DNA of 64,000 nt from Litorimonas cladophorae (GTDB lineage Bacteria; Pseudomonadota; Alphaproteobacteria; Caulobacterales; Maricaulaceae): the NCBI RefSeq assembly GCF_014652455.1, contig NZ_BMYV01000002.1:496001-560000 (forward strand), read 5' to 3'. The notes beneath the pieces are model-generated. The model did no database searches. It was not told the origin of the DNA and saw nothing but the letters and a program-made list of their open reading frames with translations. Of this stretch, positions 1-64,000 are shown piece after piece (the stretch's first letter is position 1; each line of letters opens with the position of its first letter). A program made the translations under genes and the position numbers.

Positions 1-1
1 A

Positions 2-1402
2 ATGGTCACCGATATTCGCAGCTTGAATGTGATGCAGGGCGAAACTGTCATAAATATAGAGCAGGGCAAAGATATTGAGATCAGTTCGGCCAATCCGCGT
101 GACGTGATTGCGGTCAAAGAGGCGCCGATTGTGTTTGTTGGCTTTGGGGCCAGCGCTCCAGAACGGGAATGGGATGATTTTGGCGATATTGATCTGACGG
201 GAAAAGTAGCCTTGTTCCTCGTGAATGATCCCGACTTCGGCGTCGCCGATGATCATCCTGTGAGCGGCGTTTTTGGCGGCCGCCGCATGACCTATTATGG
301 TCGCTGGATGTATAAATATGAAGAAGCGGCCCGACGCGGTGCGGTTGCCGCATTAGTCATCCACGAGCCGAAAGCCGCTGGGTATGGTTGGAATGTCGCC
401 GCATCCTCCCCGGGCGAAAACTACGCGGTGGCATCAACGGGCCCCGCCAAATCTGGTTTGGATTTACAGGGCTGGCTGCATGAAGACATGGCAAAAAAAT
501 GGGTCGCACAAGCCGGACATGACTTGGACGATTTACGCGCCGCCGCTCGCAATAGAGATTTCACAGCCTTCACGTTAAACGACTTGCGCTTCAACGCCGA
601 TCTGGGCCTCTCCGTCGAGACGGTAGAGAGCCAGAATGTCTTGGGGAAAATCACGGGCACGGAGCGCCCAGATGAGACGATCATGTTGTCGGGTCACTGG
701 GACGCCTATGGCATGGGTGAGCCTGACGCGCAGGGACGTACGGTTATGCCTGGCGCAAATGATGATGCATTGGGTCTCGCAGGCATTATAGAAATTGCGC
801 GCAATCTCAAGGCCGAACCCGCTTTGGAACGTTCCGTTATCTTCGCGGCTTGGACCGCAGAGGAAAGCGGTTTGTTGGGCTCTGAGGCCTATGCTCAGAA
901 CCCAATCTATCCGCTTGAGACCACGGTCGCGAATTTGACCTTGGATATTTTACAAACCGCGGGCCTTGCCCATGACGTAATCCAAGTCGGCGAAGGCCAA
1001 AGTGAGTTGGAAGAGATGATGGCGGCGACAGCGGCGACCCAAGGTCGTGTCGTCTCTCCAGAAGGCCTGCCTGAGAATGGCCTATTCTTTCGTGCCGACC
1101 ATTTTTCAATGGCGCGCCGCGGCGTGCCCGTTCTGTTGATCATGGGGATTGCGGGCGGATCGGACCTAAAAGACGGAGGGCGCGACGCAGGCGATGCATG
1201 GGTCAAAGGTTATATTGATAATCGCTACCACAATCAAAATGATGCGTGGGACGCGAATTGGGATCTGCGCGGCGCGGCGCAAGATGTAGAGCTATTTTTG
1301 GACATGACACGAGAGCTTGGAAATTCTGATGCTTGGCCCGCGTTGAAGCCGACTTCGGAATTTGTTGGTCTTCGCGAAGCCAGCGCAGAGGCTCGGAAAT
1401 AG
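2..1402 (+). CDS. M28 family zinc metallopeptidase, 5'-truncated
   Basis: C-terminal 466 residues of a secreted aminopeptidase-type M28 enzyme with a protease-associated (PA) domain insert. The reading frame is open at the window edge and lacks the signal peptide and N-terminal segment expected for the family, so the ATG at position 2 is probably internal. The PA-like part (about residues 40-190) contains the lead-in VFVGFGASAPE. The peptidase core shows the co-catalytic zinc ligands in order: His in SGHWDAYG (near residue 231), Asp in PGANDDALG, the Glu pair in WTAEESGLLG, Asp in LTLDIL, and a C-terminal His in RYHNQNDAWD. It probably releases N-terminal residues from peptides in the periplasm or outside the cell. 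It ends 6 bp from the convergent efflux operon. Family is clear; substrate is not. Confidence 0.9.
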   Translation: MVTDIRSLNVMQGETVINIEQGKDIEISSANPRDVIAVKEAPIVFVGFGASAPEREWDDFGDIDLTGKVALFLVNDPDFGVADDHPVSGVFGGRRMTYYGRWMYKYEEAARRGAVAALVIHEPKAAGYGWNVAASSPGENYAVASTGPAKSGLDLQGWLHEDMAKKWVAQAGHDLDDLRAAARNRDFTAFTLNDLRFNADLGLSVETVESQNVLGKITGTERPDETIMLSGHWDAYGMGEPDAQGRTVMPGANDDALGLAGIIEIARNLKAEPALERSVIFAAWTAEESGLLGSEAYAQNPIYPLETTVANLTLDILQTAGLAHDVIQVGEGQSELEEMMAATAATQGRVVSPEGLPENGLFFRADHFSMARRGVPVLLIMGIAGGSDLKDGGRDAGDAWVKGYIDNRYHNQNDAWDANWDLRGAAQDVELFLDMTRELGNSDAWPALKPTSEFVGLREASAEARK

Positions 1403-1408
1403 GCGACG

Positions 1409-2794
1409 CTAAATAAATCCAGCGATCGCCTCATTCGCCGTAATCACTGTCTGCAGCAAGGCGGCTTTGGTTCGGATGAGTGAGGCATCAATACTGTTCA
1501 CGCGGGTTTGAACCTGCAGCACATCTAGAAGCGAACTCTCGCCCAGATCAAATTGGATGGATTCCAGCCGAAGCGCTTCATTCGCCGCATCCGAGGATAG
1601 CTCAAGATTTACCAAAGTGCGTTTCAGCGTTTCTGCACGATCATAGGCGTCCGTGATTTCTGCCATCGCCAGACGTAAACGTTGTTCATAGGACAGCAGA
1701 GAAACGTCCAGATTGGCCTGCGCGGAATCAATGCCTGCCTCTATCGCGCCGCCATCGAACAAGACCTGAGACAGGCTTGCGCCCAAGCGCGCGATGTAAT
1801 CGCCCGGATCAAATAAATCTTTGAAGGCCGATCCTGATGATAAGCTACCCGACAGACCAAGGCTCGGCCACTTTGCGAGTTTTGCGCCTTGAAGCGACGC
1901 AACTCGTCCCGCCAACTGTGCGCGCGCGGCGATAATGTCGGGACGCCGTTCCAATATGGCAGCAGGTAAATCCCGAGCCGGTAATGCGTTTGGGGTATTT
2001 AATTCCGTCGCAAGTTCGAGATCCTCTGTTGGGTAATCTCCCAACAAAATACTCAGGGCGCGACGGGCGGCACGGGCGGATTGCAAAGTGCTTTCATAGC
2101 TGGCCAAAGCGCTCTGATAATTTGCTTCGGCGAATGAGAAATCGCCCTTGGCCGTATCGCCTAAGCGATAACGCGCCTCGGATATGCGACGGCTTTCGGT
2201 TAGAAACTCGAGGTTCGTTTTCGCAAGGTCAACCTGCAGCGTCGCCTCAACGGCACTGACATAGGCCCGTCCTGTCGAAGCCAAAATGGCTTGTCGCGTA
2301 TCAGCGGCTAAGGCTTCCTGCGCGCGGAGGTTTGCACGCGAGCTTTCGATAATGGTTTTGGTTTCGCCAAAAACATCTGGATCCCATCGGCCCGATAATC
2401 CGAGACCGTAACTATCGAAGGCATTGTCAATGTCAGAGAGGATGGCGCCGCCAGAGGCAGATGCGCTGGCGTCTAGCTGAGGCTTGAGGCGCGCTGCTGC
2501 GCGACGCAATTCCGCCTCTGCGGCGATTACGCGTGTTTGGGCGGATTTCACATCAAAATTCTGCGCGGCCGCCATGTCTAGATAACGGAGCAAAATCGGA
2601 TCATCGTAAAGATTTGCCCAGCCTTGCGGTCCTGTTGTGTCGGAAGGCAGGTCCAATAACCAAGTGGCCGGTATATCCGCAGCCATTTCAGCCATGTTCG
2701 TCTGCGGCGGCGAAAGACTGGCGCATGCCGACAGCGTTCCAAATGCAGCCGTGACGAGAAGGCGCCGTAAGGGTTTCATCATAACTATACTCAT
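1409..2794 (-). CDS. Outer-membrane efflux lipoprotein, NodT/TolC family
   Basis: About 461 residues with an N-terminal lipoprotein signal ending in LSAC, then two repeats of the long helical outer-membrane-efflux (OEP) domain typical of NodT/OprM channels. Repeat landmarks include LERRPDIIAARAQL before the second half. It would form the trimeric channel through the outer membrane for the adaptor and ABC components encoded just upstream; it starts 6 bp after the permease stop and is last in the operon. The start is uncertain: ATGs lie at the first, fifth and sixth codons, and no clear Shine-Dalgarno sequence precedes the first. Pairing of a NodT-type channel with a MacAB-type pump is inferred from the gene order. 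Confidence 0.9.
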   Translation of the reverse strand: MSIVMMKPLRRLLVTAAFGTLSACASLSPPQTNMAEMAADIPATWLLDLPSDTTGPQGWANLYDDPILLRYLDMAAAQNFDVKSAQTRVIAAEAELRRAAARLKPQLDASASASGGAILSDIDNAFDSYGLGLSGRWDPDVFGETKTIIESSRANLRAQEALAADTRQAILASTGRAYVSAVEATLQVDLAKTNLEFLTESRRISEARYRLGDTAKGDFSFAEANYQSALASYESTLQSARAARRALSILLGDYPTEDLELATELNTPNALPARDLPAAILERRPDIIAARAQLAGRVASLQGAKLAKWPSLGLSGSLSSGSAFKDLFDPGDYIARLGASLSQVLFDGGAIEAGIDSAQANLDVSLLSYEQRLRLAMAEITDAYDRAETLKRTLVNLELSSDAANEALRLESIQFDLGESSLLDVLQVQTRVNSIDASLIRTKAALLQTVITANEAIAGFI

Positions 2795-2800
2795 GCGGGG

Positions 2801-4027
2801 CTACTCATGGCGAAGGGCCTCAATCGGGTTAAGGCTGGCGGCACGTCGGGCGGGCAGGAAGCCAAACACGACGCCGATCATTAGGGCAGAGCCAAATGAA
2901 ATCAGAGCGACGGACGGACTAAACACAAGTTCAACATCCATTGTGTCCATAGCCAGTTTTGACATGAAGAAACCGAGGGTAAGCCCAACGATCCCAGACA
3001 AAATACATAGTAATAAAGCTTCGGTGAGGAACTGATTCATAATGTTGGATTTTTTGGCACCCAAGGCCATGCGCAAGCCAATTTCACGTGTACGTTCCGT
3101 TACTGACACCAACATGATGTTCATCACGCCTACCCCCCCAACCAGAAGTGAAATTGCGCCCATTGCGGCCAAAAGAAAGCTCAGCGCTTTCGTCTCTTCC
3201 GCGGCCTGTTCTTGCCATCCACGAGAGGAGAAAATCCGGTAATCGGGCGGAGCCCCAACTTTTAGATCGCGGGACCGGCGAAGAATTGTATTCACCTCTT
3301 CCTCAATTGAATTGAGGTTCTGCCCGATATCTCCCACCACCATAATGTTACTGACGTGATTTTGAACGAAACGGTTTCCGCCAATTACGCGTTCGCGTGC
3401 GACGGTTATGGGCGCCCAAGCAAAGAGATCGTCATTGCCGAATGAGATGTTGCTATCGGGCTTCGAGGCGACACCTTTAATGGTGAAAGCGACATTGTTG
3501 ACTTTGACCGTCTGACCGATCGGATTTTGTCCATCGAATAAACGTTGTTGAATGCCTTCACTGATCACGACGACGGGTCGGCGTGTTTCAATATCGGCAA
3601 AGCTAATGTTCTCCCCCAATTTCATTTCGCCACCACTGGCTTTGAGTTGGTCTGGATCAACACCGAGGAAGTTACCGTTCACGTCACTAATATCGGTAGC
3701 GATGGTATAGCCGCGTCCTGTCAGCGTGCCTGTCGCGGCAAAGACGCCATTGATCGCCCGCATCTCGCGAATGTCTTCCTCTGTGAAAGGCATTGATGGT
3801 CGCGTCTGAGAAGAGCGGCCTCTGTTCCAATCAGGCCAGACTTGCATGGTCCGTGTCCCAATAGAGTTGAGACTTTCTTCGACTTGTTTCTTCGCCCCTT
3901 CGCCCAACGCCAACATGGCGTATACGGCAGCAACACCGATCACAATACCGAGCGAGGTTAGCAAAGATCGCAATGGGCGTTCGATGATCGAACTGGCGGC
4001 GAGCCCCAATGTGGAGAGGGCGTTCAT
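2801..4027 (-). CDS. MacB-type ABC transporter permease
   Basis: 408-residue permease with the MacB layout: one N-terminal membrane helix (about residues 15-40), a large periplasmic core (about 45-270), then three helices of the FtsX domain carrying VGGVGVMNIMLVSVTERTRE and ending FLPARRAASLNPIEALRHE, the conserved C-terminal motif. Unlike E. coli MacB the ATPase is a separate protein. It would move substrate-driven conformational work between ATPase and adaptor to expel compounds from the periplasm. The start overlaps the ATPase stop by 4 bp (ATGA), so the two are translationally coupled. The exported compound cannot be read from sequence. Confidence 0.9.
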   Translation of the reverse strand: MNALSTLGLAASSIIERPLRSLLTSLGIVIGVAAVYAMLALGEGAKKQVEESLNSIGTRTMQVWPDWNRGRSSQTRPSMPFTEEDIREMRAINGVFAATGTLTGRGYTIATDISDVNGNFLGVDPDQLKASGGEMKLGENISFADIETRRPVVVISEGIQQRLFDGQNPIGQTVKVNNVAFTIKGVASKPDSNISFGNDDLFAWAPITVARERVIGGNRFVQNHVSNIMVVGDIGQNLNSIEEEVNTILRRSRDLKVGAPPDYRIFSSRGWQEQAAEETKALSFLLAAMGAISLLVGGVGVMNIMLVSVTERTREIGLRMALGAKKSNIMNQFLTEALLLCILSGIVGLTLGFFMSKLAMDTMDVELVFSPSVALISFGSALMIGVVFGFLPARRAASLNPIEALRHE

Positions 4028-4737
4028 GCTGCGGCCTCTTCATTGCGTTTGTCGGAAATGATGCGGCCATCTTTAAATTCGATAACGCGCTGCGCATAAG
4101 CAGCGACTTCATCTTCATGGGTGATCACGATGATGGTGATGCCATTAGCATTCAAATCCTGCATCAGTTTCATGATATCTGTTGAGGTTTTACTATCCAA
4201 TGCCCCTGTCGGTTCATCGGCCAGCAAAACCTTCGGGTTCCCTGCGAGAGCGCGGGCAATGGCAACACGTTGTTGCTGCCCTCCTGAAAGCTCCGTTGGA
4301 CGATGGCCTGATCGATCGGCCAATCCGACAAGGCTTAGGGCATGAGCGGCTTGTTGGGCTGCGTCTTTAACCTTTGGTTTGCGATATTGCAGGGGCAAAG
4401 CGACATTTTTCAGCGCTGATTTCTTCGGCAGGAGTTGAAACTGCTGGAAGACAAACCCAATGGTCGCATTCCGAAATTCCGCCAGCGATTTGCTTTTCAT
4501 CGTGCCGACATTCTCACCGTTGATCGTAACCTGACCTGTTGTCGGCTGGTCCAAAGCCCCAAGCATATTCATCAGCGTAGATTTACCTGAGCCAGAAGAT
4601 CCGATGATGGCGACAAACTCGCCTTCCAGTATATCCAGATCGACCCCGTCCAAAGCGCGAACTTCGGATTGACCCATCTTATAAATCTTGGTGAGATTTC
4701 TACAGGAGATCAGCGCGGATTTTGAAGGGGCTGTCAC
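4024..4737 (-). CDS. ABC transporter ATP-binding protein (MacB/LolD type)
   Basis: Nucleotide-binding subunit partnered with the downstream FtsX-like permease. It has Walker [11 protein letters not shown]-loop at VFQQFQLLP, signature [15 protein letters not shown], Walker [14 protein letters not shown] and the switch His in VITHE. I place the start at GTG 4737, because GGAGAGG lies 8 bp upstream and this puts the start just after the adaptor stop. An ATG at 4791 would add 18 residues, overlap the adaptor gene by 50 bp and has no comparable ribosome site. The product is then about 237 residues, the usual length for this class. Middle gene of the efflux operon. Confidence 0.9.
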
Positions 4738-4741
4738 GGGC

Positions 4742-6268
4742 TTAGCCTCTCCGGCCACCTGGAGGTCCTCTGCGTTGGCCGCCGCCGCCACTCCCGATGG
4801 ATGTGATAACTTGGTCGCCTTCCTCTAGGCCCGAAATGACTTCGACGAACGACCCGTCAGACAACCCGAGGCCCACATCCACTTGGCGCATTTTATCGCC
4901 AGACTTGACCCAAATTTGAGCGTCACGCGTTTGCGCGCCGGCTTGCAGAAGGCGACGATATTCTTGGTATTCCGTCGAGCTAAGGTCTTTTTTGATGATG
5001 TCATCATAGGTTTCGCGCAATTGTTTCATCCGCGCGACCTTGCGCCAAGTTTGCGTCGGGTCATTAATCTGTTCGCGTAAGGCCACGGTGTCGTCAGCCA
5101 TTTTGTTGAGAACATTATCAATGCGGGTTGCGGGCAGCCCTAGTAGCGTCAGCCGTTCGCGGGTCTTTGGATCGACGTCACTATTGGCTTCCTCCGTTGT
5201 CTCGGCTTTCCAAGTTTTGATTTGATCGGGCGTGGGACGAAAGCGTTCTGCCGTCGCGGGAATCCGCAAAATATCTGATTTCGAATTTGTTGTGATTTGC
5301 AGGTTTGTCGTCATGCCCGGCATCAGCACATTATCAGCGTTGCTGGCGCCAACCACCGCCGTGTAAGTGACGATATTACTTTGGGTCTCTGATTTCAGAC
5401 GCAGCTGTTCGATCACGCCCCTAAAGACGCGCCCAGGATAAGCGTCCACGCTGAAACTGACAGGGTCACCCGCATCCAAACCAGAGACATCGCTTTCGAC
5501 AATTGCGGCATCAATTTTAATTTTGGAGAGATCGCCCGCAATTTTAAATAATTCGGGTGCGGAGAATGACGCCGCCACAGTTTGCCCGGGATCGACCAAG
5601 CGTTCAATCACAACGCCATCGATGGGAGCGATAATGACAGTGCGCGATAAATCAACTTTGGCAGAGCGCAAATCCGCCTGCGCTTGTTTGAGCGTTGATT
5701 GCGACCCTTCGAGGCGGGCTTTCGCCAATTCTATATCGGCATCTGCCAATTCCATGGCCCGCTCTGTTTCCTCAAGCTGGGCTTTGGAAATTGCGCTTTC
5801 AGCAAACAGCTGTTCGCGTCGCACCAAAGACCTTTTAGCTTGTGCGGCATTGACTTCTGCGCGTTTTAGCGACGCCATATTAATGTTGATGTCAGCACGC
5901 CGATTTTCAACTTGGGCCGCGACTTGGGCGACGCGGTTCTCAAGGTTTTCAGGATCAATGACGGCCAAAACGTCACCGGCTTTAACGACCGAGTTAAAGT
6001 CGACATCAACGCTAAGCAATTTACCAGAAACTTCTGATCCAACTTGAACCGTGATGTCTGGGCGCACGGTCCCTGTTGAGTTGATGATTTTCGCGATTTC
6101 ACCACGGCTGACCGCGCCCGTTTGCAGGGTTGGAGTTTGCGCCGCTTCTGCGCCTTTGTTCGCTGCTTTACCTTGGGTCGCATCCGCGTTGCCGCATGCC
6201 GTTAGCGCAAAACCCGCGCCAATGACGAGCAGCAGAGCCGACGTCTGCTTAAAAATTCGAGACTGCAT
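4742..6268 (-). CDS. MacA/HlyD-type periplasmic efflux adaptor lipoprotein
   Basis: Membrane-fusion protein linking the ABC pump to the outer-membrane channel. From ATG 6268 (AAGG 8 bp upstream) the protein has a lipoprotein signal ending LTAC, a lipoyl/barrel-sandwich half (GSEVSGKLLSVDVDFNSVV), a long coiled-coil hairpin (about residues 110-200), the second half-motif IIAPIDGVVIERLVDPGQTV, and a beta-barrel domain. The frame extends to 6370, but those 34 residues lack signal character. After the barrel domain there is an atypical, charged, probably helical insert of about 100 residues (about 343-444) before the membrane-proximal domain (VDVGLGLSDGSFVEVISGL). The C-terminus is Gly/Arg-rich. 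First gene of the operon. Confidence 0.88.
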   Translation of the reverse strand: MQSRIFKQTSALLLVIGAGFALTACGNADATQGKAANKGAEAAQTPTLQTGAVSRGEIAKIINSTGTVRPDITVQVGSEVSGKLLSVDVDFNSVVKAGDVLAVIDPENLENRVAQVAAQVENRRADININMASLKRAEVNAAQAKRSLVRREQLFAESAISKAQLEETERAMELADADIELAKARLEGSQSTLKQAQADLRSAKVDLSRTVIIAPIDGVVIERLVDPGQTVAASFSAPELFKIAGDLSKIKIDAAIVESDVSGLDAGDPVSFSVDAYPGRVFRGVIEQLRLKSETQSNIVTYTAVVGASNADNVLMPGMTTNLQITTNSKSDILRIPATAERFRPTPDQIKTWKAETTEEANSDVDPKTRERLTLLGLPATRIDNVLNKMADDTVALREQINDPTQTWRKVARMKQLRETYDDIIKKDLSSTEYQEYRRLLQAGAQTRDAQIWVKSGDKMRQVDVGLGLSDGSFVEVISGLEEGDQVITSIGSGGGGQRRGPPGGRRG

Positions 6269-6457
6269 TTTATCAACCTTGTTCGGATAGAATACGTGTG
6301 AGTTCAGCGCGCGGTTTGTCAAAGCAGGCGCAAAGAGAAATCTACGCCCAAATTTTGAATGCCCCTGCAAGACGTTTAACGTCTAAGCTAAAAAAAGATA
6401 TAGAACTCACCCTCTATGAAGGAGTTTTAATGGGCCCTGTTCAAATTGCTTTTGGGG

Positions 6458-7858
6458 TCAATCTGGCACCCAGCGATAGAGGCTCATGCCGCGCGCGCGC
6501 TCGTCAAACATCAGCGCTTTTGAGAGCGGCGGATGTGCGCGTTGGCGACAATGTTCGCGTTCACAGAGGTAGCAATTGATTCCAATGTCTGCGGGCTGCG
6601 GATCATCCAAATTAAAGTCGCGCGAATAACAAAGACGTGGCGCATAGGAGACATCGCACCCCAAGGCGATGGCCAGACGTTGCGCCCGACCTCCATACAT
6701 ATTTCCAGCGCGACTGACGGCTTTCGCGATGGAGAAATAAGTCGCGCCATTTTCTGTACCAGATGCGGGCAGGCGCACCATTTGTGTGTGCAATCGACCC
6801 GGGTCGCTAAATGTTTCGTGGATATTCCATATAGGACACGCCCCGCCTTGATTGGCGAAGGCAAATTTCCCAGCGGAAAATCGCTTGGAGACATTCCCTG
6901 CCACATCAATTCTCAGAAAGAAAAAGGGAATGCCGCGCGCATCGGGTTTGTTCAAGGTAGTCAAACGATGGGCGGTCTGCTCGAAACTCGCGCCAAACCG
7001 ATGGGATAAAAGTTCGACGTCATATCGTGTCTTTTCGGCTTCTCGCAGAAAACGCGCATAGGGCATCAGGAGAGCTGCCGCGAAATAATTAGCCAGTGAC
7101 GTGCGGGCCAATCCCCGGGCTTCTCGTCCTTCGATTTTGGCGCGGTCCAAATGGGCGTCAATCATGTCACGTTGTTCCAGCATGGCGATTTGAAAGGCGA
7201 GCTGAAAGCGCCGTCCACTCTGGCTCAGGAGTTCCGACAGGTTAATGCGCTGATTGTGGCGATCAAACCAACGCAACATATCGGGCATGACATCACTCGG
7301 GACAATTCGGACCGCTGTCTCATGGCGTGTTTTCAAGCGCTCCGTCAGTGCAACCCGTGGCCCTGTACGATGAAGCCCCAACTCATCCGAAAGCGCTTCG
7401 GCGGTGGCATCAATTTCTGGGAAATAATTGGAGTGGGTCTGAATAAAGTCCCGCACCACATCGATGGCGCGCATGGTTGGGCTGTCCGTTGGGGTTTCCG
7501 CCCCGCCGCGCTCGGTTAACAGGCTTTGAAAGGCCCGCGCCATATTCGGGCTAATCCCCACAAGGTCTTCGACTTCATTTTTGGAAACCGGCATATCCTT
7601 GAACCGCGGCGCGCGCAGGGCTTCATAGGTGCTGGCAACCAGTTGCGCGTCGCCCGCATCGGAAAAAGCGCTGATGTCAAAATCATAGACACCAGCCATG
7701 CGCAGTAAGACCTTTGCGCTCATCGCGCGCTGATTCCGCTCGATCAGGTTTAAATAAGACGCGCTTATCCCCAAATCTTCGGCCATACGCGCCTGTGTAA
7801 GGCCCAGCGAGGTGCGAAACCGTCGCAATTTCGGGCCGATAAGAAGTTTGTCTGCCAT
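6458..7858 (-). CDS. ScfR/RamB-like XRE-family regulator of acetate/short-chain acyl metabolism
   Basis: About 466 residues. An N-terminal XRE helix-turn-helix (residues 8-62, LRRFRTSLGLTQARMAEDLG) is followed by an IrrE-like peptidase-fold region and the C-terminal DUF2083/ScfR domain. That domain carries a cysteine cluster, CYLCEREHCRQRAHPP, plus upstream cysteines, likely a metal site. Such proteins (RamB, PrpC-type and ScfR) sense acyl-CoA or acetate status and control glyoxylate-bypass genes. It is divergent from aceB-aceA across a 156-bp promoter region, which supports the same role here. I choose ATG 7858 (MADKLLIG), which matches family N-termini; an in-frame TTG at 7885 would add nine residues. 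Confidence 0.88.
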   Translation of the reverse strand: MADKLLIGPKLRRFRTSLGLTQARMAEDLGISASYLNLIERNQRAMSAKVLLRMAGVYDFDISAFSDAGDAQLVASTYEALRAPRFKDMPVSKNEVEDLVGISPNMARAFQSLLTERGGAETPTDSPTMRAIDVVRDFIQTHSNYFPEIDATAEALSDELGLHRTGPRVALTERLKTRHETAVRIVPSDVMPDMLRWFDRHNQRINLSELLSQSGRRFQLAFQIAMLEQRDMIDAHLDRAKIEGREARGLARTSLANYFAAALLMPYARFLREAEKTRYDVELLSHRFGASFEQTAHRLTTLNKPDARGIPFFFLRIDVAGNVSKRFSAGKFAFANQGGACPIWNIHETFSDPGRLHTQMVRLPASGTENGATYFSIAKAVSRAGNMYGGRAQRLAIALGCDVSYAPRLCYSRDFNLDDPQPADIGINCYLCEREHCRQRAHPPLSKALMFDERARGMSLYRWVPD

Positions 7859-7895
7859 ATTTTCGCTCTTTGTCGTGTGCGTCAATCTTTACACG

Positions 7896-7984
7896 ATTTA
7901 CAAAAGTGATGTCGAGTCATGATTGAAACTTACACCGCGACCCTCACAGGCGCTTGTTGTACTGGACGTCTGTAAAGTTTTGTC
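7896..7984. promoter_or_regulatory. Divergent promoter region with possible regulator sites between the scfR-like gene and aceB
   Basis: Two A/T-rich related elements flank this intergenic stretch: ATTTACAAAAGTG at about 7896-7908 and TGTAAAGTTTTGTCA at 7971-7985. On one strand they share an ACAAAA(G/C)T core in inverted orientation. RamB-type regulators are known to bind AAAGTTTGCAAA-like sites, which resemble these. I infer operators for the divergent regulator; no clear -35/-10 pair could be assigned. Confidence 0.4.
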
Positions 7985-8014
7985 ATCATTGTAGTGGGGA
8001 AAGGAGCCCATATC

Positions 8015-9646
8015 ATGACAGCTCATACGACACCGGAAACAAACATCCCTCGCCATCGCGTCTTGGCAAAGGTCTCACATCCCAATGCTGGCAATTATGC
8101 CGATATCCTCACGCCTGATGCTTTGCTCTTTCTTGCGGATTTGGAGCGCAGATTTGGTCCCCAGCGTAAGATCCTCATCCAGAACCGCGAATTCAACCAA
8201 GAACGCTATGACGATGGTGAGATGCCAACGCAGCCATTGGAAACGCAGCATATCCGCAATTCCCAATGGGAAGTCGCGCCTTGTCCCGAAGCTCTCATGG
8301 ATCGCCGGGTTGAGATCACTGGCCCCGTGGATCGCAAGATGATGATCAATGCGCTGAACTCTGGTGCAAAAATGTTCATGGCGGATTTCGAAGATGCGTC
8401 ATCCCCCACATTCGACAATATGATGTCGGGTCAGCAGAACATGCATGATTATGCACGGGACAGCCTCACGCTTACCACTGAGAAGAAGAGCTACGCCCTT
8501 AATGAAGAGACAGCGACCATGTTGGTGCGTCCGCGCGGTTGGCATTTGGAAGAGCGCCACATTACGGTTGACGGCAACCCGATGAGCGCCAGCCTTTGCG
8601 ATTTCGGTTTGCACATTTTCCATAATGGCAAAAAGCTAGCCGATAATGGCAAAGGTCCATTTTTCTACCTGCCAAAAATCGAAGACTACCGTGAGGCTCG
8701 TCTTTGGAATGATGTGTTTAACTTCTCGCAAGCGGTTCTCGATATTCCAAATGGCACTATCAAGTCGACGGTCCTGATCGAAACCCTGCCTGCCGCATTC
8801 CAAATGGAAGAGATTCTCTACGTCCTGAAAAACCACATTACAGGCCTGAATTGCGGACGTTGGGATTATATCTTCAGCTACATCAAAACGCTTCGGGCCC
8901 ATCCCGAATATTTGCTGCCGGAACGGGCGCAGGTCGGAATGGATCGTGGATTCCTGTCTGCTTACGCAGAACGCCTCGTGCAAACCTGTCACCGCCGCCG
9001 CGCCCACGCAATGGGCGGAATGGCTGCGCAAATTCCCGTGAAGGGCGACGAAGCTGCCAATGACGCTGCTTTTGAAAAAGTGCGTCAGGACAAGCTGCGT
9101 GAAGCCAAACTCGGCCATGACGGAACTTGGGTAGCCCATCCCGCGCTCGTGCCCGTCGCGATGGAAGTTTTCGACGAGGTTATGCCTGCGAAACATCAGA
9201 TTCATAAAAAGCGGCAAAACCGCAATATCTCTGATGCCGCAATGTTAACGCCCCATACGGGTACAGTGACGGAAGCGGGTGTGCGGACAAATATTAATGT
9301 CGGTATTCGCTATATTGCGGCCTGGCTATGTGGGCGCGGTGCTGTCCCCATTCACAATCTAATGGAAGATGCGGCGACCGCAGAAATTTCGCGCACGCAA
9401 ATCTGGCAATGGCTCCGTCATGGTGCTCGCGTTGAGATGGAAGGTGGTTTCCAGGAAACGATGACTGATCGTCTCTATCAGCGGCTTCTTGTCGAAGAAC
9501 GCAATGCCATCCGCGACGAAATTGGCGCTGACGCCTTTAATGAAGGTCGCTTCCCCGAAGCATCCGAATTGTTCGACGCAACAGCGACGGCCTCCGTCCT
9601 TCCAGAATTTTTGACCCTTTCAGCCTACGATATCTTGGAGAAGTAA
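8015..9646 (+). CDS. aceB: Malate synthase A
   Basis: Condenses glyoxylate with acetyl-CoA to malate, the second step of the glyoxylate bypass. It is the A-type enzyme (about 543 residues, no G-type insert). Landmarks: FMADFEDASSPTFDNMMSGQ, the glyoxylate/Mg-binding LVRPRGWHLEE with catalytic Arg, GLNCGRWDYIFSYIK, MGGMAAQIP, and the general-base Asp in NLMEDAATAEISR. The start is ATG 8015, since AAGGAG lies 8 bp upstream; the open frame extends seven codons further to a GTG without support. It is followed 1 bp later by aceA, so the two form an operon, and is divergent from an ScfR-like regulator. Confidence 0.97.
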   Translation: MTAHTTPETNIPRHRVLAKVSHPNAGNYADILTPDALLFLADLERRFGPQRKILIQNREFNQERYDDGEMPTQPLETQHIRNSQWEVAPCPEALMDRRVEITGPVDRKMMINALNSGAKMFMADFEDASSPTFDNMMSGQQNMHDYARDSLTLTTEKKSYALNEETATMLVRPRGWHLEERHITVDGNPMSASLCDFGLHIFHNGKKLADNGKGPFFYLPKIEDYREARLWNDVFNFSQAVLDIPNGTIKSTVLIETLPAAFQMEEILYVLKNHITGLNCGRWDYIFSYIKTLRAHPEYLLPERAQVGMDRGFLSAYAERLVQTCHRRRAHAMGGMAAQIPVKGDEAANDAAFEKVRQDKLREAKLGHDGTWVAHPALVPVAMEVFDEVMPAKHQIHKKRQNRNISDAAMLTPHTGTVTEAGVRTNINVGIRYIAAWLCGRGAVPIHNLMEDAATAEISRTQIWQWLRHGARVEMEGGFQETMTDRLYQRLLVEERNAIRDEIGADAFNEGRFPEASELFDATATASVLPEFLTLSAYDILEK

Positions 9647-9647
9647 A

Positions 9648-11234
9648 ATGACATACTCAGAAACACTTGCAGAATTAAACAGTCGTTACCCAAATGGCGC
9701 ACCCGCTGGGATCGATATTGAGGCGCTTGCGCAACTCAAAACGCAAAACACGTTTGAGACACATCTCGATATCGCCAAAGCGATGGCAACCGTCATGCGC
9801 AAAGATATGGCGCGCTATGATGCAGACACCTCGCAATTCACGCAGTCCCTCGGCTGTTGGTCTGGCTTCCACGCACAGCAAATGATGCGGGCGATTAAAC
9901 GTCAAAAAGGGTCGCTTGACCGCGCGTATGTCTATCTTTCAGGCTGGATGGTCGCAGGTTTGCGCAACCGTTTTGGCCATCTGCCAGATCAGTCCATGCA
10001 TGAAAAAACTTCGGTCGTGGATTTGATCCAAGAAATTTATGTCTCACTCCGTCAAGCCGATGAAGTGGATCTCAATGATCTGTTTAATGAGTTGAAGACA
10101 ACAGATGACCGCGATGCTGTCATTGCAAAAATCGATGGATTCGAAACTTATGTTCGTCCGATCATTGCCGATATTGATGCTGGCTTTGGTAACGTTCACG
10201 CAACGTATCTATTGGCAAAAGAAATGATCAAGGCGGGTGCGTGTTGCATCCAAATTGAAAACCAAGTTTCCGATGCGAAACAATGTGGTCACCAAGATGG
10301 CAAGGTCACTGTGCCACGCGAAGACTTTAACGAGAAACTTCGCGCTGTCCGCATGGCGTTTGAAGAACTTGGCGTGCATGACGGTGTTATCGTCGCTCGT
10401 ACGGACAGCCTTGGTGCTGGCCTGACACAGAAAATTCCAGTCAGCCGCGAAGCGGGTGATGAAGCGGCGGAATATACAAAGTGGCTCGAAACACAGCCTG
10501 TATCTGACCTGAATCAATTGGCCGATGGTGAAGTCGCCATCCAATTAGACGGACAATTGGTCAAGCCAACGCGCTTGCCAAATGGTCTCTATAAGTTCCG
10601 CGCTGATACGGGTGAAGATCGTGTTGTCGAAGATTGTATCTCGTCGCTGAATGATGGTGGGGCCGATCTGCTTTGGATCGAAACGGCGACGCCAAATGTT
10701 GCGCAAATTGCTAACATGGTGAACCGCATTAAGGAAAAAGCTCCGCATGCGAAGCTGACTTATAACAACTCGCCTTCATTTAACTGGACGCTTAATTTGC
10801 GCAAACAAGTCCGCGAGGATTGGATTGCCGAAGGTCGCATCAAGGCCGAAGATTATGACGAAGCCCGTCTGATGTCCGCCGCTTTTGATGAGGACGCTTT
10901 GGGCATCGAAGCCGATCGCCGCCTGCAGGCCTTCCAAACGGATATCGCGCGCGAAGCGGGTGTGTTCCATAACTTGATCACGCTGCCGACATTCCACGGT
11001 ACGGCCAAGGTGATGAATGACCTATCGGAGGGTTACTTTGGCGAGCAGAAGATGTTGGCCTATGTCAAAGAAATCCAGCGCGAAGAAATCCGCAAAAGCG
11101 TTTCTGCGGTGCGTCACCAACATGAAGTCGGTTCCGACTTGGGCGATACGTTCAAGGAAATGACCGGCGGCGATCGTGCGCTGAAAGCGGGCGGTGAGCA
11201 CAACACCATGAATCAATTTGCTGATGTAGCATAA
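9648..11234 (+). CDS. aceA: Isocitrate lyase
   Basis: Splits isocitrate to succinate and glyoxylate. At 528 residues it is the long bacterial form, as in Pseudomonas, longer than the roughly 430-residue E. coli enzyme. Visible features: DIDAGFGNVHATY in the Mg-binding barrel, the catalytic loop KQCGHQDGK (Cys near residue 205), EIQREEIRKSV and the C-terminal HQHEVG region. The ribosome site GGAG sits inside the aceB 3' end, 7 bp before ATG. Together with aceB it allows growth on acetate or fatty acids; the acyl-CoA genes at 26-36 kb would feed this pathway. Confidence 0.97.
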   Translation: MTYSETLAELNSRYPNGAPAGIDIEALAQLKTQNTFETHLDIAKAMATVMRKDMARYDADTSQFTQSLGCWSGFHAQQMMRAIKRQKGSLDRAYVYLSGWMVAGLRNRFGHLPDQSMHEKTSVVDLIQEIYVSLRQADEVDLNDLFNELKTTDDRDAVIAKIDGFETYVRPIIADIDAGFGNVHATYLLAKEMIKAGACCIQIENQVSDAKQCGHQDGKVTVPREDFNEKLRAVRMAFEELGVHDGVIVARTDSLGAGLTQKIPVSREAGDEAAEYTKWLETQPVSDLNQLADGEVAIQLDGQLVKPTRLPNGLYKFRADTGEDRVVEDCISSLNDGGADLLWIETATPNVAQIANMVNRIKEKAPHAKLTYNNSPSFNWTLNLRKQVREDWIAEGRIKAEDYDEARLMSAAFDEDALGIEADRRLQAFQTDIAREAGVFHNLITLPTFHGTAKVMNDLSEGYFGEQKMLAYVKEIQREEIRKSVSAVRHQHEVGSDLGDTFKEMTGGDRALKAGGEHNTMNQFADVA

Positions 11235-11256
11235 TCATCAGTTAGTTGATAAAGCT

Positions 11257-11285
11257 CGCCCCAAGTTTCCTTCAGGCTTGGGGCG
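11257..11285. terminator. Hairpin between convergent aceA and thioredoxin-fold gene
   Basis: Perfect 9-bp GC-rich stem, CGCCCCAAG (11257-11265) with CTTGGGGCG (11277-11285), and an 11-nt loop. It lies 22 bp after the aceA stop and just before the stop of the convergent gene, so it could act in both directions. T-tracts are short on both sides, so efficiency is uncertain. Confidence 0.6.
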
Positions 11286-11290
11286 GGTCT

Positions 11291-12436
11291 CTATTCGGTT
11301 AGCTTACGCAAGGCAGTCTCAACCGCCCATAATCGATCTTGTCCCCAAACGATTTCCTCACCGACCCGAAAACTCGGCACTCCCCAAATTCCCAAAGACA
11401 TCATCTCAGCGCGATTGGTCTCCGCTGTGATATGCCAGCCCTCATTCTGCAGCGCGAGTTGAGCACCGGCCCATTCCAAACCTGATGCTTCAACGATTTT
11501 GCGAAGGCCTTTGTCGCTACCTGCATCCACGCCTTTCGCCCAAACATATTCGAAAAAGCAGTGCGCGAATTCCAAGCCTTTATCTTGTGAAATAGCCCAA
11601 GCTAAAACGGCGTAACCCCGCTCAACAGGCGACCCAACAGGATCGCAAACTTTCCCAAATGCTACACCTAAGCGTCTTGCTTCACGAGCGGTATCTCTCG
11701 GGATATATCGCTTCTTTTCTGGTGGCACTGGCAGGCCGCGCATGACCATTGGTAAAACAAAACGGAGTTTCAGATTCGCACCATAATTATTTGCGAGGGC
11801 CGAAATTCGATCGACGGAAATCGCAGAATAGGGCGAGCGGAAAGAGAAATACCAATGAAGATCAACGGAGTTTTTCGGGCTAGTTTTCAACGTTCCACGT
11901 GGAACTTTTGGCGGGGAAAAGATGTGGGCTTCCACGCCTGTATTTTTCCGCGCTCCGAGCGTTTGGAGGCGGTCTTCCAGATAGTGCAGGCGATCAATCC
12001 CCCAATACCACTCCCCAGCATAATAGATCATTCCGCCTTGATAGTGGCCGAGTGCCTTTAACCGTGCGTCGGCCTCTGCCGTGTTTTCAGCAGGTGCCGC
12101 GTTTGCGTTAGTGAAATTGATTCCCGCCTCGCTGGCCAAATCCTCCGCATCTTTCCGCGCATATGCCTGCAATAATTCGCGCTCTGGCACAGCACTATCG
12201 GCGGGCGGGCCAATGACATGGGTGCGGATCGCCACATGATAACGCGCTTCGAAATCGGGCAAAACCTGCATTAAGAGCTGTGAATAGGGATCGGCAGGAT
12301 CGTGAAAAACCTCGACGATATGCGGCTCATCTGCGCTTAAACGTTGACGTTCTGCCTTTGCGCGGTGTCGCTCTAATCGCGGCGCGCCCAGGAGATAGGA
12401 CGCGACATGTGGGGCAATGCGGGATTTGAGTGACAT
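11291..12436 (-). CDS. Tandem thioredoxin-fold protein, DsbA / 2-hydroxychromene-2-carboxylate isomerase-like
   Basis: 381 residues containing two DsbA-like units. The N-terminal one (about 35-170) begins VEVFHDPADPYSQLLMQVLPD and the C-terminal one (about 190-380) WYFSFRSPYSAISVDRISAL. Both have the (D/S)PYS motif of HCCA-isomerase/GST-kappa-like enzymes instead of a CxxC redox site; the C-terminal unit ends with the family's GIWGVPSFRV cis-Pro element. No signal peptide, so cytoplasmic. Such proteins use glutathione for isomerisation or are of unknown role. It is divergent from an FAD monooxygenase across a 104-bp region with a perfect palindrome, which hints at joint regulation and an aromatic-type substrate. 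Confidence 0.75.
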   Translation of the reverse strand: MSLKSRIAPHVASYLLGAPRLERHRAKAERQRLSADEPHIVEVFHDPADPYSQLLMQVLPDFEARYHVAIRTHVIGPPADSAVPERELLQAYARKDAEDLASEAGINFTNANAAPAENTAEADARLKALGHYQGGMIYYAGEWYWGIDRLHYLEDRLQTLGARKNTGVEAHIFSPPKVPRGTLKTSPKNSVDLHWYFSFRSPYSAISVDRISALANNYGANLKLRFVLPMVMRGLPVPPEKKRYIPRDTAREARRLGVAFGKVCDPVGSPVERGYAVLAWAISQDKGLEFAHCFFEYVWAKGVDAGSDKGLRKIVEASGLEWAGAQLALQNEGWHITAETNRAEMMSLGIWGVPSFRVGEEIVWGQDRLWAVETALRKLTE

Positions 12437-12441
12437 GTCTA

Positions 12442-12453
12442 CGTGCTAGCACG
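12442..12453. promoter_or_regulatory. 12-bp perfect palindrome in divergent promoter
   Basis: CGTGCTAGCACG lies 5 bp upstream of the thioredoxin-fold gene start and about 90 bp before the FAD monooxygenase start. A perfect palindrome at this spot is a plausible binding site for a dimeric repressor. No regulator gene is adjacent, so the partner is unknown. Confidence 0.4.
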
Positions 12454-12540
12454 AATAGTCCACACGCCAAGCCCGCGTCATAAAATTGCGGACGTCGCTT
12501 TACGTATGGCTCCGTGAACCTCTAACCGCTACTGAGAGCT

Positions 12541-13740
12541 ATGCCCGTCCTCAAATCAGACATGCTAAAATCTGATAAACCTGTGCTCATCGTCGGGGCG
12601 GGCATTGGCGGGCTCACTTTGGCGCATGCGCTTCTGGCGCGTGGCGTGGCTGTTCAGATTTTGGAGGCGGCGCCTGAACTGAGCGCGGTTGGCGCGGGCA
12701 TTCAAATTCCGCCCAATGCCGTGAAAGTTCTCCGCGCTCTGAAACTCGATGCTGCCGTGTCTGACCGCGCTTTCAAGCCGACGGCAATTGAGGCGCGCAT
12801 GGGCGAGACAGGTCGAGAGATTTTCAACATCCCATTGGCCGCGCAATCCGTCACGCGTTGGGGCGCGCCCTACCTTCATATTCACCGCGCTGACTATATT
12901 TCGACCCTTGTAGAAGCTCTGCCAAAAAATGTCTTAAGCCTTGGGGTGCGCGTAAAAAATTATGACCAAGATGCGTCAGCTGTGCGCGTCACATTAGACA
13001 ATGGCGAGATCGTTGAAGGGCAATATCTAATTGGCGCGGACGGCATTCGCTCCACAGTTCGGACACAAATGCTGGGACCGGATGCCCCTCGTTTCACCGG
13101 TAATGTAGCTTGGCGCGTCGTGGTTCCGACGGCGGCACTGGGCGATCATGCCCCCCGCCCGACGGCTTGCGCATGGTTCGGACGCGGCAAACATGGTGTG
13201 ACGTATAGGTTGGGCGCGCAGGGGCAATTGACGAATTTCGTCGGTGTTGTCGAGCGAGAAGATTGGCAAGAAGAGGGCTGGTCCATAAAGGGGTCCAAAG
13301 CCGATGCGCTCGCAGATTTCTCGGGCTGGCATCCGACCATCACAACTTTGATTGAAACGGCAGATACCTTCCACCGTTGGGCCCTATTTGATCGTGCGCC
13401 TCTGTCACAGTGGACGGACGGTCGCGTGGCTTTAATGGGCGATGCGGCCCATCCGATGTTACCCTTTCTGGCCCAAGGCGCAGCAATGGCGGTCGAGGAT
13501 GCATATGTTTTGGCGCAGACTATCGCGGCGGGGGCGCCTCTGACAGACTACCAAAATGAACGGCTGGACCGAACGACCAAAGTCCAAGCGGCGTCCCGCG
13601 CCAATATGGGGCTGTTCCATAAACGATCGCGCGTCGCGCAATTTGTTACCTATGGGCCAATGTGGATTGCAGGAAAAATTCTGCCCAATATCGTCCATCG
13701 CCGCATGGATTGGCTCTATGGGTATGATGTGACGACGTAA
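12541..13740 (+). CDS. FAD-dependent monooxygenase, salicylate-hydroxylase-like
   Basis: 399-residue group A flavoprotein hydroxylase. It has the N-terminal Rossmann motif VGAGIGGLTLAHAL, the second FAD/NADPH motif at GADGIRSTVR and the C-terminal FAD motif GDAAHPMLPFLAQGAAMAVED. These enzymes use NAD(P)H and O2 to hydroxylate aromatic rings (salicylate, 3- or 6-hydroxybenzoate and others) in the cytoplasm; the substrate cannot be told here. GAGAG precedes the ATG closely. No ring-cleavage gene is next to it. Its divergent neighbour is an HCCA-isomerase-like protein, which would fit aromatic degradation. FAD monooxygenase class is firm; the specific name is not. Confidence 0.85.
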   Translation: MPVLKSDMLKSDKPVLIVGAGIGGLTLAHALLARGVAVQILEAAPELSAVGAGIQIPPNAVKVLRALKLDAAVSDRAFKPTAIEARMGETGREIFNIPLAAQSVTRWGAPYLHIHRADYISTLVEALPKNVLSLGVRVKNYDQDASAVRVTLDNGEIVEGQYLIGADGIRSTVRTQMLGPDAPRFTGNVAWRVVVPTAALGDHAPRPTACAWFGRGKHGVTYRLGAQGQLTNFVGVVEREDWQEEGWSIKGSKADALADFSGWHPTITTLIETADTFHRWALFDRAPLSQWTDGRVALMGDAAHPMLPFLAQGAAMAVEDAYVLAQTIAAGAPLTDYQNERLDRTTKVQAASRANMGLFHKRSRVAQFVTYGPMWIAGKILPNIVHRRMDWLYGYDVTT

Positions 13741-13766
13741 GCTCCGCGGTCTGGAGAGGTGTTGTT

Positions 13767-14522
13767 TCAGGATTCGTCCTGGCGCGCTTTGCGATAAATA
13801 CGCTCGGCTTGTGCCGCAATGACGTGGCGCGGGAAAACCTTCGCCGCCAGCGTGATGAGTTTGTTTTGTCCCCCCGGCACGAAGAGCGCGGGCATCTTAT
13901 CGTAAGTTTTAATCGCGGCTCGTGCGACATCCGCCACCGGCGCCAGATCATTTTCTAACGTCTTCATGACGGGAATATCTGTCATTTCAGTTTTAATCCC
14001 GCCTGGGGCAAACACGCTGACTTGCACCCCGTCAGATTTAAGTTCCTCGCGCAGCGACAATCCGAAATTGACCATAAAGGCTTTGGTCCCCGCATAGACC
14101 GCTTGATAGGGCAGGGGTGTCAAACCGCCGACGCTCGCCACGATCAGGATGCGGCCCTTGCTCGCTTTTAATGCGGGTAAAAGCCCACGGATAAGTTGCA
14201 CATTCGCCGCCACATTGGTCTGTATCAAGGACATATCCGTGGCCACGTCACCCGCGTCAAATCGGTCAACAAAGGTCACGCCCGCATTGAGAATAATCCC
14301 CGAAACCGTGTCAAATTGCGCGCAGAAATTATCTATGTGTGGGGGCGAAGACAGGTCGAGTGTTTGACCTGTTATACCGTCTATTTGTTCTAACTCCGCC
14401 AAACGTGCAGCTCGACGACCACACGCGATCACATGCTCGCCCCGCGCCGCCATCTGAACAGCCATCTCCCGCCCAAGCCCAGACGTCGCGCCAGTGATGA
14501 TGATATTTGGGGTGTGTGACAT
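13767..14522 (-). CDS. Short-chain dehydrogenase/reductase (SDR)
   Basis: 251-residue classical SDR: cofactor motif TGATSGLGRE (residues 11-20), an Arg pair after beta-2 (GRRAARL) suggesting NADP(H) preference, NAG at LNAGVT, catalytic Ser in VASVGG, and YAGTK as the YxxxK pair. The C-terminal part (VFPRHVIAAQAERIYRKAR) resembles SDRs that act on acyl chains or polyols. Cytoplasmic. It starts 20 bp after the hypothetical membrane protein and may end the galT-galK transcription unit. The substrate is unknown. Confidence 0.85.
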   Translation of the reverse strand: MSHTPNIIITGATSGLGREMAVQMAARGEHVIACGRRAARLAELEQIDGITGQTLDLSSPPHIDNFCAQFDTVSGIILNAGVTFVDRFDAGDVATDMSLIQTNVAANVQLIRGLLPALKASKGRILIVASVGGLTPLPYQAVYAGTKAFMVNFGLSLREELKSDGVQVSVFAPGGIKTEMTDIPVMKTLENDLAPVADVARAAIKTYDKMPALFVPGGQNKLITLAAKVFPRHVIAAQAERIYRKARQDES

Positions 14523-14542
14523 TGGGGGAGTTTCGAGGTTTT

Positions 14543-15232
14543 CTACGGTCGTGGCAATGGTATCGTTGTGGGCTCACCTATGGTAAGGTGTTCGATGTTA
14601 AGCGGGTATACGTCGATTTCATTCTCTCTTTCGACAACAAGTTTTACCGCAATATCTTGATATAGTTTGATGCTGAAGTCGCCCGAGATGTTCGGTAGGA
14701 TTTTTCGTAAACCTTCGCCATTGGGAAAGACGACCCAAAGGTCTCTGACGATGGATTTGTCTGCGCGGCTTGTTGCGACTTGGAGTAAAAAACCTTGAGT
14801 CACAAGTTTTGTTTTTTCTGTTTCAACCTTCAAAGGCACTTCAATCGCATAGATCGTTTCTATCTCTTGTTGAGACTCTGGGAACAGCCACTTTGTCGAA
14901 TCCGTGCTCAGGTCATAAACAGCAAAATTCCTGATTTGACTGGATCGATAAGACGACAATTTCCCAAAGGTATCTTCACCTGCTCTCAATTCAAAATATG
15001 TGAAACCATCAGTGTCTCGGTTGGTGCGAGGAATCACTACCCTGAGTTTCTCGTTTGTCGGCGGTATTGTATTCGAGGCGTCCGCAGGTGGGGGCAGCAA
15101 GTCATCGTTCCGCATTTCTGCTAAGGCAAACATAGCAAAATATGTTAGGAAACCTGCCGTAACGACGGCGATCCCGAAAAGCAGAACCCCGTTCGTCCGC
15201 CAAATGAAATTGAAAAATCTATTCTTATCCAT
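14543..15232 (-). CDS. Hypothetical single-pass membrane-anchored protein
   Basis: 229 residues, not recognised. A basic N-terminus (MDKNRFFNFIWR) precedes one hydrophobic helix (about 13-37), then a Pro/Asp-rich linker and a soluble beta-rich domain of about 170 residues outside the cytoplasm. No cysteine, lipobox or known catalytic motif is seen. It lies between galK (64 bp upstream) and the SDR gene (20 bp downstream) on the same strand, so co-transcription is likely, but the context does not reveal its role. Codon use looks like that of its neighbours, so I consider it a real gene. Confidence 0.65.
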   Translation of the reverse strand: MDKNRFFNFIWRTNGVLLFGIAVVTAGFLTYFAMFALAEMRNDDLLPPPADASNTIPPTNEKLRVVIPRTNRDTDGFTYFELRAGEDTFGKLSSYRSSQIRNFAVYDLSTDSTKWLFPESQQEIETIYAIEVPLKVETEKTKLVTQGFLLQVATSRADKSIVRDLWVVFPNGEGLRKILPNISGDFSIKLYQDIAVKLVVERENEIDVYPLNIEHLTIGEPTTIPLPRP

Positions 15233-15296
15233 TTAGTTGCTATGTGCCGAAAATTATGGCGGTTCAATGGCGTTGAAGTCGCCAAATCTCATCCTT

Positions 15297-16361
15297 TTAA
15301 GCCACCCAATAGGCGTCGGGATGTGCTGCGAGTAATTGATCCCGCCAAGCCTCTAGCCGCGTATTTTCAACGCAAGCCACGATACATCCGCCGAAGCCGC
15401 CACCTGTCAATCGCGCGCCGATTGCGCCAAAGGCTTGCGCGTCTGCGACCAATGCATCCACGGCGGGCACGGACATTTCGAAATCGTCCCGCATGGAAAT
15501 ATGGCTTGCGTTCATCAGTTCACCAAACTCGGCGATATCACCTGTCTTCAACGCCTCCGTTGCCAAAAGTGTGCGTCGATGCTCGAACACGCAATGGCGC
15601 GCGCGACGGAAAATTGGGTCCGGTAGGTCGATCAGGGCTTCGAACTCGGCATTGGTCATTTGGCAGATGTCATCTCGCCCTGCAGCGGCTTTGATGGCGT
15701 CGCATTCCTCAGTCCGAATTTTGTAACGCCCTTCGTTTAATTTCCGAACGACGCCGGAATGGATCACAGCCATATGATGTGTTTTCGGCAGATCGACGAG
15801 ATCAAACGCCAGGCTCTCTGTGTCCAGTGACAAGGCTTGGCCAGGGCGCGCGATGGCGACGGCCATTTGGTCCATAATTCCGCAAGGCACGCCGATGTAA
15901 TCATTTTCGACGCGGCGGGCCAAAATCGCGATCTCTGTATCTGTGATATTGGCCTCGGCAAGATCGCGGGCGGCGCTTAAAACTCCGACTGTGATGGCTG
16001 CAGAAGAGGACAGGCCTGCGCCAAAAGGCAAATTCGACGTCACCGCGATATTTGCTCCATTTGGGCCGAACCCTTCAGCGTGGGCGAGTTGAAGCGCGCC
16101 CGTGATATAATCAGACCAATGGTCTGTGGCCTCGTCCAACAGTTCGCGTTTGGCAACATCTTCGAAGGATTCAGAGCCAATTCGAACTTGCCAATCTGAG
16201 CGCGGCGACATGGCTAGGCTCACACCCAGCTCTAGGGCTGTCGGTAAAACGCGTCCGCCATTATAATCTACATGCTCGCCAATGAGGTTTACGCGACCCG
16301 GGGTGAAGCTGGAAATCTCTGGCGCATGATTGAATAAAGCTTTGAACTTCTCATCGATCAT
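15297..16361 (-). CDS. galK: Galactokinase
   Basis: Phosphorylates alpha-D-galactose to galactose 1-phosphate with ATP. 354-residue GHMP kinase with the galactokinase signature GRVNLIGEHVDYNGG near residue 22 (Glu and Asp contact the sugar), the ATP-binding LPFGAGLSSSAAITVG in the middle, the catalytic Asp in GIMDQMA, and motif 3 LTGGGFGGCIVACV near the end. Its ATG overlaps the galT stop by 4 bp, so it is the second gene of a galTK operon. No galE or mutarotase lies in the window. Confidence 0.96.
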   Translation of the reverse strand: MIDEKFKALFNHAPEISSFTPGRVNLIGEHVDYNGGRVLPTALELGVSLAMSPRSDWQVRIGSESFEDVAKRELLDEATDHWSDYITGALQLAHAEGFGPNGANIAVTSNLPFGAGLSSSAAITVGVLSAARDLAEANITDTEIAILARRVENDYIGVPCGIMDQMAVAIARPGQALSLDTESLAFDLVDLPKTHHMAVIHSGVVRKLNEGRYKIRTEECDAIKAAAGRDDICQMTNAEFEALIDLPDPIFRRARHCVFEHRRTLLATEALKTGDIAEFGELMNASHISMRDDFEMSVPAVDALVADAQAFGAIGARLTGGGFGGCIVACVENTRLEAWRDQLLAAHPDAYWVA

Positions 16362-17440
16362 AGGTTTCGTAGCTCCTTCGCTGCGCGTTCGGGCATGACA
16401 TCGACGGTAAAAGCGCCCGTCGATTGTTCGACGCTGGCCAGATATTTAATGCGGCCCGGAGCGCGCATGAGCGGATAGAATTTGGCGTGGAACTGCCAGT
16501 TGTCTTCCAATCCGACGGGCGCGGCGTGAAGCGATAACATATAGGGTGTGACTTGACCAAAAAAGGCGTCATAGCGGCGGGTCATTTCCCCGAGCAGCTC
16601 CGCGAAACCCGCAGCCTCGTCTTCTGTGAAGTCCCAAGGGCCTTTAACGGGGCGGCGTGGGACGAGATAAGTTTCATAAGGGAAGCGCGCATAGGGCGGG
16701 CAAATGGCGTCAATGCCACCTGCGTCGGTCACACTATAGGCATCGCGACACGCTGCCATATGTTTTGCCAAGTCATATCCAGATTGAAAGCCCGCCGCCG
16801 CGTCGCGTTGGACCTTTGGCACAAAAGGGAAGGCATAAATTTGCCCGTGCGGATGATGCAGGGTGACCCCAACGGCGTCGCCGCGACTTTCGAAGGGCAG
16901 GACGAATTTGCAACCCTGCGTAAACAAGTCCTCATATCGATCAATCCACGCGCTCAGCAGAAGGCGGCGTTTATCTTGCCCGATCGTGTGCAAGTTTCCC
17001 GTTGCTTCGGGCGTGTAAACCACGACGTCACAATGGCCTTTGGCCACGGCGCTTTCGACACCGATAACACTCTGCGGGATCGGGGCGTCGCGGTGGAGGC
17101 TTGTGAATTTATTCTCAAATATGGCGAGTTCAAAATCTGTAAATGGGATTTCTGTCGCCGCTCCACCTGCGCGCGATGGGGCTAATGGATCATCAGCGGC
17201 GGAGGGTTTGAACGTTCGGTTTTGTCGATGCGGCGCATAAACATTCCATTCGCGGCGCAGGGGATGCCACCGCAATTCGCCGCCCTTGGCCACCTCGCCA
17301 CCCTCTTGCGGGAGAGGCGCTTCCATATGCGGTTGATAGCCATATAGCCGCAGAGGTCTGCCATCGGCCTTGGTAAAGGTCCGTCGATGGATTGCGCGAC
17401 CTCCAATTTGTGAGGCCAAAATATCAAGATGGTCGGCCAT
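16358..17440 (-). CDS. galT: Galactose-1-phosphate uridylyltransferase
   Basis: Leloir-pathway HIT-fold transferase exchanging UMP between UDP-glucose and galactose 1-phosphate. 360 residues. The active-site HPHGQIYAF carries the nucleophilic His that forms the uridylyl intermediate. Other landmarks are ENKFTSLHRDAP and the C-terminal FHAKFYPLMRAPGRIKYLAS metal/substrate region. GGA lies upstream of the ATG. It opens the minus-strand galT-galK unit, separated from the divergent SelO gene by about 480 bp that hold two tiny ORFs. Confidence 0.96.
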   Translation of the reverse strand: MADHLDILASQIGGRAIHRRTFTKADGRPLRLYGYQPHMEAPLPQEGGEVAKGGELRWHPLRREWNVYAPHRQNRTFKPSAADDPLAPSRAGGAATEIPFTDFELAIFENKFTSLHRDAPIPQSVIGVESAVAKGHCDVVVYTPEATGNLHTIGQDKRRLLLSAWIDRYEDLFTQGCKFVLPFESRGDAVGVTLHHPHGQIYAFPFVPKVQRDAAAGFQSGYDLAKHMAACRDAYSVTDAGGIDAICPPYARFPYETYLVPRRPVKGPWDFTEDEAAGFAELLGEMTRRYDAFFGQVTPYMLSLHAAPVGLEDNWQFHAKFYPLMRAPGRIKYLASVEQSTGAFTVDVMPERAAKELRNL

Positions 17441-17598
17441 GTTCGGTTTCCGTCCTCTGAGGGAGGCCGCCTTGGCGGTCCCTGTTTCAACCTAACGCTG
17501 GGACGGGTCTTTGACTAGGTGCTTTCCCAGACCCGACCTATCTTTATTTGCCGACGCCTTTGTTTGAGGAAGAGCGCATCGAGAGGTAAATTCGCAAT

Positions 17599-17703
17599 AT
17601 GACGAGCTTGATTACGGTTTCAGATGATCTGACCTTTGCCCTGTCGAACGCTCATTTCTCCTATGTTTTTGCGTGTAGAAGGTATTTTGGAGCATTCACC
17701 TGA
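17599..17703 (+). CDS. Possible 34-residue leader ORF
   Basis: ATG with GAGAGG about 12 bp upstream, encoding 34 residues ending YFGAFT. Its TGA overlaps the ATG of the next small ORF in a TGATG arrangement typical of translational coupling. It has no recognisable motif, and codon evidence at this length is weak, so it may be a leader or chance. Not a known family. Confidence 0.3.
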   Translation: MTSLITVSDDLTFALSNAHFSYVFACRRYFGAFT

Positions 17704-17831
17704 TGGCGATCAATCTGATCTCAATGGTCGTTCTGGCCCTGCTTCTAAATCGCTTAGCCTTTAAGAAGAAAGAGCAATGGGATGCCCATAATGTGTTCTC
17801 TCGGACGCCACTGGCCGACGCGAGAGTCTAG
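17703..17831 (+). CDS. Possible 42-residue single-helix membrane peptide
   Basis: Begins MAINLISMVVLALLLNRLAF, one membrane helix, followed by a basic KKKEQ segment and a polar tail ending PLADARV. GGAG lies 10 bp before the ATG. The amphipathic layout (hydrophobic helix then positive charge) is what small regulatory membrane proteins look like. It occupies the otherwise empty 480 bp between galT and selO, on the selO strand, about 90 bp upstream of selO. I do not recognise a family. Confidence 0.5.
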   Translation: MAINLISMVVLALLLNRLAFKKKEQWDAHNVFSRTPLADARV

Positions 17832-17923
17832 GCATTTTTCACGGTGATAACTTTTGATTCCCAAGGGCGCGGCAGTTTGTCTGCGCCCTTTTTAATTGGG
17901 TGGCTCTGCTATAAGGCGAGCGC

Positions 17924-19396
17924 ATGTCATCTAAAATACCACCGTTATCCTACCGTCAGCTTCCCGCATTTTTCTTTCGCGATGTGGACGGGGCGGAGTT
18001 TGAGACGCCCGAAGCTGTCGCAATAAATTTCCCGCTGGGTAAGAGACTTGGCCTAACGTCTGATTGGCTGACATCGAAAGCCGGCCAAGATGTCTTGTCT
18101 GGACGCTCAGCGATTGGGGGCGGGTCCGCATTGGCCATGACCTATGGCGGGCATCAATTCGGGCAGTGGTCAGGTATGCTGGGTGATGGGCGTGCCAGAT
18201 TGGTAGGCGAAGTGCAGGACGCGGAAGGCGCCGTACATGAGCTTCACCTCAAAGGGGCGGGCCTCACACCCTTCTCTCGCGGTGGCGATGGCAAAGCGAC
18301 GCTCGGCTCCGCGATCCGTGAATATATCGTCAGCGAAGCCATGGCGGCCCTCGGCGTACCGACAACACGGGCTCTGTCTGTCGTGACAACGGGAGAAACG
18401 ATCATCCGAAAAGGCGCAGAACCTGCGGCCATTCTCTGTCGCTCAGCGCGCAGTCATATCCGTGTCGGAACATTCCAAATTGCGGCGGCGGCCGGCGACA
18501 ATGGGGATGTGAAAGCTTTGGCTGATTTCGCGATTGACCGTCTTTACCCCGACGCGCCAGCCGTAGGTCCCGCGCGATACAGTTACTTTCTACGACAGGT
18601 CATTGCGGCTCAGGCGCGTTTGGTTGCGACGTGGATGGGCTTCGGATTTATTCATGGCGTAATGAACACGGATAATGCGACGATTTCTGGTGAGACGATT
18701 GATTATGGGCCTTGCGCCTTCATGGATGAATTTCATCCGGGGAAGGTATTTAGCTCGATTGACCGCAACGGACGTTACGCGTGGAACAAGCAGCCCGAAA
18801 TGGCCCATTGGAATATGGTGCGATTGGCGGAAAGCCTGTTGTTGCTTTTGGGCGAAACGGCCGAGGCACAGCAGTCCACCGCGGAAGTTGAATTGGATCG
18901 CTTTGCGCCAGCTTTTAGTGAAGATTTGAACCGCATCATGGCGCGCAAATTGGGCGTTCAAGATTCCGTTCTGTCGTCATCCGATTTTCTCGCCGCGACG
19001 ATTGACGCCATGACGGTCGGCCAAGTCGATTATACCCTGTTCTTCCGAGCGTTGACGCGGCTGGCAAATGGGGGTGACGCTGACGCGTTACTCTCTGAAT
19101 TCAATGACACTGAACAAGGCGCAGCATGGCTGGAAAGCTGGAAGGCCATCACAGAATTTGATGGCCGCTTAAGTGAGCCTATTGTCGCGCAAATGCGGCA
19201 GGCCAACCCGATCTATATTCCGCGTAATCACCGTGTGGAAGACGCGATTGCCGACGCAAACACTGGAAATTTGGACAGTTTCAAAACCCTCATGGAGGTT
19301 GTCACCCAGCCATTTACTGAGCGTGCAGAATTTGCCGAATACGAGAACCCGCCAAGGCCGGATGAAATTGTGCGTCAGACGTTCTGCGGGACATAG
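17924..19396 (+). CDS. selO: SelO/YdiU protein adenylyltransferase
   Basis: 490-residue pseudokinase-fold enzyme (UPF0061) that in studied homologues transfers AMP from ATP to protein Ser/Thr/Tyr residues as part of the oxidative-stress response. Landmarks: YGGHQFGQWSGMLGDGRA, the ATP-site Lys in LHLKGAGLTPFSR, SEAMAALGVPTTRAL, and FIHGVMNTDNATISG with the metal/catalytic residues, followed by IDYGPCAF. The C-terminus ends TFCGT, with the conserved Cys that is selenocysteine in some eukaryotic relatives; here it is an ordinary TGC codon. AAGG precedes the ATG. It is convergent with tesB. Confidence 0.93.
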   Translation: MSSKIPPLSYRQLPAFFFRDVDGAEFETPEAVAINFPLGKRLGLTSDWLTSKAGQDVLSGRSAIGGGSALAMTYGGHQFGQWSGMLGDGRARLVGEVQDAEGAVHELHLKGAGLTPFSRGGDGKATLGSAIREYIVSEAMAALGVPTTRALSVVTTGETIIRKGAEPAAILCRSARSHIRVGTFQIAAAAGDNGDVKALADFAIDRLYPDAPAVGPARYSYFLRQVIAAQARLVATWMGFGFIHGVMNTDNATISGETIDYGPCAFMDEFHPGKVFSSIDRNGRYAWNKQPEMAHWNMVRLAESLLLLLGETAEAQQSTAEVELDRFAPAFSEDLNRIMARKLGVQDSVLSSSDFLAATIDAMTVGQVDYTLFFRALTRLANGGDADALLSEFNDTEQGAAWLESWKAITEFDGRLSEPIVAQMRQANPIYIPRNHRVEDAIADANTGNLDSFKTLMEVVTQPFTERAEFAEYENPPRPDEIVRQTFCGT

Positions 19397-19445
19397 GTCC
19401 TTTGATAACGCTAAGGCGCTTTCAGAGGCTTTCTCTCTTATCGAC

Positions 19446-20330
19446 CTAGTTGTTTTCACCCACGACGCGGATCAAGCCTTCTTGCGCGGTGGAGGCAATC
19501 AAGCGTCCGTCTTCTGTATAAAAACTACCGCGGTTGAAACCACGAGAGCCTGCGGAACGGGGACTGTCGATATGGTAGTAAATCCATTGCGTTACATCGA
19601 TTTCTTCATGGAACCACATGGCGTGATCCAGGCTCGCACCAATTATTTTGTGGGTTCGGAAATTTACAGGATGCGGGCGCAGGGCCGTGCTCATGAGGGC
19701 TTTGTCTGAGATAAAGGCCAGCAAGGTCTGATGGGTTGTTGCATTTTTTCCGATTGCGTCATTGAACTTGAACCAGAACCCAAATGTTGGTGAAAATTCA
19801 CCCGGTATGATTGACGTTTCTAGCCCTGGGGTGCGCATCTCAAGAATGTCTGTGCCGAAAATGAGATAGTAGCTGCGGAACTTTTCCTCCGAAATGCCCA
19901 TGAGGTTTCCGACTTCTTTCGCGCGGTCAAAATCATTGGGAAGTTCGCTGTAATGCTGAACATTTTCAGGAAAATCGAACTGATGACTTAAGCCGTCTTC
20001 TGCGATTTGAAAGCTGATGGAGGCGTTAAAAATGGCTTCGCCTTTTTGCTTGGCAACCACCCGCCGCGTTGAGAAGCTTCGACCATTTCGGATGGGGTCG
20101 ACTTCGTAAATGATGGGTCGTGTCAGATCGCCGGGGCGTAGGAAATAGCTATGTAGAGAATGTGGCGTACGATCGGGTCCAACGGTACGTACCGCTGCAT
20201 TCAACGCTTGGCCTAGAACCTGCCCTCCAAAAACACGGGGTAGACCCATTTCCAAGGTTTCACCGCGAAAAAGGAGCGAGTCCAATTCCTCGACATGCAT
20301 TTTCAGAAGAAATTCGTCACGTTTAAACAT
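19446..20330 (-). CDS. tesB: Acyl-CoA thioesterase II
   Basis: Double-hotdog thioesterase of 294 residues hydrolysing medium and long acyl-CoAs. The N-terminus LLFRGETLEMGLPRVFGGQVLGQAL matches the TesB signature in content; the two hotdog repeats are visible at about 20-125 and 170-285, the second with LDHAMWFHEEIDVTQWIYY (Asp, Thr and Gln of the catalytic triad lie in these repeats). It ends with ASTAQEGLIR, a conserved TesB feature. No clear ribosome site precedes the ATG at 20330; ATG at the 11th codon is an alternative start. Confidence 0.94.
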   Translation of the reverse strand: MFKRDEFLLKMHVEELDSLLFRGETLEMGLPRVFGGQVLGQALNAAVRTVGPDRTPHSLHSYFLRPGDLTRPIIYEVDPIRNGRSFSTRRVVAKQKGEAIFNASISFQIAEDGLSHQFDFPENVQHYSELPNDFDRAKEVGNLMGISEEKFRSYYLIFGTDILEMRTPGLETSIIPGEFSPTFGFWFKFNDAIGKNATTHQTLLAFISDKALMSTALRPHPVNFRTHKIIGASLDHAMWFHEEIDVTQWIYYHIDSPRSAGSRGFNRGSFYTEDGRLIASTAQEGLIRVVGENN

Positions 20331-20529
20331 GGGGGTGACCTAACCGCCTCTGTGTCGAAAATAAACCGTACATCTTAGCATTTCGCACCACGCCTTATGT
20401 ATAAAGCCGTGTGTGCAAATTGGGGCCTAACCGTTCTATCCGTTTAGGCTATATTTCATGATTTGGTGAAACCGATACCCGCGCAAATCGGGGTCGAGTG
20501 ACCGAGAGTATACGCGGGTCTGACCCAAT

Positions 20530-22692
20530 TTATTTTCCAGCTTCACCATTTTTGACGGCCAAATGACCCTGGCTCATGACATAGGCGCGGATGGCTTCCA
20601 TGCCCTCGGGCGAGATTTGTTCCTTGAACGAAACCATGCCGTTTTCAGATAGCGCGCCATTCATGACAATGTCCGTCCACTCATTTTTGTCCGCTGTGGC
20701 ATAAGACCAACGCAGATCGGGTAGAACGCCAGAGCTGACGGCAAGCGGTCCATGACACACGAGGCAACTTTCAGAGTAAAGCCCCAGACCCGTCATGATT
20801 TGATCTGGAGTTCCAAAGCGCTCACCTTTTGGGGACCGCTCGATGGAGGATGCCATTTTATCAGGGATAATTTCTGTGCCGCCCAGTTTAAACGTCACAA
20901 CACGTCCGACCTGAGGCGGTACGGCAGACTTATATCCATACCCTGCAGAGAGCGCAAAGGCCGAGCCCCAACCTGTGGTGATCGTGACATATTGCTCTCC
21001 GTCGATTTCATAAGTGCTCATGCCAGATAGGGCGCCCGATTTGACATCTGTTGTCCACAGCTTGTCGCCGGTCGCCGCGTCATAGGCCGATACATCACCT
21101 TCGCGTTGGCCTTGTAAAACTATGCCGGTGTCGAGCGAAAGAATTCCGCCGTTCCAAGGGCCGTCATGTTGGACCGTCCAGCGGGCTTCCTGTTTGATCG
21201 GGTCCCATGCGACGAGCCAGCCTTGGTTGAAACCTCTAAATGCGTCGACGGTTCCAGTTGGGAATTCTGGCGGAATACCCGCTGAAAGATTATAGCCCAA
21301 ATTCCAATAGGCATCAGGATCAGGTTCGACTTGATTGTCTTGGAACAGCTGCGGGATCATTTGTGCCGGGATATACGCCAGTTTCTCAACGGGAGAATAC
21401 GCCATTGGGTGCCAGTTATGCGCACCAAGCGGCCCGGGAAAAATCGGATTAGGTTCGCCGTCCGTCACACGTGCATTGGGCGCTTCTATCGGGCGACCAT
21501 TTTCATCTAGGCCAGTGGCCCAATTCATTGGCACGAAATTATTGCCCGAAATAAATTCACCCGTTTCCGCGTCCAAGACATAGAAGAAGCCGTTTTTCGG
21601 CGCTTGCATGACGACGCGTCGGTCTGCGCCATTTTCGCCTAAGGGTAGATCTGCCAGAATAATAGACTGTGTTGCGGTAAAGTCCCACTGATCACGCGGC
21701 GTGGTTTGGAAATGCCATTTATAGGTGCCTGTATCTGCGTCCAACGCAAGGATGGAAGACAAAAACAAATTGTCGCCTTTTCCTTCGGGGTCGCGAATTT
21801 TTGCGTTCCATGGGGATCCGTTACCGACGCCCACAAGGATTTGATCATTGGCTTCGTCGTAAACGATGGAGTCCCATGCGGTACCACCGCCACCATCAGT
21901 GACCCATCCGCCCGTGTCGCCCCATGTATCATTGACAAGTTCCGTCATGATCGAGTCTGAGGCGGCTCCATCGGGTTGCTTTTTGGGATTAGGGACGGTG
22001 TAAAAACGCCAGTCCATGCTCCCGGTCTGCGCGTCAAAAGCGCTAACATAGCCTCGTACGCCGAGTTCTCCGCCAGAATTCCCAATAATGACTTTGCCCT
22101 TCACAATACGGGGGGCCATTGTGATCGTATAAGGTTGGCTTTGATCGACGGTTACTTTTGACCAGACAACGGCACCTGTCTTGGCGTCTAGCGCTTCAAG
22201 GCGACCATCGAAAACGCCTAAATAGACTTTCCCGTCATAGATTGCGACACCGCGGTTAACCACGTCGCAACAGCCTTTGATGGCGTCTTCGCCCGCGACT
22301 TCAGGGTCATAAGTCCAAATTTCTTCGCCCGTTTTCGCATCCAGCGCATGGAGGATAGACCAAGCCCCAGTAACATACATGATGCCATCATGGACAATTG
22401 GTGTGCTTTCCACGCCGCGTCCTGTCGAAAGATCAAATGTCCAGGCGACGCCAAGGTCTGCGACATTGTCTTTTGTGATCCCAGTTAAACGCGAATGGCG
22501 TTGTTCTTTGTAATCGCCGCCATAGGTCAACCAAGTCTCTGGCGTCTGAGCTGCTGCTGAAAGAGCCGCATCGGAGACGCGCATGGTTTCGTTTACGGCA
22601 TCCGTCGTCGCGGTGTCGGGCGTGCTATTTGAGCAGGCAATTAAAACTGCGCAGGCGGTGGTGTAGAGACTCGCTCTCAATAGCTTCGACAT
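20530..22692 (-). CDS. PQQ-dependent alcohol dehydrogenase with C-terminal cytochrome c (quinohemoprotein), lipoprotein
   Basis: About 720 residues. The N-terminus is a lipoprotein signal (VLIACSNS, Cys acylated), then an eight-bladed propeller of PQQ-binding repeats: a vicinal Cys pair in IKGCCDVVNRG, a Trp-rich GDKLWTT-type docking motif, and PRDQWDFTA with the catalytic Asp near the middle. The last 100 residues form a class I cytochrome c with CLVCH and a distal Met (MVSF region). It oxidises primary or secondary alcohols in the periplasm and passes electrons to the respiratory chain. ATG 22692 has GGGGA upstream; an ATG four codons earlier lacks one. No PQQ biosynthesis gene is in the window. 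Confidence 0.92.
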   Translation of the reverse strand: MSKLLRASLYTTACAVLIACSNSTPDTATTDAVNETMRVSDAALSAAAQTPETWLTYGGDYKEQRHSRLTGITKDNVADLGVAWTFDLSTGRGVESTPIVHDGIMYVTGAWSILHALDAKTGEEIWTYDPEVAGEDAIKGCCDVVNRGVAIYDGKVYLGVFDGRLEALDAKTGAVVWSKVTVDQSQPYTITMAPRIVKGKVIIGNSGGELGVRGYVSAFDAQTGSMDWRFYTVPNPKKQPDGAASDSIMTELVNDTWGDTGGWVTDGGGGTAWDSIVYDEANDQILVGVGNGSPWNAKIRDPEGKGDNLFLSSILALDADTGTYKWHFQTTPRDQWDFTATQSIILADLPLGENGADRRVVMQAPKNGFFYVLDAETGEFISGNNFVPMNWATGLDENGRPIEAPNARVTDGEPNPIFPGPLGAHNWHPMAYSPVEKLAYIPAQMIPQLFQDNQVEPDPDAYWNLGYNLSAGIPPEFPTGTVDAFRGFNQGWLVAWDPIKQEARWTVQHDGPWNGGILSLDTGIVLQGQREGDVSAYDAATGDKLWTTDVKSGALSGMSTYEIDGEQYVTITTGWGSAFALSAGYGYKSAVPPQVGRVVTFKLGGTEIIPDKMASSIERSPKGERFGTPDQIMTGLGLYSESCLVCHGPLAVSSGVLPDLRWSYATADKNEWTDIVMNGALSENGMVSFKEQISPEGMEAIRAYVMSQGHLAVKNGEAGK

Positions 22693-22888
22693 AATATTCC
22701 CCATTTTTCGCGATCATTTTTGACCGTCACTTGCCATTTGACTAAAAGCAATTTGCGTGCGGCGCAATGCGCGAGACGTCGCATTTTCAACATAGCCCTT
22801 GAACAAACTTGGACAGTCCCGATACACAGAGCGCAGAATGAAATGCGCCCGTGAGAGTTTTTAGGGTCATCTTGAGAGGATTGCTGGC

Positions 22889-23443
22889 ATGAAATCGAAA
22901 TACATATTGGGCGTAGTTCTGGCCTGTTTGGCAATCGGTCATGTGACACCGACATGGGCGGATGAAACCGCATTTACGAAAGGCCCTGTCTTCGAAAATA
23001 TGGGTCAAACCGCGCCAGTCGAAACTGATTTTACTATCCCTAAACGCGCTAAATTTGCGATTGCTTTCGATACGGCGACCCCTGCCAAAGTCGGGGACAT
23101 CAACAAAACGCTCAATACCGCCGCACGTTTTATAAATATGCATGTTGCGGCCGGGGTAAAACAGGAGCGAATTAAATTGGCCGTTATCGTTCATGGTAAA
23201 GCCGCCTTTGACCTGACTTCGGCGTCTTATTATGGCGAAAAATATGACGACGCAGCCAATGTAAACGAAGCCGCCATTAAGGCCCTGACAGATAACGGTG
23301 TACGCATTATTTTGTGCGGTCAGACCGCCGCTTATTATGACATCGACAACGCAGATCTATTGCCTGGTGTCGAAATGGCGCTTTCTGCAATGACTGCGCA
23401 CGCGATCTTGCAGCAGCAAGGCTACACGCTGAATCCGTTTTAA
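22889..23443 (+). CDS. Secreted DsrE-family protein
   Basis: 184 residues with a Sec signal peptide (cleavage likely after TWA, near residue 24). The mature part has the DsrE/TusD fold pattern: FAIAFDTATP, an alpha/beta core with LAVIVHGKAAFDLT, and a single cysteine in RIILCGQTAAYY where sulfur-carrier members keep their active Cys. Periplasmic location is unusual for sulfur relay, and such exported DsrE-like proteins have no established role. GAGG lies 9 bp before ATG. The DUF5060 lipoprotein gene begins 14 bp downstream, so the two may be co-transcribed. Divergent from the PQQ dehydrogenase. Confidence 0.75.
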   Translation: MKSKYILGVVLACLAIGHVTPTWADETAFTKGPVFENMGQTAPVETDFTIPKRAKFAIAFDTATPAKVGDINKTLNTAARFINMHVAAGVKQERIKLAVIVHGKAAFDLTSASYYGEKYDDAANVNEAAIKALTDNGVRIILCGQTAAYYDIDNADLLPGVEMALSAMTAHAILQQQGYTLNPF

Positions 23444-23457
23444 GACCGGACCGCTAC

Positions 23458-25374
23458 GTGGTTCTCATTAAATCAAAGCGCTTCTTAAGTGTCGTGCTAC
23501 TTGCCATAGTCGGAAGTGTATCGGGTTGTTCACCGTCCAGTGCGCCAGAGGTCGCCGTTGCAAACACGACCGTCGACACGCCATCCGTGGTCTCGGTCAA
23601 TGAAGGGCCCATGTTATGGCATACGCTAACTTTGGACTTTGAGGGTGTAAATACTTCTGAGACGGCAGATTTAAACCCTTTCACCGATTATCGTCTGCTT
23701 GTCGAATTTAGCAATGGCGAGACTTCATATCTGATTAGAGGCTTTTACGCCGCTGACGGAGAGGCAGAGAATACAAGCGCGACATCAGGAAATATTTGGC
23801 GCGTTCGATTTACACCAGATGCCGTCGGACCTTGGACCTATAAGGCGCAGTTTCACAAAGGTGAAAATATAGCGATTAATCGCGATGCCTCGGTCGGTGA
23901 ACCAATTGAATTAGACAAGGCAGTTGGGACTTTCGACGTTGCGCCGTCCACCGCGACAGGTGTGGATTTCAGAGCGTCCGATAGGGGGCGATTGCGAAAA
24001 GACGGGCGATTTTTCCGATTTGAAAGCTCTGGGAAATATTGGTTGAAAGGCGGCCCCAACAGCCCCGAAAACTTGCTGGGGTATGTTGGCTTTGACGACA
24101 CCTATCGTTTGGTCAAACGAAGTCGGGACGGCGAGGCCAGCACAGAAGGTGAAATCCATGCTTTTGAGCCGCATCGAAAAGATTGGAATGAGGGAGACCC
24201 GCTCTGGGGTTTGAAATCGGGCGAACCGCGAGGCCATTCAATGATTGGCGCCATGAATTATTTGGCAGAAGAGGGGATGAACGTCGTTTATTTTCTGACC
24301 AATAATATCACGGGCGATGGCAATGATGTCTGGCCATATGTGTCACCTACAGAGTTTGATCGTTTCGACGTAAGTAAATTAGAGCAGTGGAATGTCCTTT
24401 TTGACCACATGCAATCCAAAGGCATCTTGCTGCATATGGTGACGCAGGAAACTGAAAATGAACGCCTGTTGGATGATGGTGAAACCGAATTTTATCGGTC
24501 ACTTTATTATGCAGAACTCATCTCCAGGTTTGGTCATCACCCTGCATTGATTTGGAATTTGGGTGAAGAGAATGGGCCGTCCAGTTGGATGCAAACAGGC
24601 CAGACCGATCAACAACGTAAAGACATGGCGAGTTTCTTTGCCGAAAATGATCCCTATGACCATACGGTCGTGCTGCATTCTCACGCGGCTGCGGGTGACA
24701 TAGACCACATATTCGCTCCCTTACTGGGACACGCGCCATTGGATGGGATGTCTTTGCAAATCGAAAATGGCGAAGATGTTTATGAGACGACACGAAATTG
24801 GCACAAACGCTCCACCGACGCGGGCAATCAATGGCTGATCACAATGGACGAGATTGGTCCGTGGTTTAATGGGGCTCTGCCTGACAGTTTTGATCCGGAC
24901 CATGACGACTTGCGACGCCATGTGCTCTGGGGGCATCTTCTGGCTGGCGGCGCTGGCGTTGAATGGTATTTTGGGGGTCGTTTCCCATCGAGTGATATCA
25001 GTGCAGAAGATTGGCGCACGCGGCAGAACCTATGGACCCAGACGCGATATGCGCTGGAGTTTTTCGATCAACACCTGCCCTATTGGAAGATGGGCGATTG
25101 TGAAGGCGTGATCGCACGGCCAGACGTGTATTGTTTGGCGGTCCCGAACGAAATTTACGCTTTTTATATGCCGGGTCGGGGAAGCTCTATGGTCTATTTA
25201 CCCGAGTTGGATGCGGGCGAGTATATCGTTGATTGGTTCGACCCAAAGCGGGGCGGCAATTTGCAAACGGGCAGTGTGAGACGCTTAGGAAAAGGCGGGG
25301 GTCAATTTATTGGATATGCGCCGAATACGGAAACGACCGATTGGGTTGTTCTTATTCGCAAACAGTCAAATTAA
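23458..25374 (+). CDS. DUF5060 / glycoside-hydrolase-like lipoprotein
   Basis: 638 residues, starting at GTG because only this start gives the lipoprotein signal (VSGC lipobox). Order: an N-terminal beta-sandwich DUF5060 domain (about 50-150, GNIWRVRFTPDAVGPWTYKA), a TIM-barrel catalytic-type domain (about 180-540), and a C-terminal beta domain of the 'putative collagen-binding' type (WFDPKRGGN). Candidate catalytic acids are the Glu in WNLGEENGPS and the Glu in ITMDEIGPW, at the strand-4 and strand-7 spacing of clan A hydrolases. Relatives act on plant or algal polysaccharides. It is surface or periplasmic. The substrate is unknown, and whether it is a true hydrolase is not proven. Confidence 0.82.
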   Translation: MVLIKSKRFLSVVLLAIVGSVSGCSPSSAPEVAVANTTVDTPSVVSVNEGPMLWHTLTLDFEGVNTSETADLNPFTDYRLLVEFSNGETSYLIRGFYAADGEAENTSATSGNIWRVRFTPDAVGPWTYKAQFHKGENIAINRDASVGEPIELDKAVGTFDVAPSTATGVDFRASDRGRLRKDGRFFRFESSGKYWLKGGPNSPENLLGYVGFDDTYRLVKRSRDGEASTEGEIHAFEPHRKDWNEGDPLWGLKSGEPRGHSMIGAMNYLAEEGMNVVYFLTNNITGDGNDVWPYVSPTEFDRFDVSKLEQWNVLFDHMQSKGILLHMVTQETENERLLDDGETEFYRSLYYAELISRFGHHPALIWNLGEENGPSSWMQTGQTDQQRKDMASFFAENDPYDHTVVLHSHAAAGDIDHIFAPLLGHAPLDGMSLQIENGEDVYETTRNWHKRSTDAGNQWLITMDEIGPWFNGALPDSFDPDHDDLRRHVLWGHLLAGGAGVEWYFGGRFPSSDISAEDWRTRQNLWTQTRYALEFFDQHLPYWKMGDCEGVIARPDVYCLAVPNEIYAFYMPGRGSSMVYLPELDAGEYIVDWFDPKRGGNLQTGSVRRLGKGGGQFIGYAPNTETTDWVVLIRKQSN

Positions 25375-26294
25375 AGGTCTGCGGTTTCTGTCTGCTGAGT
25401 AAACTCAAACCTTATGTCCCCCTTGGTGACATTTTCACCGCATTGCGGACAAATAATTGCGCTCTTCAGCGCGTTTCCGCAGGGTTTATGTGTCAGAATT
25501 AGCGGTGGACCTTCTGGATCCGCGTACCATTTATCGCCCCATTCCATCAACGCGAGGAGTATGGGGTAAATGTCGCGGCCTTTTTCCGTCAGCCGGTAAG
25601 TCGCATCTTTCTTTTGCAGAAATCCCGTCGCGCATAAGCGGGTCAGTCGTTCCGCCAAGACATTTGTGGCCATAGCCGTGTCTTCACAAATGTCCTGATA
25701 ACTATTTAGATTTGTAAAGACTGAGCGCATGATCAGAGTTGACCACCGATCCCCAATCAAATCCGCAATTTCATCAAATAAGGGCGTTTTTTTCGCGTTG
25801 ACGGGTGTTTCTTTGCGCCGTCTGCGGCTATATTCCGCCGGCATTAGCCCAACGCCTGGTCCCTCCGACCAAGACACGTCTCGCGCGTCGACCTCGATCT
25901 TGCAGTCGCCGCAAACCGCGTGTGGCTGCGTTGTTTGTCCGCAGTTTTTGTGAACGAGAGAGAGTTGAATTTTACCGTCTGTTGCGCCCCACTTTTGTTC
26001 CCAGTGCAGCATAGAGAGCGCAATAGGGTAAAGGTCGTAAAACTTTTGAGTGCCACGATATTCAAAACGCTTTGGGCGTTCCGAATAGAGAACTTTTTCA
26101 AAACAGCCAGCCGCGACAAGTTTTCCCAATCGGTCACTTACAACCGTCTTGAGAAGTCCTGTTTGTTTCTGAAACGCACTGAACCGACGCGTGCCCAGCC
26201 AATAGCTTTCTAACAGAAGCAGGCTTGGTTTATCACCGACAATTTCAAGCGATCTCCAAATTGAGCAGGTTTTGATATATTTGGGGGAGGCCAT
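25371..26294 (-). CDS. Double-domain HxlR-family transcriptional regulator
   Basis: 307 residues made of two fused HxlR units. Each is a winged helix followed by a small Cys motif: unit 1 (about 8-145, EIVGDKPSLLLLESYWLGTR, then HKNCG...CGDC) and unit 2 (about 165-300, DLIGDRWSTLIMRSVF, then HKPCG...CPQC). Usual HxlR proteins are 100-150 residues and bind palindromes as homodimers; this looks like a covalent pseudo-dimer whose halves have diverged. The Cys pairs could bind zinc or sense electrophiles. It is divergent from an acyl-CoA ligase, and a 19-bp motif found upstream of every unit in this cluster lies between them. It shares its last four bases with the convergent DUF5060 gene. Confidence 0.88.
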   Translation of the reverse strand: MASPKYIKTCSIWRSLEIVGDKPSLLLLESYWLGTRRFSAFQKQTGLLKTVVSDRLGKLVAAGCFEKVLYSERPKRFEYRGTQKFYDLYPIALSMLHWEQKWGATDGKIQLSLVHKNCGQTTQPHAVCGDCKIEVDARDVSWSEGPGVGLMPAEYSRRRRKETPVNAKKTPLFDEIADLIGDRWSTLIMRSVFTNLNSYQDICEDTAMATNVLAERLTRLCATGFLQKKDATYRLTEKGRDIYPILLALMEWGDKWYADPEGPPLILTHKPCGNALKSAIICPQCGENVTKGDIRFEFTQQTETADL

Positions 26295-26359
26295 AGGGAA
26301 GACTAAACTGATATCGACGTGAAAGAAATGGAAAGCTGTTGTACCTGCCTTTATCTCTA

Positions 26360-26378
26360 GATAGTATGTTTAAACAAG
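26360..26378 (-). promoter_or_regulatory. Shared 19-bp motif, copy 1 (HxlR / acyl-CoA ligase)
   Basis: Reads CTTGTTTAAACATACTATC on the minus strand, 66 bp upstream of the HxlR start and 23 bp before the ligase ATG. It matches the other copies at CTT, TAAAC and TAC. It probably controls both divergent genes, allowing autoregulation. Confidence 0.6.
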
Positions 26379-26401
26379 TAATATCACAGTGAGCTACATT
26401 T

Positions 26402-28066
26402 ATGCGAACGACGCCCCGCGAAAAAATTGAGGCCTTTACAGAGGCAGGATGGTGGGGACAGGATACGCTGAGCTCAATTTTTCAAGAAACGCTTGCGGCG
26501 GCCCCTGATGATCTTGCTTTGTGTGATCCAATAAATCGCGGGGACCTCGTGGGCGGTGTCGCCTTGCGTCTTTCTTTCCGAGAGCTCGATTCAAAAGTGG
26601 ATCACGTCGCGCGCCGCTTATTTGAGGCGGGCTTGCGCCAAGATGATAAAATTCTCGTGCAAATGCCAAATGTGGCGGAAATTGTATTTGTCTATCTGGC
26701 GGCAGCGCGATTGGGATTGATCGTCAGTCCCGTGGCGATGCAATACGGACATCATGAGTTGGAGCATATTTGCGGCGTGATAGAGCCGAAGGCTTATATC
26801 GCTTTTATAGACTTCCGAGGTGAACCTTTCGGCCAAGCGCAATCTCCGATCTTGAATGAGGATTGTCAGCTGCTTCTCTTCGGTGAAGAAGGTGATTTTC
26901 AGACTGAACCCGCCCAATCAGGTGACTATGACGTCTATATTGAGGGGGTTGAAATTACCGCCAATGATATTTTCACAATCTGTTGGACCTCTGGCACAAC
27001 GGGGCGGTCCAAAGGTGTGCCGCGCAGTCACAATCATTGGCTTTCCTCGACACTTGCCAGTGAAGACGCGATCCAACTTGGTATGGGGGCCGTTATGCTC
27101 AACCCATTCCCCTTCATCAATATGGCGGCCATTGGCGGATTTTTGTATTATTGGCTGAAAATACGCGGCCAGTTGGTTTTACATCATCCGTTTGATCCCA
27201 TGGTCTTCCTCAGCCAGCTTCAAAATGAAAAGGCTGAATATACCATTGCGCCGCCCGCCGTTTTGACGCGTTTGCTGCAAACGAAAGATCAGATAAAGGC
27301 TGGCTTTGATCTATCCGCATTGCGCATTATTGGATCTGGAAGTGCGCCATTGAGTCCTGCCATGATAACGGGTTTCAAAGAAGAATTTGGAATTGACGTT
27401 GTCAATATTTTTGGATCGAACGAGGGCATGGCAATCTTGAGTGGAGCCGTAGACGTTCCAGACTCTGTCGAGCGGGCCTCATTCTTTCCTAGGTTCGGGC
27501 GGACGGAGCATGAGTGGGCCAATCGAATATCAAAGCGTATAAAGACGAAGCTCGTGAACCCTGAAACCGGAGACGAAATCACAACGCCGGGTGTGTCTGG
27601 GGAATGCCATATTTCAGGCGCAACAGTCTTTGACGGCTATTATAACTCTCCCGATGACAACGCTGAAGCGTTCGCGGAGGACGGATATTTTCGAACGGGT
27701 GACCTTTTTGAAATCGCGGGTGACAATAATGAGTTTTATCGTTTTGTAGGACGCTGCAAATCTCTCATCGTACGGGGCGGCGTCAATATATCACCTGAGG
27801 AGTTAGATGAACTGATTTCCTCTCACCCGAAAGTCGCTGAAGGCGTCGCGGCGGCATATTCCGACGCGGTCATGGGGGAGAAAATCTGTGCCGTTGTCGT
27901 CTTGCATGACGGCGAAGACTTGAGCCTAGAGCAATTAAATGCGTTCATGTCACAAAAAAAGGTCGCGAAATTTAAGTGGCCAGAGCGCCTACATATTATG
28001 AAAGCGCTACCTCGCAATGCAATGAATAAAGTTGTCAGGCGCGAACTGGAAACACTGATCGCTTAG
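26402..28066 (+). CDS. AMP-forming acyl-CoA synthetase/ligase
   Basis: 554-residue ANL-superfamily enzyme that activates a carboxylic acid to an acyl-adenylate and then the CoA thioester. Core motifs in order: A3 P-loop TSGTTGRSKGVPRS (about residue 198), A5 NIFGSNEG, A7 YFRTGDLFEI, A8 hinge GRCKSLIVRGGVNISPEE, and A10 with the catalytic Lys in RNAMNKVVRREL. It is closest in layout to cyclohexanecarboxylate- and benzoate-type ligases. First gene rightward of the HxlR regulator, under motif copy 1. In the cluster it would activate the acid made by the PaaN-type aldehyde dehydrogenase for thiolytic breakdown. Confidence 0.9.
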   Translation: MRTTPREKIEAFTEAGWWGQDTLSSIFQETLAAAPDDLALCDPINRGDLVGGVALRLSFRELDSKVDHVARRLFEAGLRQDDKILVQMPNVAEIVFVYLAAARLGLIVSPVAMQYGHHELEHICGVIEPKAYIAFIDFRGEPFGQAQSPILNEDCQLLLFGEEGDFQTEPAQSGDYDVYIEGVEITANDIFTICWTSGTTGRSKGVPRSHNHWLSSTLASEDAIQLGMGAVMLNPFPFINMAAIGGFLYYWLKIRGQLVLHHPFDPMVFLSQLQNEKAEYTIAPPAVLTRLLQTKDQIKAGFDLSALRIIGSGSAPLSPAMITGFKEEFGIDVVNIFGSNEGMAILSGAVDVPDSVERASFFPRFGRTEHEWANRISKRIKTKLVNPETGDEITTPGVSGECHISGATVFDGYYNSPDDNAEAFAEDGYFRTGDLFEIAGDNNEFYRFVGRCKSLIVRGGVNISPEELDELISSHPKVAEGVAAAYSDAVMGEKICAVVVLHDGEDLSLEQLNAFMSQKKVAKFKWPERLHIMKALPRNAMNKVVRRELETLIA

Positions 28067-28131
28067 CGCGCATAAGATTACCGAGAAGGAAAACTCCCAA
28101 AAATTATCACGTGAGGGGCAAAAATAATTGG

Positions 28132-28150
28132 CTTGCGTAAACATACCTAC
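28132..28150 (+). promoter_or_regulatory. Shared 19-bp motif, copy 2 (TonB receptor)
   Basis: CTTGCGTAAACATACCTAC, 53 bp before the TonB-receptor ATG. Differs from copy 3 at only one of 19 positions, although the two lie 8 kb apart and their flanks differ. Confidence 0.7.
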
Positions 28151-28203
28151 TGAAATACCAATGTGGCATACGCAACATAGATTGCATTTCGAAGGGGAAG
28201 TTC

Positions 28204-30522
28204 ATGACAAAAATTAATTTGCTAGGCGCATCCATATTGGCCTTAAGCATTTGTTTGCCCGCCGCCGCGCAGGCGCAGGTGTTAGACGAAATTATCGTTA
28301 CTGCTCAAAAACGCGCGCAGGGGCTCCAAGATGTTCCGATTTCAATTTCTGCCGTCACGGGCGCTACGATTGAAAACAGGAGTATCGATAGTTTGTCGGA
28401 ACTCTCATCTTCCGTTCCCAACTTCTATATCCAAGAAAATCAAATTGACTCCTCGATCTCGGTTCGTGGCGTCACAACGGGTAACAATAAGGGGTTTGAA
28501 CAATCTGTCGGCATGTATTTTGACGGCATTTCTTTCGGCCGAAGCCAGCTTGTCCGTACACCGCTTGTCGACTTGGAGCGTGTAGAGGTCCTGCGGGGGC
28601 CACAGCCGACCTTGTTTGGCAAAAATGCGATTGCGGGTGCCGTCAATGTTGTATCCGCGAAACCCACCGATGAGTTCGAAGGCAAGCTGTCGCTAAGCTA
28701 TGAATTTAATCACGAAGAGCCGCAGGCCTTGGGAGTGATTTCTGGCCCCATCGCAGAAAACCTAAATGGTCGCCTTACCGCGTCCTATCGGGAGCTAGGC
28801 GGCTGGATCAACAACACGCAGCTTGATCGTTTGGAACCTCAACGGGATGAACTCTATTTCCGCGGACAGCTTGAATATGACAATGGCGGGCCATTAAACT
28901 TAAACTTCAAAGGCGAATACGCTACATTTGATAGCTATGGCTACGCTATGGAAGCGCTCCTGCCACAAGACGGCTACTCAACTGTTTTCGCAGGGCCAAT
29001 CGCTGTGGAAACCAATGAAGATAATGTGCGTGCGAGTAATGATGTCCAAAGCCTAAACGATATGTTCAATGCCGTTGTCACTGCAAATTATGATCTCGGC
29101 GAACATACCCTGACATCCATCACGGGTTATGTGGAATATGATACGAAAGAAATTCTGGACGTTGACTACACGGGCCTCGATATTTTGGATGGCACCAATC
29201 AGTCGGAGAAATATAACCAGTTTTCTCAGGAGTTAAGGATTGCCTCCCCGGGCGGCGAAACATTCGATTATATTGGCGGGGTTTTTTACCAGAACAATAA
29301 TGCCGATGTCACAGACCAAGTTTTCTTAGGACAATTTCTTGCGTTGGCTGGACCGCCAGTCTCCTTCCTTGTCGACTCATTTTGGGATCGCGAATTTGAA
29401 CAAAGCTCCGATTTGTACTCTGTTTTCGCCCAAGGTGATTATCGCATCACCGACCAGTTGACGTTGACAGCTGGCGCGCGTTTATCGCATGAGGAAAAAA
29501 CGGGCGCGCGGACGCTAGTTATTGATGCCCTGCCATCCAATGCTGCTCCGCAGGCGACTCTGGAAGCTCTCTGGGCTGCCGTCCTTAACGTGGGGCCCCA
29601 TCAAGTTCCTACCGCCGGACTTAATGGCAGCCAGTTTGATGGCAAAATCAAAGAAACAAATTTCGACCCCCTCGTTCGTTTGCAGTATGAGGCCAGCGAT
29701 AATGTTTCGCTCTATGCGTCCTATACTCAAGGTTCAAAAGCCGGCGGGTTTGATATTCGCAGTAATTCTATTCCCGGAACCCCCGGTATTGGGAACCCTG
29801 GCACATTCGAGTTTGATGGTGAAAGCGCGACCAATTACGAGCTTGGGGCAAAAATGGGGTGGGACCAAGTTCGCCTGAATGTCAGCGCGTTCCAAACCGA
29901 TTATGATGACCTGCAAACCAACATCTTTGACGGGGTATTGGGGTTCCTTGTTCAAAACGCTTCCGCTGCAAAGGTGAAAGGCATTGAGGCCGACGGTCGT
30001 TTCTTGGTAAATGATAATCTTCAATTCTACGCTTCAGCCGCTATTTTAGATTATAAGTTTACGAGCTTTACGGATAGCCAATGTGCGTATCAGGAGACCC
30101 CGACAAACGGGACGTTCTGTGATCGATCTGGCGCAACCGCGCCCTTCGCGCCCGATTTCACGTCAAACTTTGGTTTAGATTATAATAGAGATATTTCCGA
30201 GAACCTCGAATTTGATCTCAACATCAATGTGGATACATCGTCGAGTTACTTCCTAACAACGAATTTGGATGGAAATCTAATCGAGGATGGCTTTACCAAG
30301 CTTGGTGGCCAGATCGGGATTAGCGGCGGCGAAAACACATGGCGTCTTTCCCTGATTGGGGACAACCTGACCAATGAGCGTATTCGTGTACTTGGCGGTA
30401 CGCTTCCTTTGGCCCGTACATTTGTTCAATTGGCCTCTGGTGGGGCGTTGGATGGGACTGGCTATAATGCGATTTATGCACGGCCGCGAAATATTACGCT
30501 GAAGCTGGACTATAATTTCTAA
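28204..30522 (+). CDS. TonB-dependent outer-membrane receptor
   Basis: 772 residues. A signal peptide (cleavage after AQA, about residue 23) is followed by a TonB box-like DEIIVTAQKR, a plug domain (about 35-160, with ERVEVLRGPQPTLFGKNAIAGAVNVVS), and a 22-strand barrel ending in LDYNF with the terminal Phe needed for assembly. The NLDYNR/iron-type TonB plug resembles those of many sphingomonad and Caulobacter-like receptors that import hydrophobic or oligomeric organics rather than siderophores. GAAGGGG precedes ATG. Motif copy 2 in its promoter ties it to the surrounding acyl-CoA/dioxygenase genes, so it likely imports the pathway substrate. Confidence 0.93.
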   Translation: MTKINLLGASILALSICLPAAAQAQVLDEIIVTAQKRAQGLQDVPISISAVTGATIENRSIDSLSELSSSVPNFYIQENQIDSSISVRGVTTGNNKGFEQSVGMYFDGISFGRSQLVRTPLVDLERVEVLRGPQPTLFGKNAIAGAVNVVSAKPTDEFEGKLSLSYEFNHEEPQALGVISGPIAENLNGRLTASYRELGGWINNTQLDRLEPQRDELYFRGQLEYDNGGPLNLNFKGEYATFDSYGYAMEALLPQDGYSTVFAGPIAVETNEDNVRASNDVQSLNDMFNAVVTANYDLGEHTLTSITGYVEYDTKEILDVDYTGLDILDGTNQSEKYNQFSQELRIASPGGETFDYIGGVFYQNNNADVTDQVFLGQFLALAGPPVSFLVDSFWDREFEQSSDLYSVFAQGDYRITDQLTLTAGARLSHEEKTGARTLVIDALPSNAAPQATLEALWAAVLNVGPHQVPTAGLNGSQFDGKIKETNFDPLVRLQYEASDNVSLYASYTQGSKAGGFDIRSNSIPGTPGIGNPGTFEFDGESATNYELGAKMGWDQVRLNVSAFQTDYDDLQTNIFDGVLGFLVQNASAAKVKGIEADGRFLVNDNLQFYASAAILDYKFTSFTDSQCAYQETPTNGTFCDRSGATAPFAPDFTSNFGLDYNRDISENLEFDLNINVDTSSSYFLTTNLDGNLIEDGFTKLGGQIGISGGENTWRLSLIGDNLTNERIRVLGGTLPLARTFVQLASGGALDGTGYNAIYARPRNITLKLDYNF

Positions 30523-30551
30523 CCTGGATTCAATATCCCTGCGACTGAACT

Positions 30552-30579
30552 GGCCGGAGCTCTGCTTCGGCCTTTTTTT
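30552..30579 (+). terminator. Rho-independent terminator of the TonB receptor gene
   Basis: A 9-bp stem, GGCCGGAGC with GCTTCGGCC (one G-U pair), a TCT loop, and a run of seven T directly after. It is 29 bp downstream of the receptor stop and oriented for it. Confidence 0.9.
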
Positions 30580-30611
30580 GTGTCTGGTGGACAGGAAAAC
30601 AAGCGCTTTGT

Positions 30612-31061
30612 CTAAGTTGCGCGCTGCCACTCCAAAATGTGGTGACGCTGCTCTCCGTTTTTTAAAAACTCATAAGCGGATAGGCTCAATTTATTTGGCC
30701 CTTTAAATTCGGCTTTGCGGATTTGCTGAGTTCCGACCATGTTCGGGTTCATGGAAAGTTTCACGTTATGAAGGACGGTCTTGCCAGAAATGCTCCATGT
30801 CCCTGCGTAATGGAAATAACTATCAAAATGATGGGCTTTATCGCCATCAGAGGCATTCCGCACATTGCCTTGTTTGATTGGTTGTCTGTCCCCTCGAGAG
30901 ACTGTGGCTGACATGTGGCCATCTTCCGCGTAAAGGATTTGACCAATTGCGTCCTCGCCAAAGGGTCGCGTAACGCCGCCATCACTATATTCAATGCGCC
31001 AATCCACGAGTGACCATCCACCGTAAAATTGCTCGGGGTATAGGATGGAGTTCGGCATCAA
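30612..31061 (-). CDS. Lipocalin-like domain protein
   Basis: 149 residues forming one small beta-barrel of the Lipocalin_5 type: FYGGWSLVDWRIEYSDG at the start, GQILYAEDGHMSATVSR, then a FDSYFHYAGTW strand and a C-terminal HHILEWQR. No signal peptide, so cytoplasmic. Members often sit in catabolic clusters and may bind a hydrophobic intermediate; no enzyme activity is established. Its ATG overlaps the PaaN-like stop by 4 bp, making it the last gene of the thiolase operon. Convergent with the TonB receptor. Confidence 0.75.
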   Translation of the reverse strand: MMPNSILYPEQFYGGWSLVDWRIEYSDGGVTRPFGEDAIGQILYAEDGHMSATVSRGDRQPIKQGNVRNASDGDKAHHFDSYFHYAGTWSISGKTVLHNVKLSMNPNMVGTQQIRKAEFKGPNKLSLSAYEFLKNGEQRHHILEWQRAT

Positions 31062-32728
31062 GCAGGCGACCTAAACTGAACGATACGAAAGCGGTTCGCG
31101 ACAAAAGCCAGATCAGACAGGCATGCATTCCCTGCGGGGTTCAAACCCGTCACGTGAAAATCACTATAGGCAGCTGCAAAATTAATCGGCATGGGAACCG
31201 TCATATTACACCAAAGTGATGCGCCCGCATTGGCAAAAGCGTCCTGAGCTTTCTCTGTAAAATCATCATCCGCGCTATAAAGATAAGATGAAATCGCCCC
31301 AAACTCTCTCGCAAGAGTTGTCGCATTTTCCAATGCCGCTTCCGCGCTCTCTTCTTTAATGAGAAAAGAAACGGGCGCGAAATGTTCTTCTTGATACAGG
31401 GGGCGATCTTTCGCGCCAACTTCAAGGATCAATGGGGTCGCGGTCCGTGCATTGGGAAATTCAGGGTGGTCATATGGCCGTGTATCCAAAGCAATTTGCG
31501 CGCGCGGGTCAGTTTGTAAGTCGCGTAAAATCGCTAAGGACTGATCCGCTTGAATAGCCCCACACATTGCGGCGGCCCGGCGCGGTTCTGCCAATCGGTC
31601 TCGAATGGTTTGGCTAAGTCGGTCTTTAAACTCATTAAAAGAGATGGGCCCTTCATCGCTTATAAAACCGTCTTTTGGCACATGAATGTTTTGCGGGCTG
31701 GTGCACATTTGGGCAGAAAATCCGCAGAGGGCATTGGCGAGACCCGAGATCAATCCTTTGAGATTATCCGTTGAGTGAATGACCACACCATTGCAGCCCG
31801 CCGTTTCCGTAAAGACAAGTTTGTCCGCGCAGTTTTTTTCAATCCAAGTTCCAAATCTCTGGCTGCCTGTATAATCAATGATTGCCGTGGTTTCATGCTG
31901 CAGCAGGTCAATCGTAATTGGGGCGTCGCGTGTATCTGCCGCCATGATGACGAGGTTCGGATCATGTCCTGCACCTTCCAATATCGCCCGCATTTTCTTG
32001 ACCGCAATCGCGACGGGCAAAATGCCATTGGGATGAGGTTTTACGATAACAGGGTTACCCGTCGCGAGATTGGCGAAAATTGCCGGATAGGCATTCCACA
32101 TGGGGAAGGTTGCACAACAGACGACGATGGCGGTCCCACGCGGCATTAGGCGATATGACTTCTTCAGCGTAACCACACCTGCTTTGCCGAATGGCTTTGT
32201 CCATGTCGCCGATGTCGCAATGTCGCTCATAGCTTTATGGGCATAAGTGAGCGCTTCGATCCCGCGATCTAGGGCGTTGGGACCACTGCCGGAATAGGCC
32301 ATCAAGAAGGCCTGTCCCGCCGTGTGCATGGTGGCATAGGCATTCTCGAAACATTGTTCTTCCAAGGCAAAAGCCATCTCAAAACACAAGCCAACCCGTT
32401 CTTCGGGAGAAATGGCCTTCCAACTGTGCATCGCTGTTTTTGATGCCGACATGATGACATCGACATCGACGTGGGGGTAATCAATGCCGAGTGGGGCTTG
32501 TGTGTAGGGGGAAATTTCAAACCCAATCCGTCCAATTTCACCAGGTTGGTCAAGCGGGAAGGGGGTGTTCAGCCGCGCCTCAAAAGCAGTTTTGCCCGCT
32601 TCATGCGCGCCTGCGGGATGTAGCGTGCGGCTGGGACTTTCGGTAAAAGCGCTCCAATATTCCCGCGTCGCACAAGCCTCAACGGCCATGTCTAGAGCCG
32701 CCTTATGTTTCAGAAAGTGCTGCATCAC
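31058..32728 (-). CDS. PaaN-type aldehyde dehydrogenase
   Basis: 556-residue aldehyde dehydrogenase superfamily member of the PaaN family, annotated from phenylacetate clusters as a ring-opening or semialdehyde dehydrogenase. Motifs: MPRGTAIVVCCATFPMWNA at the cofactor site, VKPHPNGILP, the general-base Glu in VFTETAGCNGV, and the nucleophilic Cys in FSAQMCTSPQNI (about residue 342). It would oxidise an aldehyde to the acid, or with CoA to the thioester. No paaABCDE or paaG genes are nearby, so the substrate is probably not phenylacetyl-CoA. It overlaps the upstream thiolase and the downstream lipocalin gene by 4 bp each. Confidence 0.85.
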   Translation of the reverse strand: MMQHFLKHKAALDMAVEACATREYWSAFTESPSRTLHPAGAHEAGKTAFEARLNTPFPLDQPGEIGRIGFEISPYTQAPLGIDYPHVDVDVIMSASKTAMHSWKAISPEERVGLCFEMAFALEEQCFENAYATMHTAGQAFLMAYSGSGPNALDRGIEALTYAHKAMSDIATSATWTKPFGKAGVVTLKKSYRLMPRGTAIVVCCATFPMWNAYPAIFANLATGNPVIVKPHPNGILPVAIAVKKMRAILEGAGHDPNLVIMAADTRDAPITIDLLQHETTAIIDYTGSQRFGTWIEKNCADKLVFTETAGCNGVVIHSTDNLKGLISGLANALCGFSAQMCTSPQNIHVPKDGFISDEGPISFNEFKDRLSQTIRDRLAEPRRAAAMCGAIQADQSLAILRDLQTDPRAQIALDTRPYDHPEFPNARTATPLILEVGAKDRPLYQEEHFAPVSFLIKEESAEAALENATTLAREFGAISSYLYSADDDFTEKAQDAFANAGASLWCNMTVPMPINFAAAYSDFHVTGLNPAGNACLSDLAFVANRFRIVQFRSPA

Positions 32729-33942
32729 ACTCTCTCAATAATCATAGCACTACCGATGCCGCCGCCAGCATGGGTCACAACTAAACCGAGTTTGCCGCCA
32801 CATCGTTCTAATTCATGCACCAGCGACGTCAGAAGGATTGCACCGGTCGCCCCCATTGGATGCCCCATAGCCAAGTGACCGCCATTGACATTGACCTTGT
32901 CCATGTCCGGTTTGTAGTCGCGATAGAATTTCAGCGGAACGGCCGCGAAGGCTTCCATAAATTCGATGCGATCAAAATCTGCAATCGTTAAACCAGATTC
33001 GGCCATCACCTGTTCCATCGCCTTAAACCCCGCACCAAATTGTAAGACGGGGTCCCCAGAGGTTTCCGCAAAAGCGCGTATTTTTGCCTTCGGCTTTAAG
33101 CCATATTTGTTAGCGGCTTTCTCACCTCCTAAGAGCACCAGTGCTGCCCCATCGGCCATGCCGGGGCAGTTGGCGAAGGAGTGGATATGAGAAATTTCAC
33201 TCAGCTCGGGGTTCTCTGCCAGCATCATGTCGTCAAACCCTGCCGCGCCTTGATCGGCGAATGCTGGCTGCATTGCGTTGAGTTGTTCCATCGTCATTTT
33301 CCCGCGAATTAGTTCATCCCGGTCCAGAACTGTCTCCCCGTCGCGGGTAACGGGCGCAACGCTCTTGTCATAATGCCCCTTTTCCCATGCGGCTTCAGCG
33401 CGGAGGTGAGATAAGAGCGTGATTTCATCCAAATCCGTTTTGGTGAAGCCGTCTTTTGACGCAATCAGTTCCGCCCCCATGATTGGCGGCGCCCATTTCA
33501 AACGCTTGGCAATTGCGGGGTCAGAATAATAGATGGCTTTGTCCGCCAGAAACCCAACTTGTGACAAACACTCAACGCCGCCAGCTAACATGAGTTCGCC
33601 AGGACAAAGGTGTGACCAAGCCGCACTTTGATTGACGGCGGTTAAGCCCGAGACACAATAATTATTTATCGTCGAAACGGAGGTGCTGTCAGGAAGGCCC
33701 GCCGCCAAACGACTGACGAGGGCTATGTGACCGCCTTGCGCGCCGACTTGTCCGACACAGCCGAGCGAAAGGCGAGAAACTTGACTTTTAATAGCAGAAT
33801 TTCGGTCACTCAAAACCTGCGTCAATCCCGCGACTAAATCATGCGGGGCGACCTTGGAAAGTGCGCCGCCCGGCTTATCATTTTTAGCCGCGCGTCCTTT
33901 CCCGCGAGGTGTTCTGACGGCGTCGAAAATGAATGTGGCCAC
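32725..33942 (-). CDS. Thiolase (acetyl-CoA acyltransferase family)
   Basis: 405-residue thiolase I/II-type enzyme. The acyl-accepting Cys is in NNYCVSGL (C96) and the catalytic His in GHPMGATGA (H361). The second catalytic Cys expected in the C-terminal CxGGG-like motif is replaced: the sequence reads VVTHAGGGIG, placing His391 at that position. That change could alter thiolysis chemistry or mean a specialised acyltransferase. Second gene of the four-gene operon; its start follows the SCP2-type thiolase stop by 3 bp, and its end overlaps the PaaN gene. It would cleave a beta-ketoacyl-CoA to acetyl- or propionyl-CoA. Confidence 0.88.
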   Translation of the reverse strand: MATFIFDAVRTPRGKGRAAKNDKPGGALSKVAPHDLVAGLTQVLSDRNSAIKSQVSRLSLGCVGQVGAQGGHIALVSRLAAGLPDSTSVSTINNYCVSGLTAVNQSAAWSHLCPGELMLAGGVECLSQVGFLADKAIYYSDPAIAKRLKWAPPIMGAELIASKDGFTKTDLDEITLLSHLRAEAAWEKGHYDKSVAPVTRDGETVLDRDELIRGKMTMEQLNAMQPAFADQGAAGFDDMMLAENPELSEISHIHSFANCPGMADGAALVLLGGEKAANKYGLKPKAKIRAFAETSGDPVLQFGAGFKAMEQVMAESGLTIADFDRIEFMEAFAAVPLKFYRDYKPDMDKVNVNGGHLAMGHPMGATGAILLTSLVHELERCGGKLGLVVTHAGGGIGSAMIIERV

Positions 33943-33945
33943 GGT

Positions 33946-35175
33946 CTAAACGCCAATCATAAAGGACACATTTGTTGTGCCCGATCCGCCCACGTTGAAT
34001 GTGCCAACGGTCTTTGCGTTTTCAACTTGCATATCACCCGCGCGGCCGGACGTTTGGCGTGCCGCGTCCAGCATCATGCGTACGCCCGTCGCCCCGACGG
34101 GGTGACCTAATCCGATTAACCCACCAGACGGATTGATCGGAATATCGCCGCTCATGCTGATGCGTTCGGCTTCAATGGCTTTCCAGGCTTCGCCTGGCGC
34201 GGTCAGGCCGAAATGTTCGATCGCCATATATTCTGTGATGGAGAAACAATCGTGTGTTTCGATCGCGTCCAGCGCTTCGGGGCCAGGCAAGCCCGCGCGC
34301 TTATAGGCGTCCGTAATCGCTTTGCGGGTCCATGGGAAAACATAGCCGCCATCAGCGCTTTCTTGCATTTTTGTCTGCATCAACATGGGCGCGGTCGTGT
34401 GACCCCAGCCTTTAATAAAGGGAATGTTATCGAGTCGAAGGCCACGGTCTTTGGCATATTTGGCGGCGCGTTCTTCTGAGGCGAGAATGACGACAGCGGC
34501 ACCATCGGTGACCTGCCCACAATCCTGGCGGCGCATCCAGCCTTCAATAACGGGGTTAGCCTCATCATCTTGCGAGAAGCTTTTTTCCGTGAAATCCCAT
34601 TTTCGCGTTTGAGAGTTGGGGTTATTTTTGCCATTCGCAAAATTAATTTTGGAGATTGCTGAAAGGTGTTTGTAGTTCAGGCCGAAACGGTCTTCATAAA
34701 TGTCGCAAAGATCAGAAAACATGGCGGGCCAGAGATATTTTGCGCCTAAGGCTTCGCGACCGACCCAAGCTGCCGCGCCTAGATTTTTGGCCGCAATCGC
34801 GCCGGGGACATTGCGCATAAGCTCGACACCGACAACGCAGGCAGTTTTGTAGTGCCCGCTTTCAATATCTCGCATAGCGGCGAGGATGGCGAGCGACCCT
34901 GACGCGCAAGCGCCTTCATGCCGAGATGATGGCAGGCCAGAAAAATCAGGGTGCACATGGCCGAAATAACCACCCAACATGCCTTGGCCTGTAAAGAGTT
35001 CGGCAACGAAATTTCCGACATGGCCAACCTCGATATCTTTGGGTTCTAGATCAGCATCGTCTAATCCTGACAACACAGCAGACGAAAAAAGATCAAACAG
35101 CGATTTATTGGATCGGCTCCAATTCTCAGAAAAGTCGGTCTGTGCGCCGCCGAGAATATAAATCTTCTTACCCAT
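33946..35175 (-). CDS. SCP2-type thiolase
   Basis: 409 residues of the sterol-carrier/SCP2-thiolase branch, typical of branched or ring-containing acyl-CoA breakdown. The nucleophilic Cys is in RHEGACASGS (C90), an active His in IETHDCFSITEY, and another in GLGHPVGATG. It ends TFNVGGSGTTNVSF, the branch's glycine-rich C-terminal motif. First gene of the minus-strand operon with thiolase, PaaN-type dehydrogenase and lipocalin-like protein. GGAGG-like sequence precedes the ATG. Motif copy 4 lies 53 bp upstream. Two thiolases side by side suggest two successive chain-shortening steps or one for a branched intermediate. Confidence 0.88.
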   Translation of the reverse strand: MGKKIYILGGAQTDFSENWSRSNKSLFDLFSSAVLSGLDDADLEPKDIEVGHVGNFVAELFTGQGMLGGYFGHVHPDFSGLPSSRHEGACASGSLAILAAMRDIESGHYKTACVVGVELMRNVPGAIAAKNLGAAAWVGREALGAKYLWPAMFSDLCDIYEDRFGLNYKHLSAISKINFANGKNNPNSQTRKWDFTEKSFSQDDEANPVIEGWMRRQDCGQVTDGAAVVILASEERAAKYAKDRGLRLDNIPFIKGWGHTTAPMLMQTKMQESADGGYVFPWTRKAITDAYKRAGLPGPEALDAIETHDCFSITEYMAIEHFGLTAPGEAWKAIEAERISMSGDIPINPSGGLIGLGHPVGATGVRMMLDAARQTSGRAGDMQVENAKTVGTFNVGGSGTTNVSFMIGV

Positions 35176-35227
35176 TTAGGCCTCCATATCCTCCAAGGTC
35201 TATCGCTTGCTATGAATGAGGGCAAGA

Positions 35228-35246
35228 GTTAGTACGTTTATGAAAG
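35228..35246 (-). promoter_or_regulatory. Shared 19-bp motif, copy 4 (thiolase operon / nitronate monooxygenase)
   Basis: CTTTCATAAACGTACTAAC on the minus strand, between the divergent SCP2-type thiolase and the nitronate monooxygenase-like gene. It is the most diverged copy (CTT, TAAAC, TAC and final C kept). It lies 20 bp before ATG 35267. Confidence 0.55.
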
Positions 35247-35266
35247 TGACGAAAGGCAAGTTAATA

Positions 35267-36205
35267 ATGGCGACTAAATTGAAGTCATCCGCGAGCGCGC
35301 TTTTTGATAATCTCAAACTTCCCGTCATTGCTGCGCCGATGTTTTTGGTTTCGGGTCCTACGCTGGTCAAAGCTTGCCGCCGCGAAGGTGTCATTGGGTC
35401 TTTTCCCTTTCCAAATGCGCGCACAATTGAAACATTGGATGGGTGGCTGGATGATTTACGCCGCAGTGCCATACTGACCGATGCGCCTCTGGCGGTGAAT
35501 CTCACCACGCATCGCAGTTATGACCGTTTAGCTGATGAGATCGCACTCATTGAAAACCACAAGCCTGAAATCGTGATTACGGCGCTAGGTGGCCCTGAAC
35601 CCGTCTTGGATGTCGTGCATAGATATGGCGGCAAGGTGATTGCCGATGTGAATTCAGTCAAATATGCGCGGAAAGCGATTGAAAAAGGCGTGGATGGTCT
35701 TGCGCTGGTGAGCGCAGGGGCAGGTGGACATACGGGCCATATGTCGGGCTTCGCGTTTGTGTCCGAGGTCAGAGATATCTTTGATGGATTAGTCATCTTG
35801 GCTGGTGGGATCGGAACGGGGGCTGCTATTCGCGCAGCGGAGATCGCAGGCGCGGACCTTTGCTATATGGGGACCACCTTTATCGCTGCCGAAGAAAGTA
35901 TCGCGACTGCCGAGTATAAAGAGATGCTTGTGAAAGCTGGCTTTGAAGATTTAGTTCTCAGTGATGCGCTCACTGGAGCCAAGGCCTATTACCTTCGTCA
36001 GTCTCTAGAGAAGATGGGATATGATCCCGACAATATGGCCGCCGGATCTGGTCTGGATTTGTCAGACTCGCAAAGCCAAATTAAGGCTTGGCGAGATGTT
36101 TGGTCCGCGGGGCATGGAGTCGGCTCTGTGAAAAGCGTTGAACCAGCGGCGAAGATTATCGCCCGCCTAAAACATGAATATGATGAAGCTTGCAAAACGG
36201 CCTAA
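35267..36205 (+). CDS. Nitronate monooxygenase / 2-nitropropane dioxygenase-like FMN enzyme
   Basis: About 312 residues, FMN TIM barrel. It starts LFDNLKLPVIAAPMFLVSGP, the family's N-terminal signature, with phosphate-binding GGIGTGAAIRAAEIAGADLCYMGT (phosphate loop) and VSAGAGGHTGH carrying the catalytic His. Start ATG 35267 has AAAGG upstream; in-frame ATGs at 35240 and 35216 are nearer or inside the regulatory motif and less likely. Members oxidise alkyl nitronates, but many in acyl-CoA clusters act as flavin reductases or enoyl reductases of unknown substrate. Here it is divergent from thiolases, so a role in redox steps of the same pathway is inferred, not proven. Confidence 0.85.
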   Translation: MATKLKSSASALFDNLKLPVIAAPMFLVSGPTLVKACRREGVIGSFPFPNARTIETLDGWLDDLRRSAILTDAPLAVNLTTHRSYDRLADEIALIENHKPEIVITALGGPEPVLDVVHRYGGKVIADVNSVKYARKAIEKGVDGLALVSAGAGGHTGHMSGFAFVSEVRDIFDGLVILAGGIGTGAAIRAAEIAGADLCYMGTTFIAAEESIATAEYKEMLVKAGFEDLVLSDALTGAKAYYLRQSLEKMGYDPDNMAAGSGLDLSDSQSQIKAWRDVWSAGHGVGSVKSVEPAAKIIARLKHEYDEACKTA

Positions 36206-36221
36206 AATTGGCTAGGGATAA

Positions 36222-36240
36222 CTTGCATAAACATACCTAC
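36222..36240 (+). promoter_or_regulatory. Shared 19-bp motif, copy 3 (carotenoid oxygenase)
   Basis: CTTGCATAAACATACCTAC, 37 bp before the ATG of the carotenoid-oxygenase-family gene. Identical to copy 2 except for one base. Confidence 0.7.
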
Positions 36241-36277
36241 CTTTCCCTGTCTAACCCTAGGCAGACTGGAGCTCGCC

Positions 36278-37747
36278 ATGAACGCGCCATTTACACCCTC
36301 CGAAGCCCTTTTACAGGACGCGCCATTCGGCTATGAACATGGCCCAATGCTGACAGGGCCTTTTGCACCTGTTCTTGAAGAAGAAGTGCTAACTGACCTG
36401 CCTGTTGACGGTGAAATTCCGGCAGATTTAAACGGCGTTTACCTGCGCAATGGTCCAAACCCCCGTTTTAAACCCAAAGGGGCTTACCACCCTTTTGACG
36501 GTGATGGCATGATCCACGCTGCACATTTTAAAGATGGGAAATTGACCTATCGCAATAAATGGGTGCGCACCGAAGGGTGGCTGAAAAATGATGCGGCAGG
36601 CGAAGAGAGCCATTGGGGGATTATGACGAGTCTTAAAGGACGGGACGATATGCCAATGGCGGATGCTGCGAATACTGACGTTATTGGGCACGCCGGGAAA
36701 GCCGTCGCGACGTGGTATTTGGCAGGCAAACCCTGCCTTCTGGATCCAATCACCTTGGAAACACTTGAGGTCGTTGATTACTCAAGCGGTGTGGGCCAAG
36801 GCGTATCTGCCCATCCTAAAGTAGATGAAGAAACGGGCGAGATGATGTTCTTCGACTATTTCGATCACGCGCCTTTTATGGCCTATGGTGTCGTCGACAA
36901 GGCTGGAAAACTTGTGCATCACGTCCCAATTGAATTGCCGGGAAACCGCCTGCCGCATGATATGGGTGTCTCTAAAAATTACTCCATTTTACACGATTTA
37001 CCCGTCTATCATGATGAAGCCGCGCTGGCTGCGGGACGCCATAAAATTAGGTTTAACGCTTCAATGAAATCTCGTTTCGGTGTTATTCCGCGCTACGGTA
37101 AAGCTGACGAAATCAAGTGGTTCGAATTCTCGCCCTGTTTCCTCTATCATGTCATCAATTGTTGGGAAGAAGGCGACGAGGTCGTTATGGTGGCCTGCCG
37201 CTTTATGCCCGTCAAAAATGAAGACGGTGAAATCGACGAGGTCCGCACGGCGAAAATGATTGCCAATCTAGGCATGGATGCGCGTCTCTGGCGCTATCGT
37301 ATGAATTTGAAAACGGGCGAGTCTTCAGAGGAATGCCTGAACGCCGATCTAAATTGCGAGTTTCCAAGCTATGACAGTTCGCGAACGGGCGTTTATAGCC
37401 AATATGCGTATCTCGTTGATCATAACCCTAAGACATTGCATTGGACAGGCATCCGGAAGTTCAACACTGACACGGGTGAAAGTCTCGGTAATTGGTCCGA
37501 TGGTGCGGCGCATTGCTGGTATAGCGAGCCTTGGTTTGCGCCTGCTGACAACCCAAAAAGCGAAGACCACGGCTATGTGATAACTTTCATGTGGAACGAT
37601 AAATTGCGTGAGCAAGAGTTGCAGGTTTTTGATGCGCTCGACATCAGCGCCGGCCCCGTTGCTCGGGTGAAGATGCCACACGCGATTCCGGTGGGGTTCC
37701 ATGCCTGTTGGATGAAACCATCGCAGATTGAGAGCTGGTCCGCTTAG
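36278..37747 (+). CDS. Carotenoid-oxygenase-family alkene-cleaving dioxygenase
   Basis: 489-residue seven-bladed propeller non-heme iron enzyme (RPE65/CCD/lignostilbene dioxygenase family). The four iron-binding His are seen at H179 (SAHPK), H227 (LPHDMG), H291 (LYHVIN) and H475 (VGFHACW), close to family spacing. N-terminal landmarks are GVYLRNGPNPRF and DGDGMIH. It cleaves a C=C bond with O2 to two aldehydes or ketones; the substrate may be an apocarotenoid or a stilbene-type compound, which I cannot decide by eye. Under motif copy 3, it would start the cluster pathway, feeding aldehydes to the PaaN-type dehydrogenase. No signal peptide. Confidence 0.92.
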   Translation: MNAPFTPSEALLQDAPFGYEHGPMLTGPFAPVLEEEVLTDLPVDGEIPADLNGVYLRNGPNPRFKPKGAYHPFDGDGMIHAAHFKDGKLTYRNKWVRTEGWLKNDAAGEESHWGIMTSLKGRDDMPMADAANTDVIGHAGKAVATWYLAGKPCLLDPITLETLEVVDYSSGVGQGVSAHPKVDEETGEMMFFDYFDHAPFMAYGVVDKAGKLVHHVPIELPGNRLPHDMGVSKNYSILHDLPVYHDEAALAAGRHKIRFNASMKSRFGVIPRYGKADEIKWFEFSPCFLYHVINCWEEGDEVVMVACRFMPVKNEDGEIDEVRTAKMIANLGMDARLWRYRMNLKTGESSEECLNADLNCEFPSYDSSRTGVYSQYAYLVDHNPKTLHWTGIRKFNTDTGESLGNWSDGAAHCWYSEPWFAPADNPKSEDHGYVITFMWNDKLREQELQVFDALDISAGPVARVKMPHAIPVGFHACWMKPSQIESWSA

Positions 37748-37783
37748 GAGCTAAGTAAATCGCTCCGAAAATGGAGATCGTGC

Positions 37784-37807
37784 CTCGGGTCAAATATATC
37801 ACCCGAG
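37784..37807 (+). terminator. Hairpin after the carotenoid oxygenase gene
   Basis: Perfect 7-bp stem CTCGGGT (37784-37790) / ACCCGAG (37801-37807) with a 10-nt A/T-rich loop, 37 bp after the stop. No real T-run follows, so it may be an attenuated or rho-assisted terminator. Confidence 0.4.
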
Positions 37808-37979
37808 CCTTGAGCGATCCTAATTTATCTATCCGGCGACAATTTTGACGTGATCCAGAAATCAGCGGCAATATTGGCCTAGCCTTCATGTCTAATATTT
37901 CGTGACATCCTGTTTAGGAACGGGCAGGCGAACGCTATCCGCCTACGGCGGGCTTAGAGTAGTTTGAACGGTACGGACG

Positions 37980-39245
37980 ATGTTGAATAGAATGATAGCG
38001 CTGGGGCTATTTTTGGGTCTCGCAGTCGGCTTAGGTGCGGCCATAACGAACAACCCCATTCTTCACGCGATTGCTCGAGAGTCCGCCCCTTTGGGGAAAC
38101 TGTTCATCAACGCGATAAAGATGATCGTGATACCGCTCGTCGTCTCCGTTATTTTTGCCAGTATTGCCAGATTAGGAGACCCTAGAAAACTCGGTAAAAT
38201 CGGCGGGCTAACGCTGGGGTTTTATTGTGTGACACTCATTCCCGCGATAACCATTGGCATGGCCGTGATGGCCGTTGGATTGGGGTTTACGCCAAATGTC
38301 GAGATGCCGACTGCAGAGCCATTGCCAATGCCTGTGCTACAGAGCCTTCCAGATTTCATTGTGAGTTTGGTGCCATCCAATCCTTTTGCGGCGGCTGCCA
38401 ATGGCACAATCTTACCTCTGATCGTTTTTACAGCTCTCCTAGCCGCTGCCTCTGCTACGCTGCCGAAAGCGCGTAGAGAGCGGATGGTCACCGCGGCTGA
38501 AGATTTCGGGGCCGCACTGATTAAATTGGTTTGGTGGATTTTATACACCGCTCCAGTCGGGATTTTTGGTTTGGTCGCGCCCGCGACGGCCTTGTTGGGA
38601 TGGGGCCTTATTCAGAATTTAGGCATATTTATCGTCTGCGTTTTTATTGGTCTTCTCATACTTATGATGGGTGTGTTTTTGCCGCTCTTATGGATTATCG
38701 CAAAGATGCGGCCCGTCAAATTTCTAAAAGGGACCATGGGGGCGACATCGATTGCTTTCTCAACGACGAGCACGGCGACTGCGATCCCTGTTTCATTAGA
38801 AGAGGCAACAAAGAATCTGGATGTTTCTGAGACGGTGGCTGACCTTGTCATTCCTCTAGGTGCCTCAATTTATCGTCCAGGTAGTGCCTTATTCCAAGGG
38901 GCTGCAATTGTATTCCTAGCCCATCTCTATGGGGTTCCTATTGGTCTAGGGGGCGCAGGGGCCGTCATTTTCGCAACATTCCTGGTCTCCTTAGCGGTTG
39001 CACCCGTTCCATCCTCAGGCGTGGTCACAATGGCGCCAGCCTTGGCGGCTGTCGGCGTTCCCGTCGCGGGGCTAGCCATTATTCTAGGCATCGACCGTAT
39101 CCCAGATATGATGCGAAGCACGGTCAATTTATTGGGTCAAATATCTACGGCGGTGATAGTCGATACGCGTCTTTCAGACGAAGATGTTCAGATGCCAGAT
39201 GGGGTCAATATGCTGAACGCGGATGGCGATAACGATAGGTTATAA
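37980..39245 (+). CDS. Dicarboxylate/amino acid:cation symporter (DAACS family)
   Basis: 421-residue inner-membrane protein of the GltP/DctA type, with about eight helices and two re-entrant loops. Landmarks: FINAIKMIVIPLVVSVI, the Ser-rich re-entrant loop FSTTSTATAIPVSLE, the PLGASIYRPGSALFQ motif (where the family usually has GATINMDG), PVPSSGVVTMAPALAAVGVP and the substrate Asp/Arg region GIDRIPDMMRSTVN. It takes up a C4-dicarboxylate, glutamate or aspartate with Na+ or H+. The variant motif leaves the substrate open. No regulator lies beside it; a two-component pair follows but the kinase is convergent. Confidence 0.88.
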   Translation: MLNRMIALGLFLGLAVGLGAAITNNPILHAIARESAPLGKLFINAIKMIVIPLVVSVIFASIARLGDPRKLGKIGGLTLGFYCVTLIPAITIGMAVMAVGLGFTPNVEMPTAEPLPMPVLQSLPDFIVSLVPSNPFAAAANGTILPLIVFTALLAAASATLPKARRERMVTAAEDFGAALIKLVWWILYTAPVGIFGLVAPATALLGWGLIQNLGIFIVCVFIGLLILMMGVFLPLLWIIAKMRPVKFLKGTMGATSIAFSTTSTATAIPVSLEEATKNLDVSETVADLVIPLGASIYRPGSALFQGAAIVFLAHLYGVPIGLGGAGAVIFATFLVSLAVAPVPSSGVVTMAPALAAVGVPVAGLAIILGIDRIPDMMRSTVNLLGQISTAVIVDTRLSDEDVQMPDGVNMLNADGDNDRL

Positions 39246-39398
39246 TTTTGATGTCGAACGGCTTTAGATTTAGCCAAACGAGCGGGCGGTCTAAAATTTA
39301 GCGCGGACAGGGATGACAATATTTTTGCCACCCCCATTCGCGCCTGTTGCCCCCGTTTCCGGTGAATTCATTGTGTCACGACCTCGCCGACATAAGTA

Positions 39399-41453
39399 TC
39401 AGGTAAATACCCCATTTTTAGGCGTAGACGTTGAAAAATTTGTAGGGAGAGATGGCAAGCGGAGCGCCAAACTGGTTCCTTTTCCTGCGCGTTCCAACCA
39501 GATCAGCTCACATCCACTATCGGCTGCGAGATCCTTTGCAATTGCCAAACCGAAACCATGGCCATCCGCGGAGCTCTTATTAAGTCGAATTTCCCGAAAT
39601 TGAGCGTGTCCAAACTCTTCGGCAGACATGCCAATACCCGTATCATGAACTTCAATTTGTATTGCGCTTCCGACCCGCTTGACGCCCATTAAAATCACGC
39701 CGTCTGGCGTGAACTTGATGGCATTTGCCACAAGGTTGGAGATGATCCGCATTAGCTTAAGGGGGTCAACTGAAGAAACGGCACTTGTCTTCACAAAGCG
39801 GAAATCCAGTCCTTTTTCCTTCGCGTCAGGCAAAAACATCTCATGAATTGTAAGCAGTATTTTCGACAGACTAAGATCGTTCTCGTCCTCTTGTTTCTCT
39901 TCGGTAGCCTGTGAAATCTGAAAGTTCGAACCCTCTGATATTTGTTCGGAGACGGAATCCTGCAAATATCCGGTGATGAGCGTTTCGAGGTAAGAAAACG
40001 TATCTTCAAACCGGGCATCTTGATCAACGTTTTTGCCAGTTTCGTTTTGAAGATTTTTGACGTTTAACCGAAGCGCATGCAACGGTTGCCGTAGATCATG
40101 TACGGTGTTTTTTAGCGCTGCGTCACGCGAAGCCACAAGTTCTGTTGCGAGCGTATAACGCTCCTCGAGTGCCTGCAGGCGATTATTGAGCTTTAGATTT
40201 AGCTCTGCTTGCTTAAGCGCGCGTTTTTCCTCGGTGCGGCGCGCCTTCATCTGTTGGCGGTATCGATCTGCAACCCCCAATCCCATCATTACGGCGTCAA
40301 CAACAATTGCAATGCGAATACTGTCCAGCTCTGCATCTTGTGCAATGCCAAGTTCGGTGAAATGGCGAATATTCATCAGCGTCGCCGCAAGGCCGCCAAC
40401 GACCCATGCAAATAGATAGAACCGAACTTCTTTAAAACGTGTGCGTGCTGCCACCAATCCAGCAAAGATCCCGATCGCGATCGCGAGTAACACCATAAGC
40501 ATGAGGTATTTCTTCGTCGATTGCGGATCGATGACCGCGCCTGGGATGACCAATAGAGGTGTTATGACCATCATCCAAACCATCAGCTTATCCAGCTTGG
40601 GGTGGAACGTCTTCGTTCTCAAAAAGGTTCGCGCGAAGTTGTAGGGCACGATCGCGAAAGCGAGGCCAATGATAATTGAAAAATACGAATTAAAACTAGG
40701 GTGAGACGGCCAAAGATATTGAAACGCGACGCCGTCCGAGTGAACCAAGAACAACAGAGTGACAATTACGTAAACCGAATAAGCCATAAAAACGCGCATG
40801 CGCAGGATAAAAAGCGCGAGTGAGCTGATCAAAATAAGGATCAGCATCATGCCGTAAGAGACAAAATTCTTTGAGGCCTGCCGCAGTGATTTCGCGGAAA
40901 AGCTGGCTTCTGTTTCGATTGAAAGAGAAATTTTTGAAGACCCCTCAGACCAATAGGCGATGAATAGGCTAACCTCCTCGCCACCCTCAAAGGCGAATTT
41001 GGTCACGAGTTCTGGGAATTCGATTGAGCGTTCAGAGAATTTGGTACTGGGGCCGTGAGACTCAATGGTCTGGAGCTGTCCATCTGCGCGTTGGAGATGG
41101 ACCTCATATTTTTGCAGAAAATTCTCGTGAACATGCAGATATGCGGTGCCAGGTTCGGGGGACGGATTGCTCAATTTTATCCGCAACCAGATTAGATCAT
41201 CCGTGAAACCGAACTCTGGCGTGGGGGTCGCAAGAGGTGAAAATAGATCCTCCGTCGCCGTGACGATCGTCTCAATGGATTTCTCCCATTTCGGGTCGCG
41301 AAAAACATATATATATTCAGATAATGCCCTGGTGCTTTGCGGCTCAGAGAGTTGCAATTGTGGGGTGTCATTGGCTGCAGCGGCTGTTCCGATAAACATA
41401 AGGGCCATGCAAGCCAAGAAAGTACAAAGCCGTGCTGTACTCTTGGTAGGCAC
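39399..41453 (-). CDS. 7TM sensor histidine kinase (7TMR-DISM type)
   Basis: About 684 residues. Signal peptide (cleavage after TAAAA), a periplasmic 7TMR-DISMED2 sensor domain (about 30-165, LIWLRIKLSNPSPE), seven helices (about 185-390), a coiled coil, HisKA with the phosphorylated His in HDLRQPLHAL (about 452), and HATPase with N box (NLVANAIKFTPDG), G1 (DTGIGMS) and G2 (GFGLAIA). I start it at GTG 41453, since this gives a proper signal peptide. The frame continues upstream to 42002, but that part is antisense to the response regulator and looks non-coding. Only 18 bp separate this start from the divergent regulator's start. Confidence 0.88.
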   Translation of the reverse strand: MPTKSTARLCTFLACMALMFIGTAAAANDTPQLQLSEPQSTRALSEYIYVFRDPKWEKSIETIVTATEDLFSPLATPTPEFGFTDDLIWLRIKLSNPSPEPGTAYLHVHENFLQKYEVHLQRADGQLQTIESHGPSTKFSERSIEFPELVTKFAFEGGEEVSLFIAYWSEGSSKISLSIETEASFSAKSLRQASKNFVSYGMMLILILISSLALFILRMRVFMAYSVYVIVTLLFLVHSDGVAFQYLWPSHPSFNSYFSIIIGLAFAIVPYNFARTFLRTKTFHPKLDKLMVWMMVITPLLVIPGAVIDPQSTKKYLMLMVLLAIAIGIFAGLVAARTRFKEVRFYLFAWVVGGLAATLMNIRHFTELGIAQDAELDSIRIAIVVDAVMMGLGVADRYRQQMKARRTEEKRALKQAELNLKLNNRLQALEERYTLATELVASRDAALKNTVHDLRQPLHALRLNVKNLQNETGKNVDQDARFEDTFSYLETLITGYLQDSVSEQISEGSNFQISQATEEKQEDENDLSLSKILLTIHEMFLPDAKEKGLDFRFVKTSAVSSVDPLKLMRIISNLVANAIKFTPDGVILMGVKRVGSAIQIEVHDTGIGMSAEEFGHAQFREIRLNKSSADGHGFGLAIAKDLAADSGCELIWLERAGKGTSLALRLPSLPTNFSTSTPKNGVFT

Positions 41454-41471
41454 ACACGCTAAGTTCCGTCG

Positions 41472-42092
41472 ATGACTAAAACCGTTCTGATCGCAGATGA
41501 CCACCCGTTTATCGCCGAGGGCATGGAAAAGGCGATCAAGTCCGTTGCGGGCCTGCGCGTGATCGGGAAAGCGTTTAACGGTATCGAGGCCATCGCGGCG
41601 ATCAAAAAATTTCAACCAGATTGCGCCGTGCTGGATTTGAGTATGCCTGGTGCAAATGGCATGGAAGTATTCCTTGAAGCCAAGCGTTGGTCGCCAAATA
41701 CCAAATTTATTATCGTGACGGGTATCTCTGCCGCGGTTTTGTTCAAACAGCTCTACGATGCTGGCATTGATGGATTGTTTGTAAAAAACGCCCCTGCGGA
41801 GCAGATAACTGACGGTATTTTGCGGGTGTGTGCAGGGCACCGCGTGATTTCTGATGAGGTCATGGCGGAAATAGAAAGCGTTGAGGCAAAGAAAAAGCTC
41901 TCTAATCGCGAGGTGGAGGTTTTGAACGCCTTGTCGCGCGGCAAAAATAATCGAGAGATTGCGGAAGCTTTGGGCTTGAGTCCAAAAACGATTGATAGCC
42001 ATAGAACGAACCTTCTTCGCAAGATGAATGTCAATTCAACGGCGGCCCTCTTGGTCAAAGCGATACAAACTGGGATACTGGATGTCCAGTGA
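41472..42092 (+). CDS. LuxR/NarL-family response regulator
   Basis: 206 residues: receiver domain (1-120) with the acidic pocket IADDHPF (D9, D10), phospho-acceptor D55 in VLDLSMPGANG, and Lys in FVKNAP; then a GerE-type helix-turn-helix (about 140-200) with LSNREVEVLNAL and GLSPKTIDSHRTNLLRKM. It is the likely partner of the divergent 7TM kinase and would activate target promoters. HisKA-type kinases paired with LuxR-type regulators occur, but the pairing here rests on position only. Confidence 0.92.
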   Translation: MTKTVLIADDHPFIAEGMEKAIKSVAGLRVIGKAFNGIEAIAAIKKFQPDCAVLDLSMPGANGMEVFLEAKRWSPNTKFIIVTGISAAVLFKQLYDAGIDGLFVKNAPAEQITDGILRVCAGHRVISDEVMAEIESVEAKKKLSNREVEVLNALSRGKNNREIAEALGLSPKTIDSHRTNLLRKMNVNSTAALLVKAIQTGILDVQ

Positions 42093-42265
42093 GAGCCGAT
42101 CTGTTTAGATGGGACTGACAGGTTGTCAGAGGGGACTTCCTCTTCATTCTAGATGTGAGGTTATTCCGCGCAAGATTAGGTTTGTCCAAAAATTCAACTT
42201 TGGGACAACGCTTTAAATCATGTTGAGTGGATACCGCTGTCGTTCAAATCTGAATCAGCATCAAA

Positions 42266-42341
<76 letters not shown>

Positions 42342-42440
42342 TAAATGATGTCCATTTGGGTTTGATCGCGCCGTTTAACGTCCGACGCGCGACGTGGCAA
42401 GTGTGTTTTGCGGGCTAGAGTGATCTAACCCGCAATTTTA

Positions 42441-42905
42441 TTAGATTTCGATTTCTTCGGCGTCATCGTCATCGTCGGCATCTGCGACTGGCGGCAAGAC
42501 ATCGTCATCATCGTCGGCGACGAGAGCGGCGTCTTCATCTTCGTCTTCATCGGTTGAGAAACCATCGAAGTCAGGGGATGTGGCATCATCATCATCGCCA
42601 GCGGCACCAGAAATGATCGCGGCATCGTCACCGTCAAGCTCTAGCTCTTTCGCTGCGGCTTCATCTTCGTCGATGTCATCTTCATCAATTTCAACGGCAT
42701 CTTCAATATCGTCATCATCGTCATCATCAGATTTGGACGTTTGCGGCTTCAGTGGCGCATTTGGTAAAACAACGTTCGGATCCAGCTCGCTGGGGTCAAA
42801 ACTATTTTGACACATCGGGCAAACAGCCGGATTGCGGGTGAGATCGTAAAATTTCGCTTCGCACTCGGGACAGACCCGTTTTGTGCCGATATCGACTTTT
42901 GCCAT
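42441..42905 (-). CDS. FYDLN acid-rich protein (TIGR02300 family)
   Basis: 154 residues. The N-terminus has two Cys pairs, CPECEAKFYDLTR and VCPMCQNSF, forming a small zinc ribbon with the family's FYDL word, followed by about 100 residues dominated by Asp/Glu (several D-runs). Alphaproteobacteria carry it next to aroA, as here. Its function is unknown. ATG 42905 (AAGG upstream) is preferred over an in-frame GTG three codons earlier. Divergent from aroA, with a 107-bp gap. The acidic tail is encoded by GAT/GAC/GAA-rich repeats that give long but spurious Ser-rich antisense frames. Confidence 0.85.
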   Translation of the reverse strand: MAKVDIGTKRVCPECEAKFYDLTRNPAVCPMCQNSFDPSELDPNVVLPNAPLKPQTSKSDDDDDDDIEDAVEIDEDDIDEDEAAAKELELDGDDAAIISGAAGDDDDATSPDFDGFSTDEDEDEDAALVADDDDDVLPPVADADDDDDAEEIEI

Positions 42906-43012
42906 GAGGGACACCTTCTATTGTCTTGCGATTAGCTTGCAGATTTGCCAGACCGTCGCGTCTTAGCGACTGACCAATCTGAGTCAACAATCAATGGAGG
43001 CGCAAGCCCGTC

Positions 43013-44335
43013 ATGCGCAGTTCTTCTACCCGCTCACACGCTCTTTCAGGCACTGTAAGTGCTCCAGGCGACAAGTCCATCAGCCACCGCGCGATGATTT
43101 TCGGCGCAATGGCAACCGGCACAACCCATGTAACCGGATTGTTAGAGGGAGCCGATATCCTCTCTACGGCCTCCGTCATGCAGGCTTTAGGCGCGAAAAT
43201 CATGAAAACAGGTGTCGGAGCCTATCAAGTCGAAGGCTGCGGCGAGGGCGGTTTGCAAACGCCAGACGTGAATTTGGACTGCGGGAACGCTGGGACAGGC
43301 GTCAGATTGATTATGGGTGCCTGTGCTGGATATAAGTTGCGTGCGACCTATACTGGCGATGCCTCCCTTTCCTCTCGCCCCATGAACCGAATTCTCGACC
43401 CACTGCGGGAGATGGGCGCCATCGCTACGGCGCAAGAAGGCGGACGATTGCCGGTGACCTTGGAAAGTGACGGGGATTTGAAACCCCTGACCTATACACC
43501 GCCTGTGGCTTCCGCCCAGATTAAGTCGGCTGTTTTGCTCGCCGCCGTGAATACAAAGGGCGTCACGACCATCACCGAACCTATTCCGACACGCGATCAT
43601 ACGGAAAATATGTTGCGCGCCTTTGGCGCGACCATTGAGGTGACACAGAAAAATGGGGCAGACGTCATCCGCCTTGATGGGCCTGTTCGACTTAAGGGGA
43701 CGAAGGTCAACGTGCCAGGCGACCCGTCTTCCGCTGCATTTATAATTGTCGCGGCTCTGATTACCCCAGGATCTGATGTTTTGGTTGAAAATGTGATGAT
43801 GAACCCGACACGGACCGGCCTATTTGATTGCTTGACCGAAATGGGCGGACATGTGCGTCCAACCTACTTCCGCAAATCCGGTGGAGAGGTCATTGCCGAT
43901 ATTCATGTAAAATCTTCAAAACTTCACGGAATTACGGTCCCGCCCGCCCGCGCGGCCTCAATGATCGACGAATACCCAATCCTCGCGGTAGCCGCGTCCG
44001 TCGCCAAAGGCACGACCATCATGGATGATATTGCCGAATTGCGCGTGAAGGAAAGTGATCGTATCAAAGCGACAGTCGCTTTGCTGGCAAATAATGGTGT
44101 CGACGTGACCGAATTGGAGAATGGGATTAAGGTTGTCGGCGGCGAGGTCAGTGGCGGCGGTCTGGTCACAACTCATCATGATCACCGCATCGCGATGAGC
44201 GCGCTTATCCTAGGCTTGGTCGCGGATGCGCCCGTGACGATTGATGATGGCGCGATGATCGCGACAAGCTTTCCAACATTTTTCGATGTGATGACGGGGC
44301 TCGGAGCCAATATTTCGATTGATAAAACCGCATGA
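43013..44335 (+). CDS. aroA: 3-phosphoshikimate 1-carboxyvinyltransferase (EPSP synthase)
   Basis: Transfers enolpyruvyl from PEP to shikimate 3-phosphate, in the shikimate pathway for aromatic amino acids. 440 residues, inside-out alpha/beta barrel. Landmarks: APGDKSISHRA (substrate-binding Lys near residue 20), LDCGNAGTGVRLIMG (the PEP-contacting LxCGNAGT motif), TGDASLSSRPM, and the catalytic Glu/Asp/His set in IDEYPILAVAA and HHDHRIAMS. The GNAGTGVRL motif has Gly/Ala spacing like class II enzymes of other alphaproteobacteria. GGAGG lies 12 bp upstream. The cmk ATG overlaps its stop by 4 bp. Confidence 0.97.
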   Translation: MRSSSTRSHALSGTVSAPGDKSISHRAMIFGAMATGTTHVTGLLEGADILSTASVMQALGAKIMKTGVGAYQVEGCGEGGLQTPDVNLDCGNAGTGVRLIMGACAGYKLRATYTGDASLSSRPMNRILDPLREMGAIATAQEGGRLPVTLESDGDLKPLTYTPPVASAQIKSAVLLAAVNTKGVTTITEPIPTRDHTENMLRAFGATIEVTQKNGADVIRLDGPVRLKGTKVNVPGDPSSAAFIIVAALITPGSDVLVENVMMNPTRTGLFDCLTEMGGHVRPTYFRKSGGEVIADIHVKSSKLHGITVPPARAASMIDEYPILAVAASVAKGTTIMDDIAELRVKESDRIKATVALLANNGVDVTELENGIKVVGGEVSGGGLVTTHHDHRIAMSALILGLVADAPVTIDDGAMIATSFPTFFDVMTGLGANISIDKTA

Positions 44336-44955
44336 GCGTTATCGCGATAGACGGAACATTTGCCTCTGGTAAAGGGACGCTCGGCAAAGGTCTCGCCGCG
44401 CATTATGGCTTGCCTTATCTGGATACGGGAAAGCTCTACCGCGCGACGGCGAAGCGCGTACTGGATGCGGGCGGTGACGTCACATCTTCGGTTGACGGGG
44501 CGCGTGCGGCTAAGTCGATCAAGACCGATGAACTATCTGACCCAATTCTGAAATCAGGTCCCATCGGCGCGGCCGCTTCAAAAGTCTCTGTTCATCCAGC
44601 CGTCCGGGCTGCTTTGTTTGATTTCCAACGGGATTTCGCGGCTAAAGGTGGCGTCTTGGACGGCCGCGATATTGGCACTGTGATTTGCCCGGATGCAGAC
44701 GTAAAACTGTATGTAACAGCCAGTCCTGAAGAGCGCGCCAAACGCCGACATGCTGAATTGAGGGGCTATGGCGAGCAAGTTTCTGTTGAAGAGGTTCTGG
44801 CGCAATTGATAGAGCGCGACACGCGCGATAGTACCCGCGCTACGGCCCCGCTGAAACCTGCAGCTGACGCGCATATGATCGATACGACGGGCATGAGCAT
44901 TTCGGAGGTCTTGAACGCCGCCATTGCCATCTGTGACGCGGTCCTTAAGCGCTAA
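44332..44955 (+). CDS. cmk: Cytidylate kinase
   Basis: Phosphorylates CMP and dCMP with ATP. 207 residues; P-loop GTFASGKGT (residues 8-16), the CMP-binding LDTGKLYRATA, DGRDIGTVICPDA, and the lid RAKRRHAELR. Starts by ATGA overlap with aroA. In many alphaproteobacteria rpsA follows cmk; here dTDP-glucose dehydratase follows after about 90 bp, so rpsA must be elsewhere. Confidence 0.95.
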   Translation: MSVIAIDGTFASGKGTLGKGLAAHYGLPYLDTGKLYRATAKRVLDAGGDVTSSVDGARAAKSIKTDELSDPILKSGPIGAAASKVSVHPAVRAALFDFQRDFAAKGGVLDGRDIGTVICPDADVKLYVTASPEERAKRRHAELRGYGEQVSVEEVLAQLIERDTRDSTRATAPLKPAADAHMIDTTGMSISEVLNAAIAICDAVLKR

Positions 44956-45043
44956 AGACCTTATTCTTGTCTCTTCCCGTGGCTATGCTAGGCAGAACAA
45001 ACGCGCGGTCTGACCTGAAACTTCGACATGAAGATGAGAGCCA

Positions 45044-46057
45044 ATGAAAATACTTGTGACAGGCGGAGCGGGTTTCATTGGGTCTGCGGTGTGCCGTCTG
45101 GCCGTTAGCCGTGGGCATCAAGTCATCAACCTAGACTGTCTGACCTATGCCGCAAACCTTGCGAACGTTTCCATGCTTGAGGCTCCAAATTATGTGCTGG
45201 AGGTCGCTAATATTTGCGACAGTGAAGCGGTTTCACGGATATTCGAAACCCATCAACCTGACGCAGTTCTGCATTTGGCCGCAGAATCCCATGTTGACCG
45301 ATCTATCGCAGGGCCGGGGCAATTTCTTGAGACGAACATAATGGGGACATTTGTTCTGCTGGAGGCAGCCCGGGCCTATCGCGACGGTTTAACAGCAGAT
45401 CGCCAAGCTGCGTTCCGGTTCCACCATGTCTCTACGGATGAAGTCTATGGTGATTTAGAACCGTCGGACCCTGCTTTCACGGAAACCACGGCTTACAACC
45501 CGTCGTCCCCTTATTCAGCTTCGAAAGCGGCGTCCGATCATTTGGTGCGGGCGTGGTGTCGGACCTATGGTTTACCCGTCCTGATTACGAATTGCTCGAA
45601 CAATTACGGTCCCTATCAGTTCCCGGAAAAGTTGATTCCTGTTGTTATTTTAAATGCTCTGCGCGGCGCGCCCATTCCGATTTATGGCGCGGGAGACAAT
45701 ATTCGAGATTGGCTTTATGTTGAGGATCACGCCGACGCACTTTTGACGGTATTAGACCGAGGCGAGATCGGTGAGACGTATAATATTGGGGGCAACACAG
45801 AGCGCACAAATCTAGAGCTCGTCAAGACAATCTGCGCCCTAATGGACCGCAGGGAGGATACGACACGCACTGATCATACCGCCTTGATCACCTTCGTTAC
45901 GGACCGCCTGGGGCATGACAAACGTTACGCTGTTGATGGGTCCCGCATTCAATCTGACCTTGGCTGGACGCCCAATACCAAGTTTGAAGACGGTCTAGAG
46001 AAGACAATCGACTGGTACTTGACCCGACGCGATTGGTGGGAGCCCCTAATAGGCTAA
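45044..46057 (+). CDS. rfbB: dTDP-glucose 4,6-dehydratase
   Basis: Converts dTDP-glucose to dTDP-4-keto-6-deoxyglucose. 337-residue extended SDR with NAD motif [22 protein letters not shown], the catalytic triplet in [10 protein letters not shown] (Thr-Asp-Glu) and the YSASK Tyr/Lys pair, plus [17 protein letters not shown], all characteristic of RfbB/RmlB rather than UDP epimerases. First of a rfbB-rfbA pair; the intergenic gap (148 bp) holds a UUCG hairpin. rfbC and rfbD are not in the window. Confidence 0.96.
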
Positions 46058-46145
46058 CCACGATCAATTCCTGCGCTTCCTTTTCCTGAGTTGCGAAACC
46101 CGCTTGAAGTCGGACTTTGTGTTATCTAACGTCTGCTGACGCGCT

Positions 46146-46163
46146 GAAAGACTTCGGTCTTTC
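46146..46163. terminator. UUCG-capped hairpin between rfbB and rfbA
   Basis: Perfect 7-bp stem GAAAGAC / GTCTTTC closed by a TTCG tetraloop, a very stable RNA hairpin. It lies between two same-strand genes and is followed by a mixed pyrimidine run, so it may attenuate or protect the transcript rather than terminate it. Confidence 0.5.
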
Positions 46164-46205
46164 GTTTACCTTTACTGATCGCCTTGCGACACTGGACGGC
46201 CATTT

Positions 46206-47075
46206 ATGAAGGGTATTATTTTAGCGGGCGGCACAGGATCACGCCTTTATCCTCTGACGCTGGTGACTTCGAAACAGTTGCTGCAAGTTTATGACAAGCC
46301 GATGATTTATTATCCGCTGTCCACACTCATGATGGCGGGTATTCGCGACATTTTGATTATCACGACGCCGCAGGACTCGGATAATTTTAAACGCCTTTTG
46401 GGCGATGGTTCACATTTGGGCGTAAACTTAACTTTCGCGGAGCAACCGTCGCCAGATGGATTGGCGCAAGCCTTTATCATTGGACGTGATTTTGTTGGTG
46501 ATGACAGCGTCGCGCTCGTCTTAGGTGATAATATTCTGTACGGGAGCGGCCAGCCCAGCTTCCTGAAAGCGGCCGCATCACGCATGAACGGCGCTACCAT
46601 ATTTGGTTGCCGCGTGGCTGATCCCGAACGCTATGGCGTTTTGGAACTCGATAAAGACCAGCGCGTGATCGCGATTGAAGAAAAACCGACACAACCCAAG
46701 TCAAATTTCGCCGTCATTGGCCTTTATTTTTATGACAATAGTGTTCTGGACATCGCCGCAAATGTCCAACCTTCAGCGCGAGGGGAATTAGAGATCACGG
46801 ATGTGAACCTCGCCTATCTCGAACGCGGCGATTTGAATGTCGAGTTGTTGAGCGATGGCTTTGCCTGGTTCGACACAGGGACACATGAATCGCTCTTAGA
46901 TGCGGGCAATTACGTGAGAACATTGTCTGACCGCCACGGATTGCGGGTCTGTTCGCCTGAAGAAATTGCTTGGCGGAACGGTTGGATGAGCGATGCCGAA
47001 ATTTTGGAAGTCGGCGAGGCGCTTTCTAAGAGCGGCTATGGCGAATATCTCCTAAAACTACCAAAGGGTCGTTAG
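46206..47075 (+). CDS. rfbA: Glucose-1-phosphate thymidylyltransferase
   Basis: Makes dTDP-glucose from dTTP and glucose 1-phosphate, the step before RfbB. 289 residues; nucleotidyltransferase signature [11 protein letters not shown] (residues 8-18), [28 protein letters not shown] with the metal Asp, and [13 protein letters not shown]. Its last four bases are shared with the convergent htrA-like gene. Confidence 0.96.
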
Positions 47076-48181
47076 TTCTCCAAACCGTCAGATTGAAGGA
47101 CAGGGGCAAGAACACCGTTGAAATCTGCTGTCTTGATATAGTCCTGACCACGGACGATGACGACACTTTCTGATGACTTCCCATCACGAATATAGGTGAC
47201 AAAGACGCCCGTGTTTGGCCGCACTAGACCCACGGCGTAGCGAAGGTCAGAGCTGTTTCCAATAACGCGCTCGCCGAAATGGGTCACAATGTCATCGACA
47301 CGCAATCCGCCCTCCGCCGCCGCGCCACCTGTCGTGACTTCGACAATATGCGCACCGTCTAGATCGTCTAGATCCAGTCGCGCTTGCACCTCTTGGGTGA
47401 CGGGAGAGATCATGACGCCAAGCGAGCCGCGCGAGACCACGCCATAGGTTTCCAGCTGATCGGCCACGGCGCGAAATGTATGAGATGGAATTGCAAAGCC
47501 AATGCCTGAGGAGCCTCTATCCTTGGCAACAATCGCAGAATTTATGCCAATTAATTCACCTGCAGAATTGACCAGTGCGCCGCCTGAATTACCAGGATTA
47601 ATGGCGGCGTCCGTTTGGATGAGGTCGGAATACCCGAGCGGATTATCATCTGTGCGCCCAATGGCGGACACGATACCCGTGCTGACGCTGTGCGAGAGGC
47701 CAAAGGGATTACCGACGGCGATGACCAAATCCCCGACCATCACATCATCAGACATCGAGATCGGCAGCGCGGTCAAATCTTCGGCTGTAATCCGCAGCAA
47801 AGCTAAATCTGTTTCACTATCCTGACCCAAAATACTCGCAGCGTAGCGGCGTTTATCAGAGAGAATGATACTCATGGATTGCGCATCTGCGATCACATGA
47901 TCATTCGTCAAGATAAGCCCTTTTTCTGCATCAATGATCACGCCCGACCCAATTCCGCCTACGGTCGTGCCATCTGCCTCTTCTGACATCACCGTCGAAA
48001 TCGACACAACGCCCGGCGTCACGCCCTGAATGATCGGGGCCATAGTGAATACATTTCGGGTGGCGTCATAACTGATTGCCGAATTCGATTGGGCGAACAC
48101 TGGCGTAGCAGCTGCAACAGTGAGGGCGGATAGAAGAAGGACGAAAGGACGACGCAAAGCAGACTCCAGTTTGAGTGGCAC
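47072..48181 (-). CDS. HtrA/Deg-type serine protease with one PDZ domain
   Basis: 369 residues. Signal peptide (cleavage after VFA), trypsin-fold domain with catalytic triad His in [11 protein letters not shown], Asp in ETDLALLRI and Ser in [12 protein letters not shown], then one PDZ (about 270-345, [18 protein letters not shown]). One PDZ domain and about 370 residues put it near DegS, but it has a cleavable signal rather than a clear membrane anchor. Periplasmic protein quality control is the likely role. The stop codon overlaps that of rfbA by 4 bp. Confidence 0.9.
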
Positions 48182-48868
48182 TTAGGGAATTGCAAATGGG
48201 CGCATATGCAATGTTATAACTAACACAGAATTACCCGCGTTCCGCAAGCGCGAAATCCCGATATGGGGAGTTTGTAACCGAACCGACGAAATGATGACTG
48301 AAAAGTAAACTCCATCGACATTGCCCAATTGGGTGTGCCTCGCTCAGGTTATCGGAGACGCTCCCGCAATAGGTTTTCACCCACGCGCCTAGGCTCGCAG
48401 CCCTGATTGAAACTATTGTTTCAACATGAGGGTCTACCGAAATGCGTTCCCGATGAGATAGGACGTCCGCGCAGTGGCAACCGCGATGGCTGCCGAATAG
48501 GTATAAATGTTTACGCAATTGCCATGTGCATTTGGTTGTCAACCAATTGCACGACCGCGCGGCGATGCTTCTCGTGTAGCGGCCTCACTTGATTGCAGCC
48601 GTTACAGGCTGTCAGGCACGCGCTACCCGGCCCCTTGAATTCTGGCGTTACCCAAAACTCAATAGACACACCGTCTCTCGATACCAGCCAGTCACGTATA
48701 CTTGCCTGTCCCGTGTCCGAGAGAACTATTTAAACATACGGGCAAAAATGATTGCGGGGATCATTTTCCCGAAATTAGATTTAAGCGCTTGAAAAAGCGG
48801 GACTGTAACGCCTGTATTACGGGATCATTATTTTCAGTCTTCCATAGGCTGGACTAGTCTTTGCCCTT
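48182..48868. other. 690-bp stretch without a convincing gene
   Basis: Between the htrA-like gene and the PIF1-like helicase. Short frames here lack motifs and sound start signals. Two elements stand out: a 15-bp inverted repeat TTGGTTGTCAACCAA (48532-48546) and TAAACATAC (48731-48739), similar to part of the 19-bp motif but probably chance. The htrA and helicase promoters must lie here. It could hide a small RNA; I found no clear hairpin-plus-T-run terminator. Confidence 0.4.
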
Positions 48869-50209
48869 ATGCAGACTTTTCAGAAAATTCTCCTCGACCC
48901 TCCCGAAAGGTCCTTCGTGTCCACATTTGACCAAGCTCCCGCGCGCTACGACGCGGACCCGACGATCAGTCATATTTTGGAGCAGATTCGGTCGGACGAC
49001 CGCGCGCCGATTTTGGTCACGGGCGAAGCCGGAACGGGGAAATCAACGCTGGTCAACTATCTAAAACGGCTTCCCGATATCGGTAATACTGTCGTCCTCG
49101 CGCCGACGGGTGTGGCGGCTCTGAATGTAGGCGGCCAGACCCTGCATTCATTTTTTCGCCTGCCTTTCCAAGTTATCGATGAAGCCGCGCTCAGTGATCA
49201 ACGTAGCAATCGATTATGGAAGAAGGTCGAGCTGATCATCATTGATGAAATCTCTATGGTACGGGCCGACATATTGGACGGGATTGATATGATCTTGCGT
49301 CGCGCACAGGCGTCTGACCTGCCCTTCGGGGGGGTGAAGCTGCTCATGGTCGGAGATTTCCACCAACTCCCACCTGTCATTCCAAACCGAGAACAAGCTG
49401 TCTTGGCGCAACTCGGCTATGGCGGACCCTATGCCTATGACGCCAAAGTGCTTCAGCGCGATCCGCCTGTGCATTTTGAACTCACCAAGGTTTATCGTCA
49501 GAAAGATCCGCATTTCGTCAGCCTTCTGTCGGATATCCGCGTTGCGCGGAATGTTGCCGCGGCGGTGTCGACGTTGAATGAAATTTGTGTACGTCCGCAC
49601 CGTGACGCTCACACGCCCGTCTTATTGACGGCGACGAATGCTGTTGCCGATCGTTATAATCGACAAGGGTTGGAGGACTTAACGCCGCCCACCGTTGAAT
49701 ATAGTTGCAAAGTAAAAGGCAAGTTTAATGAGAAACGCGCGCCAGCGCCCGCACAGTTGAAGCTCAAAAAAGGCGCGCGCGTCATGGCCGTGAAAAATGA
49801 TCCGCAGAAGCGATGGGTCAATGGCTCTCTGGGTACGATCACGGATCTGACGGCTGAAGAGGTGTATGTGAAATTTGATAGTGGGGGCGGTGTACGAAAA
49901 ATCGAAGCCACAAAATGGGAAGCCATTAGCTATAAATGGAGTGAAGCCGACCAGAAAATGATCGAATCCGCCACAGCCACCTTTGAGCAGATTCCGCTCA
50001 TTCTGGCATGGGCCGTGACCATTCATAAGGCGCAAGGTCTGACACTGGATGACGTGCGGATTGATTTAGGGCGCGGTGCCTTCGCTTCCGGTCAGACATA
50101 TGTCGCCTTGTCTCGCGCGCGGACATTGCAGGGGTTATCGCTTACTGCGCCTTTGCGGGTCCAAGATGTTCCCAGCAGTTCGCACACGACGGCTTTTGCA
50201 AGGTGGTAG
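48869..50209 (+). CDS. PIF1-like superfamily 1B DNA helicase
   Basis: 446 residues. Walker A GEAGTGKST (52-60), Walker B IIIDEISMVRADILDGID, motif III LMVGDFHQLPPV, and the C-terminal SF1B motifs AVTIHKAQGLTLDD (motif V) and YVALSRARTLQGL (motif VI). It contains a UvrD_C_2-like region with KKGARVMAVKND. The closest kin are the bacterial PIF1/RecD2-like helicases that unwind 5'-3' and can act on G-quadruplex or fork structures. Ends with a strong bidirectional terminator. The ATG lacks an obvious ribosome site. Confidence 0.9.
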   Translation: MQTFQKILLDPPERSFVSTFDQAPARYDADPTISHILEQIRSDDRAPILVTGEAGTGKSTLVNYLKRLPDIGNTVVLAPTGVAALNVGGQTLHSFFRLPFQVIDEAALSDQRSNRLWKKVELIIIDEISMVRADILDGIDMILRRAQASDLPFGGVKLLMVGDFHQLPPVIPNREQAVLAQLGYGGPYAYDAKVLQRDPPVHFELTKVYRQKDPHFVSLLSDIRVARNVAAAVSTLNEICVRPHRDAHTPVLLTATNAVADRYNRQGLEDLTPPTVEYSCKVKGKFNEKRAPAPAQLKLKKGARVMAVKNDPQKRWVNGSLGTITDLTAEEVYVKFDSGGGVRKIEATKWEAISYKWSEADQKMIESATATFEQIPLILAWAVTIHKAQGLTLDDVRIDLGRGAFASGQTYVALSRARTLQGLSLTAPLRVQDVPSSSHTTAFARW

Positions 50210-50220
50210 GTGGCGCATAA

Positions 50221-50248
50221 AAAAAGCGGCCTCAACGGGCCGCTTTTT
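50221..50248. terminator. Bidirectional rho-independent terminator
   Basis: Perfect 11-bp stem AAAAAGCGGCC / GGCCGCTTTTT with a 6-nt loop (TCAACG). The A-run on one side and T-run on the other allow termination of both the PIF1-like helicase (+) and yebC (-). Confidence 0.95.
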
Positions 50249-50268
50249 AAAACTATGTCGCGCGGGCT

Positions 50269-51045
50269 CTAGTCTTCTTCGAGACGGGCGGCGGCTTCTT
50301 CGGTCATATCAAAGTTATGATAGACGTCATTGACGTCATCGACATCTTCGAGAGCGTCTTGAAGTCTGACAACTTGGGCGGCCGCATCGGGATTGTCGAT
50401 ATCATTTTGCCCTTTCCAAACCAAGTTGACGGATTTGGCATCGCCGAACTGCTCTTGAAGCGCAGCTGAAACTGTTCCGAGATCGTCCCGGGCTGTCCAG
50501 ATTGTATGTACGGGCTCGACTTCGTCCCACTGATCTTCTGCGGGCTCGTCTGTTTCGCAATCATCGGCGCCGGCTTCGATTGCGGCTTCCATCATTGTGT
50601 CTTCATCCGTCGTATCCAGCGGATATTCAATTTTACCGACTTGGTCGAACATGAAGGACACAGAGCCTGTTTCGCCCATATTCCCACCGTTTTTAGAGAA
50701 CGCTGTCCGAACCGCCATGGCTGTGCGGTTTTTGTTATCGGTAGACGCTTCGACGATGAAACCAATTCCAGCGGGGCCAAAGCCTTCATAGCGGATATCT
50801 TCGTAATCATCGCCTTCGCCGCCCGCGCCTTTATCAACGGCGCGTTGGATGTTGTCCTTTGGCATGGACTGGCCTTTGGCGTTGGCGATGGCCAAACGCA
50901 GGCGCGGGTTCATGTCGGGATCGGGTCCACCGATTTTTGATGCAATCGCGATGTCTTTCGCGAGTTTGGAGAACAGCTTGGAGCGCAGCTTATCCTGACG
51001 CCCTTTGCGATGCTGAATATTGGCCCATTTGGAATGTCCTGCCAT
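50269..51045 (-). CDS. yebC: YebC/PmpR-family protein
   Basis: 258 residues beginning MAGHSKWANIQHRK, the family's invariant N-terminus, with ATG 51045 and GAGG 8 bp upstream; an in-frame earlier start (51111) adds residues that match nothing. Three-domain fold with FSKLAKDIAIASKIGG and GPAGIGFIVEASTDNKNRT; the C-terminal part is acidic (EEAAARLEED end). Relatives bind DNA as regulators or help ribosomes translate proline stretches. Last gene of the minus-strand run with ymdB and the cyclo-ligase. Confidence 0.95.
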   Translation of the reverse strand: MAGHSKWANIQHRKGRQDKLRSKLFSKLAKDIAIASKIGGPDPDMNPRLRLAIANAKGQSMPKDNIQRAVDKGAGGEGDDYEDIRYEGFGPAGIGFIVEASTDNKNRTAMAVRTAFSKNGGNMGETGSVSFMFDQVGKIEYPLDTTDEDTMMEAAIEAGADDCETDEPAEDQWDEVEPVHTIWTARDDLGTVSAALQEQFGDAKSVNLVWKGQNDIDNPDAAAQVVRLQDALEDVDDVNDVYHNFDMTEEAAARLEED

Positions 51046-51147
51046 GGGAGACCTCTTTTTCTTAAATTCTGAATTTGAGAGGGCTTTAGCGAGGGGGGCG
51101 CATGGGCGCAACCGTGTGGATGCGCTCGCGTTTCGTTCAGTCTCAGC

Positions 51148-51963
51148 TTATTGTGGTGTTGGCACTGTTTCGGCTAATTGCCCGCCCATGCGGATAGGCT
51201 CGATGCGGGTCGCGAGTCCATTGGCGCCAGTTTCGACATAAACGCCGCAAAGCGTGCCGGGGCCGCTGGCGGTTGTGAAGCGCCCGCCACGCATTTTAGT
51301 CGTGAAGCGGCGCAGAGGCTCTTCAGTTTCCATACCAATGATGGAATCGTAATCGCCGCACATGCCTGCGTCGGTTTGATAGGCGGTTCCATTTGGCAAA
51401 ATGCGCGCATCGCCCGTTGGCACATGCGAATGCGTTCCGACGACAAGGCTGGCGCGACCATCGCAAAAATAGCCCATTCCATTTTTCTCTGACGTCGCTT
51501 CGGCGTGGACATCGACGAGAACGAAATCAGCGACCGAGCCTAGAGGGGCTGCGTCCAATTCGGCTTCAACAGCGTGGAAAGGATTATCAAGCGTGTCCAT
51601 GAAGACGTTGCCCAGAACATTGATCACAAGCAGCTGGAATCCATTAACATCGAATAATCCAGCCCCCCGACCAGGTGTTGTCCCCTTGGGGTAATTACAT
51701 GGACGGATGATGCGTGGGTCATTATCGATAACGGAAATACCCTGAGCTTGATCAAATGTATGATTGCCGAGCGTCAGGACATCTGCGCCTGCGTCGAAGA
51801 GTTCTTCGGCGGTCGCGCGCGTGATCCCAAACCCGCCCGCCGCATTTTCTGCGTTGATGATGACGGCATCGAGCCCGAGGCGGCCTTTCAGTCCTGGCAA
51901 ATGACGCTTCACGGCGTCTCGGCCTGAACGTCCGACCACATCTCCGAAAAAGGCGATTTTCAT
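51148..51963 (-). CDS. ymdB: YmdB-family metallophosphoesterase (TIGR00282)
   Basis: 271 residues, calcineurin-fold phosphodiesterase: metal ligands D8 in FFGDVVG, E39 in NAEN, the GNHTFDQ motif (Asn, His), and VDVHAEATSEK and THSHVPTGD later His residues. Family members hydrolyse 2',3'-cyclic or 3',5'-cyclic nucleotides. Its ATG overlaps the cyclo-ligase stop by 4 bp. Cytoplasmic. Conserved with the 5-formyl-THF cyclo-ligase gene across alphaproteobacteria. Confidence 0.93.
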   Translation of the reverse strand: MKIAFFGDVVGRSGRDAVKRHLPGLKGRLGLDAVIINAENAAGGFGITRATAEELFDAGADVLTLGNHTFDQAQGISVIDNDPRIIRPCNYPKGTTPGRGAGLFDVNGFQLLVINVLGNVFMDTLDNPFHAVEAELDAAPLGSVADFVLVDVHAEATSEKNGMGYFCDGRASLVVGTHSHVPTGDARILPNGTAYQTDAGMCGDYDSIIGMETEEPLRRFTTKMRGGRFTTASGPGTLCGVYVETGANGLATRIEPIRMGGQLAETVPTPQ

Positions 51964-52505
51964 GTCATTATCCTGAAGTCAGTCTCTGTAAGAACCGCGT
52001 CCAAACGTGCATCATGCGCGTCCGTTGGTAGTTCGGGGACCTCTTGCCCCGCATAGGCCACACCGCAAGCGAAAACGTCAGATTGCGACCTTAACGCGGC
52101 CAATGTGCGGTCATAATACCCGCCACCATAGCCGAGCCGCCTGCCGTCTGCTGTGAAGGCGAGCAGTGGAACGAGAATAAGTTGAGGCGTCAGAAATGGC
52201 CCTTTAGCAGGAAATTGAACGCCGTAACGGTCTGTCGCCATCTCGCAATCGGGCGTCCAAAGGCGAAAGCGAAGCGGTGTTGCGGGCGCAGTGATAACGG
52301 GCAAGACGATCTGTCGCCCTGCGCCGTGAAGATGATGGAGCAGAGGCCAGATATCAATTTCATCGTTGATTGGGGCGAAACCCGCCACACATTCACCCCG
52401 CAGGGTTTGGGGCGGAAACGTTTGTATCAATCGCGTACCCAGATCTGGGACGTGCAAGGCGTTTCGTTTTAACCGCGCTTTTGCGCGAGCCTCTGCTTTT
52501 GTCAT
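51960..52505 (-). CDS. 5-formyltetrahydrofolate cyclo-ligase
   Basis: 181 residues. Converts 5-formyl-THF to 5,10-methenyl-THF with ATP. The signature is LGYGGGYYDRTLA in the C-terminal third, with the N-terminal basic KAEARAKARLKR region for ATP and PINDEIDIWPLL in the middle. Overlaps its upstream secreted-protein gene by 4 bp. Its position near 6S RNA fits the widespread ssrS-ygfA linkage. Confidence 0.92.
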   Translation of the reverse strand: MTKAEARAKARLKRNALHVPDLGTRLIQTFPPQTLRGECVAGFAPINDEIDIWPLLHHLHGAGRQIVLPVITAPATPLRFRLWTPDCEMATDRYGVQFPAKGPFLTPQLILVPLLAFTADGRRLGYGGGYYDRTLAALRSQSDVFACGVAYAGQEVPELPTDAHDARLDAVLTETDFRIMT

Positions 52506-52981
52506 TTTTTAATCAGGGAGAGCTGTTCTGCTTCTTCTTGTTCGAACAAACGGTATCTCAAGCTATCAGGCGAGACCATGCCGTCCTCGCGGAAACAAAA
52601 ATCATCGCGCAGTGTCTTTTGTCCGACCGCTTGCCCATCACGATTGAGCGTCAAGGTAAGGGTCGTTGAGGAGGTACAGCCCCCCAGTTGTCCCTGTTTA
52701 TGGGCCAGATTGCGCAGATATTTATCAACCCCCGCCATGTCTTCGAATCCTACGGTTTTGGTTTCGTCGCCATAGGCTACAGTTTCAGGCGTGAATGTCA
52801 TAACCCCCGATTCATAGTGGAAGCATCCTGCGGAGGTGAATGAGACAGAAATCGTCGTATCATTCTGCATGTTCACAAAGGAAAATCGATCAATGTCATT
52901 GAGGGTCGGCGGCGTAGCGGCGGTCGCTGTAAGCGCGATCATCGCGAAAAAGGATATGAGGCAGGTTTTCAAAAGAGTCAT
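52502..52981 (-). CDS. Small secreted protein of unknown function
   Basis: 159 residues, not recognised. Signal peptide (MTLLKTCLISFFAMIALTATAA), then a mature part of about 137 residues, beta-rich, with three cysteines (AGCFHY, GGCTSS, DFCFRE), so at least one disulfide is possible outside the cytoplasm. Its end overlaps the cyclo-ligase start by 4 bp, so it is first in that operon, an odd partner for folate metabolism. META-type fold is possible but not supported by a motif. Confidence 0.75.
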   Translation of the reverse strand: MTLLKTCLISFFAMIALTATAATPPTLNDIDRFSFVNMQNDTTISVSFTSAGCFHYESGVMTFTPETVAYGDETKTVGFEDMAGVDKYLRNLAHKQGQLGGCTSSTTLTLTLNRDGQAVGQKTLRDDFCFREDGMVSPDSLRYRLFEQEEAEQLSLIKK

Positions 52982-53042
52982 ATTTTAACCGCTCCATTCA
53001 ATCTTGAAGACGCCGCCGATGATAGGCGTCGGACAAGTTTAA

Positions 53043-53215
53043 AAGTGACGGCAACCACGATGTCCGTGACCGCTTAAGAATCCTCGTGAACCAGAAGTTC
53101 AGGTGGGCGCCGGAATTACGTAAACCACGATCTACGCAGAGCCAGCTCCCTAAGGATAGATTAAGGTCCGGTGGATTAGTGCAATTCACGAAACCCGCAG
53201 CGACCGTCAAGCTCT
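53043..53215 (-). ncRNA. ssrS: Candidate 6S RNA
   Basis: About 170 nt on the minus strand upstream of the cyclo-ligase operon, the usual ssrS place. A long irregular hairpin can be folded: TGACGG (53204-53209) pairs with CCGTCA (53046-53051), CGTGA with TCACG next inward, then an asymmetric bubble, a CCGGA/TCCGG apical stem, and a small TGAAC-TTCTG-GTTCA hairpin on the 3' side of the bubble, like the one in E. coli 6S RNA. A T-run follows the closing stem. Such RNA mimics an open promoter and binds housekeeping RNA polymerase. I rely on structure plus synteny; ends are approximate. Confidence 0.7.
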
Positions 53216-53266
53216 ATGTGGCGCGTGTGCAGGGGTTGCGCAAGTGACAACGGCTTAATTCCGCAT

Positions 53267-54310
53267 TCAGCGCCGATTTAACGCAGCCTGAAAATCGGCC
53301 TCTAAGTCATCGGCGATTTTCTCATGCTCTGCGGCCGTGGGATGGCTGTCCCAAGGTTCACCTTCATAAAGGCCAACTTCGAGGTAACGGACTTGCGGCG
53401 TCTCAAAACTCTGCGCGACCTCTCGGACATAGGCTTTTAGGGTCTCGCCTTTCTCTCCGCCTGTCATCGGAGACGAGATGAGGAAAATTTGGGCCTTCGG
53501 GTAATCCTTTTGGATACGCGCTACGAAAGTTTTATACGCCACCACCCAGCTTTCGCGATCGGGAATACCCGTGTTGAAATCATTCGTACCGAGCATCACT
53601 GAAACAATATCGGCTTGATAATCGGCGGGGTCCCAGAGGTAGTCGGGATTGTCAGGCAAGACGCGGTCGTAAAATTGCGGCGCATTATTTGTGTCGGTGA
53701 TGCCCTGCCAATCGCGTACTAATCCCCGCCCGCCGTAAGCGACTTGATGAACTTGGGCGTTGAGACGATTTCCCAATACGCGGGGGTAGGCGAGGCGGGC
53801 GTTTGAAACCGCTTCGCGTTGACCCGCATCATTGATGCGGGATTGCGTGCCTGTGCCAGCCGTGATGGAATCGCCAATGAAGAGAAGTTTACTTTTGGGG
53901 AATGGGGTTGGGTCAATAAAATTGGATCTTGGAGATATCTCAGTTAAAATAATATCTCCCTGCCATGCCTCATTTCTCCGGATAATATCGACCTCTAATT
54001 TATTGTCTTCGCTATCGATAAAAATCGTAAGTGGCGAATAACGATCCAATTCCACTGTTCCCCAATCGTCACCATTGGTTCGAATATCAACGGCGAGCAA
54101 TTCTATGTTTCCGCCGGGCGCAATCGTGAACTGAAGCGCATTCCCGTCGGTTGCTAACCGTAGACGGTTACCTGGAAATGAAAGTCGAATGCCTTCATCT
54201 GTGTGGAGTGCGCGACCTTCGACGATGACCGTCTCAAATGTAGTTTTAGGCTTTTGTGCCACGCACGATGCTAGAAAAATACTTGTTAGAACAATGACCC
54301 CGAACCGCAC
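53267..54310 (-). CDS. SGNH-hydrolase lipoprotein (CE2-like esterase)
   Basis: 347 residues. Lipobox LASC (Cys16), an N-terminal beta-sandwich (about 25-135), and a C-terminal SGNH hydrolase (about 140-345): nucleophile S148 in FIGDSITAG, oxyanion Gly in YGGRGL, Asn in LGTNDF, and the Asp-x-x-His pair in DSHPTAAEH. This two-domain order matches carbohydrate esterase family 2, which removes acetyl groups from polysaccharides. Surface or periplasmic anchoring is expected. It begins 1 bp after zapA, an unusual partner. Confidence 0.88.
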   Translation of the reverse strand: MRFGVIVLTSIFLASCVAQKPKTTFETVIVEGRALHTDEGIRLSFPGNRLRLATDGNALQFTIAPGGNIELLAVDIRTNGDDWGTVELDRYSPLTIFIDSEDNKLEVDIIRRNEAWQGDIILTEISPRSNFIDPTPFPKSKLLFIGDSITAGTGTQSRINDAGQREAVSNARLAYPRVLGNRLNAQVHQVAYGGRGLVRDWQGITDTNNAPQFYDRVLPDNPDYLWDPADYQADIVSVMLGTNDFNTGIPDRESWVVAYKTFVARIQKDYPKAQIFLISSPMTGGEKGETLKAYVREVAQSFETPQVRYLEVGLYEGEPWDSHPTAAEHEKIADDLEADFQAALNRR

Positions 54311-54670
54311 TTAACTCGCCAATTTCGCCGCCAATCCCTCAATCCGTTTGGCTGCCTTCGCTAGGGCCTTTGCCGCATCGGCTTGGCTCTTGGCGCTGGC
54401 GAGTGTGGCGGCGTCACGCTCTTGTCGGAGGCCTGCGGCGCGCGCATCGACGCGCAGGTCTAGGTTCTCATTCGTGTCCTCGACTTCATCCATCATTGTT
54501 ATACCTGCCATCACCAAAAGGCGGAGGTCACCGATCTGGCCAAATTGATTGGCCATTTGGGCAACACGGTCATCAAGTTTTTGACCCAGGCGAAGCAAGC
54601 GCTCCTCCTCGCCGTCCTCGCATCCCATGGCATATTTGCGACCATTTATGTCTAGGCTGACTTTTCCCAT
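54311..54670 (-). CDS. zapA: Cell division protein ZapA
   Basis: 119 residues. N-terminal SLDINGRKYAMGCEDGEEERLLRLG with the ZapA head fold, then a long coiled coil (about 70-115) rich in Ala, Lys and Arg. ZapA cross-links FtsZ filaments at the division site. It is next to a DUF4164 coiled-coil protein, the usual alphaproteobacterial pairing. Confidence 0.92.
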   Translation of the reverse strand: MGKVSLDINGRKYAMGCEDGEEERLLRLGQKLDDRVAQMANQFGQIGDLRLLVMAGITMMDEVEDTNENLDLRVDARAAGLRQERDAATLASAKSQADAAKALAKAAKRIEGLAAKLAS

Positions 54671-54671
54671 C

Positions 54672-54989
54672 TTATCCTCCAGATGCGTTTTGAAGCGCCC
54701 CGCGCACCACCGTCATGACACGGTCCAGCTCAGCCTCGCTGTCTTGTGTCAATTTGGCAAATTCCGCCTCTCGTGCCGCTAGCCGGTCTTTCGCGGCTTG
54801 CGCATCGGCCGCCATTTCATCCAGTTGCGCGGCCAGCTTTACTCGATCTTGACGGAAGGCGTCACTATCCTGCGCGCCTGTTTCCAATTTCTGCATTCGC
54901 AACAAGAGCGCATCAATGCCCACCTCGAGCGAATCAACGGCTCGATCCAATTCCGCTTCAGCAGATTTCATGTCAGCGCTGTCATTCAT
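54672..54989 (-). CDS. DUF4164 coiled-coil protein
   Basis: 105 residues, nearly all predicted coiled coil with Leu heptads (LDRAVDSLEVGIDALLLRM, then Ala-rich repeats). No cysteine or signal peptide. It is located 1 bp upstream of zapA on the same strand and divergent from gap. The family is only defined by sequence; a ZapB-like role at the division site has been suggested by position but is unproven. Confidence 0.82.
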   Translation of the reverse strand: MNDSADMKSAEAELDRAVDSLEVGIDALLLRMQKLETGAQDSDAFRQDRVKLAAQLDEMAADAQAAKDRLAAREAEFAKLTQDSEAELDRVMTVVRGALQNASGG

Positions 54990-55015
54990 TTAATTCTTCC
55001 AGACTCGCAAATATC

Positions 55016-55046
55016 TTGACAGAATGGCCCGCAAATTGCTGGAAAA
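55016..55046 (+). promoter_or_regulatory. Possible gap promoter
   Basis: A consensus -35 TTGACA (55016-55021) lies about 100 bp before gap. The -10 region 17-18 bp later (CTGGAA or TGGAAA) is poor, so this is only a candidate. Confidence 0.3.
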
Positions 55047-55124
55047 CAAGGGGTTTATGTTGACTTGTCTCACTGTCCTCCGCAAGGGGTGCGGGTTTTT
55101 TCGAACCGTAGGAAATGTACGAAA

Positions 55125-56144
55125 ATGACCATAAAAATTGGTATTAATGGCTTTGGTCGCATTGGGCGCCTCGTGGCGCGCGCCTTGGCGGAATATGACA
55201 TTTCGGACATAGAGTTGGTTGCCATCAATTCGCCCGGGGCCATTGAAACCTCGACGCATCTTCTGCGCTATGACTCTGTGCATGGTCGTTTTGGCCATAA
55301 AGTTGAAATGGGCGAGGGCTATATTGATTTCGGTCGTGGCTGCGTTGCCATGAGCCATGAACGCGATCCGGGCGCCGTTGATTGGGGCGGACTGGGCGTC
55401 GATGTCGTCATGGAATGTACAGGTATTTTCCGCTCCAAAGAGAGCGTCCAACCGCATTTGCAAGCTGGCGCGAAAGCGGTCTTGATCTCGGCGCCTGGTA
55501 CAGGCGTTGATAAAACAATTGTTTATGGCGTGAACCATAATGACATTACAGGCGACGATAAGGTTGTCTCTTGCGCGTCTTGTACGACGAATTGCCTGGC
55601 TCCTGTTGCAAAGGTCTTGATGGATACCGTCGGTATTCGCCGTGGCTTTATGACCACCGTTCATAGCTATACCCAAGATCAACGCATCCTAGATAACAGC
55701 CACAAAGACTTATATCGTGCCCGCGCGGCGGCTTTGAACATGATCCCGACCAGCACCGGCGCGGCCAAAGCGGTGGGACTTGTCATCCCAGAGCTCAAAG
55801 GTCGTCTCTCAGGTTCGGCTGTCCGCGTGCCAACGGCCAATGTCTCCATGGTTGATCTGGCGTTTCAGCCCGAGATGAAAACAACTGCTGAAGAAATTAA
55901 TGCTCTCATGGCCGAAGCTGCGGCAGGTCCCATGAAAGGCGTGATTTGCTATTCTGAAAACCCGCTGGTGAGTTCCGATCTTAATCATGACCCGCATAGC
56001 GCAATTTTTGCCTCCCTTCTGACGAAAGCGCTCGACGGTGATTTGGTAAAAATCATTGCGTGGTATGATAATGAGTGGGGTTTTGCTAACCGTATGATCG
56101 ATGTTGCCCGCGTTATGGGCGAAAATATGGATCATGCCGCATGA
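55125..56144 (+). CDS. gap: Glyceraldehyde-3-phosphate dehydrogenase, type I
   Basis: 339 residues. NAD-binding INGFGRIGRLVARA (8-20), catalytic Cys in CASCTTNC (about 154), His in RRGFMTTVHSYTQDQ, and WYDNEWGFANRM at the end. ATG 55125 fits family N-termini and has AGGA upstream; an earlier in-frame start at 55065 adds 20 unrelated residues. Central glycolysis/gluconeogenesis. pgk follows by a 4-bp ATGA overlap. Divergent from DUF4164 and zapA; transketolase, which often sits between them, is absent. Confidence 0.97.
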   Translation: MTIKIGINGFGRIGRLVARALAEYDISDIELVAINSPGAIETSTHLLRYDSVHGRFGHKVEMGEGYIDFGRGCVAMSHERDPGAVDWGGLGVDVVMECTGIFRSKESVQPHLQAGAKAVLISAPGTGVDKTIVYGVNHNDITGDDKVVSCASCTTNCLAPVAKVLMDTVGIRRGFMTTVHSYTQDQRILDNSHKDLYRARAAALNMIPTSTGAAKAVGLVIPELKGRLSGSAVRVPTANVSMVDLAFQPEMKTTAEEINALMAEAAAGPMKGVICYSENPLVSSDLNHDPHSAIFASLLTKALDGDLVKIIAWYDNEWGFANRMIDVARVMGENMDHAA

Positions 56145-57322
56145 GCTTCAATCGTATAGAATCCGCTGAATTAGCGGGCAAGACTGCCATCGTCCGCGTG
56201 GATTTCAATGTTCCACGGGATGCAGACGGAAACATCACGGATGACACACGCATCCGGTCGGCCCTGCCAACTATCCAACATCTGCAAGGCCATGGCGCGA
56301 AGACCGTTCTGTTATCTCATTTTGGACGCCCAGAAGGACAGCCAAACCCTGACATGTCGTTGCGGTTTATTGTACCCGCTCTTGAGAAAGCGCTCGGCGA
56401 GACAGTCACATTTGTTGAACGACCTAGTCCTGATATGATCGCTGACCTTGACCAAGACGCTATCGTTTTGGTCGAAAACACGCGGTTTTCTGCAATGGAA
56501 ACACAGGGCGATCCAAAGATGGCGAAATTCCTCGCCAGCCTTGGCGATGTCTTTATCATGGACGCCTTTTCAGCGTCGCACCGTAAACATGCCAGTAGCG
56601 CTGTTATTGGTGAATATCTCCCGTCTTACGCCGGTCTGGCTATGGAACGCGAGCTTGATCACTTAGCTGCCGCGCTGGACCATCCAGAGACGCCGGTCAT
56701 GGCGCTCGTCGGCGGTGCCAAAGTCAGTACAAAAATTGACCTTCTGGAAAACCTCGTCTCCCGCCTCGATACACTCGTGATCGGCGGGGGGATGGCCAAT
56801 ACATTCCTCTATGCCCAAGGTCATGATGTCGGCGCGTCACTGTGCGAGAAAGACCTGCGCGACAAGGCTCTCGACATTCTCAAGGCGGCCGAGAAAGAAA
56901 ATTGCCGCATCGTCTTACCCGTGGACGTCGTTGTTGCGACCGAGTTCAAAGCCAATGCGGAGAGCCGCGTCTGCGGTCTGGGCGAGGTCAAGACCAATGA
57001 GATGATCTTGGACGCGGGCCCTGATACGGTGTCCGCTATTCTAGATGTCATGGACGCTTCAAAGACCCTAATTTGGAACGGGCCGCTGGGCGCGTTTGAA
57101 ATGACCCCATTTGATACATCGACGGTTGAATGCGCGAAATACGCGGCCAAGCTCTGCCGTAAAGGCAATCTCATCTGCGTTGCAGGCGGCGGCGATACAG
57201 TTGCCGCGCTGGCCTTGGCCGACGTGCTTGATGACTTCACATTTATTTCTACAGCTGGTGGCGCCTTCCTCGAATGGATGGAAGGCAAAACTCTGCCTGG
57301 TGTAGATATTCTTAAAGCCTAA
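56141..57322 (+). CDS. pgk: Phosphoglycerate kinase
   Basis: 393 residues, two-domain kinase transferring phosphate between 1,3-bisphosphoglycerate and ADP. Signature IVRVDFNVPRDADG, LLSHFGRPEG, the ATP-domain GGAKVSTKIDLLENL, WNGPLGAFEM, and GGGDTVAAL at the end. Coupled to gap; the class I aldolase gene follows 27 bp later, so gap-pgk-fba form one glycolytic unit. Confidence 0.97.
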   Translation: MSFNRIESAELAGKTAIVRVDFNVPRDADGNITDDTRIRSALPTIQHLQGHGAKTVLLSHFGRPEGQPNPDMSLRFIVPALEKALGETVTFVERPSPDMIADLDQDAIVLVENTRFSAMETQGDPKMAKFLASLGDVFIMDAFSASHRKHASSAVIGEYLPSYAGLAMERELDHLAAALDHPETPVMALVGGAKVSTKIDLLENLVSRLDTLVIGGGMANTFLYAQGHDVGASLCEKDLRDKALDILKAAEKENCRIVLPVDVVVATEFKANAESRVCGLGEVKTNEMILDAGPDTVSAILDVMDASKTLIWNGPLGAFEMTPFDTSTVECAKYAAKLCRKGNLICVAGGGDTVAALALADVLDDFTFISTAGGAFLEWMEGKTLPGVDILKA

Positions 57323-57349
57323 ACTCTCAAGACGACACGGAGCGCAACG

Positions 57350-58396
57350 ATGAACCTCGAAGCCCTAAATAAAATCGCAGTAAAAATGGTGGAGCCTGGA
57401 ACAGGTATCCTCGCTGCCGATGAAAGCACTGGCACAATTGGGAAGCGCTTTGCGTCGATCAATACGGAAAACAACGAAGATAATCGCCGCGCGTGGCGGG
57501 AAATGTTGTTCCGTACACAGCCTGCCATGCAAGACCACATCAGTGGCGTTATCTTATTCGATGAGACTCTGCGTCAGTCAGCCGAAGACGGTACATCCTT
57601 CGTCAAGCTCATCCAAGATGCAGGCGCTATTCCAGGTATCAAAGTCGATAAAGGCATTACGCCACTCGCGGGTCGCCCTGGTGAAACGATTACTCAAGGC
57701 CTCGACGGCTTGCGTGAACGTTTAGCTGAATATTACGAGCTGGGCGCACGCTTCGCCAAATGGCGCGCCGTGATCGAGATTTCTCATCCGGATATCAAAG
57801 TGGGCCGCACGCCAACAAATGGCGGGATAAAAGCCAATAATCACGCCTTAGGTCGTTACGCGGCGCTTTGCCAAGAGGCTGGCATTGTTCCAATCGTCGA
57901 GCCTGAGATTCTAATGGGCGGTCATCATTCTGTTGAGCGCTGCCACGAAGTCACAGAGCGGGTTTTGAACTCCCTTTTCACCGAGCTATATGAACAAGGT
58001 GTGGCCCTAGAGGGAATCGTGTTGAAGCCGAATATGGTCGTTGCGGGCAAGCAATGTGCGGAGCAACCAACTCGCGAAGAAATCGCCACGCGCACGATCA
58101 AAGTTCTCAAAGACACAGTCCCATCTGCGGTTCCTGGCATCGCCTTCCTGTCCGGCGGACAAGAGAATGAAGAAGCGACACGCAACCTAGATATGATGAA
58201 CAAAATTGGCGGTTTCCCTTGGAAGCTAACCTATTCTTTCGGTCGCGCGCTCCAGCAATCCGCCCTCTTTGCTTGGCAAGGTAAGGCAGAGAATTACGAT
58301 GCAGCGCAAAAAGCGTTCAATCACCGCGCCCGCATGAACGGCCTGGCCAGCACGGGCGATTGGAGTGCGGCGATCGACGACGAAGTCGACGCATAG
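57350..58396 (+). CDS. fba: Fructose-bisphosphate aldolase, class I
   Basis: 348 residues, Schiff-base aldolase: GILAADESTGTIGKRF at the start, KVDKGITPL, AKWRAVIEI, and the Schiff-base Lys in VLKPNMV (about residue 228), plus FLSGGQENEEATRNL. It is not the zinc-dependent class II form. Cleaves fructose 1,6-bisphosphate. A GC-rich hairpin follows 30 bp downstream. Confidence 0.95.
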   Translation: MNLEALNKIAVKMVEPGTGILAADESTGTIGKRFASINTENNEDNRRAWREMLFRTQPAMQDHISGVILFDETLRQSAEDGTSFVKLIQDAGAIPGIKVDKGITPLAGRPGETITQGLDGLRERLAEYYELGARFAKWRAVIEISHPDIKVGRTPTNGGIKANNHALGRYAALCQEAGIVPIVEPEILMGGHHSVERCHEVTERVLNSLFTELYEQGVALEGIVLKPNMVVAGKQCAEQPTREEIATRTIKVLKDTVPSAVPGIAFLSGGQENEEATRNLDMMNKIGGFPWKLTYSFGRALQQSALFAWQGKAENYDAAQKAFNHRARMNGLASTGDWSAAIDDEVDA

Positions 58397-58426
58397 GCCT
58401 ACACGCTTTTTTACAGTCTGCTACAG

Positions 58427-58448
58427 AGACGCGCGAAACCGCGCGTCT
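58427..58448 (+). terminator. Hairpin after fba
   Basis: Perfect 9-bp stem AGACGCGCG (58427-58435) / CGCGCGTCT (58440-58448), loop AAAC, then an interrupted T-run. Placed to end the gap-pgk-fba transcript. Confidence 0.7.
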
Positions 58449-58574
58449 ATTGGGGCTTTTAAAATTATCGCGTTGCATATGAAGCGCCGACGATTGTCCT
58501 TGGATATGGCTTCCGCGTGATGTCGTGACTATAGTGTGAGTTCAGATATGACCTCTCGTTTGAAAGCCGTCGCC

Positions 58575-59687
58575 ATGCAATTTATTGATCTTCACGCGCA
58601 ACAAGCGCGGCTAAAAGCCGAGATCGACGCAGGCATCGCCGCTGTCTTGGAAAGCGGACAATATATCCTTGGGCCTCAAGTTACCGAATTTGAGAACAAA
58701 CTCGCAGCTTTCGCCGACGCTAAACATGCCGTCAGCTGCGCAAATGGGACAGATGCGATCCTGCTGCCTTTGATGGCTTGGGGTGTTGGTCCTGGCGACG
58801 CTGTATTCTGCCCATCCTTCACATATTGTGCGACAGCCGAAGTTGTGGCGCTTGCGGGCGCGACACCTGTCTTCGTCGATATAGATCGTGACACTTACAA
58901 CATGTGCGCCAAGAGCCTTAAACAGGCGATCCAAGATGTTGAGGCTAAGGGTGAATTGACGCCCAAAGCCGTCATCGTCGTCGATCTATTTGGGCAATGT
59001 GCCAATTACGACGCTCTCTCGCCCATCATCCGTGAGGCGGGTCTGCATTTTATTTCTGATTGTGCGCAAGGCTTTGGTTCGACGTTAAATGGCAAACACC
59101 CTCTGGCGTGGGCAGATGTCGAGACGACGAGCTTCTTTCCCGCTAAGCCTCTCGGCGCTTACGGGGATGGCGGTGCGACGCTGACCAATGATGCGGAAAT
59201 GGATCGAGTCCTGCGGTCCCTGCGGATGCATGGCAGTGGCGTCGACAAATATGATAATGTGCGGATCGGCCTGAACTCCCGGCTCGATACGCTTCAAGCC
59301 GTCATTCTCTTGGCTAAACTCGGTATTTTTGCGGATGAAATCGAAGCCCGAAACAAAATTGCAGCGCGCTATTCCGAAGGTTTGAAGAGCAATACACTCC
59401 GCACGCCAGCTGTTTTGGATGGGGTCATCTCAACTTGGGCACAATATACGGTCGAAGTGTCGGACCCGACGGCCTTTGCTGACACGCTAAAAGCTCACGG
59501 CATTCCGACGGCCCGATATTATCCGCGACCTATACATATGCAAACCGCCTATATGGACTATCCGATTTGCTCGGATGGGCTACCCAATACTATGGCCTGT
59601 AAAGAACATGTCATCAGCCTACCGATGCATGGCTATCTGTCTGAGGATGACCAAGACCGCATCATTGAAGCGGCAAAGGCTGTTTAA
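58575..59687 (+). CDS. DegT/DnrJ/EryC1/StrS-family sugar aminotransferase
   Basis: About 370 residues, PLP-dependent, of the fold that aminates keto sugars on nucleotide carriers. It starts MQFIDLHAQQARLKAEID like family members; in-frame GTG 58536 and ATG 58548 are alternatives and none has a strong ribosome site. Landmarks: SCANGTDAILLPLMAW, DCAQGFGST, and the PLP Lys in FFPAKPLGAYGDGGA, with NSRLDTLQAVIL. Probable substrate is a 4-keto-6-deoxy or 3-keto nucleotide sugar for surface polysaccharide. It shares its last 4 bp with convergent glmM. Confidence 0.9.
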   Translation: MQFIDLHAQQARLKAEIDAGIAAVLESGQYILGPQVTEFENKLAAFADAKHAVSCANGTDAILLPLMAWGVGPGDAVFCPSFTYCATAEVVALAGATPVFVDIDRDTYNMCAKSLKQAIQDVEAKGELTPKAVIVVDLFGQCANYDALSPIIREAGLHFISDCAQGFGSTLNGKHPLAWADVETTSFFPAKPLGAYGDGGATLTNDAEMDRVLRSLRMHGSGVDKYDNVRIGLNSRLDTLQAVILLAKLGIFADEIEARNKIAARYSEGLKSNTLRTPAVLDGVISTWAQYTVEVSDPTAFADTLKAHGIPTARYYPRPIHMQTAYMDYPICSDGLPNTMACKEHVISLPMHGYLSEDDQDRIIEAAKAV

Positions 59688-61033
59688 CTTTTAGACTGCT
59701 GCCGCACGACTTCGACAAGCTGATCGGCAATTCGCTCCACTTGAGTCGCATCGTCGCCCTCGGTCATGACGCGGATGAGCGGTTCTGTGCCCGAGGCGCG
59801 GACAAGTACACGGCCCGACGTGCCAAATTCAGCTTTCGCCGCGTCTATCGCAGATAAGAGCGCTGGGCTTTGCATTGGATTTGCGCCTGCGTAACGCACA
59901 TTTTTGAGCAATTGCGGTACGGGTTCAAAGACGGACAGAGCTTCGCTCGCAGGTTTCCCGATGCGAATGATCGCCGCCAAGACCTGCAAAGCCGCTATCG
60001 TTCCATCTCCCGTGGGGGCGTAATCTGTCATCAATAGATGCCCAGACTGTTCTCCGCCAATATTATATCCGTCTTGGCGCATTCGCGCAGCAACATGGCG
60101 ATCACCAACATCCGTGCGGATGAAACTCATATTTTGAGATTCGATGAAGCGCTCTAACCCTAAATTGGACATGACCGTTGCAACAATCCCAGGCTTAGAA
60201 AGCAAGCCGTTCTTGTTCCAATTCGATCCGATCAAGCCCAACAGCTGGTCACCATCAATGATGCGCCCTTTTTCATCACACATGATCAAACGATCCGCAT
60301 CACCATCTAGGGCAACCCCAATATCCGCGCCCTCGGCAAGAACAGTTTCGGATAATAAATCTGTTTCGGTGGACCCGCAGTCTTTATTAATATTTACCCC
60401 ATTCGGGCTCACGCCGATCGGAATAATAACGTCAGCCCCCAGCTCCGCAAACGTCGCTGGTGCGGTTTTATAGGCGGCACCATTGGCGCAATCGATCACG
60501 ATCTTCAGCCCTGTCAAATCTAAGTCTGTGGGGAAACTGGATTTGCAAATGTTTACGTATTCGGCTTGCAGGTCATCGCGGCGTGACATCCGACCAAGGT
60601 CTGCCGATGGGACCAAAGCCGTGTCGGCCTCTAATAAATAGGCCTCAATTTGCGCTTCTGCAGCGTCAGAGAGTTTACAGCCATCAGGGCCAAAGAACTT
60701 AATTCCGTTATCTTGAAATTTATTGTGGGAGGCCGTGATCATGACGCCCAAATCTGCGCCCAGTTTTTGGGTCATTAACGCTACGCCAGGCGTGGGGATC
60801 GGGCCTGTCAAAGTGACGTCTAAGCCCACGGATGTCAGTCCCGCGACCAATGCAGCCTCAACCATATAACCCGATAGGCGCGTGTCTTTTCCGATTAAGA
60901 CAGAGGTGCGGGTTTTGCCGTTTGCGCGAAAATAACGACCTGCGGCTTGTCCTAGGTTTAGGATACTGGCGGGGGACATTTTGCCAGTATTTGCCAGACC
61001 GCGGACGCCATCTGTTCCAAAAAACTTACTCAT
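59684..61033 (-). CDS. glmM: Phosphoglucosamine mutase
   Basis: 449 residues. Interconverts glucosamine 6- and 1-phosphate for peptidoglycan and LPS precursor UDP-GlcNAc. GTDGVRGLAN at the N-terminus, the phosphoserine in TASHNKFQDNGIKFFG, the Mg-binding DGDADRLIM, GEQSGHL and the C-terminal RASGTEPLIRVM. These words separate GlmM from phosphomannomutases. GAGAG precedes ATG. Confidence 0.97.
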   Translation of the reverse strand: MSKFFGTDGVRGLANTGKMSPASILNLGQAAGRYFRANGKTRTSVLIGKDTRLSGYMVEAALVAGLTSVGLDVTLTGPIPTPGVALMTQKLGADLGVMITASHNKFQDNGIKFFGPDGCKLSDAAEAQIEAYLLEADTALVPSADLGRMSRRDDLQAEYVNICKSSFPTDLDLTGLKIVIDCANGAAYKTAPATFAELGADVIIPIGVSPNGVNINKDCGSTETDLLSETVLAEGADIGVALDGDADRLIMCDEKGRIIDGDQLLGLIGSNWNKNGLLSKPGIVATVMSNLGLERFIESQNMSFIRTDVGDRHVAARMRQDGYNIGGEQSGHLLMTDYAPTGDGTIAALQVLAAIIRIGKPASEALSVFEPVPQLLKNVRYAGANPMQSPALLSAIDAAKAEFGTSGRVLVRASGTEPLIRVMTEGDDATQVERIADQLVEVVRQQSKS

Positions 61034-61172
61034 ATGAACTCTCTCTAGCGCCTATCTCTGGACATAATGTGCCGCAAAACGTGAAATAAGAACAAAAAAA
61101 TCTGCGGTATACGAACGTTGCACGCGACGGGGCAGGGGTTTAGGTCAGCATCAGACTTGAAAGCGGTTCATT

Positions 61173-62198
61173 ATGAAAATTATCGTCACGGGTACAGCTG
61201 GATTTATCGGCAATAACCTTGCGCTACGATTGCTCAAAGACGGGCATGAGGTGAGCGGCATTGATGCCGTGACAGACTATTATGATGTGCAGCTCAAACG
61301 GGATCGTCTGGCGCGCTTGGAAGCTTTTGACACCTATATAAATCATGAAATTCGTCTGGAAGACATGGATGCGATGCAATCAGCATTTGACGAATTTGAA
61401 CCCGATTACGTTGTCCATCTGGCGGGACAAGCTGGTGTACGTTATTCGCTTAATCATCCGCGCACCTATGTCGACACCAATGTCATGGGTGGTTTCAATG
61501 TCATCGAATTATCCAAACAGCATAAAGTTAAGCATCTGATCATTGCCTCAACAAGTTCCGCTTATGGGGCAAATGACGTCTATCCGTTTAAAGAGAATGA
61601 TCGAGCCGCATTTCCGCTGACGATCTATGCGGCGACCAAACAAGCATCTGAACTGATTGCGCATAGCCACAGTCACCTGTTTGATATCCCGACCACGATC
61701 CTTCGGTTCTTCACAGTTTATGGACCGTGGGGGCGACCCGATATGGCCTTCTTTATGTTCACCAAGGCGATCTTTGAAAACCAGTCCATTGACGTTTTCA
61801 ACCATGGCAAAATGATGCGCGACTTCACCTATGTTGATGATCTGACCAAGGCGATTAATTTGCTGATCAAAACGCCACCTGTGAAAGGTCAACCCGTGAC
61901 GGATGTCGAAGATTCGCTTTCCCCCGTGGCGCCGTACCGTATCGTCAATATTGGCAACGCTAACCCTGTTCAGCTTATGGACTTTATCCAAGAGATTGAA
62001 AAAAATGTCGGCGTTAGTGCCAAAATGAACATGATGGATATGCAGCCGGGCGACGTCACAAAGACATTTGCTAATGCTGATTTGTTACAATCGCTGACAG
62101 GATATAAACCGAGTGTCGATGTGGAAGAAGGCGTGAAAGCCTTCGTCGATTGGTATCGTGAATATTACAGCGTCGGCTTGAACACCGCTCAACCCTAA
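61173..62198 (+). CDS. NAD-dependent epimerase, UDP-glucuronate 4-epimerase type
   Basis: 341-residue extended SDR. NAD motif GTAGFIGNNLALRLL, DYYDVQLKRDRLARL (a word of the UDP-glucuronate epimerase group), HLAGQAGVRYS, the Ser-Ser pair in ASTSSAYGAN and YAATK catalytic Tyr/Lys, and WGRPDMAFFMFTKAI. Makes UDP-galacturonate from UDP-glucuronate, a capsule or LPS precursor. It shares 4 bp at its end with the convergent guanylyltransferase gene. Confidence 0.9.
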   Translation: MKIIVTGTAGFIGNNLALRLLKDGHEVSGIDAVTDYYDVQLKRDRLARLEAFDTYINHEIRLEDMDAMQSAFDEFEPDYVVHLAGQAGVRYSLNHPRTYVDTNVMGGFNVIELSKQHKVKHLIIASTSSAYGANDVYPFKENDRAAFPLTIYAATKQASELIAHSHSHLFDIPTTILRFFTVYGPWGRPDMAFFMFTKAIFENQSIDVFNHGKMMRDFTYVDDLTKAINLLIKTPPVKGQPVTDVEDSLSPVAPYRIVNIGNANPVQLMDFIQEIEKNVGVSAKMNMMDMQPGDVTKTFANADLLQSLTGYKPSVDVEEGVKAFVDWYREYYSVGLNTAQP

Positions 62199-63295
62199 AC
62201 CAGCTTATCGGCTTTCGCGTCTTTTAACTGCGTGACGACCTTTTTCACGTGCTGCGCTGAGTCCAGATTGATGACGAGAACAGAGTCCGCTGTCGCCACA
62301 ACGGCGAGGTTAGATACGCCGACGGTTGCCACAAACGGTCCAGACGAACGAAGAAGGACGTTGGAGCAATCCACCTTGCTCGTATTTGTTTCGGCGCAAT
62401 ATCCATCGCTAACTGCCGGGCCACCCATATTCATTTCATGTTCCCACACCGCGCGCCAAGACCCGATGTCATTCCATCCGATGTCGACGGGGCCGACCAG
62501 GCTGATATTTGAAGCTTTTTCCATGATCGCATAGTCAAAAGACTCGCTACGACATTTATCGAAGCTAACGCCATCGAGGAAGATAAGGTTGTCGACTGTT
62601 TTGGCTTCGCTGACGGCCAGTTTTACGTCATCTAGGATATCGGACGCATGATCAGCGAACGCCGACGTAATAACGTCGGGTTTAAAGAGGAAAATTCCTG
62701 CGTTCCAAAAATAACTACCATTTGCGAGGTAGTCTTTCGCCGTTTCCAAATCTGGTTTTTCTACAAATTCTACGATCCCGCGACTCCCGTCGCCCGTTTC
62801 TTTATCCGCCTGAATGTAGCCATAACCCGTTTCTGGATGTGTCGGCCGAATACCAAAGGTGACAATGTTGCCCGCCATTGCACTGGCGCCGCCAGAATTG
62901 ATGTAGTTCCAGAATGCTGGCACATCGCCGATATAGTGGTCGGCAGGCAGTAACAGAACGAGCGCGTTTGGATCAGCATCCGCCATGGCTAAACCAATTG
63001 TGGCCGCAACGGCGGCTGTATTTTTGGCGAGCGGCTCTAGGATAACCATGTGAGGTTTGATGCCAATGTCTTCACATTGCGACACGACGAGGTCTTTATG
63101 CGCAGAGGCGCAGACAAAACTGGGCGGGGCAATATCAACGCCTTTGGCCATGCCGCCACGTACAGCGGTTTCCTGCAACATCGACAAATCTGAGACGATT
63201 TTATGAAACTGTTTGGGCTGTGCTTTTGTCGACATGGGCCACAAGCGCGTGCCCGCGCCGCCGCACATCACGAAAGGATAAATTTTAAAGGCCAA
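62195..63295 (-). CDS. Mannose-1-phosphate guanylyltransferase
   Basis: About 366 residues. Makes GDP-mannose from mannose 1-phosphate and GTP. Signature PFVMCGGAGTRLWPMS, LLPADHYIGD, FVEKPDLETA (the substrate Lys), and SFDYAIMEK. It lacks the cupin isomerase domain of the bifunctional ManC/AlgA form. The start is probably TTG 63295 with GGAGAG six bp upstream; TTG 63313 is the other choice. No ATG fits before the signature. It is divergent from a phosphomannomutase, its pathway partner. Confidence 0.92.
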   Translation of the reverse strand: MAFKIYPFVMCGGAGTRLWPMSTKAQPKQFHKIVSDLSMLQETAVRGGMAKGVDIAPPSFVCASAHKDLVVSQCEDIGIKPHMVILEPLAKNTAAVAATIGLAMADADPNALVLLLPADHYIGDVPAFWNYINSGGASAMAGNIVTFGIRPTHPETGYGYIQADKETGDGSRGIVEFVEKPDLETAKDYLANGSYFWNAGIFLFKPDVITSAFADHASDILDDVKLAVSEAKTVDNLIFLDGVSFDKCRSESFDYAIMEKASNISLVGPVDIGWNDIGSWRAVWEHEMNMGGPAVSDGYCAETNTSKVDCSNVLLRSSGPFVATVGVSNLAVVATADSVLVINLDSAQHVKKVVTQLKDAKADKLV

Positions 63296-63553
63296 GATAT
63301 TCTCTCCAGTCAACTGCGCTAGGGGTATATGGGAACCGCATACACACCCTTATCGCAAGAGGCAAAACGCATTTCTAAATTGCACCTGTGATACCGCAAA
63401 ATTTCGAATTTATTCTTGTAACACATATGTTTGGCGATAATACTGCACATAATTAACGGCGCAAAGACTTCCCTTACACCTTATGGTAACGAAGACATAC
63501 CAGTCTTAGGACAGGTCAATGCCCATAAGTCGAAATTTGGTAAGCAATATATT

Positions 63554-64000
63554 ATGACACGTACGCCTCGCTCAGACATCAGTGCCAATACGCTTGAGTT
63601 TGAAACTCTCCCGCTTGTCAAACCCACTGGATTTCGTGAATATGATGCGCGGTGGTGGTTTGGCCTGCCCAGTGAGGAAAAACCCTCTGAGCTCAACCTT
63701 TACGGCGTGCAGGCGCTTGGCGAGGGCTTAGGAACATTGATGCACGAACGCGGTGTCGAACCTAATATCGCGGTTGGCCATGATTTTCGTCATTACTCCC
63801 TCGGGATAAAGATGGCGCTCACAGCTGGCCTTATGAGTGCGGGTATCAATGTGCATGACATTGGTTTGGCATTGTCTCCGATGGCCTATTTCGCGCAATT
63901 CCACTTAGATTGTGCCGGCGTTGCAATGGTAACCGCATCGCATAACTCCAATGGATGGACAGGCGTGAAGATGGGCATTCAAGCGCCGCTGACATTCGGC
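63554..64000 (+). CDS. Phosphomannomutase/phosphoglucomutase, 3'-truncated
   Basis: The first 149 codons of a gene that runs off the window. ATG 63554 is followed by LVKPTGFREYDARWWFG, a typical phosphomannomutase start, VGHDFRHYSLGIKMALTAG, and the active-site phosphoserine loop VTASHNSNGWTG. Converts mannose 6- and 1-phosphate, feeding the divergent mannose-1-phosphate guanylyltransferase. The frame is open further upstream to 63422 but without a good start. Confidence 0.9.
   Translation, partial: MTRTPRSDISANTLEFETLPLVKPTGFREYDARWWFGLPSEEKPSELNLYGVQALGEGLGTLMHERGVEPNIAVGHDFRHYSLGIKMALTAGLMSAGINVHDIGLALSPMAYFAQFHLDCAGVAMVTASHNSNGWTGVKMGIQAPLTFG

Follow-up and report, generated by a model that had tools for sequence, protein, structure and literature searches.

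The window analyzed here, a stretch of bacterial DNA 64 kb in length, contains a block of nine genes among which four copies of an asymmetric 19-bp element are interspersed (Table 1). The genes encode a TonB receptor, a dioxygenase, an aldehyde dehydrogenase, two thiolase-like proteins, a CoA ligase, a flavoprotein, a lipocalin-like protein and a regulator, and comparative evidence supports their assignment to one putative regulon. Because the genes of the thiolase group abut, they were treated as an operon. The longest open reading frame for the flavoprotein (35216-36205) would overlap operator 3, and its start was therefore placed at 35267.

Table 1. Genes and putative operators of the block, with positions in the window
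Feature	Position	Strand	Remarks
Tandem HxlR regulator	25371..26294	-	307 aa; two HxlR domains, a Cys-bearing tail after each
Operator 1 (putative)	26360-26378	-	CTTGTTTAAACATACTATC; divergent hxlR/CoA-ligase gap; independent-matrix rank 4
Acyl-CoA ligase (AMP-binding)	26402..28066	+	PF00501 4.6e-59, PF13193
Operator 2 (putative)	28132-28150	+	CTTGCGTAAACATACCTAC; 5' of TonB receptor; independent-matrix rank 3
TonB-dependent outer-membrane receptor	28204..30522	+	PF00593, PF07715
Lipocalin_5-type protein	30612..31061	-	PF13924 1.4e-33; last gene of thiolase operon
PaaN-type aldehyde dehydrogenase	31058..32728	-	TIGR02288 592.6 bits, cut-off 578.75
Thiolase-like protein	32725..33942	-	PF00108/PF02803; His replaces usual second catalytic Cys
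Thiolase	33946..35175	-	NF004936 621.7 bits, cut-off 375; first gene of operon
Operator 3 (putative)	35228-35246	-	CTTTCATAAACGTACTAAC; common divergent gap, thiolase operon/NMO-like; independent-matrix rank 2
NMO/FabK-like flavoprotein	35267..36205	+	PF03060 2.7e-26; start inferred
Operator 4 (putative)	36222-36240	+	CTTGCATAAACATACCTAC; 5' of carotenoid oxygenase; independent-matrix rank 1
Carotenoid-oxygenase-family dioxygenase	36278..37747	+	PF03055 2.8e-122, 409.6 bits

All four 19-mers were found at the coordinates and on the strands given for them in the first-pass annotation, roughly 20-66 bp 5' of start codons. Every transcription unit of the block has a copy upstream, as had also been claimed; this includes the regulator's own gene, which has one site in common with the ligase gene. 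The identity at 18 of 19 positions that had been ascribed to copies 2 and 3 (which agree at 14 of 19) belongs instead to copies 2 and 4, in coordinate order. With a strict consensus and at most three mismatches, only copies 2 and 4 are detected in the 64-kb window, where 0.03 matches are expected. The loose skeleton CTT/TAAAC/TAC was rejected as stand-alone evidence, with 10 matches at up to two mismatches versus 8.3 expected, no excess over shuffled sequences. Because this skeleton alone is not significant, it gives no grounds within the window for accepting the two weaker copies. They are upheld because they are conserved in relatives and are recovered by a matrix built without window sequence, and all four copies are confirmed as real.

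The motif was recovered de novo from tandem-HxlR loci whose retrieved sequence contains no carotenoid oxygenase. In 17 such loci, the result was ACTTGCATTAyTAGACTwA, with a log-likelihood of 217 versus 52 and 54 for two mononucleotide shuffles, and 10 Caulobacterales loci gave ACTTkCAwwACrATACTyAm (114 versus 46 and 46, again with mononucleotide shuffles). These runs used 27 of the 37 loci longer than 8 kb that lack the oxygenase, and the independent matrix was built de novo from these 27 loci, which were selected post hoc by the absence of the oxygenase. With this matrix, the four sites are the top four in the 64 kb (20.2, 16.6, 14.5 and 11.1 bits; the next match has 8.3), and the fourth lies narrowly above the best match of the reversed matrix (10.6 bits). 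When the matrix is made from the 17-locus sites alone, the best match of the reversed control (13.4 bits) exceeds the fourth site (11.6 bits); when it is made from the Caulobacterales sites alone, the window sites rank 1, 2, 4 and 6.

The genome (3.02 Mb) was also checked, as the first-pass annotation had suggested, for many equally good copies elsewhere. At up to two mismatches, four matches are present, all at this locus, and there are none besides; seven further, weaker copies appear at three mismatches. Since the backwards control gives three matches at two mismatches, the count of four is not in excess, and the genome evidence therefore consists of the clustering of the four matches within 10 kb.

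Three close relatives (L026, L027 and L028) keep the element in whichever of the corresponding gaps each retains. The gap of operator 1, between hxlR and the CoA-ligase gene, also carries it in L027 and L028; the gap of operator 2, before the TonB receptor, in L028; and the gap of operator 3, between the thiolase operon and the NMO-like gene, in L027. In L026 and L027, a counterpart of operator 4 precedes the dioxygenase gene. L026 retains this site together with the operator 3 site, the NMO gene being missing from between them, and has no site directly before hxlR. Three of the loci of 20 relatives (L032, L034 and L044) have no element with four or fewer mismatches. Orthologues of the window regulator at E≤1e-40 occur in 19 of the 137 genomes of the family, its own genome counted. 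Culturable relatives with a related cluster include Algimonas arctica (L071) and Qipengyuania flava (L060).

A scan of genome contigs provided the best 80 of 542 relatives, 76 of which have a tandem-length frame at the locus. Among 79 loci (four of them without such a frame; L046 was omitted, being the same region as L027), 229 sites are distributed over 74 loci, versus eight sites for the reversed matrix. Relative to gene starts, 63 sites have the same orientation and 35 the opposite one, and some loci contain site pairs at close spacing. These data support the conclusion that the motif follows the regulator rather than the pathway, as it is present with tandem HxlR proteins where the catabolic genes differ. 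The earlier proposal that one motif and the local HxlR protein would govern a single regulon is supported by the footprint in relatives, the single-locus distribution in the genome, and the tracking of the tandem HxlR by the motif.

The same observations bear on whether the element might instead belong to a promoter, for instance as an atypical -35 box (TTGCAT) of a sigma factor, or be bound by a global regulator. In some copies, for example in L028, TTGCAT can be seen by eye 17 bp from a -10-like hexamer. However, within two mismatches the element is confined to this locus in the genome, it occurs in both orientations, and elsewhere it accompanies the tandem HxlR with other neighboring genes. 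We consider such an origin very improbable, and a sigma-factor box was rejected because of the single-locus distribution and the mixed orientation. The element is treated below as a putative HxlR operator.

The regulator matches PF01638 in two stretches (E 1.7e-24; 85.9 bits, cut-off 20.8). Its AlphaFold2 model (mean pLDDT 92, pTM 0.90) was used to assign the recognition helices, taken as approximately residues 49-61 and 210-222, and Foldseek placed PA1607 and PA1374 best among its structural matches, with HypR, YodB and HxlR lower down. Each half of the protein has an HxlR winged-helix domain, as in the HxlR/MarR-DUF24 family (HxlR, HypR and YodB of Bacillus subtilis; PA1607). In contrast to the single domain per chain of that family, two diverged, nonidentical domains occur in one chain, and the operator is asymmetric. 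The window regulator is a tandem variant of the HxlR family, and fusion of two HxlR domains would explain the asymmetry of the element. According to a published report (PMC7835342), the family binds DNA in dimeric form, and the formaldehyde switch of B. subtilis HxlR consists of Cys11 and Lys13. The Cys-x-Lys pair of this sensor is absent from the window regulator, whose N-terminal Cys is residue 10 in the sequence Cys10-Ser11-Ile12. Regulators were aligned in two sets: one of 19 of 21 sequences (the window and 20 loci, omitting the near-duplicate L037 and the cut-off L044) and one of the window with 68 of the 76 tandem-length regulators from the best 80 of 542 relatives.

Single-domain HxlR proteins with the helix type of domain 2 (IAPNIL type) are frequently associated with the palindrome ACTTGCA-N3-TGCAAGT, the half-site of which is identical to the left half of the element in the window. 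Helix type and half-site ACTTKCA are thus common to these proteins and the window regulator, whereas the operator is palindromic and the domain single in the former, and the operator is asymmetric and the protein tandem in the latter. The set consisted of 32 loci, all 32 located by tblastn (30 of 40 places plus L129 and L174); L152 was excluded, being itself tandem. Among regulators with an Asn helix, 13 of 20 have the palindrome upstream with at most one mismatch, compared with none of 11 with Thr and the only one with Ser (Asn versus Thr, p 0.0004, with a pattern framed on two of the 13 positive loci); in the other seven Asn-type regulators it is missing within one mismatch. Five of the 11 Thr helices occur with a half-site of the ACTATCG type. 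The Asn in domain 2 of the window regulator is Asn211. Palindrome-constrained discovery at width 21 in nine Asn loci yielded TcACTTGCA-N3-TGCAAGTgA (97 versus 24 and 27 for mononucleotide shuffles), although an unconstrained model fits the same loci better at that width (117 versus 97), and a palindromic run at width 17 gave a different motif. An initial collection of 20 single-domain HxlR proteins was set aside for the half-site argument: most belong to other subfamilies, with the palindrome TTGACTtaGtaCtaagTCAA, and only L129 (Asn helix) was kept.

At first, we favored an arrangement in which the HxlR protein binds a direct repeat (ACTT...ACYW, 14 bp apart), either head to tail or as two chains. 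Columns 1-4 of the operator do resemble columns 15-18, and the closely spaced pairs mentioned above would suit such binding. However, the window sites are single, and the single-domain relatives with the same helix type show an inverted repeat of ACTTGCA. Because of these palindromes, the direct repeat was dropped, and we now regard it as improbable in comparison with a broken palindrome.

For the broken palindrome, half-sites were compared with domains by partial Mantel tests on the 46 regulators of the second alignment that have at least two sites, with phylogeny not removed. The left half is correlated with the domain-2 helix given the domain-1 helix (r=0.33, p 0.002), and the right half with the domain-1 helix given the domain-2 helix (r=0.36, p 0.001). 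For the right half, there is in addition a weaker correlation with the helix of domain 2 (r=0.205, p 0.001). No significant correlation of the left half with domain 1 given domain 2 was detected in these regulators (r=0.09, p 0.14), and the left half showed no preference when whole domains were compared.

We therefore propose, with considerable confidence, that the block forms a catabolic regulon, self-contained and confined to a single locus, in which the tandem HxlR protein would act on a 20-bp broken-palindrome operator, domain 2 on the left and domain 1 on the right. The protein would be in effect a single-chain dimer, predicted to bind RCTTKCATWANNADACYNA, and this operator may derive from the symmetric site of single-domain proteins. 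Domain 2 would read the left half-site ACTTKCA, retained from the single-domain relatives, and the diverged domain 1 would read the altered right half-site. The protein is presumably a repressor of the block, because the distances of the sites from the starts, and their occurrence elsewhere in either orientation, are expected of operators over core promoters. Repression might be relieved by the substrate or by an aldehyde product.

It seems reasonably probable that this applies more widely: fused HxlR repressors, widespread in alpha-, beta- and gammaproteobacteria, would have made a palindromic operator asymmetric, one domain keeping the ancestral half-site while its twin evolved another. Unrelated pathways could then have regulators with a common operator architecture, in which the choice of Asn or Thr in the helix sets the ACTTGCA half-site. 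A large and apparently little-studied group of regulators would thereby gain a regulatory code open to testing, the operator could predict targets in any genome with a fused HxlR, and gene fusion is suggested as a possible origin of operator asymmetry. Among the literature matches listed, mostly outside subscription journals, we recognized no description of a tandem HxlR operator or of this cluster.

In the candidate pathway, a hydrophobic polyene would be imported via the TonB receptor, the dioxygenase would cleave a C=C bond, the PaaN-type enzyme would oxidize the resulting aldehyde, and CoA activation followed by thiolase chemistry would complete the sequence. A hydrophobic, alkene-bearing substrate fits this gene set, and the block is a concrete candidate pathway for bacterial use of carotenoid-derived or similar polyenes. 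The aldehyde dehydrogenase exceeds the family cut-off for PaaN of phenylacetate catabolism. The setting differs from the phenylacetate (paa) pathway: the PaaN-type gene adjoins a carotenoid oxygenase gene, and the genome has no PF05138 match for the epoxidase subunits PaaA/PaaC (a control search was positive in four of 14 genomes).

The dioxygenase belongs to the RPE65 (carotenoid oxygenase) family, and has in common with carotenoid cleavage dioxygenases (PF03055; plant CCD1, LsdA, apocarotenoid oxygenases) the family profile and the four metal-ligand His residues (179, 227, 291 and 475). It differs from them in lying within a CoA-dependent cluster and in reaching no curated NCBIfam equivalog cut-off (8'-apo-carotenoid 250.7 of 675 bits, lignostilbene 221.6 of 800, NOV2 192.5 of 650). 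The regulon could be correct and the substrate a stilbene or phenylpropanoid, which we consider rather unlikely. One of these NCBIfam relatives is of the lignostilbene type, and among solved relatives the lignostilbene dioxygenases (182 bits) rank directly after the best, but that best one is a plant carotenoid 9,10-dioxygenase (9luz, 262 bits), and the cut-off is reached for neither the lignostilbene nor the apocarotenoid type. Moreover, Tyr101 and Lys134 of LsdA, the contacts of the lignostilbene 4-hydroxyl, align with Ile and Leu in the window enzyme. An apocarotenoid or similar polyene therefore appears to be the likelier substrate.

The block encodes a fused HxlR protein, with a putative operator in the form of a broken palindrome, and a predicted catabolic regulon confined to this one locus; it is a variant on the known HxlR theme. 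Support is good for the predicted regulon and its regulator, moderate for the model in which the two half-sites are read by different domains, and weak for the substrate assignment. Profile searches identified nine proteins: the tandem HxlR regulator, a CoA ligase, a TonB receptor, a Lipocalin_5 protein, a PaaN-type aldehyde dehydrogenase, two thiolase-like proteins, an NMO/FabK-like flavoprotein and a carotenoid-oxygenase-family dioxygenase.

Coordinates of the putative operators and of selected genes
Feature	Position	Strand	Remark
Tandem HxlR regulator	25371-26294	-	307 aa
Element	26360-26378	-	19 bp
CoA ligase	26402-28066
Element	28132-28150	+	19 bp
TonB receptor	28204-30522
Second thiolase-like protein	32725-33942
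Element	35228-35246	-	19 bp
Element	36222-36240	+	19 bp
Dioxygenase	36278-37747
Two operators in a close relative	L026:3940-4140		NMO gene absent

The four 19-mers lie where the first-pass annotation had placed them; the pair identical at 18 of 19 positions consists of the copies at 28132 and 36222, not of the second and third copies as had been claimed. In the window, the strict consensus has two matches versus 0.03 expected, far from chance, and the loose skeleton CTT/TAAAC/TAC has 10 versus 8.3 expected, no departure from chance. The same annotation had proposed a genome-wide motif search as a check. With a degenerate pattern framed on the four window sites, all copies in the 3,023,839-base genome at up to two mismatches (three perfect, one with two mismatches) fell inside the block, and seven weaker matches, with three mismatches, fell elsewhere. 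The backwards control gave three matches at up to two mismatches and 32 at up to three. Because the control itself reaches three, the evidence is the clustering within 10 kb and not the number of sites.

In the closest relatives' loci (L026, L027 and L028), the element is kept in those corresponding gaps that are still present: upstream of the carotenoid oxygenase and in the thiolase/NMO region (L026 and L027), between hxlR and the ligase gene (L027 and L028), and upstream of the TonB receptor (L028). L026 has both the thiolase-region and the dioxygenase sites, about 50 bp apart, though no NMO gene lies between its thiolase and dioxygenase genes; no site directly precedes its hxlR gene, which there comes after the thiolase gene. 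Pattern matches at up to two mismatches fall in the locus in two of two cases in each of two relatives' genomes (G052 and G054) and in two of three in another (G014). A looser search, which allowed up to four mismatches to one or the other of two consensus forms and had no chance control, matched 17 of 20 family loci, the exceptions being L032, L034 and L044.

Regulator orthologues (E<=1e-40) are present in 19 of 137 family genomes, including its own, and several of the nine genes are among the regulator's neighbours in most of the 20 fetched family loci; L043 has none of them, and in L044 a weak match to TonB is all that appears. A wider set, the best 80 of 542 loci from a scan of genome contigs, includes relatives of Hellea, Algimonas, Marinicauda and Maricaulis, sphingomonads, Phenylobacterium, Kordiimonas, rhizobia and others, as well as some beta- and gammaproteobacteria. 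Among 68 aligned loci of this set, the fetched stretch contains a carotenoid oxygenase match in 39 and none in 29.

A first matrix, for which 11 sites were taken from the window and the three relatives' loci above, gave 103 matches of at least 14 bits in 79 fetched loci (1.45 Mb) versus 6 for the reversed matrix. Seedless de novo discovery, in loci whose fetched stretch has a tandem HxlR but lacks a carotenoid oxygenase, recovered the same architecture in a set of 17 (rhizobial and other) and in a Caulobacterales set of 10, of which 7 are Phenylobacterium, 27 of 37 loci having been chosen by taxon and missing oxygenase after the first-matrix result was known. The matrix from these 27 loci, free of window sequence, ranked the window sites 1-4 in 64 kb, the fourth by a narrow margin (11.1 bits versus 8.3 for the next match and 10.6 for the reversed control). 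Sites from the 17 loci alone also gave ranks 1-4, but the control's best match (13.4) exceeded the fourth site (11.6); Caulobacterales sites alone gave ranks 1, 2, 4 and 6. A family matrix iterated from 14 seeds, window sites among them, found 229 sites versus 8 for its reverse and reached 74 of the 79 loci; in its consensus, RCTTKCATWANNADACYNA, columns 1-10 carry about 13.5 bits and columns 11-20 carry 7. Since neighbouring genes differ between motif-bearing loci, the element goes with the regulator family and not with carotenoid oxygenase clusters. One tandem HxlR locus with motif sites, from Afipia (L105), has different neighbours (among them a branched-chain-type ABC transporter, iron alcohol dehydrogenase, enoyl-CoA hydratase and molybdenum hydroxylase subunits), and is probably another catabolic regulon sharing the operator architecture.

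The window regulator carries two HxlR domains within one chain (profile search), and its structure is predicted with high confidence (pLDDT 92, pTM 0.90). Across the family, the recognition helix varies less in domain 2 (IATNIL..RL; mean distance 0.27) than in domain 1 (0.45), matching the lower variation of the operator's left half relative to its right (0.16 versus 0.30). In partial Mantel comparisons of helices, with shared ancestry not removed, the left half goes with domain 2 and the right mainly with domain 1, weakly tracking domain 2 as well; on whole domains, the left half shows no preference.

Single-domain HxlR proteins (32 relatives of one with the domain-2 type of helix) were also compared. 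ACTWKCA-N3-TGMWAGT, framed on L129 and L174, themselves two of the 13 positives, occurs upstream at up to one mismatch for 13/20 Asn-helix, 0/11 Thr-helix and 1/1 Ser-helix proteins (shuffles average 4.4 to 5.4 mismatches; Asn versus Thr, Fisher p 0.0004, ignoring kinship). At nine single-domain loci, palindrome-constrained discovery at width 21 yielded TcACTTGCA-N3-TGCAAGTgA (97 versus 24 and 27 shuffled), an unconstrained run yielded TcACTTGCaaAAtGaaAGT.A (117 versus 50 and 47), and a width-17 palindromic run ended on a different motif. The palindrome's half-site is the tandem operator's left half; folding the tandem operator about the palindrome's centre shows a preserved left arm and an altered right one, column 16 being C instead of G in 94% of sites. 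Under the half-site model of putative binding, domain 2 would read the left half-site and domain 1 the right. Five of the 11 Thr-helix proteins (within L177-L189) have an ACTATCG-type best site, not ACTTGCA, which makes Asn/Thr a candidate one-residue specificity switch. The single-domain loci L126-L145, mostly with an IARRVL-type helix, have another upstream palindrome, TTGACTtaGtaCtaagTCAA (palindromic fit 189 versus 28-30 shuffled, inflated by near relatives among the 20).

The window sites are some 20-66 bp upstream of start codons, and sites in other loci occur in either orientation, which suits the predicted repressor action. HxlR-family members are reported to sense electrophiles or oxidants through a conserved N-terminal Cys (PMC7835342). 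The window regulator carries Cys10, but the Lys of the formaldehyde switch is missing. Cys10 is present in 30/39 regulators of carotenoid-oxygenase loci versus 15/29 others, so the regulator may sense an aldehyde product.

Four His ligands are present in the dioxygenase, whose best match is plant carotenoid 9,10-dioxygenase (262 bits), followed by lignostilbene dioxygenase (182 bits); in the alignment it lacks the Tyr/Lys pair of lignostilbene enzymes. Close relatives (65-92% identity) occur in L026, L027/L046, L047, L049 (Pseudidiomarina) and L075 (Pseudovibrio), while the relative in other fetched loci is more distant (37-47%) though similarly placed, a pattern suggestive of two subfamilies and perhaps of horizontal transfer. 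No PaaA or PaaC was found in the organism's genome, so the aldehyde that the PaaN-type enzyme oxidizes probably belongs to this pathway and is plausibly what the dioxygenase produces. In the second thiolase-like protein, His stands in place of the usual second catalytic Cys, and the protein may not carry out ordinary thiolysis; His, Thr, Ser, Gln or Leu stands there in 30 of 34 matches covering the position (some rows being one region twice), and Cys in L101, L117, L118 and L123.
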